Of a stretch of DNA of 64,000 nt, positions 1 to 64,000 are shown in pieces. Origin of the DNA: Tetrahymena thermophila SB210 (taxonomy: Eukaryota; Ciliophora; Oligohymenophorea; Hymenostomatida; Tetrahymenidae). The position numbers and the translations under genes are program-made. The stretch lies in the NCBI RefSeq assembly GCF_000189635.1, contig NW_002476578.1, positions 124,001 through 188,000 of the forward strand. The letters run 5' to 3'. Positions within the stretch are counted from its first letter, which is position 1, and each line of letters starts with the position of its first letter. The notes under the pieces are model-generated. The model did no database searches, was not told the origin of the DNA, and saw only the letters and a program-made list of their open reading frames with translations.

Positions 1-1
1 C

Positions 2-856
2 TAAATACCAATAAGAAATTCAAGATTCTGTAAACTTGTAAATCCAGAAAATAAAAAAGATGAATCTGAGAGACTATAAAATTAAGTTATCATTAATGAA
101 TAAATAAATAATAACTTATTAAATAAACAACAAAATAATAACATATTTAATTAATTTTCTTAATCCTCAAGTAATTAGCAAGGTTAAAATAGTAATAAAA
201 GAAAGCTTACTTACTTATCATTTGAATAGATTAGAGTAGCTATTGATTGCATCATCAGTAAAATTTACTTGTAATATCTATAAAATTAATTAAAAAAATT
301 CAAAGATTAACATGTTAATTAAGGATAATAAACGGTTAGAAACTGTCTCTAATAATTACCCTTCTAAATGTACAATATTCTGAGTAAAATTTAAGAAAAT
401 GCTGAATCATTTGAGTTAGAACTCTGTAAATTATTAAAGAAACAACATCTAATTGAATACTAAATTTAATACGAATAAAACAGTTAAATTTCTTATGAAG
501 AAGAACAATTAAATAAAATATATTAACAAATTGATTAATATCTTAAATCTTTTTCTGAAGTAGATTAAAATAAATATAAAATAGTTTGTTAATTTACAAA
601 TATTTAGCAAGGGAATTATTTAAAACTGAGGCTTTATTTTCTCTAAATAATATTTCACGGCTAATTTTCCTAATTTAGTGAAAAATCTTTATTCGATTAA
701 CTCACAAGATCTTATGAATTTGATCCAAAAGATGAAAATTTAATTAATTACATAAACAATTATCTTAAAGAAAATTTTTAATAATAAAATGCTATTTTTT
801 AATATTGTGACCTTAGTAATATTATTCACAAAATTATTTAGTTATTTTCTAATTGA
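2..856 (+). CDS. C-terminal part of a putative membrane protein, cut by the window edge
   Basis: An uninterrupted frame of 284 residues plus TGA enters from the left edge, so start and N-terminus lie outside. What is visible is hydrophilic, rich in Gln and Asn, with many TAA/TAG codons; I see no membrane segment or catalytic motif in this part. A second copy of the same sequence occurs at about 11527-12379, where it follows a segment with several hydrophobic stretches. By that comparison this is the soluble tail of a membrane protein. The copy here keeps one frame where the other has a 5-base and a 1-base deletion, so this is the healthier copy. No family recognised. Upstream introns cannot be judged. 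Confidence 0.6.
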
Positions 857-951
857 AGCTTTTAGCAAAAATAAATAAATAAATAAAAACAATTAAAAAA
901 GAATAATTATTTATATTCATTAACAAAATCCATTTAATTAATATTTTTAAG

Positions 952-982
<31 letters not shown>

Positions 983-992
983 TGTATGTATG

Positions 993-1024
<32 letters not shown>

Positions 1025-1314
1025 AAGATTATGTTTTTTTTCTTAAGAGTATTTAAGAAACTACGTAAAAAATAAAAATACATTTATAAAAATAAAAAAA
1101 AATTAAGAAATTATTTTTTTAAATAATTAATTAATGTTTTCTTTTAAAAATAATCAAACTTATCAAGTCATAAATTTAAAATCGATTATAAATATAGAAT
1201 TTAATATTTAAAATTAAATATTCAAATTACTATAAATAAAATGAGTTATAAAATTTTATAAATATTTTAATCTCATTTTATAATTTTATATTTCTTTTAA
1301 TTAATTTATCACTT
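857..1314. other. AT-rich spacer with a tetranucleotide microsatellite
   Basis: Convergent intergenic region between the plus-strand membrane-protein tail and the 3' end of the first antigen gene. It holds the TATG repeat listed separately; otherwise only AT-rich sequence with no open frame of note. Confidence 0.6.
953..1020. repeat. (TATG)17 microsatellite
   Basis: Seventeen perfect tandem copies of TATG, directly visible. It lies between two convergent genes. Confidence 0.97.
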
Positions 1315-2925
1315 TCAGAAAAGAAAAACTAAGAAAATAATACTTAAAGTCATTTTAATGATAATAGAGTTTGTATTAATATCATTACTATAAATATCAG
1401 TAGGTTCACTCATCATAGATTAACAAACTGAATCATCTAAACCTTTAGTTATTGCACCATCAGTATAAGTATTTTCTGGGCAAGCCTGACATTAAACTTC
1501 TGTATTAATATCATAATAACCTGTTTTGCTATAAAAACCATACCCACAAGGCCTTAGATTACAATCTGTAGAGCCTTCTAAAGAGTGTGTACCTGCATCA
1601 CAATATTAACAATGAAACATATAATTTTAATGATCAGAATAATAACCTGATTAACTAAAATAACCTTCAGGACATAATTTTAATTATATATCACAAACTG
1701 AGTCATCATTTCCTTTCGTATTGTCATATGTCGTAAATTTACCTTTTGGACATTTTTAACATTCATCTTCTTAGCTTGAAATATAATATCCTCTTGTGCT
1801 ATAAAAACCATAACCACAATATATTAGATCACATATTTAAGAGCCTTCAAAAGAATAAGTACCTGGATAACAAATAAAACATCCATTCCCTTTCCCATCA
1901 AAATCATAACCTGTATAACTAAATTTACCTTCAGGACACATTTTTAACTATAAGTCACAAACTGAGTCATCATTTCCTTTCGTATTTTCATATGTCGTAG
2001 ATTTATCTATTGGACATTTTTAACAATCATCTTCTTAGCTTAAAATATAATATCCCGTAGAGCTATAAAAACCATAACCACAAGGTTTTAGATTACATAT
2101 TTTAGAGCCTTCAAAAGAATAAGTACCTGGATCACAAAAAAAACATCCATTCCCTTTCCCATCTAAATCATAACCTGTATAACTAAATTTACCTTCAGGA
2201 CACATTTTTAACTATAAGTCACAAGCTGAGTCATCATTTCCTATCGTATTTTCATATGACGTAGATTTACCTATTGGACATTCTTAACAACCATCATCTT
2301 AAGTTAAATCATTATATCCTGTTGGGCTATAAAAACCTTTGGAACAAGATATTAGATTACACCGTTTTGAGCCTGCTAAAGAGTAAGTATCATATCTACA
2401 CTTTTTACACTCGCTATCTTTTGCATTACCATTATAACCTGTAGTACTCCAATAACCTTCAGGGCATTTATCTAATTACAAATTGCAAACTGAATCATCC
2501 TTTCCAATTGTAGTTTCTTGTTAGGTTGATTTACCAATAGGGCAAGCTATACAATATCCATCGTCATATATATTGTAATAACCTGCCTTACTATAATAGC
2601 CATAGCCGCAAGGGGCTAGATTGCAAATAATAGAACCTTCTAACGCGTAAGTTCCAATCTTACAATCCTCACATCCATCGCCTCTTCCATCACGATCATA
2701 ACCAGTATTGCTCCTTTTACCAGCTTAACATGCTCTAGCAATACAAACTGATTAATCAGTACCTAGAGTAGCTACATCTAGAGTACATGTGCCTTTAGCG
2801 CATCGAGTACAAGGGCCATCATTATCTGTCCCATCCTTACTAAAAGTACAACGTTTACAGTCTTTATTATATGCTACTTTTACCAGAGAGAAAGCAAGTA
2901 TCAAACAAAAAACTATTGAATTCAT
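1315..2925 (-). CDS. Cysteine-rich GPI-anchored surface antigen-like protein, copy 1
   Basis: Intact 536-residue frame. It begins with a signal peptide (MNSIVFCLILAFSLV), followed by a Cys-rich region with about five repeats of roughly 80 residues. Each repeat contains a CGYGFYS-GYY block, a CxxCP-GKST block, a DDSVCDLQL-CPEG block and a GYD-DGKGNGC-CxxGTYS block. The end is a short Ser/Asn-containing linker and a hydrophobic tail with TGA directly after it, which is the layout of a GPI-anchor signal. Ciliate immobilization antigens share signal peptide, periodic CxxC repeats and GPI tail; assignment to that class is inference from architecture. This copy differs from the others in its N-terminus (MNS... 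rather than MYS...) and in the tail, and is the most diverged intact member. An alternative is a generic growth-factor-receptor-type Cys-rich protein. Confidence 0.8.
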
Positions 2926-3437
2926 TTAGTTTATATATTCTGTATCTTTTTTTAGGATTTTTTAAATTTATTATCTATTAATTATAATTCTCATAGGCTC
3001 TTAACTTAAAATAATAAGACTAGTGCTATAATTATTTATTTATTTTTCTGTTACTGTATGAATTATTTTTACATTATTTCTATTTAATACAGCTCTTATA
3101 TAAGAGTCAATTTTTTTCTTAAATTAAGAATAATTTTATCTTAAAACTAAACCTATGAGCAACAAATAGGTGGTTAATCAAAGAATAAAATTATAAATCA
3201 ATTAAACTTAAGATAATTTCTTGTGAAAGGAATATTTTTTGAAATTATAATTTCCTTTTGTTGGTTCTTTTTAAAGGTAATAAAAATGAATCTCAATATT
3301 TTTTATAAGCCATATATAAAATAATATTAAAATTTAAAATAAAAAATAAAATTGCAAATAGATTACCGTAGTACCGTAATTCCTCTATACGATTGTACGA
3401 ATCGCGTACGAGGAATAAATATTTTTAGGCAAAATTA
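2926..3437. other. Upstream spacer of antigen copy 1
   Basis: AT-rich 5' flank of the first antigen gene. It resembles the flanks of the other copies at first, then runs into unrelated sequence containing the hairpin at 3379-3416. No coding region seen. Confidence 0.5.
3379..3416. other. CG-containing imperfect hairpin
   Basis: ATTCCTC at the left pairs with GAGGAAT at the right. Inside, TACGATT faces AATCGCGTA with a short GTACG loop. Several CpG steps sit in a region that otherwise has almost none. Role unknown; it has no counterpart that I noticed in the sister spacers. Confidence 0.6.
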
Positions 3438-4340
3438 AAATTTCATGATTTTATTACTTTCTCAGTTCTACTCTGTGCTCTTATTGAGGTTTTATGGTAA
3501 TAGTTAGTTAGGAAGTAAATCTAAATTTAGGATACTAAAAATTAAATTTATATTTGTCTAAAATATCATAATTTAGATCTAGAAAATTTGTTTACTAGTG
3601 TGGAAATAATTAAATTCAATAATGTATTTAATTTAGAGCTACTCTCTCTTTCTATGAAATAAAAGTACAAAATAATATATTTGATTTAACTATTAGTTGA
3701 CTGACAATCCATATTTGATATATAAAAATAAAATTTAGTAAATTATAGTTTATAGAGTTTTTGCTTAAATAAATAATTAAAAATTTAATAACAAATGTAA
3801 GATTAATTTTTCATTTATATTTTTGTACTCAAAAATTTGTTAGATAGTAAATTTAATCATTTTCTAAAAATTTTTATTCTGAGGTAATATTAAAGCTGAA
3901 ATTTAAAAATATTGAGTTTAATATTTGCTAATAATACATAAAATATATATATCAATCATTTAAATTATGCTAAAATTTTAAAAATTAAATATTAAATTTA
4001 TTAATTAGGTATAAAACATTTTTTTAAGTCTAGTTTAAGTATGTAAATAAAAACAGATAAGAATATACAATAAATTGATTATAGTAAATTTATAAATGAA
4101 AAATGTTTAAAAATAATATTTTAAACTATTATTAAATGAAAATATTATAGAACCAATCTTAACATAAATTAGCATAATTACTTTTGAACTAAAATATTTA
4201 AGGTGGATTATATTGATTATTTTGTTAAAAATGAAATAAATTATGTTCATAATTATTATCCAAATAGTTTGTTTTTAGATATATTTAGATTTAATAATAT
4301 TAATCCTTTTTTTTATTTAAACACACTTAATTTAGCAATA
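3438..4340. repeat. Spacer block B, copy 1
   Basis: Begins near a motif reading CTTTCTCAGTTC followed by CTGTGCTCTTATTGAGG. The same block recurs at about 23393-24204 and, as its right half only, at 17221-17655. Each copy runs into a decayed antigen on its right. No gene seen inside. Confidence 0.7.
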
Positions 4341-5842
4341 TTTTTTACCTTTTAGCTGAATCATCTAAATTCTTGGTAATAGCTCCATCAGAATAAGTAT
4401 TTTTTGGACAAGTTTTACTTTAACTTCTGAATTAATACTGTAAAAACCTGTTGAGATATAAAAATCAAAACCACAAGGCCTTAGGTAATAGATTTTAGAA
4501 CCCTCGAAAGAATATGAAAATCTTCACATCCTTCCCATTTCCATTAGAATCATAACCTATATCACTCCATTTACCATCAGGACAGAAATTTAATCTCATA
4601 CTGCATACTGTATCATCTATTCCTTTTGTATTTTCTAGTTGGTTAGATTTACCTGTTGGGAATTTTTAGTATTCAGTTTATTTAGAAAGCTTTTAATAAC
4701 ATTTTTTTGTTATTATAGCTATGTCCATAATACTTTAGATCACAACTTTTAGAGCCTGCTAAAGAATAAGTACCTGGCTCACAGTCATAACATTCATCCC
4801 CACTCCCATCAAAATCATAATCTTAATCTTAATAACTAAATTTACTTTCAGAACACAACCATAACTATACATTACAAACTGATTGATCATTTTCTATTGT
4901 ATTTTCCTGCTTGGTAGATTTCTCTATAGAACACTCATTACAATTAAATTTTGTATTCTAATCGCAATATCCTGTTTTACTTTATAATAACCTTAACCAC
5001 AAGGTCTTAGATCACAATTTTTTGAGCCTACTGAGAATGAGTACCAGGTCTATACTTCTTACATTCACTTCCTTTTCTATTAGCATGATAACCTGTAAAA
5101 CTATATATACCTTCAAGACACTATTTTAATTTAAAAGTAAAAACTGTGTCATTATCTCTTGTTGTAATTTCTTTTTTGGTTGATTTACCATTTGGGCAAC
5201 GATTACATTTAGCATTATATCTACTATCGGAATATCCTGCTTAGCTATAAAAACCATAATCTAGATAATAAAAAGATAAACCTTCTTCAGGATAAGTACC
5301 AGCCTTACGAGTTTAACATCCATTACCATTTCCATCACTATCATAACCTGATTCACTTTATGTCATTCAGGGTATAATTTTAATTTTACCTCACAAACAG
5401 AATCATTATCTCCTTTTGTATTTTATTGTTTGTTGGATTTTTCATCTGGAAAATAGTCACAAATTTAATCTCTATCTCCTTCATTTCTATCTTAGTAGCT
5501 TGTTTCACTATAATAGCCATACCCGCTAGGGATTAGATTAAATTCTGTAGAACTTTTCAAAGAGTAAGTTCCATCTTCACAATCATTATATCAATTCCCT
5601 TTTGCATCAAAATCATAGCCAGTTGCGCTATATTTACCTGCCTATAATTTTCTAGCAACACAAATTAATTAATTAATTCCTTTAGTTGCTCATTCTATAG
5701 TAAATGTACCTTCATCGAATGGAGTATAAGGGCTATCATTATCTTTTCAATCTATACAAAAATTGCAAAGTTCACAGTCAGCTGTATATGCTCCCTGTAA
5801 TAGAGTGAAAGCAAGTATCAAACAAAAAAGTTTTGAATTCAT
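4341..5842 (-). pseudogene. Decayed cysteine-rich surface antigen, copy 2
   Basis: Clear homology to the intact antigens over most of the length: signal peptide start at 5842 (MNSKLFCLILAFTLL), CxxC repeats, CPEG and GYD-DGKG blocks. The frame is broken by in-frame TGA codons within the first 35 codons and again soon after, plus many small indels, and several cysteines of the repeat are lost. The C-terminal hydrophobic tail is missing or unrecognisable. It shares its first-exon variant (FCIDstop or FSIDstop) with the fragment near 13.9 kb and the decayed copy at 17.7-18.7 kb, so these three probably descend from one already-dead ancestor. Confidence 0.85.
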
Positions 5843-6986
5843 TAAGTTTATTTATTCATTTATTCTGTTTCATTTTTATTAATTATTTGTAATTTATTAT
5901 CTAAAATAATTATAATTTTTTTAACAGCCTAAATTTAAAAAATAAGACCAGTACTATAATTAATTATCCTATAAAGAGTATATCATTTGGTTTTATATTA
6001 TTTAAAACACCAAGTGTAAATATATAGCAGTTTGATAAAGGATACAATTATAAATCAATCAAAATAAAGATTATTTATTATGGAATAAATTTTTTTTGAA
6101 AGATCTAATTCCCTTTGGTTAATTCTTCATTTAAGCCAATAAAAATGGATATTTGTATTTTTCATTAGCCATACTTACTTTAATCTTAAATATAAAGCGA
6201 TCTATAAAATTGCAAATACAAATTTATTCAAAAATATTTTTAATTAGTATCTAGTAAAAAAATAAATCTAAAATTAGTTTAACATAAATACATTTATATA
6301 AATCATCCATCTACATTTGTTAAAAGTCACATTTTTATTTTAAATTAGAAATAACAAACAAACAAAAATAAAATGTATAAAATAGCATATGGTAAGAACA
6401 ATAACTATACACCCTTCCCTCCTCCATGTTTTACCTTAGATTTATTTAATATTTTTAGTTACCTAGTACAGGAGGGTTTTCTAATCAAGTAATTAAAGCA
6501 TCTAATTTAGAGGTAAAGTATCTATATATTCTTAGCATAATAAATTAAATTTTAGTACAAAATAAAAAATTTAATTAAGAGCTAGACTCATTGACAACTA
6601 TCCTTATTTGGTATGATAAAATTTAAATGATTTTTTATAGGCTTTTCAATTTGATAAATAATTAATATTATACTAATAAAGTATACTGACTTAATGTATT
6701 TAAATATTTATATATAAATTAAATATGAATTAAATTATGCTAATAATTAATATCCTTATCTATTTGATAGTGCATAATAATCCTCTTTTTTGGAATCTAA
6801 ATATTTAACTATTTAATTTTTTAAATTTTTAATATCTTAAAATTATATTTAAAAACAAATTTCAATATCAGTTCAACAAATAAATGTAACCATTAACAAA
6901 ACTCTCTAAAAATAAGTATTAAATATTAATAAATAGCTTAATTTCTGATAATAAATTTATATTTAATATATTTTTATCAATCAGTT
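5843..6986. repeat. Spacer block C, copy 1
   Basis: Recurs at about 13970-15463, 18720-20098 and 24341-25442, always between a decayed antigen (its 5' side) and the 3' end of a full-length antigen. Landmarks are a CCCTTCCCTCC motif followed some 50-70 bases later by ACAGGAGGGTTTTC, and a final stretch TTTCAGAAAAGAGCAAC overlapping the antigen stop. No coding region recognised. Confidence 0.75.
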
Positions 6987-8624
6987 TCAGAAAAGAGCAA
7001 CTAATAAAACAAAACTTAAAGTAGTTTTAATGATAATAGAGTTTGAAGCATATCTTTCACTTTCAAAAATACTTGACTAATAAGGTATACAAATTGAATC
7101 ATCTAAACTTTTGTTAATATGTACATTAGTATAAGTATTTTATGGACAAGCCTTACATTTTTCTTTTGAATTAATATTGTAATAACCTGTTTCGCTATAA
7201 AATTACTAAGCACAAGGCCTTAGATCACAGCTTGTAGAACCCTCAGTAGAGTACGTTCCTCCATCACATTCTTCACATCCTTTCCCTTTTCCATCATAAT
7301 CATAACCTGTATTACTCCATTTACCTTCAGGGCACTTATTTGATTGCACACTGCAAACTTTATCATCTATTCCTTATGTATTTTCTTGTGGGGTAGACTT
7401 ACCTATTGGGCATTGTTAACATTCTGTCTCTTTAGAAATATAATAATAGCCATTTATGTTATAATAACCATAACCACAATACTTTATATCACACCTTGTA
7501 GAGCCTACTAAAGAGTGAGTACCTGGCTCACAATCAGAACATCCGTTCCCTTTCCCTTTCCCATCAGAATCATAGCCTGAACCACTATATTTATCTTAAG
7601 GACAGAATTATCGCTACACATCACAAACTTTTTCATCTTCTCCTTTTGTCTTTTGCTCCCTAGTAGTTTTGTCTGGAGGGCACTTAGTGCAATCAAAATC
7701 CTATTAAACATTGAAATATCCTGTTCTACTATAATAACCATAATCACAAGGCTTTAGTAAACAATATTTTGAGCCTAATTCAGAATAAGTACCAGATCTA
7801 CACTTCATACATTCTTTACCTTTTATATTACCATCATAACCTGTAGTACTAAATGTACCTTCAGGACACACTTTTAATTACAAATTACATGCTTTATCAC
7901 TATCTCCTATAGTCATTTCTTTATCAGTTGATTTATCAAGTGGGCATTTTCTACATTTGCCTATAATAAAACCATTGTCATATCCATTTTTGCTATAAGT
8001 GCCAATACCACAGACTTTTAGAAAACACCCCATTTCACCTTTATTTGAGTGAGTACCAGGCTCACATTTTTAGCATCCACTGCCTTTTCCATCACTATCA
8101 TAACCTGTTCCACTATATGTACCTTCAGGACATTCTTCTAACTGTAAATCACAAATAGTATGAATAGTATCTTCACCTTCCTCATCTTAATATCCTATTG
8201 TATTTTCTTTTGAGGTGGTCCTATAAACTGGGCATTTTTCACATAACTCTCTTTTAAATCCTTTATTTTTATTGTAGTAACCTGTTTCGCTATAATAGCC
8301 ATAGCCACAAGGGATTAGATTGCATTCTGTAGAACCTTCCAAAGAGTAAGTTCCATCGCGACAATTAGTGCATCCCTTCCCCTCTTCATCAGAATCATAT
8401 CCAGTTTAGCTAAATTAACCAGCCTAGCATTTTTTAATAGAACAAGCTAATTAACTAGTTCCTATAGTTCCTTTTCGTGGAGTACATGTACCTTCATCGC
8501 ATTTAGTACAAGGGCCCTTATCATCTTTTCCATTTATACTAAAAGTACAAAGCTCACAGTCAGCTGTATATGCTATCTATAATAGAGCAAAAGCAAGTAT
8601 CAAACAAAAAACTTTTGAATACAT
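6987..8624 (-). CDS. Cysteine-rich GPI-anchored surface antigen-like protein, copy 3
   Basis: Intact 545-residue frame. It has a signal peptide (MYSKVFCLILAFALL), then an N-terminal block with CELCTFS and CTKCDEGTCTP, then about five repeats, each opening with a CGYGYYSETGYY-like block. Each continues with CxxCP-KST, CDLQLEECPEGTYS and GYDSDGKG-GC. The frame ends in NSIIIK plus a hydrophobic stretch and TGA, as expected for GPI attachment. Many TAA/TAG codons fall at positions where sister copies have CAA/CAG, which supports the glutamine reading. Unlike copies at 20099 and 25443 it lacks the Ser-Glu run before the tail. Surface immobilization-antigen-like role is inferred from architecture only. 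Confidence 0.82.
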
Positions 8625-9315
8625 TAAGTTTTATTTATTTATTCTGTATCTTTTTTATTATTTTCTTATAATTTATTATCTAAATTAATTATGTTTTCTT
8701 AACTGACTTAATTTAAAATAATAAGACTAGTACTATAATTAGTTATTATGCAAAGTATATATCATTTGGTTCTATGAGATTTTCATTTAAAACAAAAACT
8801 AGTTTTTTTCATAAATTAAGAGCATTTTAATCTTTTTAAATAAAGAAGTTTAACAAATAAGTAGTTTACTAAAGGATTACATTATAAATCAATCAAAATA
8901 GGGTGATTTATTTTGAAATGAATTTCTATTGAAAGATCTAACTAATTCCGTTTTGTTTGTTCATCTTTAAAGACAATAAAAATATATTTCAATATTTTTC
9001 ATTCATTAACCATACATACATTAATCTGACATTTAAAATGATCTATATAATTGTAAATAAAAAAATACTCAAATGAATTTTTAATTAATAGCTAGTAAGA
9101 AAATAGATCTATATTTAGTAAAACAAAAAATACATTTATATCATCAAAATTAATTAAAAGTCACAGTTTTATTTGAAATTAAAACAAAAAGAAAAAAATA
9201 CACAAAATAAAATATAGTAAGAAAATTATAAAACCTACTCATATTGAGGTAAAATAGGGAGGGAGAGAGGCAGTTAAATAATAAATATGAAATAATTTGA
9301 TTTTTTTAATTAATC
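8625..9315. repeat. Spacer block D, copy 1
   Basis: 5' flank of antigen copy 3. Also found at 21770-22467 and 27066-27751, each directly upstream of a full-length antigen, so it probably carries their promoters. Landmark near the distal end: TATTGAGGTAAAATAGGGAGGG. In the other two copies block D passes directly into block A; here it is followed by the 3.4-kb segment with the membrane-protein copy. Confidence 0.75.
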
Positions 9316-9534
9316 TATTATCTATTTCTAATATAAATTTAATTAAAAATATACCATACCCTATTAAAATCATAAAAATCTGAGAAAACGATGTAAACTA
9401 AACTGTGTATTATAAATTTGCTTTTATAAGACTTAATTATTCAAATACTCTATACCTTTATCTAATAGGTATATTTTTTTAACTCAAATTGACAAATTTT
9501 AAAAGCTAAAACCTTAAAAGAAAAGAAATTTTTG

Positions 9535-12379
9535 ATGGACAGCCACATAATTGACTTAGTTAAAAAAAACTATTACTAAGAAAACCTTTTTGAATCATAT
9601 GATTTGCAAAATATTTAAAATATATTGCATCCACTTTTAGAGAAGCTCCGAGAAGTAAAACTTTTTAAGATAATAAACAATGATATAAATGGTAAAATAA
9701 AGCAGCAAGAAATAAAAAAAATTACTATAAAACCATTAAACTGTTTGGAGAATATATAGAGCTAATAATAGGATTAATTTCCTTTAAATTGCAATAATTT
9801 TGAAATATAGAGTCATTTGAATTTAATAAACTAAGATTGCAGATAAAATATTATGAAAAACTAAAAATTTGGAGATTCGTTAATTAAAAAACAGCTTCAA
9901 GATATTGAATAATATGGAGCTTTTACTACGTAAATAAATAAAATTTTATATAAGCCTTAAGTTTTATATAAACAATTTATTTTTATAAAATATTTAGACA
10001 TTTGCAGGAAGGATAATAACAAAAATGGCAGATCTATAAGAATTTATATATTCCGAAAACTGAAATGTAAATAAAATACAAATCAAAAGATCTTTTAGAA
10101 AAATATAGCATGTAATAAATTAATTAATTTACTTTTCAAATATTTGAAAATTTTAACATTTTTATTTTTAAAATTTACTCTAGCATACTTAACGAAGACA
10201 CAAATAAGAGGATCAGAGCTAAAAAATGGAAATATTTCAGGCTAAATAAGAGATATATTAACTTTAAAAATGGGATTTATACTTTGTTTTATGATATACC
10301 TTTTCAATTACTCAACTGTCTGATAGGAGTCCATGTGACTATCAAGAAAAAATTAGGATTAGATGAATATCTAGACAGCAATTTTATTGATATTTAACCT
10401 GAAATAAATTATTTGAAAAGATTAAACATATTCAATTAAAAAGATATCTAAGATTAATTATTGAATTGTCCTATTATTGATTTGATCAGCGAAATAGTCA
10501 GATAGCTAAAGTGGACTGAATTTTTATTTTCATACAAAAAAAATTTAGATCTGTACATTTACATTGAAGTTTTGAAAAATGTCTTCAGTCCAAATGTATT
10601 AAAACTCAACAATTAAGATTATTAAAGAGTTTTTGAAAAAGTTTTAGGAATTTTTATCATAAATTCATTCAAAGAAAAGATAAAATCTAGCCAAAGTACT
10701 TGCATAGAGTTATTTAATGATTGCTTATCTTTCCTTAATTATTATAAACTAGAGTCATTTTAGAAAAAACTATTAAAAATACAATACAAGTTTGAAAGTA
10801 TTAGTATAAGAAAGGCCTATAAAGATTTACCAGTAGACAGTTTCTTAGCATAGAGGTAAAAATACTTTTGGAAAATAGAGTAGAATTGGATAAATAATAC
10901 AGTGATTTCTTCCATAAATACTTTAATGGAAAATGTAATTTATGGAAATTTTGGTATTAAAGTTGTATTTTGTAAAAAAAATTCTGAAGGCAAAAATTTA
11001 AGAACTCTATATGAAAATTTCTAGGATATTAAATAAACTGTGAGATAAAGAATTTAAAAAAAGCTATTATAAAGTTTATAAGTAGAATAAGTTGACGATG
11101 ATGAAGAAATATTTGGAGAATGCTGTTTTAGGTTTACGATATGCACATATTTTTTAAATTATTTTTTTGTTTACTTAGTATATGGCATAATATATACTAA
11201 TATTATATTAAGAATATTTGGAATTTTCCTAATACTACTCTAGTCATTACTCTTAATAATAATTTCCCTTGAAAATTTAGTATTTTTTTTAATAACATAC
11301 AGCTTCAATTATCTTTTATGATAAATTCAATAGAAGTAGTCTAAATATTCCTTTTGTCTTTCCCATCTTACAAATTCTAATTATCAGTCCTTTTTTTGGT
11401 ATTCTAAAAATAATATTATCTGCACTAAAAAGTATATTACTATTGGTTGAGCATTTAGTTTTGAAACTTAAAATATTACCTATAACTTTGAAAAATGTTT
11501 TTGCATTTATGCTAATAAAATTATTTGGCTAAATACCAATAAGAAATTCAAGATTCTGCAAACTTGTAAATCCAGAAAATAAAAAACATTAATATGAGAG
11601 ACTATAAAATTAAGTTATTATAAATGAATAAATACATATTAATTTATTAAATAATATGCAGAATAATAAAATTTTTCATTAATTTTGTTAATCCCCAAGC
11701 AATTAACAAGGTTAAAATAATAAAAAAAGAAAACTTACATACTTATCATTTGAATATATTAGAATAGTTATAGACTGCACCATCAGTAAAATGTACTTGT
11801 AATACTTATAATTTTAATTAAAAAATTTCAAAAATTAACATGTTAATTAAAGATAATAGGTTGTTAGAAACTGTCTTTTATAATTGCCTTTCAAAATAAA
11901 CAATATTTTAAGTTTAAAAAAATGCTGAGTAGCTTGAGTTAGAAATTAGTAAAGTATTAAAGTAACAACATCTAATAGAATATTAAATTGAATACAAAAA
12001 AGACAGTTAAATTTCTTATGAAAAAGAGCAATTAAATAAATATATTAACAAATTGACTATTATCTTAAATCTTTTTCTGAAGTAGATTAAAATAAATATA
12101 AAATAGTTTGCTAATTTGCAAATATTTAGCCAGGAAATTTTTGTAAAATTGAGGCTTTATTTTCTATAAATAGTATTTCACGGCTAGTTTTCCTAATTTA
12201 GTTAAAAATCTTTATTCGATTAACTCACAGGGTATTTCGAATTTGATCCAAAAGATAAAAATTTAATTAATTACATAAAAAATTATCTTAAAGAAAACTT
12301 TTAATAATAAAATGCACTATTTTAATTTAGTGATCTTAGTAATATTTTTCACAAAATTATTTAGTTATTTTCTAATTGA
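9535..12379 (+). pseudogene. Damaged membrane-protein paralog
   Basis: A frame opening with MDSHIIDLVKKNYY at 9535 runs to a TGA at 10321. A second frame, open from about 10200, continues to a TGA near 11319 and ends in several hydrophobic stretches (GIIYTNIILRIFGIFLILL). A third frame continues to a TGA at 11926. From 11527 on the sequence is a close copy of 2-856, but it carries a 5-base deletion near 11905-11920 and a 1-base deletion near 12035, which remove the last 150 or so residues in frame. The first two frame changes might be hidden introns, since an AT-rich GT...AG stretch spans about 11131-11331; the two deletions cannot be. Best read as a pseudogene or a truncated gene of the family at the left edge. 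No known family recognised. Confidence 0.55.
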
Positions 12380-12743
12380 AGCTTTTAGAAAAATAAATAA
12401 ATTAAAATAATTAAAAAGAATAATTATTTGTATTTATATTCATTAACAAAATTCATGTAATTTATATGTATTTAATATTTTTCATTTAATTATATTTTAA
12501 TATAGAGATTATTGCCATAGTCAACTCTTGTCACTTGCAAAAAATCAGCATATTAGACTCATTTTCATAAATCTATTTTTAATTAATTTACATCATACAT
12601 ATCTCAAATATCCTCATAATTAGATTCATCTAATCAGATATTCTAAATTATAAATAATTATTTTAAAATCAATTTTTATATACCATAATTTGTATTATAA
12701 CCTGTCTGAACTTTTCTACTTTTCTACATTTTAACAACTATTT

Positions 12744-13800
12744 GGGTAACACAACCATGAAAGTTGGTTGAAAATTTATAATTATTTTCTAATATAGTAA
12801 TTAAGGTACTTATTTAGAATAAGTTCTTTATCTATTCTAAATTTGGTAAGTTAAATTATAGTAGAAAATGAGAAAATCAATTAAGTAGACTGATTGACTG
12901 AAGACTACCCAGATCTTGCATGAAAAAATTTAAATTAAGTAAAAAAGTAGACCTAATTTTCATTAGTACTTATTTATGTATCCAAGTATTTATTTGTTAA
13001 TTTACTGTGTTTTATTCATAATATATTTATATTAAATAATAAATTTAACCAAACATTTTACTTTTAAATAAAGTAAAATATCAATTTAAAATATTTAGCT
13101 GATATTTGTTTGTTTTTAATAGAATTCATCATTTAGATTATGCTAAAATTTAAAAAATTTAAATTTAATTAAAGTTCAAATATATTCTAAATGTCTAGTT
13201 AAAGTCTACAAATCAAAATTAAAGTAATTTACAATAATATTAACAGAGAGACAGAAAGGATTAATTTATTCATAAAATTTCTACAAAGTATTATTTTATA
13301 TTATTAATGAAAGAAAAAATAAAATAAGTTTCTTAGTTTAAATTAAATTAACTACTACTAAACTAAAAAATTTAATGTATATTGTCTTGATTTACTTTGT
13401 TAAATAGAAATTAAATTATGTTTTTTATTAATGATTTGATAATTCCTATTAATCCTCCTTCTCCTTTTTCGAAACTAAATCCACTTTTATCAAGAATATT
13501 TTTACCTTTGTTTTTCTCATATTTAAAAATTTGGTTTTATTTTAAATTTCAATATAGTTTATTTACCTTATTATGATATTTTTTTAGGAATTTATATTCA
13601 TCAAAAATATTAAAAGAGCAATAAGTTTAAAATTAAAACTTTAAGCTAAAGATTAAATTTTTAAACTTCATTCACTGATCAAATAAGATCTTAATATATT
13701 CTAATTCATCATTATTTAAGAATCACCAATATTAAAGGCTAAAAAAAATTTTACAAATTAAGGAGTAAAAATTTTAAAAATAACTTTAAAAAAACCCTCC
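12744..13800. repeat. Spacer block A, copy 1
   Basis: Starts with GGGTAACACAACCATGAAAG and recurs at 22468-23392 and about 27752-28800. In those two places it follows block D directly; here the membrane-protein segment lies between. No gene recognised. Confidence 0.72.
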
Positions 13801-13825
13801 TTATTCAAACGTATGTACGGTACGT

Positions 13826-13969
13826 GTACCTTCATCGAATATCGAATGGAATATAAGGACTATCATCATCTTTTCAATCTATACTAAAATTGCAAAGTTC
13901 ACAGTTAGCTGTATATGATCCCTGTAATAGAGTGAAAGCGAGTATCAAACAAAAAAGTTTTTAATTCAT
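13826..13969 (-). pseudogene. 5' fragment of a decayed surface antigen
   Basis: Only the signal-peptide region and the first CxxC block remain (start position at 13969), ending in an in-frame TGA at the same place as in the decayed copies at 4341-5842 and 17656-18719. The rest of the gene has been deleted and replaced by block A sequence. Next to the break lies a short GTAC-rich stretch (13808-13830). Confidence 0.8.
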
Positions 13970-15463
13970 TAAATTTATTTATTCATATATTCTTTTTCAT
14001 TTTAATAAATTATTTGTAATCTATTTTCTAAAATAATTTTAATTTTCTTAACAGCCTAAATTTAAAAAAATAAGACCAGTACTATAATTAATTAAAGAGT
14101 ATATCATTTGGTTTTATATTATTTAAAACACCAAGTGTAAAAATATAGCAGTTTGGTAAAGGATAAAATTATAAATCAATCAAAATAAAGATTATTTATT
14201 ATGGAATGAATATCTTTTGAAAGATTTAATTCCTTTTTGTTAGTTCTTCTTTGAAGCCAATAAAAATGGATATCTGTATTTTTCATTAACTATACTTGCT
14301 TTAATCTTAAATATAAAGCGATCTATAAAATTGCAAATACAAATTTATTCAAATTTATTTTTAATTAGTAGCTAGTAAAAAAATAAATCTATCTAAAATT
14401 AGTTTAACATAAATATATTTGTGTTTATCATCTACATTTGTTAAAAGTCACATTTTTATTTTAAATTAGAAATAACAAACAAAAATAAAATTTACAAAAT
14501 AGCATGTGGTAAGAACAATAACTATCACCCTTCCCTCCTTCATGTTTTACCATAGATATTTTAGTTACTTAGGGTTACTTACAGGAGGGTTTTCTAATCA
14601 ATTAATTATGGCATCTAATTTAGAGGTAGAGTATCTATCTATTCTTAGCATAATAAATTAAATTATAGTAAAAAATAAAAAATTTAATTAAGAGCTAGAC
14701 TCATTGGCAACTATCCTTATTTGGTGATAAAATTTAAATGATTTTTTATAGACTTTTTAATTATATAAATAATTAATATTATTCTAATAAAGTAGACTGC
14801 ATTTGTGTATTCATATATTTATTTATAAATTTACTGTCTGTTTTTTATTCATAAAAAATTAAAAGAAGATAATAAATTTATTAATTTCTGATTGCTTTTA
14901 TTTCGATATTAATTAATTTTAAATAAATATTTAACTAAATATTTACAAATATTATTTTATTTTTATCAGAATTCATTATTTAAATTTTGCTAATATTTTT
15001 CAAATTAAAATTTAATTAAAAATAAAAAATATTAAGAGATTTTAGTCAAAGTAAGTATCCAAATAAAAAGCAGAAAGTAAATTTATAATCATCTTAACAT
15101 AAAAATGAAAGCATGTTTCTAAGTTTAAATTAAGATAATTACAACAAAAACTAAAAAAATTAAGGTAGATTATTGTGTGTGATTTATTTTGTTAAATATG
15201 AATATAATTATGATAATAATTAATATGCTTATCATATTTAAATTTGATAGTGCATAATAATCCTCTTTTTAGGAATCTAAATATTTAACTATTTAATTTT
15301 TTAAATTTTTAATATCTTAAAATTATATCTAAAAACAAATTTCAAAATCATTTCAACAAATATATGTAAACATTAACAAAACTCTCTAAAAATAAGTATA
15401 TATTAATAAATAGCTTAATTTCTGATAATAAATTTATATTTAATATATTTTTATCAACCAGTT
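13970..15463. repeat. Spacer block C, copy 2
   Basis: Same block as 5843-6986, including the CCCTTCCCTCC and ACAGGAGGGTTTTC landmarks. No coding region recognised. Confidence 0.72.
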
Positions 15464-17130
15464 TCAGAAAAGAGCAACTAATAAAATCAAACTTAAAGTA
15501 GTTTTAATGATAATAGAGCTTGAAGTAGTTTCAATATCATCATATCGTTCACTTTCACTTTTATTTTCACTTTCACTTTCACTTTCATCATATTCACTTG
15601 AATAATAAGGTATACAAATTGAATCATTTAAACTTTTGTTAATTTATTCATTAGTATAAGTATTTTTTGGGCAAGCCTTACATTCTTCTTTTTAATTAAT
15701 AGTGTAAAAACCTGTTGAGCTATAAGAATTATAACCACAAGGCTTTAGATCACAGACTGTAGAACCCTCAGTAGAGTAGGTTCCTGCTTCACAATGTTTA
15801 CATCCTTTACCTTTTCCATCATAGTCATAACCTGTATTACTCCATTTATTTTCAGGACACTTATATGATTGCACACTGCAAACTTTATCATCTGTTCCTT
15901 ATGTATTTTCTAGCGGGGTAGATTTACCTATTGGGCATTTTTAGCATTCTGTTTCTTTAGAATTATTATAATAGCCATTTATGTTATAAAATCCATAGCC
16001 ACATGGGATTAGATTGCATTCTGTAGAACCTTCCAAAGAGTAAGTACCTGGCTTACAATCAGAGCATCCGTTCCCTTTCCCGTCAAAATCATAGCCTGAA
16101 TAACTAAATTTACCTTAAGGACAGAATTATAGCTACACATCACAAACTTTTTCATCTTCTCCTATAGTCTATTTCTCCTTAGTAGATTTGCCTGGAGGGC
16201 ACTCAGTGCAATCTTCCTCATTAAAATTGTAATATCCTGTACTACTATAATAACCATAATCACAAGGTATTAGTTCACAATTTATTGAGCCTGATAAAGA
16301 ATGAGTACCAGGTCTACACATCTTACATTGACTTTCATTTGTATTTTCATCATAACCTGTAGTATTAAATGTACCTTCAGGACACTATTTAAATTACACT
16401 GTACATGCTTTATCACTATCTCCTATAGTCATTTCTTTATCAGTTGATTTACCAATTGGGCAAACTGTACATTTCTCATAATTTCTAGTATTGTAATAGC
16501 CTGTTGAGCTATAAGTGCCAACACCGCAGACTTTTAGATAACACTCCATTGAACGTTTTCCTGAATGAGTACCAGGCTCACATTTTTAGCATCCACTGCC
16601 TTTTCCATCACTATCATAACCTGTATCACTATATGTACCTTCAGGACATTCTTCTAACTTTAAATCACAAATAATATTTTCATCATCATATTAATAATCT
16701 CCTATAGTATTTTCTTTTGTGGTGGACCTGCATATGGGCAATGCTCACATTCATAATCTCTATCTTTTTCATTTATATCGTAGTAGCCTGTTTTGTTATA
16801 AAATCCATAACCACAAGGGATTAGATTGCATTCTGTAGAACCTTCCAAAGAGTAAGTTCCATCGTCACAATTAGTGCATCCTTTCCCCTTTCCATCAGAA
16901 TCATATCCAGTTTCGCTAAATTAACCAGCCTAGCATTTTTTAATAGAACAAGCTAATTAACTAGTTCCTATAGTTCCTTTTTCTGGAGTACATGTACCTT
17001 CCTCGCATTGAGTATAAGGGCCCTTACCATCTTTTCCATCTGCACTAAAAGTACAACGTTCACAGTCAGCTGTATATGCTATCTATAATAGAGCAAAAGC
17101 AAGTATCAAACAAAAAACTTTTGAATACAT
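15464..17130 (-). pseudogene. Surface antigen-like gene with one frameshift, copy 4
   Basis: Start (MYSKVFCLILAFALL) and stop both match the intact copies, and the whole sequence aligns with copy 20099-21769. The span is 1667 bases, one short of a multiple of three. The missing base is near 16730-16736: the intact sister reads CCTGCCTTATGAGCA where this copy reads CCTGCATATGGGCA. Translation from the start leaves the Cys-rich frame there and stops near 16434, after about 230 residues. Downstream of the deletion the original frame is open to the GPI-type tail, with an acidic Ser-Glu run before it. Either a very young pseudogene or a sequencing error; with the base restored it would be about 555 residues, a normal family length. 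Confidence 0.75.
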
Positions 17131-17220
17131 TAAGTTTTATTTATTTATTCTGTATCTTTTTTTATTATTTTCTTATAATTTGTTATCTAAATTAATTATG
17201 TTTTCTTAACTGCCTTAATT

Positions 17221-17655
17221 CATTTTAGAATAATTTTTATTCTGAGGTAATATTAAAGCTGAAATTTAAAAATATTGAGTCTAATATTTGTTAATAATAC
17301 ATAAAATTTATATATCCATCATTTAAATCATGTTAAAATTTTAAAAATAAAAAATTAAATTAATTAGGTTAGTTTAAGTATGTAAATAAAAATAGATAAG
17401 AATATACAATAAATTGATTATAGTAAATTGATAAATGAAAAATTTTTAAAAACACTATTTTAAACTATTATTCAATTAAAATATTATAGAACCAATCTTA
17501 GTGTAAATTAGCATTATTACTTTTGGATTATATTGATTATTTTGTTAAAAATGAAATAAATTATGTTCATTATTATTATCCAAATAGTTTTTAGATATAT
17601 TTAGATTTAATAGCATATCCTTTTTATATCTAAGCACACTTAATTTAGCAATACT
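17221..17655. repeat. Spacer block B, copy 2 (partial)
   Basis: After about 90 bases of block-D-like upstream flank, the sequence switches abruptly near 17220 into the middle of block B (matching roughly 3860-4340). The rest of D, all of A and the left half of B are missing relative to the other units. Confidence 0.65.
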
Positions 17656-18719
17656 TTTTTCCCTTTTAGCTGAATCATCTAAATTTTTGGTAATAGCTCC
17701 ATCAGATAAGTATTTTTTAAACAAATTTTACTTTATCTTCTTAATTAATATTGTAAAAACCTGTTGAGATATAAGAATCAAAACCACAAGGCCTTAGGTA
17801 ATAGATTGTAGAACCCTCGAAAGAGTATGTTCCAACATCATATTCTTGACATCCATCCTTTCAATTTCCATTAAAATCATAACCTATATCACTCCATTTA
17901 CCTTCAGGACACTAATGAAATCTCATACTGCATACTGAATCATCTATTCTTTTTGTACTTTTAAGTATTTAGTTTCTTTAGAAAGCTTTTAATAATATTT
18001 TTTTGTTATATATACCATCAAGATACTATTTTAAGTACAAACTGAATCATTATCTCTTGTTGTAATTTCTTTTTGGTTGATTTATCATTTAGGCAACGAT
18101 TATATTTAACATTATATCTACTATCGGAATATCCTGCTTAGCAATAAAAACCATAATCTAGATAATAAAAAGATAAACCTTGTTCAGGAAAAGTACAAGT
18201 CTTACAGCCTTAACATCCATTACCATTTCCATCACTATCATAACATGATTCACTTTATACCATTCAGGGCACAAGCAGAATCATTATCTCCTTTTGTATT
18301 TTATTGTTTGTTGGATTTATAATGTAAACAATAGTCACAAATTTCATCTCTATCTCCCTCATTTCTATCTTAGTAGCTTGTTTCACTATAATAGCCATAC
18401 CCACAAGGGATTAGATTTCATTTTGTAGAACCTTTCAAAGAGTAAGTTACATTTTCACAAACATCTTATCGATTCTCCTTTGCATCAAAATCATAGTCAG
18501 TTGCGCTATATATACCTACCTATCATTTTCTAGCAACACAAATTAATTAATAAGTTCCTTTAGTTGCTCTTTCTAGAGTACATGTACCTTCATCGAATGG
18601 AGAATAAGGACTATCATCATCTTTTCAATCTATACTAAAATTCAAAAGTTCACAGTCAACTGTATATGCTCCCTGTAATATAGAGAAAGCAAAAATCAAA
18701 TAATAAGTTTTGAATTCAT
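17656..18719 (-). pseudogene. Decayed cysteine-rich surface antigen, copy 5
   Basis: Sister of the decayed copy at 4341-5842, with further internal deletions (about 1.06 kb instead of 1.5 kb). It has lost even the signal peptide frame: the reading from the start at 18719 hits TGA within eight codons. CxxC-repeat remnants such as CGYGYYSETSY are still readable in short pieces in different frames. Confidence 0.83.
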
Positions 18720-20098
18720 TAAGTTTATTTATTCATTTATTCTGTTTCATTTTTATTAATTATTTGTAATTTATAATCTATAATAATTATAATTTTCTTA
18801 CAGCCTAAATTTAAAAAAATAAGACAAGTACTATAATTAATTATCCTATAAAGAGTATATCATTTCGTTTTATATTATTTAAAACACCAAGTGTAACAAT
18901 ATAGCAGTTTGATAAAAGATAAAATTATAAACCAATCAAGATAAAGATTTATTATGGAATTATTTCTTTTGAAAAATCTAATTCCTTTTTGTTAGTTCTT
19001 CTTTGAAGCCAATAAAAATGGATATCTGTATTTTTCATTAACTATACTTACTTTAATCTTAAATATAAAGCGATCTATAAAATTGCAAATACAAATTTAT
19101 TCAAATATATTTTTAATTAGCAGCTAGTAAAAAAATAAATCAAAAATTAGTTTAACATAAATACATTTATCATCCATCTACATTTGTTAAAAGTCACATT
19201 TTTATTTTAAATTAGAAATAACAAATAATAATAAAATGTACAAAATAGCATATGGTAAGAACAATAAATATACACCCTTCCCTCCTCCATGTTTTACCTT
19301 AGGTATTTTTAGTTACTTAAGGTTACTTACAGGAGGGTTTTCTAATAAATTAATTATGGCATCTAATTTAGAGATAGAGTATCTATCTATTCTTAGCATA
19401 ATAAATTAAATTATAGTACAAAATAAAAAATTTAGTTAAGAGCTAGACTCATCGAAAACTATCCTTATTTGTTATGATAAAATTTAAATAATTTTTTTTT
19501 GACTTTTCAATTAGATAAATAATTAATATTATAATAATAAAGTAGACTGTATTTATGTATTCAAATATTTATTTTTATTCATAAAAAATTAAAAGAAGAT
19601 AATAAATTTATTAAATTCTGATAGCTTTTACTTTGATTTTAATTAATTTTAAATAAATATTTCACTAAATATTTACAAATATTATTTTATTTTTTTCAGA
19701 ATTCATTATTTAAATTTTGCTAATATTTTTCAAATTAAAATTTAATTAAAAATAAAAAATTTTTTGAGATTTTAGTCAAAGTATCCAAATAAAAAGCAGA
19801 AAGTAAATTTATAATCATCTTAACATAAAAATAAAGCATTTTTCTAAGTATAAGTTAAGATAATTACAACAAAAACTAAAAAAATTAAGGCAGATTATTG
19901 TGTGTAATTTATTTTGTTAAATATTAATTAAATTATGATAATAATTAATATCCTTATAATATTTAAATTCGAAAGAAAGCGCATAATAAAAATAAATGTA
20001 AACATTAACAAAACTCTTTAAAAATAAGTATTAAATATTAATAAATAGCTTAATTTATGATAATAAATTTATATTTAATATATTTTTATCAACCAGTT
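18720..20098. repeat. Spacer block C, copy 3
   Basis: Same block as 5843-6986 and 13970-15463, with small deletions before the antigen 3' end. No coding region recognised. Confidence 0.72.
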
Positions 20099-21769
20099 TC
20101 AGAAAAGAGCAACTAATAAAATCAAACTTAAAGTAGTTTTAATGATAATAGAGTTTGAAGTAGTTTCAATATCATCATATCTTTCACTTTCGCTTTCACT
20201 TTCACTTTCACTTTCACTTTCATCACAATCACTTGAATTATAAGATAAACAAATTGAATCATCCAAACTTTTATTAATATATCCATTAGTATAAGTATTT
20301 TCTGGACAAGCCTTACATTCTTCATTTTAATTAGTAATGTAAAAACCTGTTTAGCTATAAGAATTATAACCACAAGGCTTTAGATCACAGGTTGTAGAAC
20401 CCTCAATAGAGAACGTCCCTGATTCACAATATTTACATCCTTTCCCTTTTCCATCATAGTCATAACCTGAATTACTCCATTTATTTTCAGGACACTTATT
20501 TGATGGCACACTGCAAACTTTATCATCTGTTCCTTATGTATTTTCTAGCGGGGTAGATTTACCTATTGGGCATTATTAGCATTCTGCTTCTTTAGAATGT
20601 TTATAATAGCCATTTATGTTATAATAACCATAACCACAATATGTTAGATCGCATGTTTTAGAGCCTACTAAAGAGTAAGTACCTGGCTAACAATCAGAAC
20701 ATCCTTTCCCTTTCCCGTCAAAATCATAGCCTGACTTACTAAATTTGCCTTAAGGACAGAATTATAGCTACACATCACAAACTTTTTCATCTATTCCTAT
20801 AGTCTATTGCTCCTTAGTAGATTTGCCTGGAGGGCACTCAGTGCAATTCAATTCCTTATTAATATTAAAATATCCTGTACTACTATAATAACCTTAATCA
20901 CAAGGTCTTAGTTAACATGATTTTGAGCCTTATAAAGAATGAGTACCAGATTTACACGTCTTACATTGACTTTCTTTTGTATTACCATCATAACCTGAAG
21001 TACTAAATGTACCTTCAGGACACTATTTTAATTACAACGTACATACTTTATCATTATCTCCTATAGTCATTTCTTTATCAGTTGATTTACCAATTGGGCA
21101 AACTCTACATTTCTCATTAGCTCTAGTATTGTAATAGCCATTATAGCTATAAGTGCCAACACCGCAGACTTTTAGAGAACACCACTTTGAACCTTATCTT
21201 GAATGAGTACCAGGCTCACATGTTTAGCATCCACTGCCTTTTCCATCACTATCATAACCTGTATCACTATATGTACCTTCAGGACATTCTTCTAACTGTA
21301 AATCACAAATAATATCATCATCATCATCATAATAATCTCCTATTGTATTTTCTTTTGTGGTGGACCTGCCTTATGAGCATTCATCACAATAATCATCTCT
21401 ATTTCCTTCCTTTTTATCGTAGTAGCCTGTTTCGCTATAATATCCATAGCCACAAGGAATTAGATTGCATTCTGTAGAACCTTCCAAAGAGTAAGTACCT
21501 GGGTTACAATTAGTGCATCCTTTCCCCTTTCCATCAGAATCATATCCAGTTTCGCTAAATTAACCAGCCTAGCATTTTTTAATAGAACAAGCTAATTAAC
21601 TAGTTCCTATAGTTCCTTTTTCTGGAGTACATGTACCTTCTTCGCATTGAGTACAAAGGCCCTTATCATCTTTTCCATCTGCACTAAAAGTACAACGTTC
21701 ACAGTCAGCTGTATATGCTATCTATAATAGAGCAAAAGCAAGTATCAAACAAAAAACTTTTGAATACAT
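20099..21769 (-). CDS. Cysteine-rich GPI-anchored surface antigen-like protein, copy 6
   Basis: Intact 556-residue frame with signal peptide (MYSKVFCLILAFALL), N-terminal CERCTFSADGKD block, about five CxxC repeats and a C-terminal GPI-type hydrophobic tail. Just before the tail is a run of seven Glu-Ser pairs encoded by a hexanucleotide repeat (20181-20222), preceding RYDDIETTSNSIIIK. The run would form an acidic stalk next to the membrane anchor. Almost the same protein as copies 15464-17130 and 25443-27065; differences are scattered over the repeats. Flanked by block C downstream and block D upstream. The antigen class is inferred from the layout. Confidence 0.83.
20181..20222. repeat. Coding hexanucleotide repeat, (Ser-Glu)n
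   Basis: Seven units of CTTTCA, one of them CTTTCG, on the plus strand. They encode alternating Glu and Ser in antigen copy 6. The same site has a shorter, interrupted run in copy 15464-17130, two units in 25443-27065 and essentially none in 6987-8624. Confidence 0.92.
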
Positions 21770-22467
21770 TAAGTTTTATTTATTTATTCTGTATCTTTTT
21801 TATTATTTTCTTATAATTTATTATCTAAATTAATTATGTTTTCTTAACTGCCTTAATTTAAAATAATAAGACCAGTACTATAATTAGTTTTATGCAAAGA
21901 ATATATTATTTAGTTCTATGAGATTTTCATATAAAACAAAAACCCATTTTTCTCATTAATTAAGAGCATTTCTATCTTTTTAAATAAAGCCCAAGTTTAA
22001 CAAATAAGTAGTTTACTAAATGATTACATTATAAATCAATCAAAATAGGGTGATTTATTTTGAAATGAATTTCTATTGAAAGATCTAACTAATTCCGTTT
22101 TGTTTGTTCATCTTTAAAGACAATAAAAATAGATTTCAATATCTGTCATTCATTAACCATACATACATTAATCTTAATCTGACATTTAAAATGATCTATA
22201 AAATTATAAATAAAAAAATATTAAGATATATTTTTAATTAATAGTTAATAAGAAAATAGATCTATATTTAGTAAAACAAAAAAAACATTTATATTATCTA
22301 TATTAATTAAAAGCCAGTAGTTTTATTTGAAATTAAAATAAAAAGCAAAAAATGCACATAATAAAATATAGTAAGAAAATAATGAAACCTACTCATATTG
22401 AGGTAAAATAGGGAGGGAGAGAGGCAGTTAAAAAATAAATATGAAATAATTTGATTTTTTTAATTAA
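21770..22467. repeat. Spacer block D, copy 2
   Basis: Upstream flank of antigen copy 6, matching 8625-9315 and 27066-27751 including the AGGTAAAATAGGGAGGG landmark. No coding region. Confidence 0.75.
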
Positions 22468-23392
22468 GGGTAACACAACCATGAAAGTTGGTTGAAAATT
22501 TATAATTATTTTCTAATATAGTAATTAAGGTACTTATTTAGAATAAGTTCTTTATCTATTTTTAATATGCCAAATTAAATTATAGTACAAAATGAGAAAA
22601 TCAATTAAGTAGACTGATTGATTGAAGACTATCCATATCTGGTATGATAAAATTTAAATTCAGTAAACTATTTTTGAACACTTTCCAATTTAGTAAATAA
22701 TTAAAGTAGACCTAATTTTCATTAGTACTTATATATGTATCCAAGTATTTATTTGTAAATTTACTGTCTGCTATTCATAATATTTTTATATAAAATAATA
22801 AATTTAACAATTTTAGAAACATTTTACTATAAAATAAAGTAAAATATTCATTTAAAATATTTAGCTGATATATGTTTGTTTTTAATAGAATTCATCATTT
22901 AAATTATGCTAAAGTTTTAAAATTTAAATTTAATTAAAGTTCAAATAAATTCTAAATGTCTAGTTAAAGTCTACAAATAAAAATGAAAGTAATTTACAAT
23001 AATATTAACAGAGAAACAGACAGGATGAATTTATTCATAAAATTTCTACAAAGTATTATTTTAAATTATTAATGAAAGAAAAAATAAAATAAGTTTCTTA
23101 GTTTAAATTAAATTAATTACTACTAAACTAAAAAATTTAAGGTATATTGTCTTGATTTACCTTGTTTAATAGAAATTAAATTATGTTTTTTATTAATGAT
23201 TTGATAATCCCTATTAATCCTCCTTCTCCTTTTTGGAAACTAAATCCACTTTTATCAAGAATATTTTTACCTTTGTTTTTCTCATATTTAAAAATTTGGT
23301 TTTATTTTATCTTTTAATATAGTTTATTTACCTTATTATGATATTTTTTTAGGAATTTATATTCATCAAAAATATTAATAGAGCAATAAGTT
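22468..23392. repeat. Spacer block A, copy 2
   Basis: Follows block D without interruption, and so represents the arrangement without the 3.4-kb insertion seen at 9316-12743. Ends abruptly near 23392 where block B begins. Confidence 0.72.
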
Positions 23393-24204
23393 TAATTTCA
23401 TGATTTTAAGTTACTTTCTCAGTTCGGCTCTGTGCTCTTATTGAGGTGTTATGGTAATAGCTAGTTAGGAAGTAAATAAGTACTCTCTTTCTATGAAATA
23501 AAAGTACAAATAACATATTTGTTTTAACAATTATTTGACTAGTTGATAATTCATAGTTGATATATAAAAATAAAATTTAGTAAATAAATTATAGTTTTAT
23601 GAATTTTTGCTTAAATAAATAATTAAAAATTTAATCACAAATGTAATATTAATTTTTCATTTATATTTTTGTACTCAATAATTTGTTTGATAGTAAATTT
23701 AATCATTTTCGAATAATTTTTATTCTCAGGTAATATTAAAGCTGAAATTTAAAAATATTGAGTCTAATATTTGCTAATAATACATAAAATTTATATATCC
23801 ATCATTTAAATTTTGCTAAAATTTTAAAAATTAAAAATTAAATAAATTAATTAATTAATTAATTAGGTATAGAACATTTTTTTAAGTCTAGTTTTAGTAT
23901 GTAAATAAAAATAGATAAGAATATACAATAAATTGATTATAGTAAATTTATAAATGAAAAATTTTTAAAAATACTATTTTAAACTATTATTCAATGAAAA
24001 TATTATAGAACCAATCTTAACATAAATTAGCATAATTACTTTTGAACTAAAATGTTTAAGGTGGATTATATTGATTATTTTGTTAAAAATGAAATAAATT
24101 ATGTTCATAATTATTATCCAAATATTTTTTAGATATATTTAGATTTAATAACATATCCTTTTTTTATCTAAACACACTTAATTTAGCAATAATTTTTTAC
24201 CTTT
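23393..24204. repeat. Spacer block B, copy 3
   Basis: Matches 3438-4340 closely over most of its length. Contains a short ATTA tandem run near 23850. No coding region. Confidence 0.7.
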
Positions 24205-24340
24205 TAGCTGAATCATCTAAATTTTTGGTAATAGCTCCATCAGATAAGTATTTTTTAAACAAATTTTACTTTATCTTCTGAATTAATATTGTAAAAACCT
24301 TTTGAGATACAAGAATTAAAACCACAAGGCCTTAGATAAT
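24205..24340 (-). pseudogene. 3' fragment of a decayed surface antigen
   Basis: Only the last repeat remnant remains (matching the 3' ends of the decayed copies at 4341 and 17656), then the sequence jumps near 24340 into the middle of block C. Over 1 kb of antigen is missing between the two, so this is a deletion junction. Confidence 0.8.
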
Positions 24341-25442
24341 AATATTTTTAATTAGTAGCTAGTAAAAAAATAAATCAAAAATTAGTTTAAAATAAATACA
24401 TTTATATTTATCATCCATCTACATTTGTTAAAAGTCACATTTTTATTTTAAATTAGAAATAACAAACAAAAATAAAATGTACAAAATAGCATTTTTTAAA
24501 AAAAATAACTATAAACCCTTCCCTCCTCCATGTTTTACCTTAGATGTGGAGGGGTTTTTAGTTTCTTAGGGGTACTTACTTACAGGAGGGTTTTCTAATC
24601 AAGTAATTATGGCATCTAATTTAGAGGTAGAGTATCTATCTATTCTTAGCATAATAAATTAAATTATAGTACAAAATAAAATATTTAATTAAGAACTAGA
24701 CTCATTGACAACTATCCTTATTTGGTCTGATAAAATTTAAATGAATATTTATAGACTTTTTAACTATATAAATAATTAATATTTTTCTAATAAAGACTGT
24801 ATTTATGTATTCAAATATTTATTAAAAAATTTACTGTCTGTTTTTTATTCATAAAAAATTAAAAGAAGATAATAAATTTATTAATTTCTGAAAGGTTTTA
24901 CTCTGATATTAATTTATTTTAAATAAATATTTACAAATATTATTTTATTTTTATCAGAATTCATTATTTAAATTTTGCTAATATTCTTCAAATTAAAATT
25001 TAATTAAAAAAAAAATATTTTGAGGTTTTAGTCAAAGTATCCAAATAAAAAGTAGAAAGCAAATTTATAATCATCTTAACATAAAAATAAAAGCATGTTT
25101 CTAAGGTTTAAATTAAGATAATTTATATAAAACTAAAAAAAATTAAGGTAGATTATTGTGTGTAATTTATTTTATTAGATATGAATTAAATTGTGCTAAT
25201 AATTAATATCCTTATCATATTTAAATTTAATAGTGCATAATAATCCTCTTTTTAGGAATCTAAATATTTAACTATTTAATTTTTAAAATATTTAATATCT
25301 TAAAATTATATTTAAAACAAATTTCAAAATCATTTCAACAAATAAACATTAACAAAACTCTCTAAAAATAATTATTAAATATTAATAAATAGCTTAATTT
25401 CTGATAATAAATTTATATTTAATATATCTTTATCAATCAGTT
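24341..25442. repeat. Spacer block C, copy 4
   Basis: Right-hand part of block C, with the CCCTTCCCTCC / ACAGGAGGG landmarks near 24519-24590. No coding region. Confidence 0.72.
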
Positions 25443-27065
25443 TCAGAAAAGAGTAACTAATAAAATCAAACTTAAAGTAGTTTTAATGATAATAGAGTTT
25501 GAAGTAGTTTCAATATCATCATATCTTCCACTTTCACTTTCATCACATTCACTTGATTCATAAGTTATACAAATTGAATCATCTAAACTTTTGTTAATAT
25601 ATCCATTAGTATAAGTATTTTTTGGACAAGCCTTACATTTTTCGTTTGAATTAATATTGTAAAAACCTGTTTAGCTATAAAAATCATAACCACAAGGCCT
25701 TAGATCACAGACTGTAGAACCCTCAGTAGAGTACGTTCCTGCTTCACATTTTTCACATCCTTTCCCTTTTCCATCATAATCATAGCCAGTAATACTCCAT
25801 TTATTTTCAGGACACTTATTTGATGGCACATTGCAAACTTTATCATCTAATCCTTATGTATTTTCTTGTGGGGTAGACTTACCTATTGGGCATTTTTAGC
25901 ATTCTGTTTCTTTAGAATTTTTATAATAGCCATTTATGTTATAATAACCATAACCACAATAAGTTAGATCACATCTTTTAGAGCCTACTAAAGAGTAAGT
26001 ACCTGGCTCACAATCAGAACATCCGTTCCCTTTCCCATCAAAATCATAGCCTGAATAACTAAATTTGCCTTAAGGACAGAATTATAGCTACACATCACAA
26101 ACTTATTCATCATTTCCTATAGTCTATTGCTCCTTAGTAGATTTGCCTGGAGGGCACTCAGTGCAATTCAATTCCTTATTAATATTAAAATATCCTGTAC
26201 TACTATAATAACCTTAATCACAAGGCCTTAGTTAACATTTTTTTGAGCCTAATAAAGAATGAGTACCAGGTCTACACATCTTACATTGACTTTCATTTGT
26301 ATTACCATCATAACCTGAAGTACTAAATTTACCTTCAGGACACTATTTTAATTACAAAGTACATACTTTATCATTATCTCCTATAGTCATTTCTTTATCA
26401 GTTGATTTACCAATTGGGCAAACTCTACATTTCTCATTAAGTCTAGTATTGTAATAGCCTGTTGAGCTATAAGTGCCAACACCGCAGACTTTTAGATAAC
26501 ACTTTTTGAAACCTTTATATGAGTGAGTACCAGGCTCACATGTTTAGCATCCACTGCCTTTTCCATCACTATCATAACCTGTTTCACTATATGTACCTTC
26601 AGGACATTCTTCTAACTGTAAATCACAAGCAGTATCATCATCATCTCCTATTGTATTTTCTTGTTTGGTGGATTTGTCATATGGGCAATATTCACACTCA
26701 TCATCTCTATCTCCTTCATTTTTATCATAGTAGCCAGTTTCGCTATAATAGCCATAGCCACAAGGGATTAGATTGCATTCTTTAGAACCTTCCAAAGAGG
26801 AAGTTCCATTGAGACAATTAGTGCATCCATCAATATCATAGCCAGTTTCGCTAAAAGTACCAGCCTAGCATTTTTTAATAGAACAAGCTAATTAACTAGT
26901 TCCTATAGTTCCTTTTTTTGGAGTACATGTACCTTCATCGCAATTAGTACAAGGGCCATTATCATCTTTTCCATCTATACTAAAAGTACAAAGTTCACAG
27001 TCAGCTGTATATGCTATCTGTAATAGCGCAAAAGCAAGTATCAAGCAAAAAACTTTTGAATACAT
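25443..27065 (-). CDS. Cysteine-rich GPI-anchored surface antigen-like protein, copy 7
   Basis: Intact 540-residue frame. Signal peptide (MYSKVFCLILAFALL), N-terminal CELCTFSIDGKD block, a shortened first linker (CTNCLNGT lacks the preceding KGKG found in sisters), then about five CxxC repeats and the GPI-type tail. The acidic run is only ECDESESGRYDD. The middle section from about 26544 to 26795 has no TAA or TAG and is therefore open even in the standard code. Otherwise as for the other copies; role inferred as cell-surface antigen. Confidence 0.83.
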
Positions 27066-27751
27066 TAAGTTTTATTTATTTATTCTGTATCTTTTTTATT
27101 ATTTTCTTATGATTTATAATCTAAAGTAATTATATTTTTTTAACTGCCTTCTTTTAAAATAATAAGACCAGTACTATAATTAGTTATTATGCAAAGTATA
27201 TATCATTTGGTTCTATGAGATTTTCATTTAAAACAAAAACCAATTTTTCTCATTAATTAAGAGCACCTTTATCTTTTTAAACAAATCCTAAGTTTAACAA
27301 ATAAGCAGTTTACTAAAGGATTACATTATAAATCAATCAAAATAGGGTGATTTATTTTGAAATGAATTTCTATTGAAAGATCTAACTAATTTCGTTTTGT
27401 TTATTCATCTTTAAAGGCAATAAAAATATATTTCAATATTTGTGATTCATTAACCATACATACATTAATCTGAAATTTAAAATGATCTATAAAATTGTAA
27501 ATAAAAAAATATACAAATGTATTTTTAATTAATAGCTAGTAAGGAAATAGGTCTATATTTAGTAAAACAAAAAATACATTTATATCACCTAAATTAATTA
27601 AAAGTCACAGTTTTATTTGAAATTAATATAAAGCACAAAATGCACAATATAAAATATAGTAAGAAAATTATGAACCTACTCATATTGAGGTAAAATAGGG
27701 AGGGAGAGAAGAGTTATATAATAAATATGAAATAATTTGATTTTTTTTATT
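27066..27751. repeat. Spacer block D, copy 3
   Basis: Upstream flank of antigen copy 7; same landmarks as the other D blocks. Confidence 0.75.
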
Positions 27752-28800
27752 GGGTAATACAACTTTGAAATTTGGTTGAAAATTTTTAATTATATTCTAA
27801 TAGAGTAATTAAGGTACTTATTTAGAATAAGTTCTCTATCTATTCTTAATAAGGTAAATTAAATTATAGTACAAAATGAGAAAATAAAGCTAGACTGAAT
27901 GAATGACGGCTATTCATATATGGTATGATAAAATTTAAATTCAGTAAATTATTTTTGTATAATTTCCAATTATGTAATAATTAAAAATTAAATCACTCAC
28001 TAAGATGACCTAATTAATTTTGATTAGTACTTATTTATTTGTAAATTTACTCTCTATTAATCATAATATATTTATTCAAATAATAAATTTAATAATTTAA
28101 GAAACATTTTACTATAAAATAAATTAAAACTTTCATTTAATGTTTAGCTGAAAAATGTTTATTTTTATAAGAATTCATCATATAAATTATGCTAAAATTT
28201 TTAAAATTTAAATTTAATTAAAGTTCAAATAAATTCTAAATGTGAAGTTAAATTCTACAAATAAAAAAGAAAGTAATCTACAATAATTTTAACAGAGAGA
28301 CAGACAGGATGAATTGATTCATAAAATTTCTACAAAATATTATTTTTAATTATTAATGAAGGAAAAAATAAAATAAATTTCTTAGTTTAAATTAAATTTA
28401 TTAATTAATTACTACTAAACTAAAAAATTTAAGATATATTGTTTTGATTTACTTTGTTAAATAGAAATTAAATTATGTTTATATTAATGCTGTTTCGATA
28501 ATCCATATTAATCCTCCTTTTTGGAAACGAAATCCACTTTTATCAAGAATATTTTAACATTTGTTTTTCTTATATTTAAAAATTTTGTTTTATTTTTTCT
28601 TTTAAAATAGTTTATTTAACTTATTATTTTTTTTTTTTAAGGAATATATATCATCAAAAATATTAAAAGAGCAAAAAGTTTAAAATTAAAACTTTACGCT
28701 AAAGATTAGATTTTTAAACATCATTCACTAATCAAATAATATCTTAAATATAAATAATATACTCTAATTCATCATTAATTAAGAATCGCCTATATTAAGG
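27752..28800. repeat. Spacer block A, copy 3
   Basis: Right-most copy of block A, more diverged than the other two. It marks the right boundary of the antigen array; nothing repeated is seen beyond it. Confidence 0.65.
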
Positions 28801-29576
28801 GCTAAAAAAAATTTTACAAATTAAAAAATACCTATTCAAAATGGGAAGGGTTTTCCATTAATCAATGAGGAGTTAGAGTAAATTAATTAGTTTATTAGAC
28901 AGTTAATTTAATTTAGAATATTTATATAGTTAAAAATAAAAACTATTTAAAACAATCAAAAATGTTAAATAATAAATAAAATATATATTGAGCCTTTTCT
29001 TTTTAATTTAGATTGCTTTTTATGTAAATTTGATATGGAATTAACTAACTATTACAAATATATTTTAACTTCATCTTTTTTTTCTTATTTCTTTTTAAAA
29101 CCAATTAAATAAAATTAATTTAATAAAATTTTCTTATTAGCTCTTTTAGAATGATCTTTAGTTCTAATCATATTTGATGGAAAGTTAGGTATTTAATTTA
29201 AGAGAAATAGCTATAAAAAAACTTTTTAACTATTTAAAATATTTTTCTTTTATCTAGATACCCAATTTAAAATAATTGTAAAATTTTAATAAAAAAATAA
29301 AATAAATACCTAATATATTCTTTTAAAATAAAAACTAAGTTAATTAAATTTAAGTATTGATTTTGAGTATTTTGATATGTTAATTAAATTTGTTTTAGTT
29401 TTATAGTGGTTATAAAGCAGTGCATTGAAAACTTAAATATCTTAAAAGGTTTAAATTTATTAATCTTTAGCTTTTATTATATCTACTTAGATCAATATAA
29501 CTAATTCTTAAGCAATATTATTTATTATTAATTACAAGCATTTTTATAGAAGTTTAACTAGCTAAATTTATATAAA
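28801..29576. other. Intergenic spacer, nothing recognised
   Basis: Very AT-rich spacer upstream of the FHA gene. I see no repeat, RNA gene or convincing frame. Confidence 0.5.
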
Positions 29577-30800
29577 ATGAAAAGATACATTCTCAAACTT
29601 ATAGATGGTAAAGATTCAACTACCATTCAAAAATGGAAGCTTAAGAAGGACAAGTATGTTTATTATAATAGCATTTTCATTTTCAAAAGTGTAAAAATTC
29701 ATTTTTTTATTCAGTACTTACATTATTGGAAGAAGTGATAAGGTAGAAATCCCAATTTAGCAAGAATCTATTTCAAGAAAGCACGCCGAAATCTGCGTTT
29801 TAGAAAATAGTGCTACAATTAAAGACTTAGGATCTGGTACTAATAAAAAGATTTTCATTGTTTACTTCAAGCTAAATATTTTATTTTAAATTAGCAAACG
29901 GTACATTCATAGATGATAAGATAGCAAAACATAATTAAATAATATTCCTTAAAAATGGCACTAAAATTTATTTAGGAGACTCTCCTAATTACTTGATTGT
30001 CAAAGGTAATTTGTATAATGCTAAAGTACTTATAATAAAATATTTTTTAATTAGAAAAAGAAAGAAAAGCCAAGGTTTCTGAACAATCTTTATAGGAATA
30101 AGCCGAAGAATAAGAAGAAGTTGAAGAATAATAAACAAAGGAACAAAAAAAATTGAAAAAGAAAAAAGAATCTAAATAAAAAGAAAGCGATGAGGATGAT
30201 GAGTAAGAGATTGAATAAAAAAAAGAATAAAAAAAGAAGAAAAGCAGTAAAGAATAATAAGAAGATAGAGAACGTTCTCGTTCTTATGAAAAAGAAAAGT
30301 AAAAAAGTAGTAAAAATGAATAAAAAGAACCTTAGACACAAGAATAAAAACCCAACACTTCAGTGTATTCTTTATTTATTACTTTTTTAATAGAATATAA
30401 TGAAAAACATTTTTAAATTAAATTATAGTAGCAAAGACCTCAATGCATCAGATAAGAGAAAACTCTTATGGCAAAACAAGAAAACTGATAATTTAGAAAG
30501 TAAAGCTTAAATATATGGAAAAGTAGAAGCTAATGCAGAAGAGACCAATAAATTTTTTAAGTTGCTCGGATTCAAATCTGTATAAATTAATTTTAGTTGT
30601 TAGTTTTTATTAATATTTATTTTTCATACAATCAATTAAAGAGCGCTGATGGAAAGTCTTCAACAGGAGCTAAAGTTCAAAACTATTTTATTACAAAGAG
30701 TGGTTCTGATAAATAGACCATGATTAATGATTTAGAAAGTTAATATAATGAAGGTATGAAGAGAAAAAATGGTAACAAGGGAGGTTTAGGTTATAATTGA
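29577..30800 (+). CDS. FHA domain protein with C-terminal SMAP-like domain
   Basis: Six exons: 29577-29653, 29715-29836, 29895-30005, 30055-30362, 30394-30579, 30642-30800; all junctions GT...AG and in phase, giving 320 residues. Residues about 1-104 are an FHA domain: IIGRS near 30, SRKHAEI near 45, DLGSANGTFID across the exon 2/3 junction. FHA domains bind phosphothreonine peptides. Residues about 105-206 are a Lys/Glu/Gln-rich, probably disordered nuclear-type linker. The last 110 residues contain a Trp, then NKFFKLLGF, and end with a QYNEGMKRKNGNKGGLGYN-like motif. This fits the SMAP domain of small nuclear or nucleolar proteins (KNOP1, C11orf58). A role in RNA processing or the nucleolus is inference. 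Standard-code ORFs inside the linker, on both strands, are artefacts of its composition. Confidence 0.8.
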
Positions 30801-31344
30801 ATATAATAATTTAAATTTAATAGTAAATTAATTAGTTAGTTAATACAAATATTTATAATCTATATTTATATTTTTAAAGTTTATTTTAGAATCCTTTTCA
30901 TTATTTGTCAAAACCATTTATCATTCTTTTTTTTCATTTGTGATAAATGAATCACATAAAATTTATTTTACAAATAATTATTTTATTTAAAATGTAAAAA
31001 TGCTCATTCATACATTCTTGTATTTATTATAATTTATTCAAGAATTGATTGGATCTTTTTAGGATTAAAAAAATAAGAAATATCTATTTGTGTTTTGATA
31101 ATATCATCCAATCTTTTTTGCTTTATAATTTTTAAAAACTAGCTATTAATTAACAGTATTTCCTTCCAAACTCAAATTTTCAAAAAGGAAATTAAAATTT
31201 TTAAGCAAATTTATTTGTGGATTTTAATAATAAAGAGATAGCTACTTCACATTTTTATTAATCTAGAATTCAGAACAAAAGCCTTTAATTACTGAAATTT
31301 AAAATAGCTTATAAAACGAATATAGTTGAGCGCAAATAAAAATT
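30801..31344. other. Intergenic spacer, nothing recognised
   Basis: AT-rich sequence between two plus-strand genes; no feature seen. Confidence 0.5.
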
Positions 31345-34300
31345 ATGAGCTTAAAGCAGAATTATTAGGAAAAAGATAAGAATGCGTAATATTTAGAGTG
31401 TTTTAACATTTTGAAATAGATATAATAGATTAAACCTGACAAGTTTTCTTAAAAAATTGTTGATACAAGTCTTATCCTTCAGTTATAAAAACTATCTCAG
31501 AAAATATAATAAACTAAGAAGCACTAACTTCATGAATAGACGACTAGATATTAAAACTACCTTCCATCTCCATGTAAAATATGACTTTATAAGCAATAAA
31601 TATTTTCTTTATTTTTTTAATATTTTTACTCAAAATAGAATTTCAGTCTCCTTCAAAAGAAGGCAATTTAACTAATTAAGCGAATAAGATTTTACAAAAA
31701 CTAAGCTATAAAAGAGTGTTGAAAGAAGTTTTTGGAATTATGTGCTTACAAGAAGTAAAAGCTTTCTTGTTTGTCGTTTAAATTTATTTTAATTTATGAA
31801 TAAATAACAGTGTATTTTTCCTTACTTTGAATTCGAAGAGCTTATTTAATTAAGGTTAGTGTGTAAATCATTCTAGGATGCTTTTAGTTAATTTTTCACT
31901 TAGTTACTACCCTAACTTGAGCAAACTCTTATCAGATACATAGTATTAATAAATTTTAAAAGGCAAAACATTTTATTATTGTTATGAAAAAAGTTTAGAA
32001 ACCCAGATTTGGACTTATCAGAACTAAAGAAGGCTGCTTATTTCTAAATTCCTTATGAAATCAGGGAATGGGTTATTTTAGATTCTAGATAATGCTAAAA
32101 TGTAATCGAAAATACTCTTTATAGATAAGACATAGATTCTTTAAAGCAAATCAAAAAAGTACCTAAGCAATTCGATGCTTCGTTTGCTCCTTTCTGCATA
32201 CTTTTAGGGATTAAATAACCGATACAATATCATAAAGGAGATGGAAAATTAGAAATGAGCTGGCATAGCTAGTTCTTAAAGATAACTTCTTCAACAAATA
32301 ATATTTTAAAGTTTATGAGTTTGGATTTCAGCAAAATAACATAAAATTAAATAGATGAAATAATATTTTATTTAAATTAATTTACTTTTCAGTAGTTAGA
32401 AAACTTTAATTCATCAGCTCTTAAGTTGTTTGTATGGACAAGGGCATTAGTTTCTCTCTATCATATAGATAACATATTTAAAATAAGGAAGCCTAACGAG
32501 TAAAATTATTTGAATAATAATAGGTTTATTAATATTATTAATATATTTTATTTAGATTGATAGGAAAAATAGACAATAAGATCATAGAAAGTATGTTCAT
32601 CATTTAGAAAGAAAAAGGAATAATTAATAAATTGAGAAGAATAATGAAAAATGATAAAATGTTTAAAATCTACTTAGACTTCAATTAGATTGAAAAACCC
32701 AAAGCTGTTTAGGATAAAAACATACATTTTTTTAGCTTAGACAATGCTTAGCTAATATAGCAATTTTTAAATTATTTGACTCTTAAAGATATTTTAAAGC
32801 TAAGGTCAACAAATACTTTTATCAAGGAGCTATGTCATGTTTATATTCTTAGTTGTTTGAGTGAATAAATCACTTCTTTAGAGAGAAAAAAAATGCTTCA
32901 CATTAATTAGATATACCCAGTCTTACCTTCTTTATATGAAAATTGTTTTTTTTCTGATTTTTTTGATGTCTCATCTGAAATTCTTATGAAAAAGTTATTT
33001 CTTGTTGATCGTCACTCTTTCTCTAGATTTAAATGCTAAACGAAACCAAGCCATTCTTTAGAAAAATTTTGCAAGATAGTGTCTATAATTTTCAATATTT
33101 AACCATAATAAAATAGTTTACAAACTACACAATAAACAAAATAGATTTCTACACTATAATAAACTATGAACCAAACGCTTAATCAAAGCAATTAGAGAGA
33201 TCAATATTTCTAATATATAAAAAACTCAATCAACTCAAAAACATTTGAAAGCTAATTAAAATAATTTAATCCCTTTCATATAAATCCTGAAGTAAAATTA
33301 AGAATATTTTCTGATATATAATTAAATTAATTTCAATTAATTTTTAACAGAAAATAAAAGAGTGTGAGGAAATAGCTTTTAGTCTAGAAAGTGATTTGAT
33401 GAAGGATCCTAATTAAATAGGTATTATAGAAGATTTATAAGGATTAAGATTGTACATAAATCTATTAATCATTTTTTATAGAGCTACTATGCCTCTAGAT
33501 TATTGCAATTCTAATATATTTTAAGAAAACCTCTTAGATGTTTATTCTGATATTTACAGTATAACTGATTCTTGTTAGAGGCTTTTCAAAATTTGCTATA
33601 ACTTTTCTCTGCTTACTCCAGAAAATATGAAAATTATTGTCTCCTAAGCTTTTGAATCTCTTTAGAATGATCACTAACATCTTGTAACATAATTGAAGGT
33701 AAAAAATAAATATAATTTATCAAACAATCATATTCAATTCATAAATAAATTTTTAAGTAATTCAAAAAAAATATTTTAAAATTAAAAATAATAATTCAAT
33801 TAGAAGTTTAATTTTTATAAATTTTTTACTAAAAATTTATTTACAAAAACTATTCTGATTTTTTAATTTATTTTAATCGAACAAAATAATTAATTTATTT
33901 TTATATAAATCCAAATTTATATGCGAATATATAATTTTAACAGAAAAAGGAGTTTTCATAATTAAAACATCTATACCAAAGAGCAAGAGATTCAAAAGAG
34001 TTAAATGGGGATAAAGTGTAACTTATAATAATTGAGCTAATAGAGAGATATAACACTTAGTAGAGAAGTAATGAAGTGACTTAAAAAATTAAGTAGGCTA
34101 AAGAAAAGTAGGAAAAAACATAAAACTTTTTGAATTATTTCAAACATTTCTTCTTGAGAAATATTTTAAATTTTTTGCCTTTGTAGGATCTATTATCATT
34201 TGGATTAGTTAGTAAAAATGCTTTTTAAATTTATAATATATATTTACACTTTAGAATTCACATTGAGGCTTCTTAGATAAGAAATTTAGAGCTTAAATTT

Positions 34301-35305
34301 GAAAATTAAGTAAATTATTTACTCATTTTTTAAAGCAGTTTTAATTTTATTCTTTTACCAATAAATAGATAAAGAGTATTGATAGAAAAAAGAGAATTTA
34401 CTTTTAAGATTCTGAAATTGATTATCCAAAAAAGGAACATGCCATTTAGCTTTTAACAGAAATAAGTCTTAAGGATGTTAGTAATCTTAAAAGAATAACT
34501 AAATCATGTGCAGGTTTTGACTTATTTGCCAAGCCTGTTGTTGAGTTACTTAACATTAAATTAGAGTACAAAATAGTGTATTTGAAAAAGCAAGTTGATT
34601 ATTGGACAAGTTTATTTAAATTTATGCAAATTAATGATTTTAATAAAATTCTTCAGGAGTTTTAAGTGGAAATCGTTGAAACTGCTAAAATAAAGAAAAT
34701 CGAAAGCTATATCAAGGAAAATTAAAACTTCACAATTCAAAATGCATTTAAATTGAGTGAATCATTATCAAAATTAGTCAAATGGATTTTTGGTAAATTA
34801 AATAAATATTGTAAGTTAATTTTAAATTAAATTTAATTAAAATATATTTTTAGGTGTTTTGGAAATACACAAATTCCTGAGACGATATAGTTTATGCGAG
34901 GAATAAGAAGAAATGATGGATATTAATGAGTTAAAAATAGCTAATTATCTTGATTTTAGATAAAAGTAATCTTATAAAATGCTTAGATATATAGGCAAGC
35001 ACACTGAATACTAAAAAGAATATGAATACTGGAGCCAAATATTCTTAAAAGAAAGCAATAAATAAAGAAGATAAAAAGAAATTTAAATAATTGATGAAAG
35101 CAAATAACCTAATAGCAAAATTAAACGAGTGAATACATAAGATACTAATTAAAACTTAAAAAAGAGCAAAATAGATGAAGAGGATGAGGAAGAAGATTCA
35201 AGCTCATTTTAAAATTAAAATTATAACTATCTGAATTAATCTGAGCAATTTATAAATTCAAAGCAACCAGTTTAGGATTATAAAATGAATAAATCTGCAA
35301 TTTGA
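31345..35305 (+). CDS. F-box-like protein with two dynein microtubule-binding-domain-like modules
   Basis: Nine exons: 31345-31573, 31639-31754, 31811-31942, 31994-32523, 32556-33291, 33351-33698, 33944-34309, 34369-34810, 34854-35305; phases agree, total 1116 residues. Three F-box-like segments: about 116-146 (FEFEELIQLRLVCKSFQDAF), 400-432 (LTLKDILKLRSTNTFIKEL) and 768-800 (LPLQDLLSFGLVSKNAFQI). Two modules, about 202-326 and 850-985, follow the pattern of the dynein heavy-chain microtubule-binding domain. Each has DI/DVxxLKxI, a helix (FCILLGIK or VVELLNIK), a Trp after a short insert, then a Phe/Ile-rich helix, an IESYIKEN-like helix and an LxxWxxxxxxxY helix. No AAA motor, P-loop or long coiled-coil stalk is present. 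The C-terminus is acidic and basic low complexity. F-boxes normally dock Skp1 in ubiquitin ligases, so a microtubule-linked adaptor is an inference; the segments could also be diverged helical repeats. Confidence 0.7.
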
Positions 35306-36130
35306 AAATCTAAAATTATAATAATTTCTATAATATTCTATTGATCTGAGCATATAAAAATAATCAAAACTAAATTTACAAATAAAACTAATTTTTAAAA
35401 GACATTTTAATAGACTATTTTAATAATTAAATTTATTAATATTATTTATAAAACTAGTAAAATTAAAAATGAGCCTATATTTTATAATGTATTTATTATC
35501 TGTTCTGTTAGTTCATTTCAGTTGGAAAGATGGATATTAAGAAGATTTATTCTAAACATAAAAAAATTAAATTTTTCTTTTAGTAAATTATTTAAACTAA
35601 TTTTTTATTTAATTTTAAAGTATTAAAATAAAAAGACCTATTATGTTTTTACAAATAGAAAACTAAAGATTTTAATTTATTTATTTCTAATATAACGTAA
35701 ATAATCTTTTTTATATTTAAATAACATAAAAGACATTTTTTAAAATAGGTTTTTTTTTCAATATAATTTATTTTTTATTGATTTTTGGTTATATTATGAT
35801 TAATTTTTCAATTAAATTTAGGTTTTCCTATTAGAATGATAAAGCAAATTTATTTATTTATAATTTATAAAAAATTATTTATGAGAAAATTTAAATTTTA
35901 TCTTTTTAACTTAAGCATACGAAGATAGAAAATTTATATATACAGATCTGTAAAATAAATAAATAAATTAATAAAATTATTTTTGTTGATTGATTGATTT
36001 TGTTTTATTATTATTTATATAAATTACTTCATTAATAAATAAGGGGGTATAAAATGGTTTTGATATGGTATGAAGAATATGTTTTTTGCTGATTTGTTTA
36101 TTTGTTTTTTTTCATTATTTATTTATTCAT
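35306..36130. other. Convergent intergenic spacer
   Basis: AT-rich spacer between the 3' ends of two convergent genes. Nothing recognised. Confidence 0.5.
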
Positions 36131-36673
36131 TCAATCTTGTTAGTTTTATGACTCTTTCCAAAAACGAAGAACAGCTCCATCTAGAATTTTATCAACAATT
36201 TAGATGAAATCACCTTCGGGAGTTCCAGGAGGAAGTTCAAAAGCATCTATATTAGCGAACAGATTGTTTTTATTTGGTGCATATAAATTAGAAGAGAAAT
36301 CTGGCAGATAAACATTTAAACTTTTAGTTTCTTCGTTTGTGAATTTTGTTGTTTGAGGAGGAAATGGTTTCTTCTTAAAAAAGGATGCCTTAGTTTTATT
36401 ATAATCCTTCAAGATAAAGTTAGCTGTTTTCTTAAACGATTCCTTATCTCCAGCACATTACTGATAAGTTTAATATAGAGCAATACCAATTCTTGTTTAG
36501 AAATTTAGGTTTTAATCTTTATCAGCAAATTGCAATTTTTTTTCTTCATTTTCCATAGATTTCTCAGATTTAAGGCCTGTGAAACTTTTTCTTTTGTTCC
36601 TAAACTCATCTTCTGAATTAGCTCTCTTTTCTTATTTTACATCAAAAGAATTTAAATATTAACTAAAAAACAT
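36131..36673 (-). CDS. Unknown protein, possibly the 3' part of the neighbouring gene
   Basis: Single open frame of 180 residues from an ATG at 36673 (MFFSQYLNSFDVKQEKRANS) to TGA. The first third is charged; the rest looks folded, with ALYQTYQQCAGDKESFKKTA, a KPFPPQT segment and LPPGTPEGDF near the end. No family recognised. The upstream minus-strand frame ends only 24 bases before this start. A GT...AG pair (about 36798 to 36666, in phase) could join both into one protein, in which case the true start is not 36673. The pronounced codon regularity of residues 15-180 supports real coding. Confidence 0.6.
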
Positions 36674-36696
36674 TTATTAAACACCAAATATAATTA

Positions 36697-38099
36697 TCAA
36701 CAATATTTTTTGAAATTATCTATATAAAAAATCTACAGAAATTGCTTTATGATTAGAGGAAAAAATAATGCTGTTTTATTATTTAACTAACCATACTTAT
36801 TATTGTTGGAAGATTGATTTATTTATTGTATTTTTTTAGTTAAAATTATAAGTAATAAATAAATAAATAAATAATTATATTTTAAACAAATTTTTAATTA
36901 TAAAATACTTTTCTCTATAAGTTGCTATTGTTTTATCAACTTTAAAGCATCAGAAACTCCTCTTCCGGTCAGATTAACTCTTCTATCTCCAGAACGTTGC
37001 TTGATCTCACTGCTTTTTAGTCTTTATTCTTCTTCCTAAATTTTACGAGATTTTTCAACTTTTTATCTTAATTCCATCTACATACGCTTTTTAAAACTAA
37101 AATAAATAATATTTCCTTCAGAATCTCTTCCAATATTCTCATCATCTTCTTCTTACTCTGATTGTTTATTTGCTAAATTCCCATCTTCATCTGCTTGGTC
37201 TCCTTGATATTATTTAATTAGTTTTAGATTAAACTTTTTAAAAACGAACTTACCATTGTTATTGGTTTATGAAGAGGCAGCTGCATTTTGATTTGTACTG
37301 TATTAAAGATTTTATCCATTAGCCGTTTGACCAGCTTACTACTAAGAAAGTAGGCCACCTGCTGTTTAAGTCATTTCCTTTTACAAATATTCCAAATAAT
37401 CAATTTTTTCTATCTTGCTTTTGAAAATATTTAGACGATGATTAACAGTTTCAAGTGTTGGTGTTTTACAACCGAATTAGCCCATTCTGATTATATCTTT
37501 AGTCATAGATGTCCACAACTTCGACTTTTCTTTTTTTTAATTTTCTAAATTAAACTTAACCTCTCTATTCTTTTTAGGACTTTCAGATTCACTGTTGTTG
37601 TCCGAATCTAGTGCTATTTTTTTTTTCCTATCAACTTCTTCTAAATTTCTATGCTCTATTAATGAGCTTTGTTTGTCTTTTTTTGGTGATTTTTTAAGAT
37701 TTCCATATGGATCAAAACCTGTGGGCTTATGATGATTTTATTACTAATCAATACCCTAATTTAAATTTTAGTCCTCTTCATCTGAATTAGGTTCTTTAAA
37801 AGGTTCAAATTTAATAGCATCTTATAATTGAGGGTTTTGGGAGAAAAAGTGATCCATTTAATCCTTCAGATTCATAAAATTGTTATTAAAATCTAATAAA
37901 AATTAGAAAATTTCAGCCATTATTAAAAATCAAAAAATAATGCGTTTATATTAAATAATTAATATTCATAGATAAACCAACAAACCAACTTACCTTCCTA
38001 ATCATTATCTTCAACAGAAGAGGCAAATGAATTGTTTGAATTCAAACTATCTTCTGAACTAAATATCAACTAATCCTTTTGCTACTTTTTAAAATTCAT
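36697..38099 (-). CDS. Unknown charged protein, three exons
   Basis: Exons 38099-37994, 37892-37254 and 37202 downward; the phases agree. Read to the first TGA (36697) it gives 416 residues, but the last 50 or so codons are AT-only and look non-coding, so either an intron begins near 36920-36798 or the protein continues into the frame at 36131-36673. Visible blocks: FNNNFMNLKDQMDHFF, a Ser/Lys/Asp-rich region with SPKKNREVKF, a helical block (KIEKIDYLEYLQKEM), a Gln/Asn-rich stretch, and a conserved-looking end with NIIYFSFKKRMQMELRQKV and RVNLTGRGVSDALKLIKQ. This last block looks like a folded helical motif of a nuclear protein, but I cannot name the family. Confidence 0.6.
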
Positions 38100-38551
38100 T
38101 TATTTTTATTGATGGTAAAGATATAATTTTTCTTTTCAAAGTAATACTACTGGAATAACTAAAATATTATTTTAATTAAAAATTTTCTGTTTTTGCTAAT
38201 AATTTGATGATAAATCCTTTTTTATGCAAGCCAATAAGAATTGTATATTAAAAATTATAAAACTTTTTGCAGTAGGAATATTTATTTATTTAATTATTTT
38301 TCCAGCCAATTTCCAATAGAATCAATTAATGAATGAATGAATGAATTTATAAATAAATAATTGCTTAATTAGGCAAAGTTTTACTTTTGCTTTATTTTTG
38401 ATCAATACAAATTATATGGTCAAATATAAATAATTACTAGTTAACTGATTGATTTTGAAGCAATATCAAAAACCCTTTTTGAATATTTTGAAAAAATTGC
38501 GCTGCAAATTAATAATATTGAATTTCTACTTTGAAATAAATATTTAATAAA
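38100..38551. other. Divergent promoter region, nothing recognised
   Basis: 452-base spacer between two divergent genes. AT-rich with a short GAAT tandem (about 38330-38347). No other feature seen. Confidence 0.5.
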
Positions 38552-39016
38552 ATGAATGACACAGCCCTTCATCAATTAAAAAAGACATGGGAATTTGAAT
38601 ATAAAATTATGGAGAAGTTAATTAAGAAGCTTCATAACTAATTAAGAGCATAAAAAGAGTTGAGAATTTTGCAAGAAATGATGAGAAAATGTAAGTAAGT
38701 CTTGAGAGATTTAGGAGACTTAATTAAGGAAGAAAACAGAGAAAAAAGAGTCTAAAATCTCAAATAATTTTTTAAACTTTGTACAAAAACAATGGAGACA
38801 TGCCAAAAATTTGGATAATATTGCTATTAATATATTGAAAGGAAATTTTTGTTGGAATTTTCTTCTATTTCTTTCGCTTGCTCAAGCAGATTCTATTATT
38901 TATTAAAAGAGATCCATCCTTTCTTAAACAAAATTTTCAAAAGAGAGAAAGCTTTGTTGTAATCGGAAGAGATTAAGGAATAATAAAAATAAAATAACAC
39001 AATAGTAATACATTGA
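38552..39016 (+). CDS. Small helical protein of unknown function
   Basis: Intronless frame of 154 residues with TAA/TAG codons used as Gln. Begins MNDTALHQLKKTWEFEYKIM, then amphipathic helices (KLHNQLRAQKELRILQEMM) and a second helical part (RFYYLLKEIHPFLNKIF), ending in a Gln-rich tail. The Trp followed by Leu-rich helices and a QLxA motif faintly recalls the AIRIM/C1orf109 family of ribosome-maturation factors, but this is a weak resemblance. A standard-code ORF on the opposite strand (38896-39084) is a shadow. Confidence 0.55.
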
Positions 39017-40300
39017 TTGAAGTTATTGCTAAATATCATTTTAGTTATTCTTATATAAATAAATATAGAAAAATCATATATCATATTATAATTAGATTGA
39101 AGTAATTAAAAAATATACTTATTAAGTTAAAAATAGACTTTTTTTGTATTCAGTAATTTATTATTGTATTTATTATTAATTTTAAAGATTCAAATCTTTT
39201 TTGAGCTTTAAGTAATGTCACTAATAAATCATTATAAAAAAAAACGCAAAAAACAAATAAATGATTGTTCTAAATATTTTATTAATTCTAAGTTTAAAAA
39301 TATTTACCATAATTGGTAAAATAAAATTATCTGGCATAAACTTTAATTATTTTTATGTTTAAGATCTTTTTTGATAAAGTAATAAAAGAACTTTCTCAAA
39401 TCAAGTACATATAAATTAAAAGTTATTAAAACTGTATAAATGTTCTCTTGTGTATCGATTGTAAAATCTTTCTTTTTATTTATACTAATAAAATATTATT
39501 CTTTAAATTATTTGAACTATCTTAGTTTAATTAGAATTGCAGTTTTGCCTAAACAAAGTTGGTTTATTTCAGAAACTAAAGATTAGATTAAATATATTAT
39601 TACTCTTTCTTTAAGGAATATTGTTATAAATAAGTATGAGATGCTACTAAATATAGTAATAAAATAACAATAATTAAAATCTTAGGTTTATTTAATATTA
39701 TTTACATGAAAAACAAAAACTTTATTTACTGAAACCCATTCTTAGTAAAAATAAAGAATATATATTATTATTTGTAAAATTAAGGTATGGTTTCTTTACA
39801 AAATTTGCAAAATAAACAAATAATAATAGTCTTTAAATAATTTTTGTCAAGTAGATGAATAAGAGTAAAAAGATAGATAGAATAAAAATCTAAGTTTTGT
39901 GATACTTTTATTTTTTAATAAATATGGAAAAAAAAATTGGTGCATAGTTCTTATAGAATCTTAATTAATTAATTAACTAAATAACTAACTAACTAGTTTG
40001 GTTGCTTGAAAAAAATTAGAATATAATTATAAATAGACGATAATTACATTTTTAAGTAATAACTACTAGATAAATAATTTATTTAATTGTATTAGTATTA
40101 ATTGGTAAAAAGGTAATTAAAATATACTTCACAGTTTAATTTCATTAAAAGAAGCTATAGAAAATAGGAAACACAGAAATAGCGGTTGAGCCCTACAAAT
40201 TAAAAATAGATTTAAGGAAAGCTAAGAAATAGTTAGTGTTTTACATTTTTAAGTTTGAGGTCCATAAAATTTAATAGTCTGACTTGATCTTAGTAGTAAA
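39017..40300. other. Intergenic spacer, nothing recognised
   Basis: 1.28 kb of AT-rich sequence with short simple repeats (ATTA/ACTA near 39962-39996). No convincing gene or RNA. Confidence 0.5.
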
Positions 40301-43289
40301 ATGAATGGGGTTAATTCTCCTAACTTTAAACAAAATATATAATAAGAAGAAGATGGTAACTAGCAAGTTAAAAGAGAAGAAGCTAAAAGAAAGTCTTTTA
40401 CAAGCGTCTAAGGTTACACCTTGCATGAGATATTAGGAAAAGGGTCTTTTGGCCAAGTTTTCAAAGCAACCAAAAACAACAAGGTTTATGCAATTAAAAT
40501 GATAGATAAGCCATTGATTCGCAAGAAGAATTTGCAGAAATATGTAAACAATGAAGTTAAAGTAATGCGTGAATTAAAGAATTAAAATACAGTTAGGCTT
40601 TACGAAGCATTCGAGGATAAAGATATCCTCTATCTGGTTATGGAATATTGCAATTAAGGAACATTATTTAACTATATTCTAAAAAATAAGCCTGAAGAAA
40701 CTGAATGTGTCAGAATCTTTGTTTAGATTCTTAAAGGCTTCATTGAAATACATGAGAAGCATATTCTTCATAGAGATTTAAAGCCCAGTAATATTTTCAT
40801 TAAAGATGGAGTCTTTAAAATTGCAGATTTTGGGTTAGCAAAACCTAAAGCGCTGGGTAGTAGCTACTGCGGTACAAGCTACTTTATGGCTCCTGAAATT
40901 CTTTAGAAAAAACTCCATGATTATAAAGTAGATTTGTGGTCAATGGGAGTAATACTTTTCTTTATGATTTTCAGAGAATATCCATTTAAGAATTCAGCCA
41001 AACTTCTAGATGAGATATAGCAAAAAACAAATCCTTATTTTGACCCATACAAATGTCTTAAGCATCCAAAGAACACTCAGTGTTCACCTAATCTATTAGA
41101 ATTATTTAAAAGAATATTTGTAATAGATCCTACCAAGCGTATTTCTTTTAAGGAGTTATATGATACTGATTTGTTTAGTGGCTACTTTTCTGCCAATGAG
41201 CTTCGCCATTCTTCAAGGATATATTAAGATCTAGAAAAAAAACCTCCTTAGAATTAGGAAAACGAAGAAAATAATGATGAGGAAGAAGATGAGGAGGAAG
41301 AGCATCCTAAAGAGGAAATGACCAAGACTAAGACATCAAAGTTTAAACCCTCTAAGGCTTCTGAAGCATAGTTTTAATCTCTAAATAATATTCAATAATA
41401 AACAGAAGGAGGTCAGCAAACTTCCTCAAAGAATACTATCAACCAGTAAATTGGAGCAGCAGTTACAACTTAATACGTAAATGGAGATAGCGAAAATAAA
41501 CTAAGCGAATAAATTATAAGCCTTGATACCAAAAATCAAAAGAACAACTAAAATTCGTAATCAAATAATATGAACAAATCAATAAGAACTAATTTAACTT
41601 TTGAATACAAGGAAGTTAAGATAAACATGTCTAACCAACAAATAGTAAGCTTCTATATTTATCTTATTATAGCATTTTTAAATTAAATTTATAATAAAAA
41701 GCAATTACAAAGTAATGATTCAAGGTTCGACCATGATGAGCTAGAGATTAACAATGACGAATCACCATAAATATAACTCAAAAATATCAAAATGTATTAA
41801 AATAATCATTAGTTTGGACCCAAGGCATTCCAAGAACTCTATACTCTTCCTAATTCTAAGACAAAAAACTATGATGAAATGGATTCAATTCCAAATGCCC
41901 CATCTTCATTCTAAGTAAACAACTTATCTCATAACAGTTTACAAAATTTTGCTCAATAGATAGAAAATGGAAACGGAAATGCAACTACAGGTCAGTAATT
42001 CTCATCTTCTAAAAGTGTCTAGTAATTCAAGTTACTTATTTTTCATTTTTCATTATATTTGAATTAAATAAATAAATAATTAAAAGCAAAAATTTAAATG
42101 AGAATTTTAAAAATGTTGTTTAAAATATAAATTTAAATTGCTAGTATTAATTTTATTTTATAAATTTAGAATTGCTTCTAAATATGGCAAGACCAAAGAA
42201 AATGTAGCTGAAGAAAATGAAGATGAAGAATAATCTGTAGGTGAAAAGAAATAGGAAGACAACGAAAGTTAGCCAATCTCTTTCCCTGAAAAAGAAGAAG
42301 TTAGTAATGATTCAAACATGAAGAAAATGCCAATTCGAAAGGCACCTTCAATGCACATGAATATGGTCGATTAAGCAGTAATTAAAAATAATTTCTAAAA
42401 CTACAAAATGGCATCAATAAATTTTGCAAATTAAAATTATCATATTCAAAATTATTTATTAGATGATTATTATCTAATTTTCTTTTTATTTGATAACCGC
42501 AAAAAGGTAAAAGACAAATTAAGAAAATAAATTATAGAAGAATGTGAATAGGTGTTTGAAAGTCATGCATAGATATATTTGTATGAAATTGGAATATACA
42601 GTATATTGGGTGATACTGTTGACTCATTAAATGTACTCAATCTGGGAAGCTCTACCTAATCTCTGATAAATTATTTACTTTCCAAGTTATTGTTATTTTT
42701 TGCTACAAATCTCTACAATTCTCTTTAAAATACTGCAAATATATTCAATTTACAATACTTTAATTAATTTGCTTCCAGTCCAACTTCTCAGCTTTTGAAA
42801 GGGAAAATCACGAGAGACATCGAATAATGGAGTATGAAATTCAGTCTCTTCTATTACGGAATAGATTATGAATAAGATATCCAATCTGCTGAAGTGAGAA
42901 AGGTAGTGACTGAGGAATTGATTGAGACAGATTTTGATACCTAACTAAAAATCCCCATTCGTCTAGTATTAGATTTAATCTTCAAGGCTTCCTACAAAAT
43001 GGGTAGGACTTGCACTAATCCTCTTCAATCCTCTGCAATACTGAGAACTTCGCTTTATATCCTATTATCTATGCTAATAAATAATATTTTTGATAAAAAT
43101 AAGGTCAAGGACTATTTAATATATTACTTTTAAGATCCAAAAAACATAGGGGCAACTTAAATAGATTTTGTAAATTTTTCCCTTTGGACAGCTCAAGCAT
43201 CAAAAGAAATACTTTTAGAATAAATTCATCACTTAATTAAGGTATTCTTTGGTGAAAAGAAGCTTTAAATCTTGAAAACAAGACTTTGA
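40301..43289 (+). CDS. ULK/ATG1-like serine/threonine protein kinase
   Basis: Exons 40301-41644, 41702-42030 and 42170-43289, in phase, 930 residues. The kinase domain covers about residues 39-300 and has every catalytic element. These are the glycine loop [10 protein letters not shown] (about 45), VAIK-type YAIKM (about 65), catalytic loop HRDLKPSN (157), DFG (176), YFMAPEIL and a [12 protein letters not shown] helix. Layout and motif wording resemble ATG1/ULK kinases, which start autophagy; the long Gln/Asn/Glu-rich linker (300-690) and the helical C-terminal region (about 700-930) fit the ATG1 plan of kinase, disordered linker and C-terminal helical domain. The C-terminal region has no sequence motif I can name, so the ULK assignment rests on the kinase domain and the overall layout. 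A NEK- or CDPK-type origin is less likely. Confidence 0.82.
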
Positions 43290-43920
43290 TTTTTTATTTA
43301 AAATGTGTAAACAAATATAAAAATCAATCAATTTTTAGTTATAATAATAAATATAATGGTAGAAAAATTTGACAAGCCTATTAACAACCAAATAAACAAA
43401 CGAAAAATACTATTAAATATAATTTTGTGATAAAAAATATAATTTGAAAAGCATTAAGATATTAATAAATATCACTTAATTTTATAAATAGATAAAACTA
43501 ATTTTTGGCAAATTATAATTTTTAAATTTATCAACAAAAACAATTCTAAATTTATAAATACTTATTAACAAAAAAACAATCAAAAATCAATCATACAAAC
43601 AAACAAACAAAGAAATAAGCAATCGAAAATTATTATTGTTCATACAAACATATATAATTAAAATCCTCTATTCTTATTATATCATTTATTTTTAATTATT
43701 TGTTATATTTAAATACTTATAAACCAAATTAATCTAGTATTCCATATAAAAATACATATATACTTACATATAATATATTCATGCAAATAAATTATCTCCT
43801 TGATTTTCCAAAATATTCTAAAATTTATCAGTTATTTTTAATAAGTTTACTTTTTTAAAATGTTATTCATTCATTCTTCTATAAAAAAATTTAATTTCAA
43901 TTAATTAAAAAAAAAAAAAA
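43290..43920. other. Spacer upstream of the tRNA cluster
   Basis: AT-rich with ACAA-type simple repeats near 43590-43610. It ends in a run of A next to the first tRNA, which is the poly-T terminator of that minus-strand gene. No gene seen. Confidence 0.5.
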
Positions 43921-43993
43921 TGGAGAACCTGGGCATTGATCCCAGTGCCTCTCGTATGCTAAACGAGCGCTCTACCATTTGAGCTAGATCCCC
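43921..43993 (-). tRNA. tRNA-Ala (AGC), copy 1 of 8
   Basis: 73 bases fold as a complete cloverleaf: acceptor GGGGATC with GTTCTCC, D-stem GCTC/GAGC, anticodon arm CTCGT-TTAGCAT-ACGAG with anticodon AGC, five-base variable loop, T-stem CTGGG/CCCAG, discriminator A73. The G3:U70 pair is the alanine identity element. Position 54 is A, as in some other tRNA-Ala, and pair 6:67 is a U-U mismatch. No CCA is encoded. A T-run follows on the transcribed strand as Pol III terminator. Eight identical copies follow each other. Confidence 0.96.
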
Positions 43994-44063
43994 TTACAAT
44001 TATTATTCAACTTTGCAATTTCCAAGAATTTACTAATTAGAAATATTTTATTCAAAAAAAAAC

Positions 44064-44136
44064 TGGAGAACCTGGGCATTGATCCCAGTGCCTCTCGTAT
44101 GCTAAACGAGCGCTCTACCATTTGAGCTAGATCCCC
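44064..44136 (-). tRNA. tRNA-Ala (AGC), copy 2 of 8
   Basis: Identical to copy 1 over all 73 bases; poly-T terminator follows on the minus strand. Confidence 0.96.
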
Positions 44137-44213
44137 TTACAACATATTGTGGATTATCTGATTTCTAACAATTTAAAAATACATAAAAATAATAAATTAA
44201 AAAAAATAAAAAT

Positions 44214-44286
44214 TGGAGAACCTGGGCATTGATCCCAGTGCCTCTCGTATGCTAAACGAGCGCTCTACCATTTGAGCTAGATCCCC
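44214..44286 (-). tRNA. tRNA-Ala (AGC), copy 3 of 8
   Basis: Identical mature sequence; unrelated AT-rich spacers on both sides apart from the short TGTAA just before the 5' end. Confidence 0.96.
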
Positions 44287-44360
44287 TTACAATTTATTTT
44301 CAATTATTTGATTTCTAACAATTTAAAATTTAGAAATATTTTCTATTGAAAAAAAAAGAT

Positions 44361-44433
44361 TGGAGAACCTGGGCATTGATCCCAGTGCCTCTCGTATGCT
44401 AAACGAGCGCTCTACCATTTGAGCTAGATCCCC
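44361..44433 (-). tRNA. tRNA-Ala (AGC), copy 4 of 8
   Basis: Identical mature sequence; A-run on the plus strand at its 3' side gives the terminator. Confidence 0.96.
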
Positions 44434-44502
44434 TTACGACTATTCTTCAATTTATTAATTTTAACAACTTTCAAATTAAAAATATTTTATTTAAGAAAAA
44501 AT

Positions 44503-44575
44503 TGGAGAACCTGGGCATTGATCCCAGTGCCTCTCGTATGCTAAACGAGCGCTCTACCATTTGAGCTAGATCCCC
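44503..44575 (-). tRNA. tRNA-Ala (AGC), copy 5 of 8
   Basis: Identical mature sequence. The 5' flank reads ATAA rather than the GTAA seen in most other copies. Confidence 0.96.
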
Positions 44576-44647
44576 TTATAATATTTATATAATAACATGA
44601 TTTCTAAAAAATTTCAGAACTAGAAATATTTTAATTTAAAAATAAAA

Positions 44648-44720
44648 TGGAGAACCTGGGCATTGATCCCAGTGCCTCTCGTATGCTAAACGAGCGCTCT
44701 ACCATTTGAGCTAGATCCCC
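44648..44720 (-). tRNA. tRNA-Ala (AGC), copy 6 of 8
   Basis: Identical mature sequence. The T-run terminator directly after A73 is only four bases long. Confidence 0.96.
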
Positions 44721-44791
44721 TTACAATTATTTTTAAATTGATCAATTTCCTAGAATTTACAAATTAAAAATATTTTATTCTAAAAAAAAAC

Positions 44792-44864
44792 TGGAGAACC
44801 TGGGCATTGATCCCAGTGCCTCTCGTATGCTAAACGAGCGCTCTACCATTTGAGCTAGATCCCC
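44792..44864 (-). tRNA. tRNA-Ala (AGC), copy 7 of 8
   Basis: Identical mature sequence, followed by a nine-base T-run on the minus strand. Confidence 0.96.
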
Positions 44865-44932
44865 TTACATTTTTATGGATCTGAGCTTTTATATTTTCTT
44901 AGAATGGAAAACATTTTATTAAATTAAAAAAT

Positions 44933-45005
44933 TGGAGAACCTGGGCATTGATCCCAGTGCCTCTCGTATGCTAAACGAGCGCTCTACCATTTGAGCTAGA
45001 TCCCC
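44933..45005 (-). tRNA. tRNA-Ala (AGC), copy 8 of 8
   Basis: Identical mature sequence; right-most and therefore first copy in the direction of transcription. Confidence 0.96.
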
Positions 45006-45159
45006 TTACAATAACATGATAAATAATCTTAATTTGTCTTTTTTAAAATGTATCATCAAGTAATAAAATTTAATTTATAATTGATATATTTGATTATGAG
45101 ATTTATAATATTTATTAGAATAAAATGAAACATTTAAATTTGCATTTCATATAAAAAAA

Positions 45160-45549
45160 ATGAATTTACTGCAAATCAATTAAGCTGAATATAAATTTTT
45201 ATTTAACAAGATAGGAGGAGATGATTTAATAGAAAATTAAAAATATTGGATTTTTTATTTTTGTTATAATGCGAAAAATAATTATAATAGTATGGTTGAT
45301 GAAGATAGAAGAATAAATAATATTGAATGGTTGAATTTAGATGGCTTAGAATGCTTGGCTCTGCAACAATAAATTTAACTAAAACTAAAGCAAATAATTT
45401 ATAAATCATATGATATTTTATTATTAGAAATCAAAATTTAAGTATTTTTTCCAAATTTATATTTTGAATTGAGTCTGCATACAAACAATATCAATTTAGA
45501 TATTAACGTTTATAATTAAAATAAATTGGTGTAAAATTTTTTGTTTTGA
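45160..45549 (+). CDS. Doubtful small ORF
   Basis: A 129-residue frame (MNLLQINQAEYKFLFNKIGG) ending in TGA seven bases before the ATG of the next gene and in the same frame as it. Composition is AT-driven, no family is recognised, and gene spacing this tight would be unusual for a ciliate. It could be a real small protein, an upstream exon, or just 5' flank. I list it because nothing else explains the open frame between the tRNA cluster and the next gene. Confidence 0.22.
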
Positions 45550-45555
45550 AATTAA

Positions 45556-47398
45556 ATGACAGACCACTTTAATTGGCCAGCCTTGAATAGAAAAGACTTA
45601 ATGTCGTTATCCAAGATAGGTATTTACATGAACTTATACACATTTAATGAATAATAGCTTCATTAATTCATTAAATTTTGTTTTAAAAATCATTTTTTTA
45701 TTATCAGAATTTAATGAAAATGTTGGATTAAAAAGACTTCAAATTTAAAGAGAATCTTCTTCACTAAGAAACGAAGATATAGATGGTAAATAGTTAAATT
45801 CTAAAATAGCTAAATCAAATTATAGTTTTCTTATAAAGGTGCAAAAACATTTTATAGACATACAAAGTATATGAACAAAGAATCCTTTGTAAACAAATGC
45901 GATGATATTAATGAAAAAGAGCGTAGTTCTTCTCCAAAATACACAAATTTATATTTTATGAGAATTGATGATATTGAGGGAGCTCAAGCGAAAAAAAAAT
46001 TTGTAACAACTAGGAATACAAATCCACTAAATCCTGTGTATGTGCTTCCTACCAGCGCGTATATAGCTCCTTTTGAAAATAAATTTATAAGAGATACATT
46101 ATATGTTAAAGACATAGAAGGAGCTACAGCAAAGCCTGATACAAGGTATTTAAAAGAAAGAAATGTTAATCCATATACTGAAGTAGAAGGCTCTCGTCCT
46201 CGATAAAGATTTATACCTAAAGATAAAATAAACAGCTTAGAAGTAAAAGATATAAATAACGATGGTATATTCAAAACTACTCGTACAACTAATCCTCTTG
46301 ACCCAAAATATAACTTATCAACGTAAAAAAATAAATTTATTTATTTTTTATTAAAAATGTTTTATTATTATTTTGTAGACTTCTTAAATCTGATATGAAT
46401 GTTTAATAAGAAATATAAGATTATGGATTTATAGATGGTAGTAAATCTAGAATAAGACACCCAAGCTTAAACAAGGAAAAAAGCTTTTCATTAAATACAA
46501 AAGATATACTTGGAGCTCATGCCAATGCAATTCCTGAAAAATTTATCAATTTAAATAATGTAAATATGTTTAAAATATAAGTTTTTAGTAAAAATTTTCA
46601 TTTTATAAATAGACTCGTAAAGATTTCATAAGCACCAACAAGATAGATGATATACCAGGAGCTTAAAAAAGCACACTGATAAAAGGAATTATTACAAAAA
46701 GATGTGTTGATCCAAATGTTCCTTAATACTCATTTCCAGGTATAAAAAACATCAAAAATTAATATATTTATTTAAAATAATATTTATTATAAAAAAAGGT
46801 CATACAGAAGATTTTTCTAAATCATATATTAAAAGAAATAGAGTTTACTCTTAAATGAGCCAAACTAATTAGGAAAATGATTAATAAAGGAATTTATCAG
46901 TTTAAAAGCGAGTTTAACTAGAGCCTTTATCAAATTAAAGCAGGGCAGTTACTAATTCTAGATCTTTAAGATCGTAAAGTGTTCATTCATAAAATGGATA
47001 AAACGAAAACCTTAATAAAACAACATATTCTACTTTGTAATTTTTTTAAAATATAGATTCTCATTAATTAATTTTTATGTAAATAAATATAGCTAAGATT
47101 AAGCACCTGCAAGAAAGCAGTTAGAAAGTGGTGGAAATAAAAGTATTAAGGCTGAGCAAACAACAAACGAGAGAGAGAATATCAATCTTAAAAATATCTT
47201 AAATGCAAACAGCAATAATCTATTATTAAATTTAGAAACAAACGATATATCAATAAGTAAATCCTATAATAAAAATGGAAATGTAGATGGATATAAAACG
47301 TAAGATTTATTTAAATTTTAATATGTTAATAATTAAATAAAATGATATATAGGAATGCTTAAAAGTTGGATTCATTTATAAATAAGCACAACGAATGA
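45556..47398 (+). CDS. DIxGA-repeat protein of unknown function
   Basis: Eight exons: 45556-45619, 45708-45785, 45839-46322, 46379-46559, 46613-46739, 46799-47036, 47093-47299, 47353-47398; all in phase, 474 residues. The N-terminal two thirds contain a loose repeat of about 45 residues: an acidic-hydrophobic core DI-GA (DIEGAQA, DIEGATA, DILGAHA, DIPGAQK), then 8-12 residues, then TR-TNPL-P-Y (TRNTNPLNPVY, TTRTTNPLDPKY). The first copy reads DIDGAKT. The C-terminal 170 residues are Ser/Asn/Gln-rich and look disordered. Repeats of this kind are known to me from uncharacterised protist proteins, not from a named family; a cytoskeletal or cortical scaffold is a guess. A minus-strand ORF at 45984-46274 is only its shadow. 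Confidence 0.75.
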
Positions 47399-48898
47399 GT
47401 TTTTATTGCATTAAAAATAGCAAAATAAATTATATCATAAAAGGAGGTAATATATGAAATGTAAATATTTAGTCATGTCAATAATGATAAATTACCTTTA
47501 AACTTAGTTACATAATCAACTTTATAAATAATTTATTGTAATATAAACAAAAACTAAAATATTAATTAAGAAAGTATTACTTACTATAAAAATTACCATT
47601 TTTAAAAATGTTTTGCCCAATTAGAAATCTAAATCTAATAAAATCTATATTTTAATGTTATTATTTATTATTTTTATTAATTTAAATATTTTTTATATTA
47701 TTTCTTTAAAAAGTAAAAAATAAATATTAAAAAAATAAATAAAAATAAAAAAGCTCAAAATCTACTTTTTTATTTAACAAAAAGAGTTTTACTTTAATTG
47801 ATATCTTTTATTTTGTAATTATTTATTTAATATTAAAAATTTTTTATAATTACATAAAAGATATTTTTAAATAATTTATTATGATAAAATAATTTTGTGT
47901 CAATTATTCATATCAAAAACTATTACTGATAAATATTAATATTACTAAAAAAATTTTTGTTTGTTTGTTTGCATATTTATTTATTTAATTATTTGTAATT
48001 TTAAAATGCAAATTAATTGAGAGAGATGGATATTTAAAAATGCTCAATTAAAGCTAAGAAATTTTTGTTTAAAATTAGAAGATAATTTTAAGTTATTATT
48101 TTCTCTTTTTAAATTAAATTAATAGATATTAATTTTATAAAATGTTATAAAATAATTTATAACTATTACTTGCTTATTTTCAAAAAAGTAAATTATTTAT
48201 TTCTTTGTTTATTTATTTTTTGATGGATTTCTCTTGGAACTAATTCATATGTATAAATAATTAAAAAATATAGAAGTTTTTAAAGAGAAGCAGATTATAG
48301 CTTTATGAACAGAGAATCGAAAGATACTAATTAAGAGATTCGAAGATTTTATTTAAATTAAAAATATTAAATAAATTAAGAAATAAGATATAATTAATAT
48401 TGATCAATAAAGATATCGTTTTTAACATATACATTCACTTATTCACTATCTCACTGATTTTTCAATATTATAAAATCAATTAATATCTATTTATCTTTGT
48501 TAATTTCTAAATAAATTTATTGTTTTTAAATAAAATATTATTTTATGTTTTTCTTAAACTGCAAGAAATTAATATTGTAAATAAATTGATATTAATCATA
48601 AATGCTATTAGAATCGCCATAAAATCCTACGCTTACAAAATAAATTGAATGAATAATGCTTATTGATACACGAAGTAAATATACATAAAAAATAATTCTT
48701 AATGTTTAGACTAAAAAGTAAAGTATATCGCTTATTGTTTGCTTAATGGTGTTATATATATCCTTTGTATTATATATTTGTAAGCTGTTTCTTTCTTCTT
48801 TGTTGCTGCTTGCTTGCTTGCTGATGATGTTATTTTCGTATAAACATAGTACATATACATTATATCCTTTTAAAATAGTGTGCTAACTAATTAACTGA
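47399..48898. other. Convergent intergenic spacer
   Basis: 1.5 kb between convergent genes, very AT-rich, with GTTT and GCTT simple runs (about 47960, 48810). No gene or RNA recognised. Confidence 0.5.
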
Positions 48899-49651
48899 TC
48901 ACTAATTGTGTATTTTTTCGTTAGCACGATTTACGTAACCTTAATAGTCCCATTTAGATTCGATTTCGTAAGGTTATTCAATGCGGACTCCGTTTTTATC
49001 AATAACTGTGACTTAAATTGTTTCATGAGCTCTAGCGTCTCTGTAGAAGAGAGCTTAGAAACAAGTGTTTACTAGTTACTTAGCTTCTTATTCACTCATG
49101 TCAGCTCTCCATCCTTTTTCGAAGAGAGGTCCGCAAAGGTAGTTACCAAATCCAGTTGAAACGTGATTAGTTTCAATATATGTGCCATAAAGATCTATAT
49201 GAGCAAGATATGGCTTGCCATTATCAACACCTCCGATGACGTTCCAAAGGTATAAAGGATTCATCTTATTTCTGTGGTGATATTATAATTGAGAGATGTA
49301 ATTACCATAGTCACGAGGAGTGTAGTTGATCTTATCGTCGTTTAAGTAAGTTTGATTAGTCATTTCATCAATTAAACGAGAGAGTTCCTAAAAATCAGAA
49401 AATTCTCCACTTGAAGCAAATGCACAGTTGTCAGTGATTTTATGAACACGCTAAATGTGATTGTATCTTGACATACCACCATAAGAAATAGAAGTATCAG
49501 ATGCAATAATTACACCACCGTTAAAAGCTATACCAATAACGCTGGAGCCTGTAGTGATTGGATTCAAGGTGTGCTTTTTAGCCTAGCTTTCATTTAAGGC
49601 TAATTCGCTATAATGCATTTTTTCTTTATTTTTGCAAACGTAAAAGGCCAT
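48899..49651 (-). CDS. 20S proteasome beta subunit, PSMB4 (beta-7) type
   Basis: Intronless frame of 250 residues (MAFYVCKNKEKMHYSELALN). After a propeptide of about 30 residues comes NPITTGSSVIGIAF, the TTG-SVIG pattern of PSMB4 at the start of the mature chain. Then GGVIIASDTSISYGG, KITDNCAFASSGEFSDFQEL, the Tyr/Pro segment YTPRDYGNYI, NKMNPLYLWNVIGG and GPLFEKGWRADMSEQEA. These match the structural, non-proteolytic beta-7 subunit of the inner ring of the 20S core. Length fits the family (about 230-265 with propeptide). Codon use is more GC-rich than in the antigen genes, as in highly expressed ciliate genes. A standard-code ORF upstream (49765-49950, plus) is not convincing. Confidence 0.92.
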
Positions 49652-50835
49652 TTCCTATTCTTTTTTATATGAACTTTATTATTTTTATAGTTAATTTATT
49701 AAATTTTTTTTAATTAAATGTTTTCTTCTTATCAATATTTAATTGAAATGCAAATTAATTAATTATGTTCGTTTGCTTAAAAAGAATACATACAACATTC
49801 ATAATGTATGCTAAGATCGATCATATCATCAGAGTAGTTCTATTCACTCACTCTTTATTTTTCTTCTCTTTTCTCATCTCTTTTGATGATGGATTCATTC
49901 ATTTAATTAAAACCAATATAAACACAGGTCCTTATATTTTTGAAAAATAAAATCTTTTGTTTGAAATTTCCATTGAAAAGAGTTAATATTTGTATTGATA
50001 ATCAATCTGATCTTACTTAGGATATCGTCTTGGTTTTAAATTAATTTCAATTAAATTAGATACACACACTCATTTCATTTTTTAAATTTTTTGAAATTAT
50101 TTTTATAAAAAATTTAATTTAATTTTTAAACAAAATATCATTTTTATTTGTAATAAAAATTATCTATTTGATTTCAAAAAATATAATTTATTAAAATTTA
50201 AAGCAGATAAAAAGTTAAAATAGTTATCTACAAAAAGAAACAGACAATTATAATTGATATAATTGTTTGTTTTCCATTTATTATAATTTAGTTTATTTTA
50301 TTTTCATTTTAATATGAAAAAATTTAATAAAATTTTAAAAATTTTGTAATAGTATTATATAAGATTTGGCTACAAAAATAAAAAATTGTATTTAATAAAA
50401 AGAAACAAAAATATATTTAATAATTTGTAAAGTATAAACACTCTCTAATTAATGATTAAACAATTATTAGCAATTCTTTTTATTTTAATAAATCTAAATT
50501 ATAAGTTCAGAAATTATGTAAAAAATTATTTTTTTATGATCTTAACTTAGAAGATTACTGGTATATTGTTTATATTTTTTCTAGGTTAGTACTAAGATTT
50601 TAATAAAGATTGAGAATATCCTAATTAGATATTATTTTAATGGTGTATTTTTAAGCTAATATTTGAGAAATTAAAAAAAAAAATCAATTAATAATATTAA
50701 TAAAAAAATATAAGGAATAAAGTAAACTTTATTATTTTAAATTAGAGTTAAAACAGTACGATTTCGCAGCTTATAAATAGCATAAAAGAAAATAATTAAA
50801 CTATAAATAAGAAAATACTCTGTTTACTTAATTAA
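49652..50835. other. Divergent intergenic region
   Basis: 1.18 kb between the proteasome gene (minus) and an unknown gene (plus); holds both promoters. AT-rich, no element recognised. Confidence 0.5.
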
Positions 50836-52200
50836 ATGTCTGATTCGAATCTAAATATTCAAAATGAAAAATAAGATTCAACAAAATATAGCATAACACA
50901 GATTGAAAAAATGAAATTATGTAAAGAAGATTTTGAAGATGAAGAAAGTTATTAAAAAATGAGGGCTTTAAGGAGAGCTATAAGAAAGATGAATAAGGAA
51001 AGAAAAACTCAAAAAGAATAAAGGATGGTATCCTACAAAAGTATTAGAGTTTAAGATGTTTAACTGTACTTCAACTTAGATTTTACTTAAAAGCTATTTA
51101 TGTTTTATGGAGATTTTTTTGTGATGACAGATTATAATTAAACACCTCATGATATCGCAGAGCAAATTAGCTTTTTTAAAGACATAAAATATGTTTTAAG
51201 TGCAGAAAAAATTGATAAAAAATAAATAGTTTTTTTAAATGTTGTTACAAAAGATACAATAATGCACACTCCGATTGAAGTATTGCAAAAAGTTATCCAG
51301 AATAAACCAGGAGATTAACTTTTATAGTAATTTTGGCCTCATATTTAGTAATATTACACTAATCTGGAAATTAGAAAATCTCTAGTTTGTTATTTAAACT
51401 CAATTTACACTGAGGATCAATTGATGTAAATAAAATAACTCAGAAACGAGTATTTTGATAAAAAAATATTAGAATACATTGATTAAAATTTCTCTCAGTT
51501 AGATTTTTACATTTACTATAAATATTCTTAAGCTGGGCTAAATGATCATTATCTTCAATTCACTAAAATAGGAATCTCCTATTCACTTATTGCTCTACTA
51601 GGTTCAGATCCAGATATGTTTATAAATATAAGTATGCGAAATGGATTTATGGAATTTTCTTCAAAGTCTGACAAATAGAAATCAATTTATTAGAGTTTAA
51701 TTTGTTCTCTTTTAGTTAATTAAGCTAAATCCTTAAAGTGTGGTAATGAAAAAACTACACTATTAACTTTTGATGAATATGAAATTAACACTGTTATCAA
51801 TTGTATATGCTTTACTTGCGATTATCCTCCACATCTTAATATTGAAGTAAATGGAAATAATTTTACAACTGAAGTATGTCATTTTATGAATTACGAGATA
51901 GATGAAAATATCATCTAATCTATTATTGCAAAGAGAACAAAAAACCCTTAATTCATGCAGTAATGGGAAAACGAAGAGTTTGGCTACACAATGGAAAGTC
52001 AAGTTTTTTTAGAAAAATACTATAATTAATTGCTCTAAAATAAAATTACTTAAATTGAATAAAAATATGTCCACGAAAATAAATATTATTACAATAAGCA
52101 ATGCAATTATAAACAAATATAAAATGAAAATTTGATATAAAATGAATTAGATAATTCAAGTAAATTACTACATTTCAGAAATAATGTTTGTTAAAATTGA
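50836..52200 (+). CDS. Unknown intronless protein
   Basis: A 454-residue frame rich in TAA/TAG (Gln), starting MSDSNLNIQNEKQDSTKYSI and ending in TGA. It opens with a charged helical stretch (KMRALRRAIRKMNKERK), has a Leu/Tyr-rich middle (KLFMFYGDFFVMTDYNQTP) and several isolated Cys, and ends in an Asn/Gln-rich tail. No membrane segment, signal peptide or catalytic motif seen, and no family recognised. Regular hydrophobic spacing suggests a helical folded protein. The frame is far too long to be chance even with one stop codon. Confidence 0.65.
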
Positions 52201-53495
52201 TAATTATCACAAAAAAATAATTAAAATTAAATTTATTTTTTGCTCATTTAGTATAAATAATAATTGTTAGAATAATTAAATTAAAAGTCTCGAAAGTGTT
52301 TTATAAATATAAATAAATATAATTATTTTATTTATTGGTAAACAATTAAAATTTTATCTCAAATAAAAATCATAAATTATGAATTATATATAATTTAAAC
52401 TTAATTGATTATTATTAAATAATAATTTATATTTTCTTATTGCAGGATAGTAAAATATTCTAAAATTCTATATTTTTTAAAAAATTATAATTTTTAATCA
52501 ATGCACATATTAAATTAATATTGAAAATTTATTGATTTATCTTTATTCAAATAGTTTTATGTTCTATTTTGATATCAATATTATTTTAGTTATTTATTTA
52601 TTTACCTAAATTCAAAGGATATTTTATTGCTTTAAAAAATAAGATAGAATATTAGGTTTTAAATTTATTTAAATTCAGATATTTTGTAAATACTTTTATG
52701 ATTTTAAAATGAAGAAATTAATTCAAAGCTTTTAAAAATTTTTTTATTTATTAGTTTAGTAATACTGTGGTAGTATTTTATATTAATTCAGTAGAAAAGC
52801 CAAAAAATAAATAAATCAATAAATAATTTTATTTCGTTATTTTTTCATTATTTTTATGTTAAAGCATAATAGAATAGATTAAATTCAAAAGCATCAAAAG
52901 TATATTTTTAATTTACTTTGGATATACAAATTACAAAATAAATAAATAAACTATTAGTTATTTAGAATAAATATAAAATTTGGAGAACTTTTAATTAATT
53001 TAATCTGGGTTATATTCACTATAACAGTATGGAATACTTGTTTTTTTTAAATTACTAATTAAATTAAAAATGATGCTGGTCAATTTAAAAATTTAAAAAA
53101 GATATCAAATAGGAATTAATTTATCCCAACAATTAAATTTACTTTTTTTTTCTTGTATTTTTAGTAATATGTAAAAAAAGATATTTGTAAATTTGAATAC
53201 TAGAGACAGACATATAGATATATAGATAAATATATATCTTATACTGAATAAAAGTAGAAGCAGAGTAGGATAAAGTAATTCATAGAAATCTTGGTAATTT
53301 TTTTGAATAAGCATCAGAAAAGTGCTAGATGTGGAAAAAAGTAAATTAATAATATAATTCACATCTTATTCAGTTAGTCATTCAGTCAATCTATTAAGAT
53401 ATGTGAGAAGAAATTCTGACAGTAAGTCATTTGATGTAGAATAAAAATTCTTCTTAAGTTAAATTTATAATAATAATTCTGTTGAATTCATAAAA
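52201..53495. other. Intergenic spacer, nothing recognised
   Basis: 1.3 kb of AT-rich sequence with a TAGA/TATAGATA run near 53210-53235. A minus-strand ORF at 53105-53362 is hydrophobic low complexity and is not supported. Confidence 0.5.
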
Positions 53496-53603
53496 ATGGT
53501 GTCAGGAAAGAAGAAAGAAAAGATTATTTAAGAAGAAAGCTAGCCAATATACCTTCATTTTATCAAAGAAGAGATTAAATTATTGAAATTTGTCGCAGAG
53601 TGA
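53496..53603 (+). CDS. Short ORF upstream of the importin gene
   Basis: 35 residues (MVSGKKKEKIIQEESQPIYL...) ending in TGA, 128 bases before the importin start. Codons look less AT-biased than the flank. It could be an upstream ORF in the importin leader or a chance frame. Low confidence. Confidence 0.2.
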
Positions 53604-53731
53604 AAAATAGAAAAGCTGTATATATAAGAATTAAATTAAAAATTGGTTAAAAATATAAAAAAATCAAATAAAATAATAAATAGTTAATCAAAACAAAAGT
53701 AAACAAAATAGAGTGTTAAGTAACAAAAAAT

Positions 53732-56700
53732 ATGAGCGGAACTCCTGAAATCACTAACTTAGATTAGGCCATTGAAGTTATGAATGGTATTCTTAGTGGT
53801 AATAACGAAAAGATTAAGATTGGTACTAAGTTGTTGAAGCATTTTTGCAAGAAGACTGATTCCATCAGTATCTTCACTTACATTTTGGCTCATTGCCAAT
53901 AAGATAACTTGAGACACTTAGCTGGTATTTTATTAAAGAGAAACATGATCGCTAATTTCTCTAACTTGGCAGAACAAGCTTAAAAAGATTTACAAATGGT
54001 TCTCTTAGAAAGATTCTTTTCTGAATCAATGAAATCCGTTCGTAAATCTATCGGTGCCTTGATTGGTATCATTGCTAAGCTTACCCTTCCCGAAGGAAAG
54101 TGGGCTGAACTCTTATAAGTCATCCAACAACATACCGACAAGTCATAAACTCTTTAAAACAGAATTTACGGTCTCTAACTTCTTGAGTTAGTCCTCGATT
54201 ATTCAGCTTGTAATATATTGTTTATTTCATAGCTTTTTGTTCAATTTTTTAGATTTTTAGTGGTCATTATTCATCTTCTACTTTTTAGAAGCAAATATCT
54301 GCAACAAGGCTTATTTTTAAACAAGCTAGTCATACTTTTAAAGCAGGAAAAAAATGATAACTTTAAATTACTTCAAAAATTAATAGCTAACTATTCAAAT
54401 TATAAAAAATAGCTTCTATTTCTAGCTTCTACAACAATTTCTACCCCTTCTTCAAGGAATCTATTCAAGACTCTAATAAGGACATCAGAATTGGTACCCT
54501 CAAGTGCTTAGTTAACCTTTTCGATAACATCCAAGATATGACTGCTGACCAAATTAACTTATATAAAGAATTGGTTGGTCCTATCTTGAATATCTTAGAT
54601 TCTTTGATAGATCAAAATGACGAAGACTTAGTTTACTACTGCTTTGATGCTTTGAATCTTTTAACTGAAAATAAGGTAAATAAATAAACAAATATTTCTA
54701 ACTAAAAATATAAATGAAGATAATCTAAATCATAGGCTAACTAACTAGCTGACTATCAGCAAATAAAATCATGTTAAATATTTTTAAAATGAAAAAGCAT
54801 ACTAAGAACAATGCAAATAATAGAAAAATTTGAGGAAATATATTTTAAAATTTAGATATAAATTAATTTCACTCAAACATTAAACAAATATCTTAATTTT
54901 GCAAACAAACAAAGAAAGATATATAAAAATTAATAAATTAGTTAATTTTGCAACCATTCAAAAAATCAATATTACAAATCTTTGCTATTCAAAAAAATAA
55001 TTAAATTACACATTCAAGAATGAAATAATTATACCTAATTCCGCGAAAATTAAATAAATAAATAAATATACAAAGCATATTTAGTTAGATAAATAGCTTG
55101 TTTGCTTAGATTTTCTTTTCATTTAAATATTTAATTTAAAATTAAATGATTTATTTAATATAAAACAGAAAAGTATTCTCGACCAACATTTGGGTCAAAT
55201 CGTTGAATATATGTGCTCAAATAAGGTTTTAGGAAATCCCAAGCTTTCTAAGAAGATCAAAGAAGTCGTTATTGATATGATTTTCTCTGCATCCTAATAC
55301 CATAAATCTGTTTTCAACAAGAATACTCCCTTATTGAAGAAAGTTATTGAATCTATTTGCCTTATTATTGCTACTCCTTTCTCTGAAGAAGATTTAGAAG
55401 ATGGTGAAGAACCCTTATAAGATATTGCTTTATGGTTAGTTTTATCTTTGAGCATGGTTTTGAATAAGAAGAAAACTTACGGTGTCCTCTTGGAAGCTAT
55501 CACTGCTTTAATTCACTCTGGTGAACCCAATAAAATGAACAGTGGTTTCCTCATTTTGGCTTAATTAGCTGAAGGTTGCTACGAATAAATTGCCAGAAAC
55601 TTAGCTAATCCTATTATGAGTGACTTCATGGTTAAGGGTTTGAATCACCCTGCTGGTGAAGTTAGAGGTGCTGCTATTAAAGCTTTGACTTACTTCGCTG
55701 AATACTTGCCCGTTGATGTTTGCAAATATCATAGCACTATCGTTCCCGCCATTATCAGTACCTTCGATGATCTCAATAACAAGGTTGCTGAAAAAGCCAT
55801 TATTGCTATTGATATCTTCTGCGATAACTTAGAACCTGAAGATTTAGAATTATACATGTAATCCATCACTGAAAAGTTATGCATGATTGCTATGAAGGAT
55901 AACTCTACTATGTTAATGAGAAGAGTTTCAGTTAGTGCTCTCGCTTCTTGCATTTCTACTGTTGAACACAAATTCAAGCCTTTCGTTACTGTTGTTGCTA
56001 ATTTAATGCACTAAATTATTGGACTTGCACACAATGCTGAAGTCATCGCTTTAAAGGCAGAAGCTATCAACTGCTTAGGTAAAATTGCTGCCGCCTTCAT
56101 TTCTGAAGACAGATCTATCTATGAGCAACACGTCGTTCCTTGCTTAGAAACTATTTACCACTTATTAACTACTGTTGATGACTTTGAAATGAGAGAAGGT
56201 TGTTTCTCATTCTTCTACAATCTCGCTCACGCCATCGGCAGTGAATTCGAAGTCATGTTCGATAAGCTCATCGAATTTACTCTTAAGTAAGCTGCCAGTG
56301 AAGAAGGTGTCACTTACAACAAAAACGGTAAGAACGGTGAATTCTCACTTGACTCCGATAGCGAAGAAGAAGATGAAGATTTGCTTGAAGACGAAGACCA
56401 CAATACTGCTGTCAACATCAAAACTGCCTTTGTTTTAGAAAAATCTGCTGCCATCACTGCTGTTGGTCAATTCGCAGTTGCATGCCCTATGAAGTTTATT
56501 CCTTACTACGAAAAAGCCTTATCCATTCTTGAAACTTGCTACAATTATTTCGACGAAAATGTCCGTCAATAAGTCTGCAAATGCTACAAGGATCTCTGTG
56601 TTGCCATGGTTAAAACTGCCAATAATGGTGTTCTTCCCAAGTTCGAAAGAGGTCTCCCCGTTAAGGCTCGTTTCCCTGAAAAGATTGAAAACGTTATTCA

Positions 56701-57691
56701 AATTGACATCTTCTAGAAATTCTTGTACTATCTCAACTAAGAAGAAGCCTGCGAAGTCACTGGTATGGCTATTGAAATTATTGTTGAATTATTTAAGACA
56801 CTTGGTCCTGCTTGCTTTGATAAAAACTTAGACGATATTTCTAATGCTATCGTTAAGCTTTTAGAAAACGAAAGCGAAGATGATGAACTTGGTGGTGATG
56901 ATGAAGAAGATGAAGACGATGCTGATGGATACGTTATTGAAGCTCTCACTGACTTAATTCCTACTTTGTGCAAGCTCTGTGGTGATACTTTTAGCTTAAA
57001 CTTCTAAAAGATCTACCCTTCCATGATGAAATACCTTAACCCCAAGAGAGATATCAGCGAAAATATCTATATGGTTGGTTGTTTCTCTGAAGTCATGAAA
57101 TATACTCCTAATTTCCTCCTCTTCACCAGAGAAACTCTTATTCCCACTTTGTTAGAAAAGGTCTAATACGGTGATGATGAAATGAATAGAAACCTTGCTT
57201 TCTGTCTTGGTAACATTGTTGAAAAGGGTCTCAACCACGTCTAAGAAGCTCTTCCTACCATTCTCAATATCTTAAAGAATATCTTTGAAACATCAGTTGA
57301 ATAAGCCACTAAGGACAATGCTGCTGCTGCCCTCTGCAGAGTTATGATGACTATTCCTGACTAGTTCCCTCTTGATGCTGCTCTTGATTAAATTCTTTCT
57401 ATCGCTCCCTTCTAAGGTGATGAAGCTGAAGAAAAGACTGTCATTAGAACCCTCCTTTTCCTTGCAGAAAAGTATCCTTAAGTTATTACTCCCAAGATCA
57501 ACAAAGCCATCGCTCTTTTCGTTGATGGTCTTGCTAACCTCAAATTATACAACATTAAGGATGAATTAAAGGGTAAAATTGTTCTCCTTCTTAAGAACCT
57601 TGCTAACAACTCTGCTGAACACAAAGCTCAATTAGAATAGGTTGTCTTCGCTAGTGAAGAAAAGGAAAAGCTTATCAAGTTATTATAATGA
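53732..57691 (+). CDS. Importin-beta family nuclear import receptor, importin-4/Kap123 type
   Basis: Exons 53732-54209, 54413-54675 and 55169-57691, in phase, 1087 residues, the normal length of importin-4/5 (about 1080-1110). The chain is all-helical HEAT repeats: the N-terminal QDNLRHLAGILLKRNMI segment is the Ran-binding importin-beta N-terminal region. Further on come a DSDSEEEDEDLLEDED acidic stretch before NIKTAFVLEKSAAITAVGQF (near residue 690), a second acidic loop SEDDELGGDDEEDEDDADGY (near 850), and a C-terminal DNAAAALCRVM-IP block. The NIKTAFVLEK-A-GQ-FIPY segment matches importin-4/Kap123, which carries histones and ribosomal proteins to the nucleus. It has codon bias of a strongly expressed gene. 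Importin-5 is the alternative. Confidence 0.88.
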
Positions 57692-58659
57692 TTTTGTTGA
57701 TTCAATCAAATTGACATATTTTATACACTCTACCAACTCTTTTAAATAAAAATAATTATTCTCATAAATTCTAAATATTTCTCTATACCTAACAATTAAA
57801 ATCAAATTAAATAAATAATTATACAATATTCATTTTACAAATTTAGTATTTTAATGTAATCACATTCATTCATATCACTCATTCATGGTTGTTTCCATTA
57901 TTATTTCAATTAGTTAATCTTCAAAAGTAATATTTAAATTTATTTTACATCCGAATATCTAAATAAATAAAACAACCAACAAATAAATAAAAAAGTAAAT
58001 AAATCTTACAAAATTATGAAATAAATTTATCTTAAATATTCTATCTAATTTATTACTTAAGATCTATGAAAGTATTAGAGAAAAACGGATTTAATAAAAT
58101 GATAGCAAATTTGTTTTTTCAAAGTTGTGAAATGAATTTACTTTGAATCCTCTATATTAAATTCTCGAATATTCTAATTGTTAGAAGTTTTAATTTTAAA
58201 AATATCTTTATTAAATTTTCTAGAAATTTTGAAAAATGTAAATAAAAATTAACGAAAATACAAAATATAAATTATCCAAAGTTGTATATAATATTTTTTT
58301 ACATTTTGGCTCTAAAAAATACCAGGGCTATTAAAATATAACTATTTGTTATAATACATTTTGATTGTTAATCAATGAGATTTTTTTTTTTGACTAAAAT
58401 AAATTCATTTAAAATTTATAATAGAATTATAATTAGTAATTTATTCTTTTTATAGATTTTAAATATTATGTGCATAGTAATCTTAGTTTTATAGAGCAAT
58501 TGATATTTACTAAACTAAAAACAACAAATAAAGTAAAAGGACAGGTTCAAATAGACAAATCATTTTTTCTATTTAAAAATATAGCTATTCTTAGTTTAAA
58601 AGAGAAATTGATTGATATTTTTTAAATTAAAAAGATCAGATAAAGTCAAAATCAAAGTT
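57692..58659. other. Intergenic spacer, nothing recognised
   Basis: About 1 kb AT-rich spacer between two plus-strand genes, holding the importin 3' end and the promoter of the next gene. No element recognised. Confidence 0.5.
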
Positions 58660-60564
58660 ATGTTTTAGAAATCAAAAAACTCTATTTATATGCTTAAATA
58701 AATAAGGTATTTAATAAGAGGGCTAAATTTTAGTGATCACCACATCAGAAGCTGCTGTTATAAGAAGGGTTCATTAGAAAATAATAAATTCTACTTTAGT
58801 GTGGCTAATAAATTGGTAAACATCGAAAATGAGGGAGAAGTTATTCATTTTGAGGATTCCTTAGCTAAAGTTTCTGGCTTAAGAAACTCCAAAACTGGTG
58901 AATTAATTTAGTTTAGTGGAGGTGTTAAAGGCTTGGTAATTGATCTATACGAGGAATATGTTTCAGTTCTAGTTTTAAGCAACCAAAATATATAAGTAGG
59001 TAGCATTGTAAATAGAAGCAATGAATAATTTAGTATGCCAATAGGCTATGAGTTATCTGGAAGAATCTTAAATGCTCTTGGCAATCCGATTGATAATTTA
59101 GAGACTACAAAAACTAATTAAAACTAAATAATTCCTATTTATACATTTTAGTATAAAAATTAAGTTGATAAGATGATTGTAAAAGATTGTACTTATCCTG
59201 AATAGTTCAGAAATGTCTGTATATTTACTGGGATTAAGTTCTTTGATAGTTTTTTTAATATTAGGCCAGGATATTGCTACATATTTAACAGTTAAGAAAA
59301 AAAAAACATAAGTACAATATGTTAAGATATGGTAGTAAATAACAAATCTATGTTTGAACATAGTGATCCTTCAAAGTAACTTTATTATGTTTACGTTTTT
59401 GTTGGATAAAAGTAGACTGTTATGGATAAATTTATTTTTCGCTTAAAATAATATGATTGTATCAAATATACTACATTTGTTTGCTCTAGTGACTAAGACT
59501 CTTATTCCCTTTAATATTTAAGTATTTTTACAGGATAATCAGTTGCTGAATACATGAAAAGTTAAGGGAGAAGAGTGCTGATAATTTATGATGATTATAG
59601 TAAGCACTTTGAAAGCTTTAGTAAATTGTTAGCTGGACTTAAAAGGCCAACTTCTAATTAATTTTTATTACATGCAGCATAATCTTTATATTCTATTATT
59701 GCTAAAAGATAGAATATTGAATAATTTCAACAATTTCCAATAACTTAAATTGTGATGACATGCGGTGATAAAAAAAACTTCCTTTTTTAAATGTTTTCTA
59801 ATTTTGGTAATTGCTATCATTTTGAAAACTCACTCTAAAATTTAATTATTTAAGATGTTCTATTTGATATTAGTATTTAAGACCCTAGTCATATTTCACC
59901 TTATTATTATGATGGAGTTTTTTTTTATGCGAAATGGAAATTAATTTATTTTTATAAGTACAAAAGTTTGTATGATGATTTTTATTTGAATGAAGATATA
60001 AATTACATTAAAAATAGATTTGAATAACTTGATAAAATGAATCAAAAATATAAAACTTACAAACACAAAGTAAATATAATCTTAACAGAATGGTATAGGT
60101 AAAGAGCTTAAAACAAAATGCTTTTAAAAACAGATTTAACTTTTAAAAGAAAATTTTATGAAAGTTAATGTAATTATGATTATTTTGTAACGAGAAAATT
60201 ATTATTTGAATATTTTAAGTAAGATGACCATTAATGCATTTCAATTGTCGAATAATATTTTCTATAAAAAATTTTGTATTATTTGATATCTAATAAAATC
60301 CTCATTGATAACTATAGTAAGCTATAAAATGAAATACTCTAATACTTACGTCTTAATAAACCAGACTTACTTTAATAAGTTTTATAATAATACCTTCAAG
60401 ACCACAATTTTTTTTCTCGTAATATAAATGAAACATGGAAAATAGATCCATAAGATTAAATTAAAATAATTGCATAATATTTTTAAGATAAGCTAAAAGA
60501 AGAAGAAGAATAATAACAATAATAATAATAAAAATAATAGTAACTTGAGGCTTAATAATAATGA
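58660..60564 (+). CDS. Degenerate paralog of mitochondrial F1 ATP synthase alpha subunit
   Basis: Intronless frame of 634 residues. The basic, Ser-containing N-terminus (MFQKSKNSIYMLKQIRYLIR) could be a mitochondrial presequence. Then the alpha-subunit order is followed closely: HFEDSLAKVSGLRN (beta-barrel domain), GYELSGRILNALGNPID, FFDSFFNIRPG (alpha: AVDSL-PIGRG), YVYVFVGQKQTVMDKF (alpha: IYVAIGQKRSTVAQ), SLQYLSIFTGQSVAEYM and LIIYDDYSK (Walker B, about 305-313). The P-loop that should be GDRQTGKTS is NSQEKKNIS (about 209-217), without the Gly, Lys and Thr needed to hold nucleotide. The following RRPPGREAYPGD segment is shortened to RPTSN, and the C-terminal domain is unrecognisable and ends in a Gln-rich tail. 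A structural or regulatory pseudo-alpha subunit is inferred; a non-mitochondrial role cannot be excluded. Confidence 0.8.
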
Positions 60565-61716
60565 TAAAAAATTGAATTTATTTAGCAAATAAGACAATTA
60601 AATAAGTTATTTAATGTGGTTATTTAAGGGACTGCGCACAGCTGCGCATTCACCTCATTATATGTGCTAAAAATTGCAGTGTATTTCTTGTCCACAGCTA
60701 TGGATTATCCTTTCAATTTTATTTTTATAAAGACTAAGAAAAAAATTTAAGTGATTTTTTCAAAAGATCATTAGCATATAATGTAAAATATATTTTATGT
60801 ATAAGCTACTTTTAAATTTATTTTTATTTTGTTAAATAACAATTCTCTCCTTAGTGCATAGGATTATAGTAATATTTTTTATATTTAAACAATCCCAACT
60901 CAATGAATGGGTAACCTGTTGAGTTGGGGTTGTAAGAAAGAAATCAATCTTATCAAAATTTTTTTTCTGCTTGGAAATTGGTATTTATAAAAGCATCTCC
61001 GTAAATTAAATTCTTGAGGACACTGAGATTCAAAAATTTAATATATGTATAAGTAAACTTTAAATTAGATTTAAAAAAATAAATAGTAATTTTTTTAATT
61101 TATACATTTTTTGCTTTTTTTATTATTTTAAAATTAAATTTTTTATTTAAAAATTTTTTTTATTAATTATATAGTTAGTTGGAATGAAAATTTGAGAATA
61201 AAATATGTAATCAATAAATTTTATATATATATAATGCAAAAGTTGGAAATAAAAAATGAGTTAAATAAACAAAGAAAGAAAAAAAACACTAGCACAATAA
61301 AAAATAAAATAAAAACAACCAAATTAATTAAAAGAGTTATATAAAAAATAATAAAAAAAACTGAAATGCCTAATTAAATAAATTTATAATATTAATCTAT
61401 TTTATAGCTTATTCATGAATTAAATTTTCTAACTTTTAGAGAGAATATATAAACAAAATTTTTATGAAATTTGATACATTTAATAGTTGGAATTAATAAT
61501 CTAGAAGTTTGATCAGATTTAATCATTATAAATAAAGACTTCTCGAAAGATACGAATATTATTTTTGATTATTGAAACTCTGAATTTATATTGATTAAAT
61601 TGAAATGACAAAAAATTTAAAAATTAATAAAATAATTAAATTATTAGATATTTTAAAGATAATTAATTAGATAATTTTGCAAATAAAATTTTCTCAAGCG
61701 AACCAAATAGAAATAA
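60565..61716. other. Intergenic region with GC-rich islands and a hairpin
   Basis: Contains a GC-rich patch (about 60629-60650) with TGCGCA present twice around a CAGC core, and the hairpin at 60890-60932. The remainder is AT-rich upstream sequence of the immunophilin gene. No protein-coding frame recognised. Confidence 0.55.
60890..60932. ncRNA. Candidate structured RNA hairpin
   Basis: CAATCCCAACTCAA pairs with TTGAGTTGGGGTTG over 14 consecutive positions with one G-U wobble. Inside the 15-base loop a GG-GTAA-CC mini-hairpin forms a GNRA-type tetraloop. This is strong structure in sequence that is otherwise AT-only, outside any gene. It could be part of a small RNA gene; the boundaries, the strand and whether it is transcribed cannot be told. 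An inverted repeat with another role is possible. Confidence 0.4.
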
Positions 61717-63395
61717 ATGACTTAAGAAATTATTAACATTACAGAAGACGGTGGTATCACCAAGCAAATTCTTCAATAAGGTGAAGGAGACGAATATCCA
61801 TAAGCTGGTTAGACTGTTGAAGGTAAATAAATCAATTTAATTTAAAGAAGAACTTACTTGTTAGTCACTTTCAATCAACACTCAAATCAAAGAAAGGCAT
61901 CGTTTTCTAATTAATTTCAAATTTTAAAAAAACAGTTTTATACACTGGAAAACTTCTTGATGGAACAGAATTTGATTCAAATACTAATAGAGATGATCCT
62001 TTTTCTTTCACAATTGGCAAAGGTTAGGTTATCAAAGGATGGGATTTAGGTAATATTCAAGAATTTGATTCTTAAAATCAGAGTCTGCAATAAAATTTAT
62101 TTAACAAAAAGGTGTTGCTACAATGAAGAGAGGTGAAAAGGCTGTCCTTACCTGCACAGCTCCTAATGCCTATGGTGAAACTGGAAGTCCCCCTAGAATT
62201 CCTCCTAATGCTACTTTACAATTTGAAGTTGAATTGATTGACTTCCGCGAGAGAACTAAAACAAAATGGGATTACTCATTAGAAGAAAGAGTTGAAATTG
62301 CCAAAAAATACAAAGATGAGGGTAATGACGCTTTCAAAAAAGGTGATCTTGAAGAAGCTGATGTTTTATACGATTAATGTATTGATTACGTTGATTTTGG
62401 TGAAGATGTTAATGGTTCTCTTGAACTTAAGTTCACTGCTTACCTTAACCAAGCAACAGTAAGAATAATTAAATTTACTTTTTAGAAAACAAAAATTTAA
62501 AAACAGCTGCAAAAAATAAATCAGCAACAATAGAATTATTTTATTTTTAATTAAATAGGTTTATAATAAATAAAAAAAATGGGACAAAGCTATTAAGAAT
62601 TGCACTATTGTTATTGAAAAGCAACCTAATAACATCAAGGCTTACTTCAGAAGAGGTACTGCTAGAATGAATTATGGTTTCTTAGATGAGGCTAAAGCTG
62701 ATTTCCATAAAGCACAAGAATTAGATCCTAACAATGCTGAAGTTATCAATTCTTTGAAAGTTCTTGCTTAGAAGTAAAAAGAAGCCAATGAAAAGCAAAA
62801 GAAAATGTGGGGTGGCCTTTTTAAAAATTCATATTATGACGACTAAAAATAAACTATTGTAGAATTCTCTGATCCTAGTAATCCTGTTGTTTTCTTTGAT
62901 ATTCAAATCGGAGAAGAAGAACCTTAGAGAGTTGAATTTGAGCTTTTCAAGAATATTGCTCCTAAAACTGCTGAAAATTTCCGTGCCCTTTGCACTGGAG
63001 AAAAAGGTACTGGCGTTTCAGGAAAGCCTCTTCATTATAAGGGATCCATATTCCACCGTCTTATTAAAGATTTTATGATTTAGGGAGGTGATTTCACTAA
63101 CTCTAACGGTACTGGAGGTGAATCAATTTATGGCGCCAAATTCCCTGACGAAGACTTCAAAGCAAAGCATACTAAGAGAGGTTTACTCTCTATGGCTAAC
63201 AGTGGTCCTAACACAAACGGAAGTTAGTTCTTTATCACCTTTAAAAAAACAGAATGGCTCGATGGTAAGCACGTAGTTTTTGGTGCTGTAACTAAAAATA
63301 TCGAATTCCTTGATAAACTTGAAAACTCTCCTTGCGAAGGCGAAAACCCATCTCCAAGCATTAAAGTTGTTGACTGTGGTGTCGTTAAAGCTTGA
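61717..63395 (+). CDS. Dual immunophilin: FKBP - TPR - cyclophilin in one chain
   Basis: Exons 61717-61822, 61936-62049, 62112-62458 and 62559-63395, in phase, 467 residues. Residues about 10-115 form an FKBP domain with the FK506-pocket residues kept: [28 protein letters not shown] and [10 protein letters not shown]. Residues about 125-275 contain three TPR-type repeats ([51 protein letters not shown]), the usual Hsp90-docking module. Residues about 297-467 form a complete cyclophilin with [29 protein letters not shown] and [11 protein letters not shown], so the catalytic Arg, Phe and Gln and the cyclosporin-contact Trp are present. Both prolyl isomerase domains look active. The order matches the FCBP-type immunophilin described from Toxoplasma. 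Likely a cytosolic chaperone cofactor. Confidence 0.92.
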
Positions 63396-64000
63396 TGAAG
63401 CTAATTAAAAAATATTTTCAAATTTAATTTTAGATAAATTCAATACACAAAAATATATAACTAATAAATAAATAAATAAACTAATTATAAATTAAGTAAT
63501 TTATTTATAAATTTACATTTATTTTTTGCAAAACATACATAAATAAATAAATTAATTAATTAATTTTGTAAAAATAATAAAAAGTATTTGATTCTAAAAT
63601 GTTCATCTAATTTATTTAAAAATTAATTTGTTAATTATAAATAAATTGATTTATATATTTTTAAGATTTCATTAGAACTAATAATTAATTAAACATAGAA
63701 TAAAATTATGGTCAATAATTTTTCTAGAATTTTTAAATTAAGAATTAGTTAAAAAATTAAAATTCCTCTTTGTTATCTTTTGTTTATTAATATATCTTTA
63801 TTATTATATTATTGACATGAGGAATTTCTCTAAAAACCATAAATAAATATATTATTTTAGCATTTAAATTATTTAAATATTTTAAAGTATTTTTTTACAG
63901 TAGCTTTATTATGATATTAATAAGTTATTCTAATTAAAAAAAATATTATTAAAAATCAGCTAGATTTAGTTAATTAAATTATTTTGTAAATACTTATAAT
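63396..64000. other. 3' flank, nothing recognised
   Basis: AT-rich sequence with AAAT/TTAA simple runs to the window edge. No gene seen. Confidence 0.5.

Follow-up and report, generated by a model that had tools for sequence, protein, structure and literature searches.

The dynein microtubule-binding domain (MTBD) is not known from any place but the tip of a dynein stalk. An initial annotation of a 64,000-nucleotide stretch of the Tetrahymena thermophila SB210 genome (the whole stretch is hereafter called the window) raised the question of whether this domain has been freed from dynein and joined to F-boxes in a protein of a different kind. A stalk-less protein keeping MTBD-like modules would show that the MTBD can live on its own, and the protein predicted here would offer a natural means of learning what such a stalk-less domain binds. 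The joining to F-boxes would directly tie microtubules or cilia to ubiquitin-dependent turnover, and Tetrahymena suits the study of such a protein, its genes being readily tagged and deleted.

Structure of the predicted gene

Gene models were derived using a splice-aware dynamic programme followed by manual changes. With ciliate code 6, the interval 31345..35305 (+ strand, as are all features below unless stated), delimited in the initial annotation, corresponds exactly to one predicted gene of 8-9 exons that starts with the ATG at 31345, ends with the TGA at 35303-35305 and codes for 1,115-1,124 aa. The dynamic programme itself returned 8 exons coding for 1,118 aa with a donor at 34793, and shifting this donor to 34811 (intron 34811-34853) resulted in a model of 1,124 aa. 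In a second model, the acceptor was shifted to 31638 and exon 2 was split by a 35-nt intron (31776-31810), giving a protein of 1,115 aa encoded by exons 31345-31573, 31639-31775, 31811-31942, 31994-32499, 32556-33291, 33351-33698, 33944-34309, 34369-34810 and 34854-35305, with a single stop, at its end. The 1,124-aa alternative does without the 35-nt intron and contains exon 31647-31942 instead; the two models have seven exons in common and exon 2 is uncertain. Splicing of the 35-nt intron lifts the score of the first F-box against PF00646 from 18.1 to 21.8 bits, which is a modest argument for the 1,115-aa model. A codon-usage measure trained on three presumed coding stretches failed to distinguish the chosen frames. 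The C-terminus is a polar, low-complexity tail (35050..35302); of the last 86 residues of the predicted protein, 15 are basic and 15 are acidic.

The coding sequence, about 3.3 kb in all, is open throughout the gene and interrupted by GT-AG introns. Were intron 32500-32555 retained, the frame would stop at 32558-32560, and since the next in-frame ATG (32593) lies only about 30 bases on, the gap is too short for two genes. No ATG occurs in the frame of exon 33944-34309 between the preceding stop and the exon end, and no ATG able to start a separate gene was found in the exons coding for the second of the two clear MTBD-like modules (module 3, see below). Modules 1 and 3 and the F-boxes are thus likely to be carried by one transcript, as judged from the sequence and from exon joins that are predicted.

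Two modules are related to dynein MTBDs

We constructed an MTBD profile from the dynein MTBDs of the same genome, seeded with three dyneins and extended over 24 loci (31 fragments), and ran it on the 918 ORFs of at least 40 aa found in the window. The best match was ORF 34303-34926 (46.4 bits, E = 1.9e-13), which contains module 3 (34432..34868, with intron 34811-34853 near its end), followed by ORF 31988-32557 (34.5 bits, E = 9e-10), which contains module 1 (32111..32473). The third-ranked ORF reached only 0.034, leaving modules 1 and 3 as the only strong matches. In the 1,115-aa model, the matches span residues 206-326 (module 1) and 840-970 (module 3). In a shuffle control, modules 3 and 1 scored 48.5 and 35.4 bits, respectively, compared to 16.1 bits for the best of 10,000 shuffles (5,000 for each module). 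Both modules proposed in the initial annotation are therefore found at their claimed places and above chance, with both diagnostic Trp present.

Comparisons of single sequences led to the same family. HHalign against 18 MTBDs of the same genome gave probabilities of 97.1% for module 3 and 95.6% for module 1. A phmmer search of 425 translated segments from dynein loci matched module 3 to dynein L008 (4.6e-9) and module 1 to dynein L018 (3.7e-5). Compared with every PDB chain (E up to 10), module 3 had 10 matches (best 0.0054), seven of which are named dynein; the other three, chains of 4,185-4,625 residues in the axonemal structure 8glv, are labelled simply AAA+ ATPase. We take them for dynein heavy chains, bringing the dynein matches to 10 out of 10. 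At the same threshold, the sole match of module 1 was a DNAH7 MTBD chimera (E = 0.99). With the whole protein as query, three PDB matches were obtained, one to an 8glv chain (0.083) and two to unrelated proteins (0.41 and 1.6).

Modules 1 and 3 keep both the helix 3 Trp and the helix 6 Trp, the latter being found in 17 of the 18 full dynein MTBDs of this genome. Where all 18 have their first Pro after helix 1, module 1 has V and module 3 has S; both modules are thus clear but divergent relatives. Both also carry an insert between helices 2 and 3, at the position of the flap. Net charges of +3, +2 and +8 for the modules, including the middle one described below, fall within or beside the range of +1 to +9 seen in the 18 dynein MTBDs.

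The Pfam dynein-stalk family PF12777 (344 positions), suggested in the initial annotation as a check, detected neither module in genome and protein searches, whereas the MTBD-only profile finds both; from its length, the PF12777 model probably covers the stalk too. AlphaFold2 models from single sequences had a confidence too low for use (pLDDT 44.5 for module 3 and 47.5 for module 1); they were helical with a long last helix, helices 2 and 3 being merged in module 3. Foldseek with the low-confidence model of module 1 returned nine matches (E = 5.2-9.5), none of them dynein. MAFFT alignments between modules were set aside because helices 3-5 looked misplaced. Taken together, the sequence comparisons provide a strong argument that modules 1 and 3 are homologous to dynein MTBDs.

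Specificity of the relationship across the genome

We searched the whole genome (101 Mb, 445 contigs) using MTBDs as queries. The MTBD of dynein L008 gave 27 matches at E up to 10, of which 26 lie in or beside 23 places also marked by PF12777. The 27th (2.5e-5), at G000:C4:158579-158791, corresponds to window positions 34579-34791, inside module 3. Conversely, module 3 used as a genome query found itself and the gene of L008 (2.6e-5) and nothing else, making the match reciprocal. Module 1 found itself alone, and a second dynein query, L018, returned 20 genome matches, none of them in the window; both results count against module 1 as a sequence that searches of this sensitivity can recognise. 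Among the best-scoring genome candidates from the two dynein MTBD queries and from modules 1 and 3, neither a further MTBD standing by itself nor a close paralogue of module 1 or of module 3 turned up.

One of the 20 matches of L018, on G000:C334, lies outside the PF12777 list and was considered as a second stand-alone MTBD. Its neighbours speak against this: a dynein AAA-lid (1.3e-9) and an AAA_9 match under the cut-off (22.7 bits, cut-off 27.4) flank the MTBD match, suggesting that the locus is a divergent dynein gene. This apparently intron-rich gene (positions 2685-9900 of locus L025 on G000:C334, − strand), absent from the results of the PF12777 search, has its MTBD in two frames, with the AAA-lid upstream and the weak AAA_9 downstream. 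Elsewhere in the genome, the 155-residue MTBD region of dynein L004 agrees at every residue with the outer-arm dynein heavy chain in PDB 7k58, a T. thermophila structure, which makes the genome that of T. thermophila or of a very close relative.

F-boxes and a probable third, decayed unit

The three F-box segments of the initial annotation fared unequally. F-box 3 (34154..34222) scores 23.6 bits against PF00646 and passes the Pfam cut-off of 20.5 by itself. F-box 1 (core at 31811..31888; PF12937 22.8 bits, PF00646 18.8 bits, cut-offs 24.3 and 20.5) is borderline and depends on the 35-nt intron: with this intron spliced it reaches 21.8 bits against PF00646, and at most 18.8 bits otherwise. F-box 2 (32752..32835) is weak (PF00646 13.1 bits, E = 0.098); PF00646 is the sole family matching a 49-aa segment around it, and in a 68-aa segment it comes fourth of four, behind unrelated families with similar scores. 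The whole 1,124-aa model exceeds both cut-offs, each time over two stretches (38.7 bits for PF00646 and 27.3 bits for PF12937). An exon-wise search of the genome returned seven PF00646 matches at E up to 0.001, all above the cut-off, and, for PF12937 with E up to 1, 17 matches with eight above the cut-off. None of these lies in the window, indicating that the F-boxes of the predicted protein are divergent.

Between modules 1 and 3, we found a likely, if less certain, decayed third copy of the MTBD-like module (module 2, 33004..33503, residues about 485-631), split by intron 33292-33350 and lacking both Trp; the absence of the helix 6 Trp was read from a helix placed by eye. Module 2 retains the Pro after helix 1. 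It scores 15.4 bits against the MTBD profile and was beaten by one of 10,000 shuffles (19.0), and its HHalign probability against the 18 MTBDs is 13.6%. The PDB search with its exon 33351-33698 gave four matches, none of them dynein, and phmmer against the 425 dynein-locus segments gave a best match of 0.13, with no MTBD among the matches. A third copy is also supported by comparing the units, each taken as an F-box together with the module that follows it. Unit 2 aligns to unit 3 with a score of 96 (maximum of 1,000 shuffles, 82), and unit 1 to unit 3 with a score of 91 (maximum of 1,000 shuffles, 73); similarity between units 1 and 2 was undetected (score of 38, equalled or bettered by 685 of 1,000 shuffles). 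In the alignment of units 2 and 3, the register holds over the F-box and helices 1-2 and is lost in the later part, helices 3-4 of module 2 falling opposite helix 5 of module 3. The distance from the start of the F-box to the start of the module is 82, 84 and 73 residues in units 1, 2 and 3, respectively. The location of module 2 beside the weak F-box 2 suggests that each F-box is paired with its own MTBD-like module, in the layout [F-box + MTBD-like] x3. The MTBD-like fold had been described as duplicated; two modules are indeed clear, and the unit as a whole looks triplicated, with a decayed middle copy that had been missed.

Dynein motor and stalk domains in the window

A dynein heavy chain is recognised by an AAA+ motor and a coiled-coil stalk around its MTBD, and neither was found in the predicted protein. 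With an E limit of 1 for the whole protein and of 0.01 for nine further ORFs of the window, no dynein family, AAA or stalk, was matched, in agreement with the initial annotation, which had seen no motor or stalk around the modules. Its proposal of an MTBD freed from dynein and joined to F-boxes keeps its core, given the sequence kinship to dynein MTBDs, the absence of motor and stalk matches and the presence of F-boxes in the same predicted protein; the number of copies has to be revised.

Other open frames of the window were also noted. Between 1315 and 27332 (− strand), a tandem family of surface-antigen-like genes is made up of at least five open frames that resemble each other (about 430-630 aa) and combine cysteine-rich repeats (CPEGTYS-TGYDSDGKGSGC-like) with a hydrophobic C-terminus; one of them was scanned against Pfam and gave no match. 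A 650-aa open frame with a glutamine-rich end (58612-60561, +) has a partial match to the ATP synthase alpha/beta family (PF00006, 66.8 bits, residues 207-357) and appears to be a divergent relative of F1 catalytic subunits. In the open frame at 62238-63392 (+), TPR repeats lie ahead of a cyclophilin domain, the opposite of the order found in Cyp40.

A putative microtubule-directed SCF adaptor

Since the charges of the modules lie in the dynein range, the insert between helices 2 and 3 sits at the place of the flap and the genome codes for Skp1 (63.4 bits for the better of two matches), we favour the reading that dynein-derived MTBDs have been reused in an F-box protein acting as an SCF adaptor directed to microtubules or axonemes, to which we give about an even chance. 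In the protein, three F-boxes would each be followed by a domain of dynein MTBD descent, giving three units of which 1 and 3 keep most of the marks. The MTBD-like modules, presumably retaining an MTBD-like fold, would hold the protein on tubulin without ATP-driven stepping. In dynein, the grip of the MTBD is set by the register of the stalk, and a stalk-less MTBD could bind constitutively. The F-boxes would recruit Skp1 and a cullin, upon which proteins located on the microtubule or in the cilium would be ubiquitinated. More speculatively, the freed MTBD tip may have been multiplied into a multivalent, ATP-independent microtubule reader in which each copy has its own F-box, thereby yielding a non-walking ubiquitin-ligase adaptor that marks axonemal or cortical microtubule proteins.

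Ranked behind the adaptor reading is the possibility that the modules derive from dynein but no longer bind tubulin, and have become ordinary protein-binding domains, for example substrate receptors, that could act anywhere in the cell. Modules 1 and 3 no longer have the first Pro that follows helix 1, module 2 has neither Trp, and F-box proteins usually carry a substrate-binding region behind the F-box. However, neither Trp has been lost from modules 1 and 3, whose positive charge is in the dynein range, and a dynein query still finds module 3 across the genome. We give a loss of tubulin binding a smaller but real chance. It is unlikely, in our estimate, that the protein is instead a scaffold or crosslinker whose several modules bind adjacent tubulins while Skp1 or another partner docks on the F-boxes and no ubiquitin is ligated. 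Multiple modules in one chain would suit such a role, and some F-box proteins have no ligase function, but one F-box per module would exceed what a scaffold needs and module 2 seems to have decayed.

An error in the gene model, with the modules belonging to different transcripts or the gene decaying, appears improbable. The uncertain exon 2, the intron 33699-33943, which at 245 nt exceeds the other introns in length, and the failure of codon usage to single out the chosen frame would all be compatible with it; against it stand the long open coding sequence with its GT-AG introns, the stop that a separate first gene would use, which lies just ahead of the next in-frame ATG, and the lack of an ATG start in the module-3 exons. 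Hardly credible at all is a chance match of helical sequence to the MTBD: neither PF12777 nor the low-confidence fold models lend support to the resemblance, but the shuffle control, the genome-wide specificity, the reciprocal match with L008 and the PDB matches of modules 1 and 3, which are to dynein only, all contradict an accident. The adaptor reading has points against it as well: PF12777 misses the modules, module 1 finds itself alone in the genome, the L018 query reaches neither module, the first Pro after helix 1 is gone from modules 1 and 3, the fold models have low confidence and Foldseek gave no dynein for module 1, F-box 2 and module 2 are weak, and the genome matches to the F-box families lie outside the window.

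Comparison with known systems

The closest relatives of modules 1 and 3 are dynein MTBDs of the axonemal type with a flap, such as those of DNAH1, DNAH7 and dynein-c, which they resemble from helix 1 to helix 6, including both Trp and the insert between helices 2 and 3. The best partner of module 3 in its own genome, dynein L008, has an MTBD that is nearest to DNAH1 in the PDB. In DNAH7, the flap contacts the neighbouring protofilament (PMC6629372). Unlike dynein, the predicted protein shows no stalk or AAA ring and carries its modules repeated in one chain, beside F-boxes; unlike dynein MTBDs, its modules are not reached by PF12777, and modules 1 and 3 have lost the first Pro after helix 1.

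F-box proteins (PF00646, PF12937), which act as SCF substrate adaptors, usually have one F-box together with, for example, WD40 or leucine-rich repeats. The predicted protein resembles them in having an F-box above the Pfam cut-off followed by a putative binding domain, and differs in having three F-box segments, each with an MTBD-like partner. A functional parallel only is offered by FBXO41, an F-box protein on a microtubule organelle: according to an excerpt that mentions no MTBD, it is an SCF subunit at centrioles and promotes cilium disassembly (PMC6546786). Among the full-text literature matches listed, a minority of all matches from a collection with few subscription journals, there was no F-box protein with a dynein MTBD and no MTBD outside dynein. 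Both domains are already known, and it is the pairing of repeated MTBD-like modules outside dynein with F-boxes that is undescribed among these matches. We therefore file the predicted protein as an F-box protein with dynein-derived modules, and not as a dynein.
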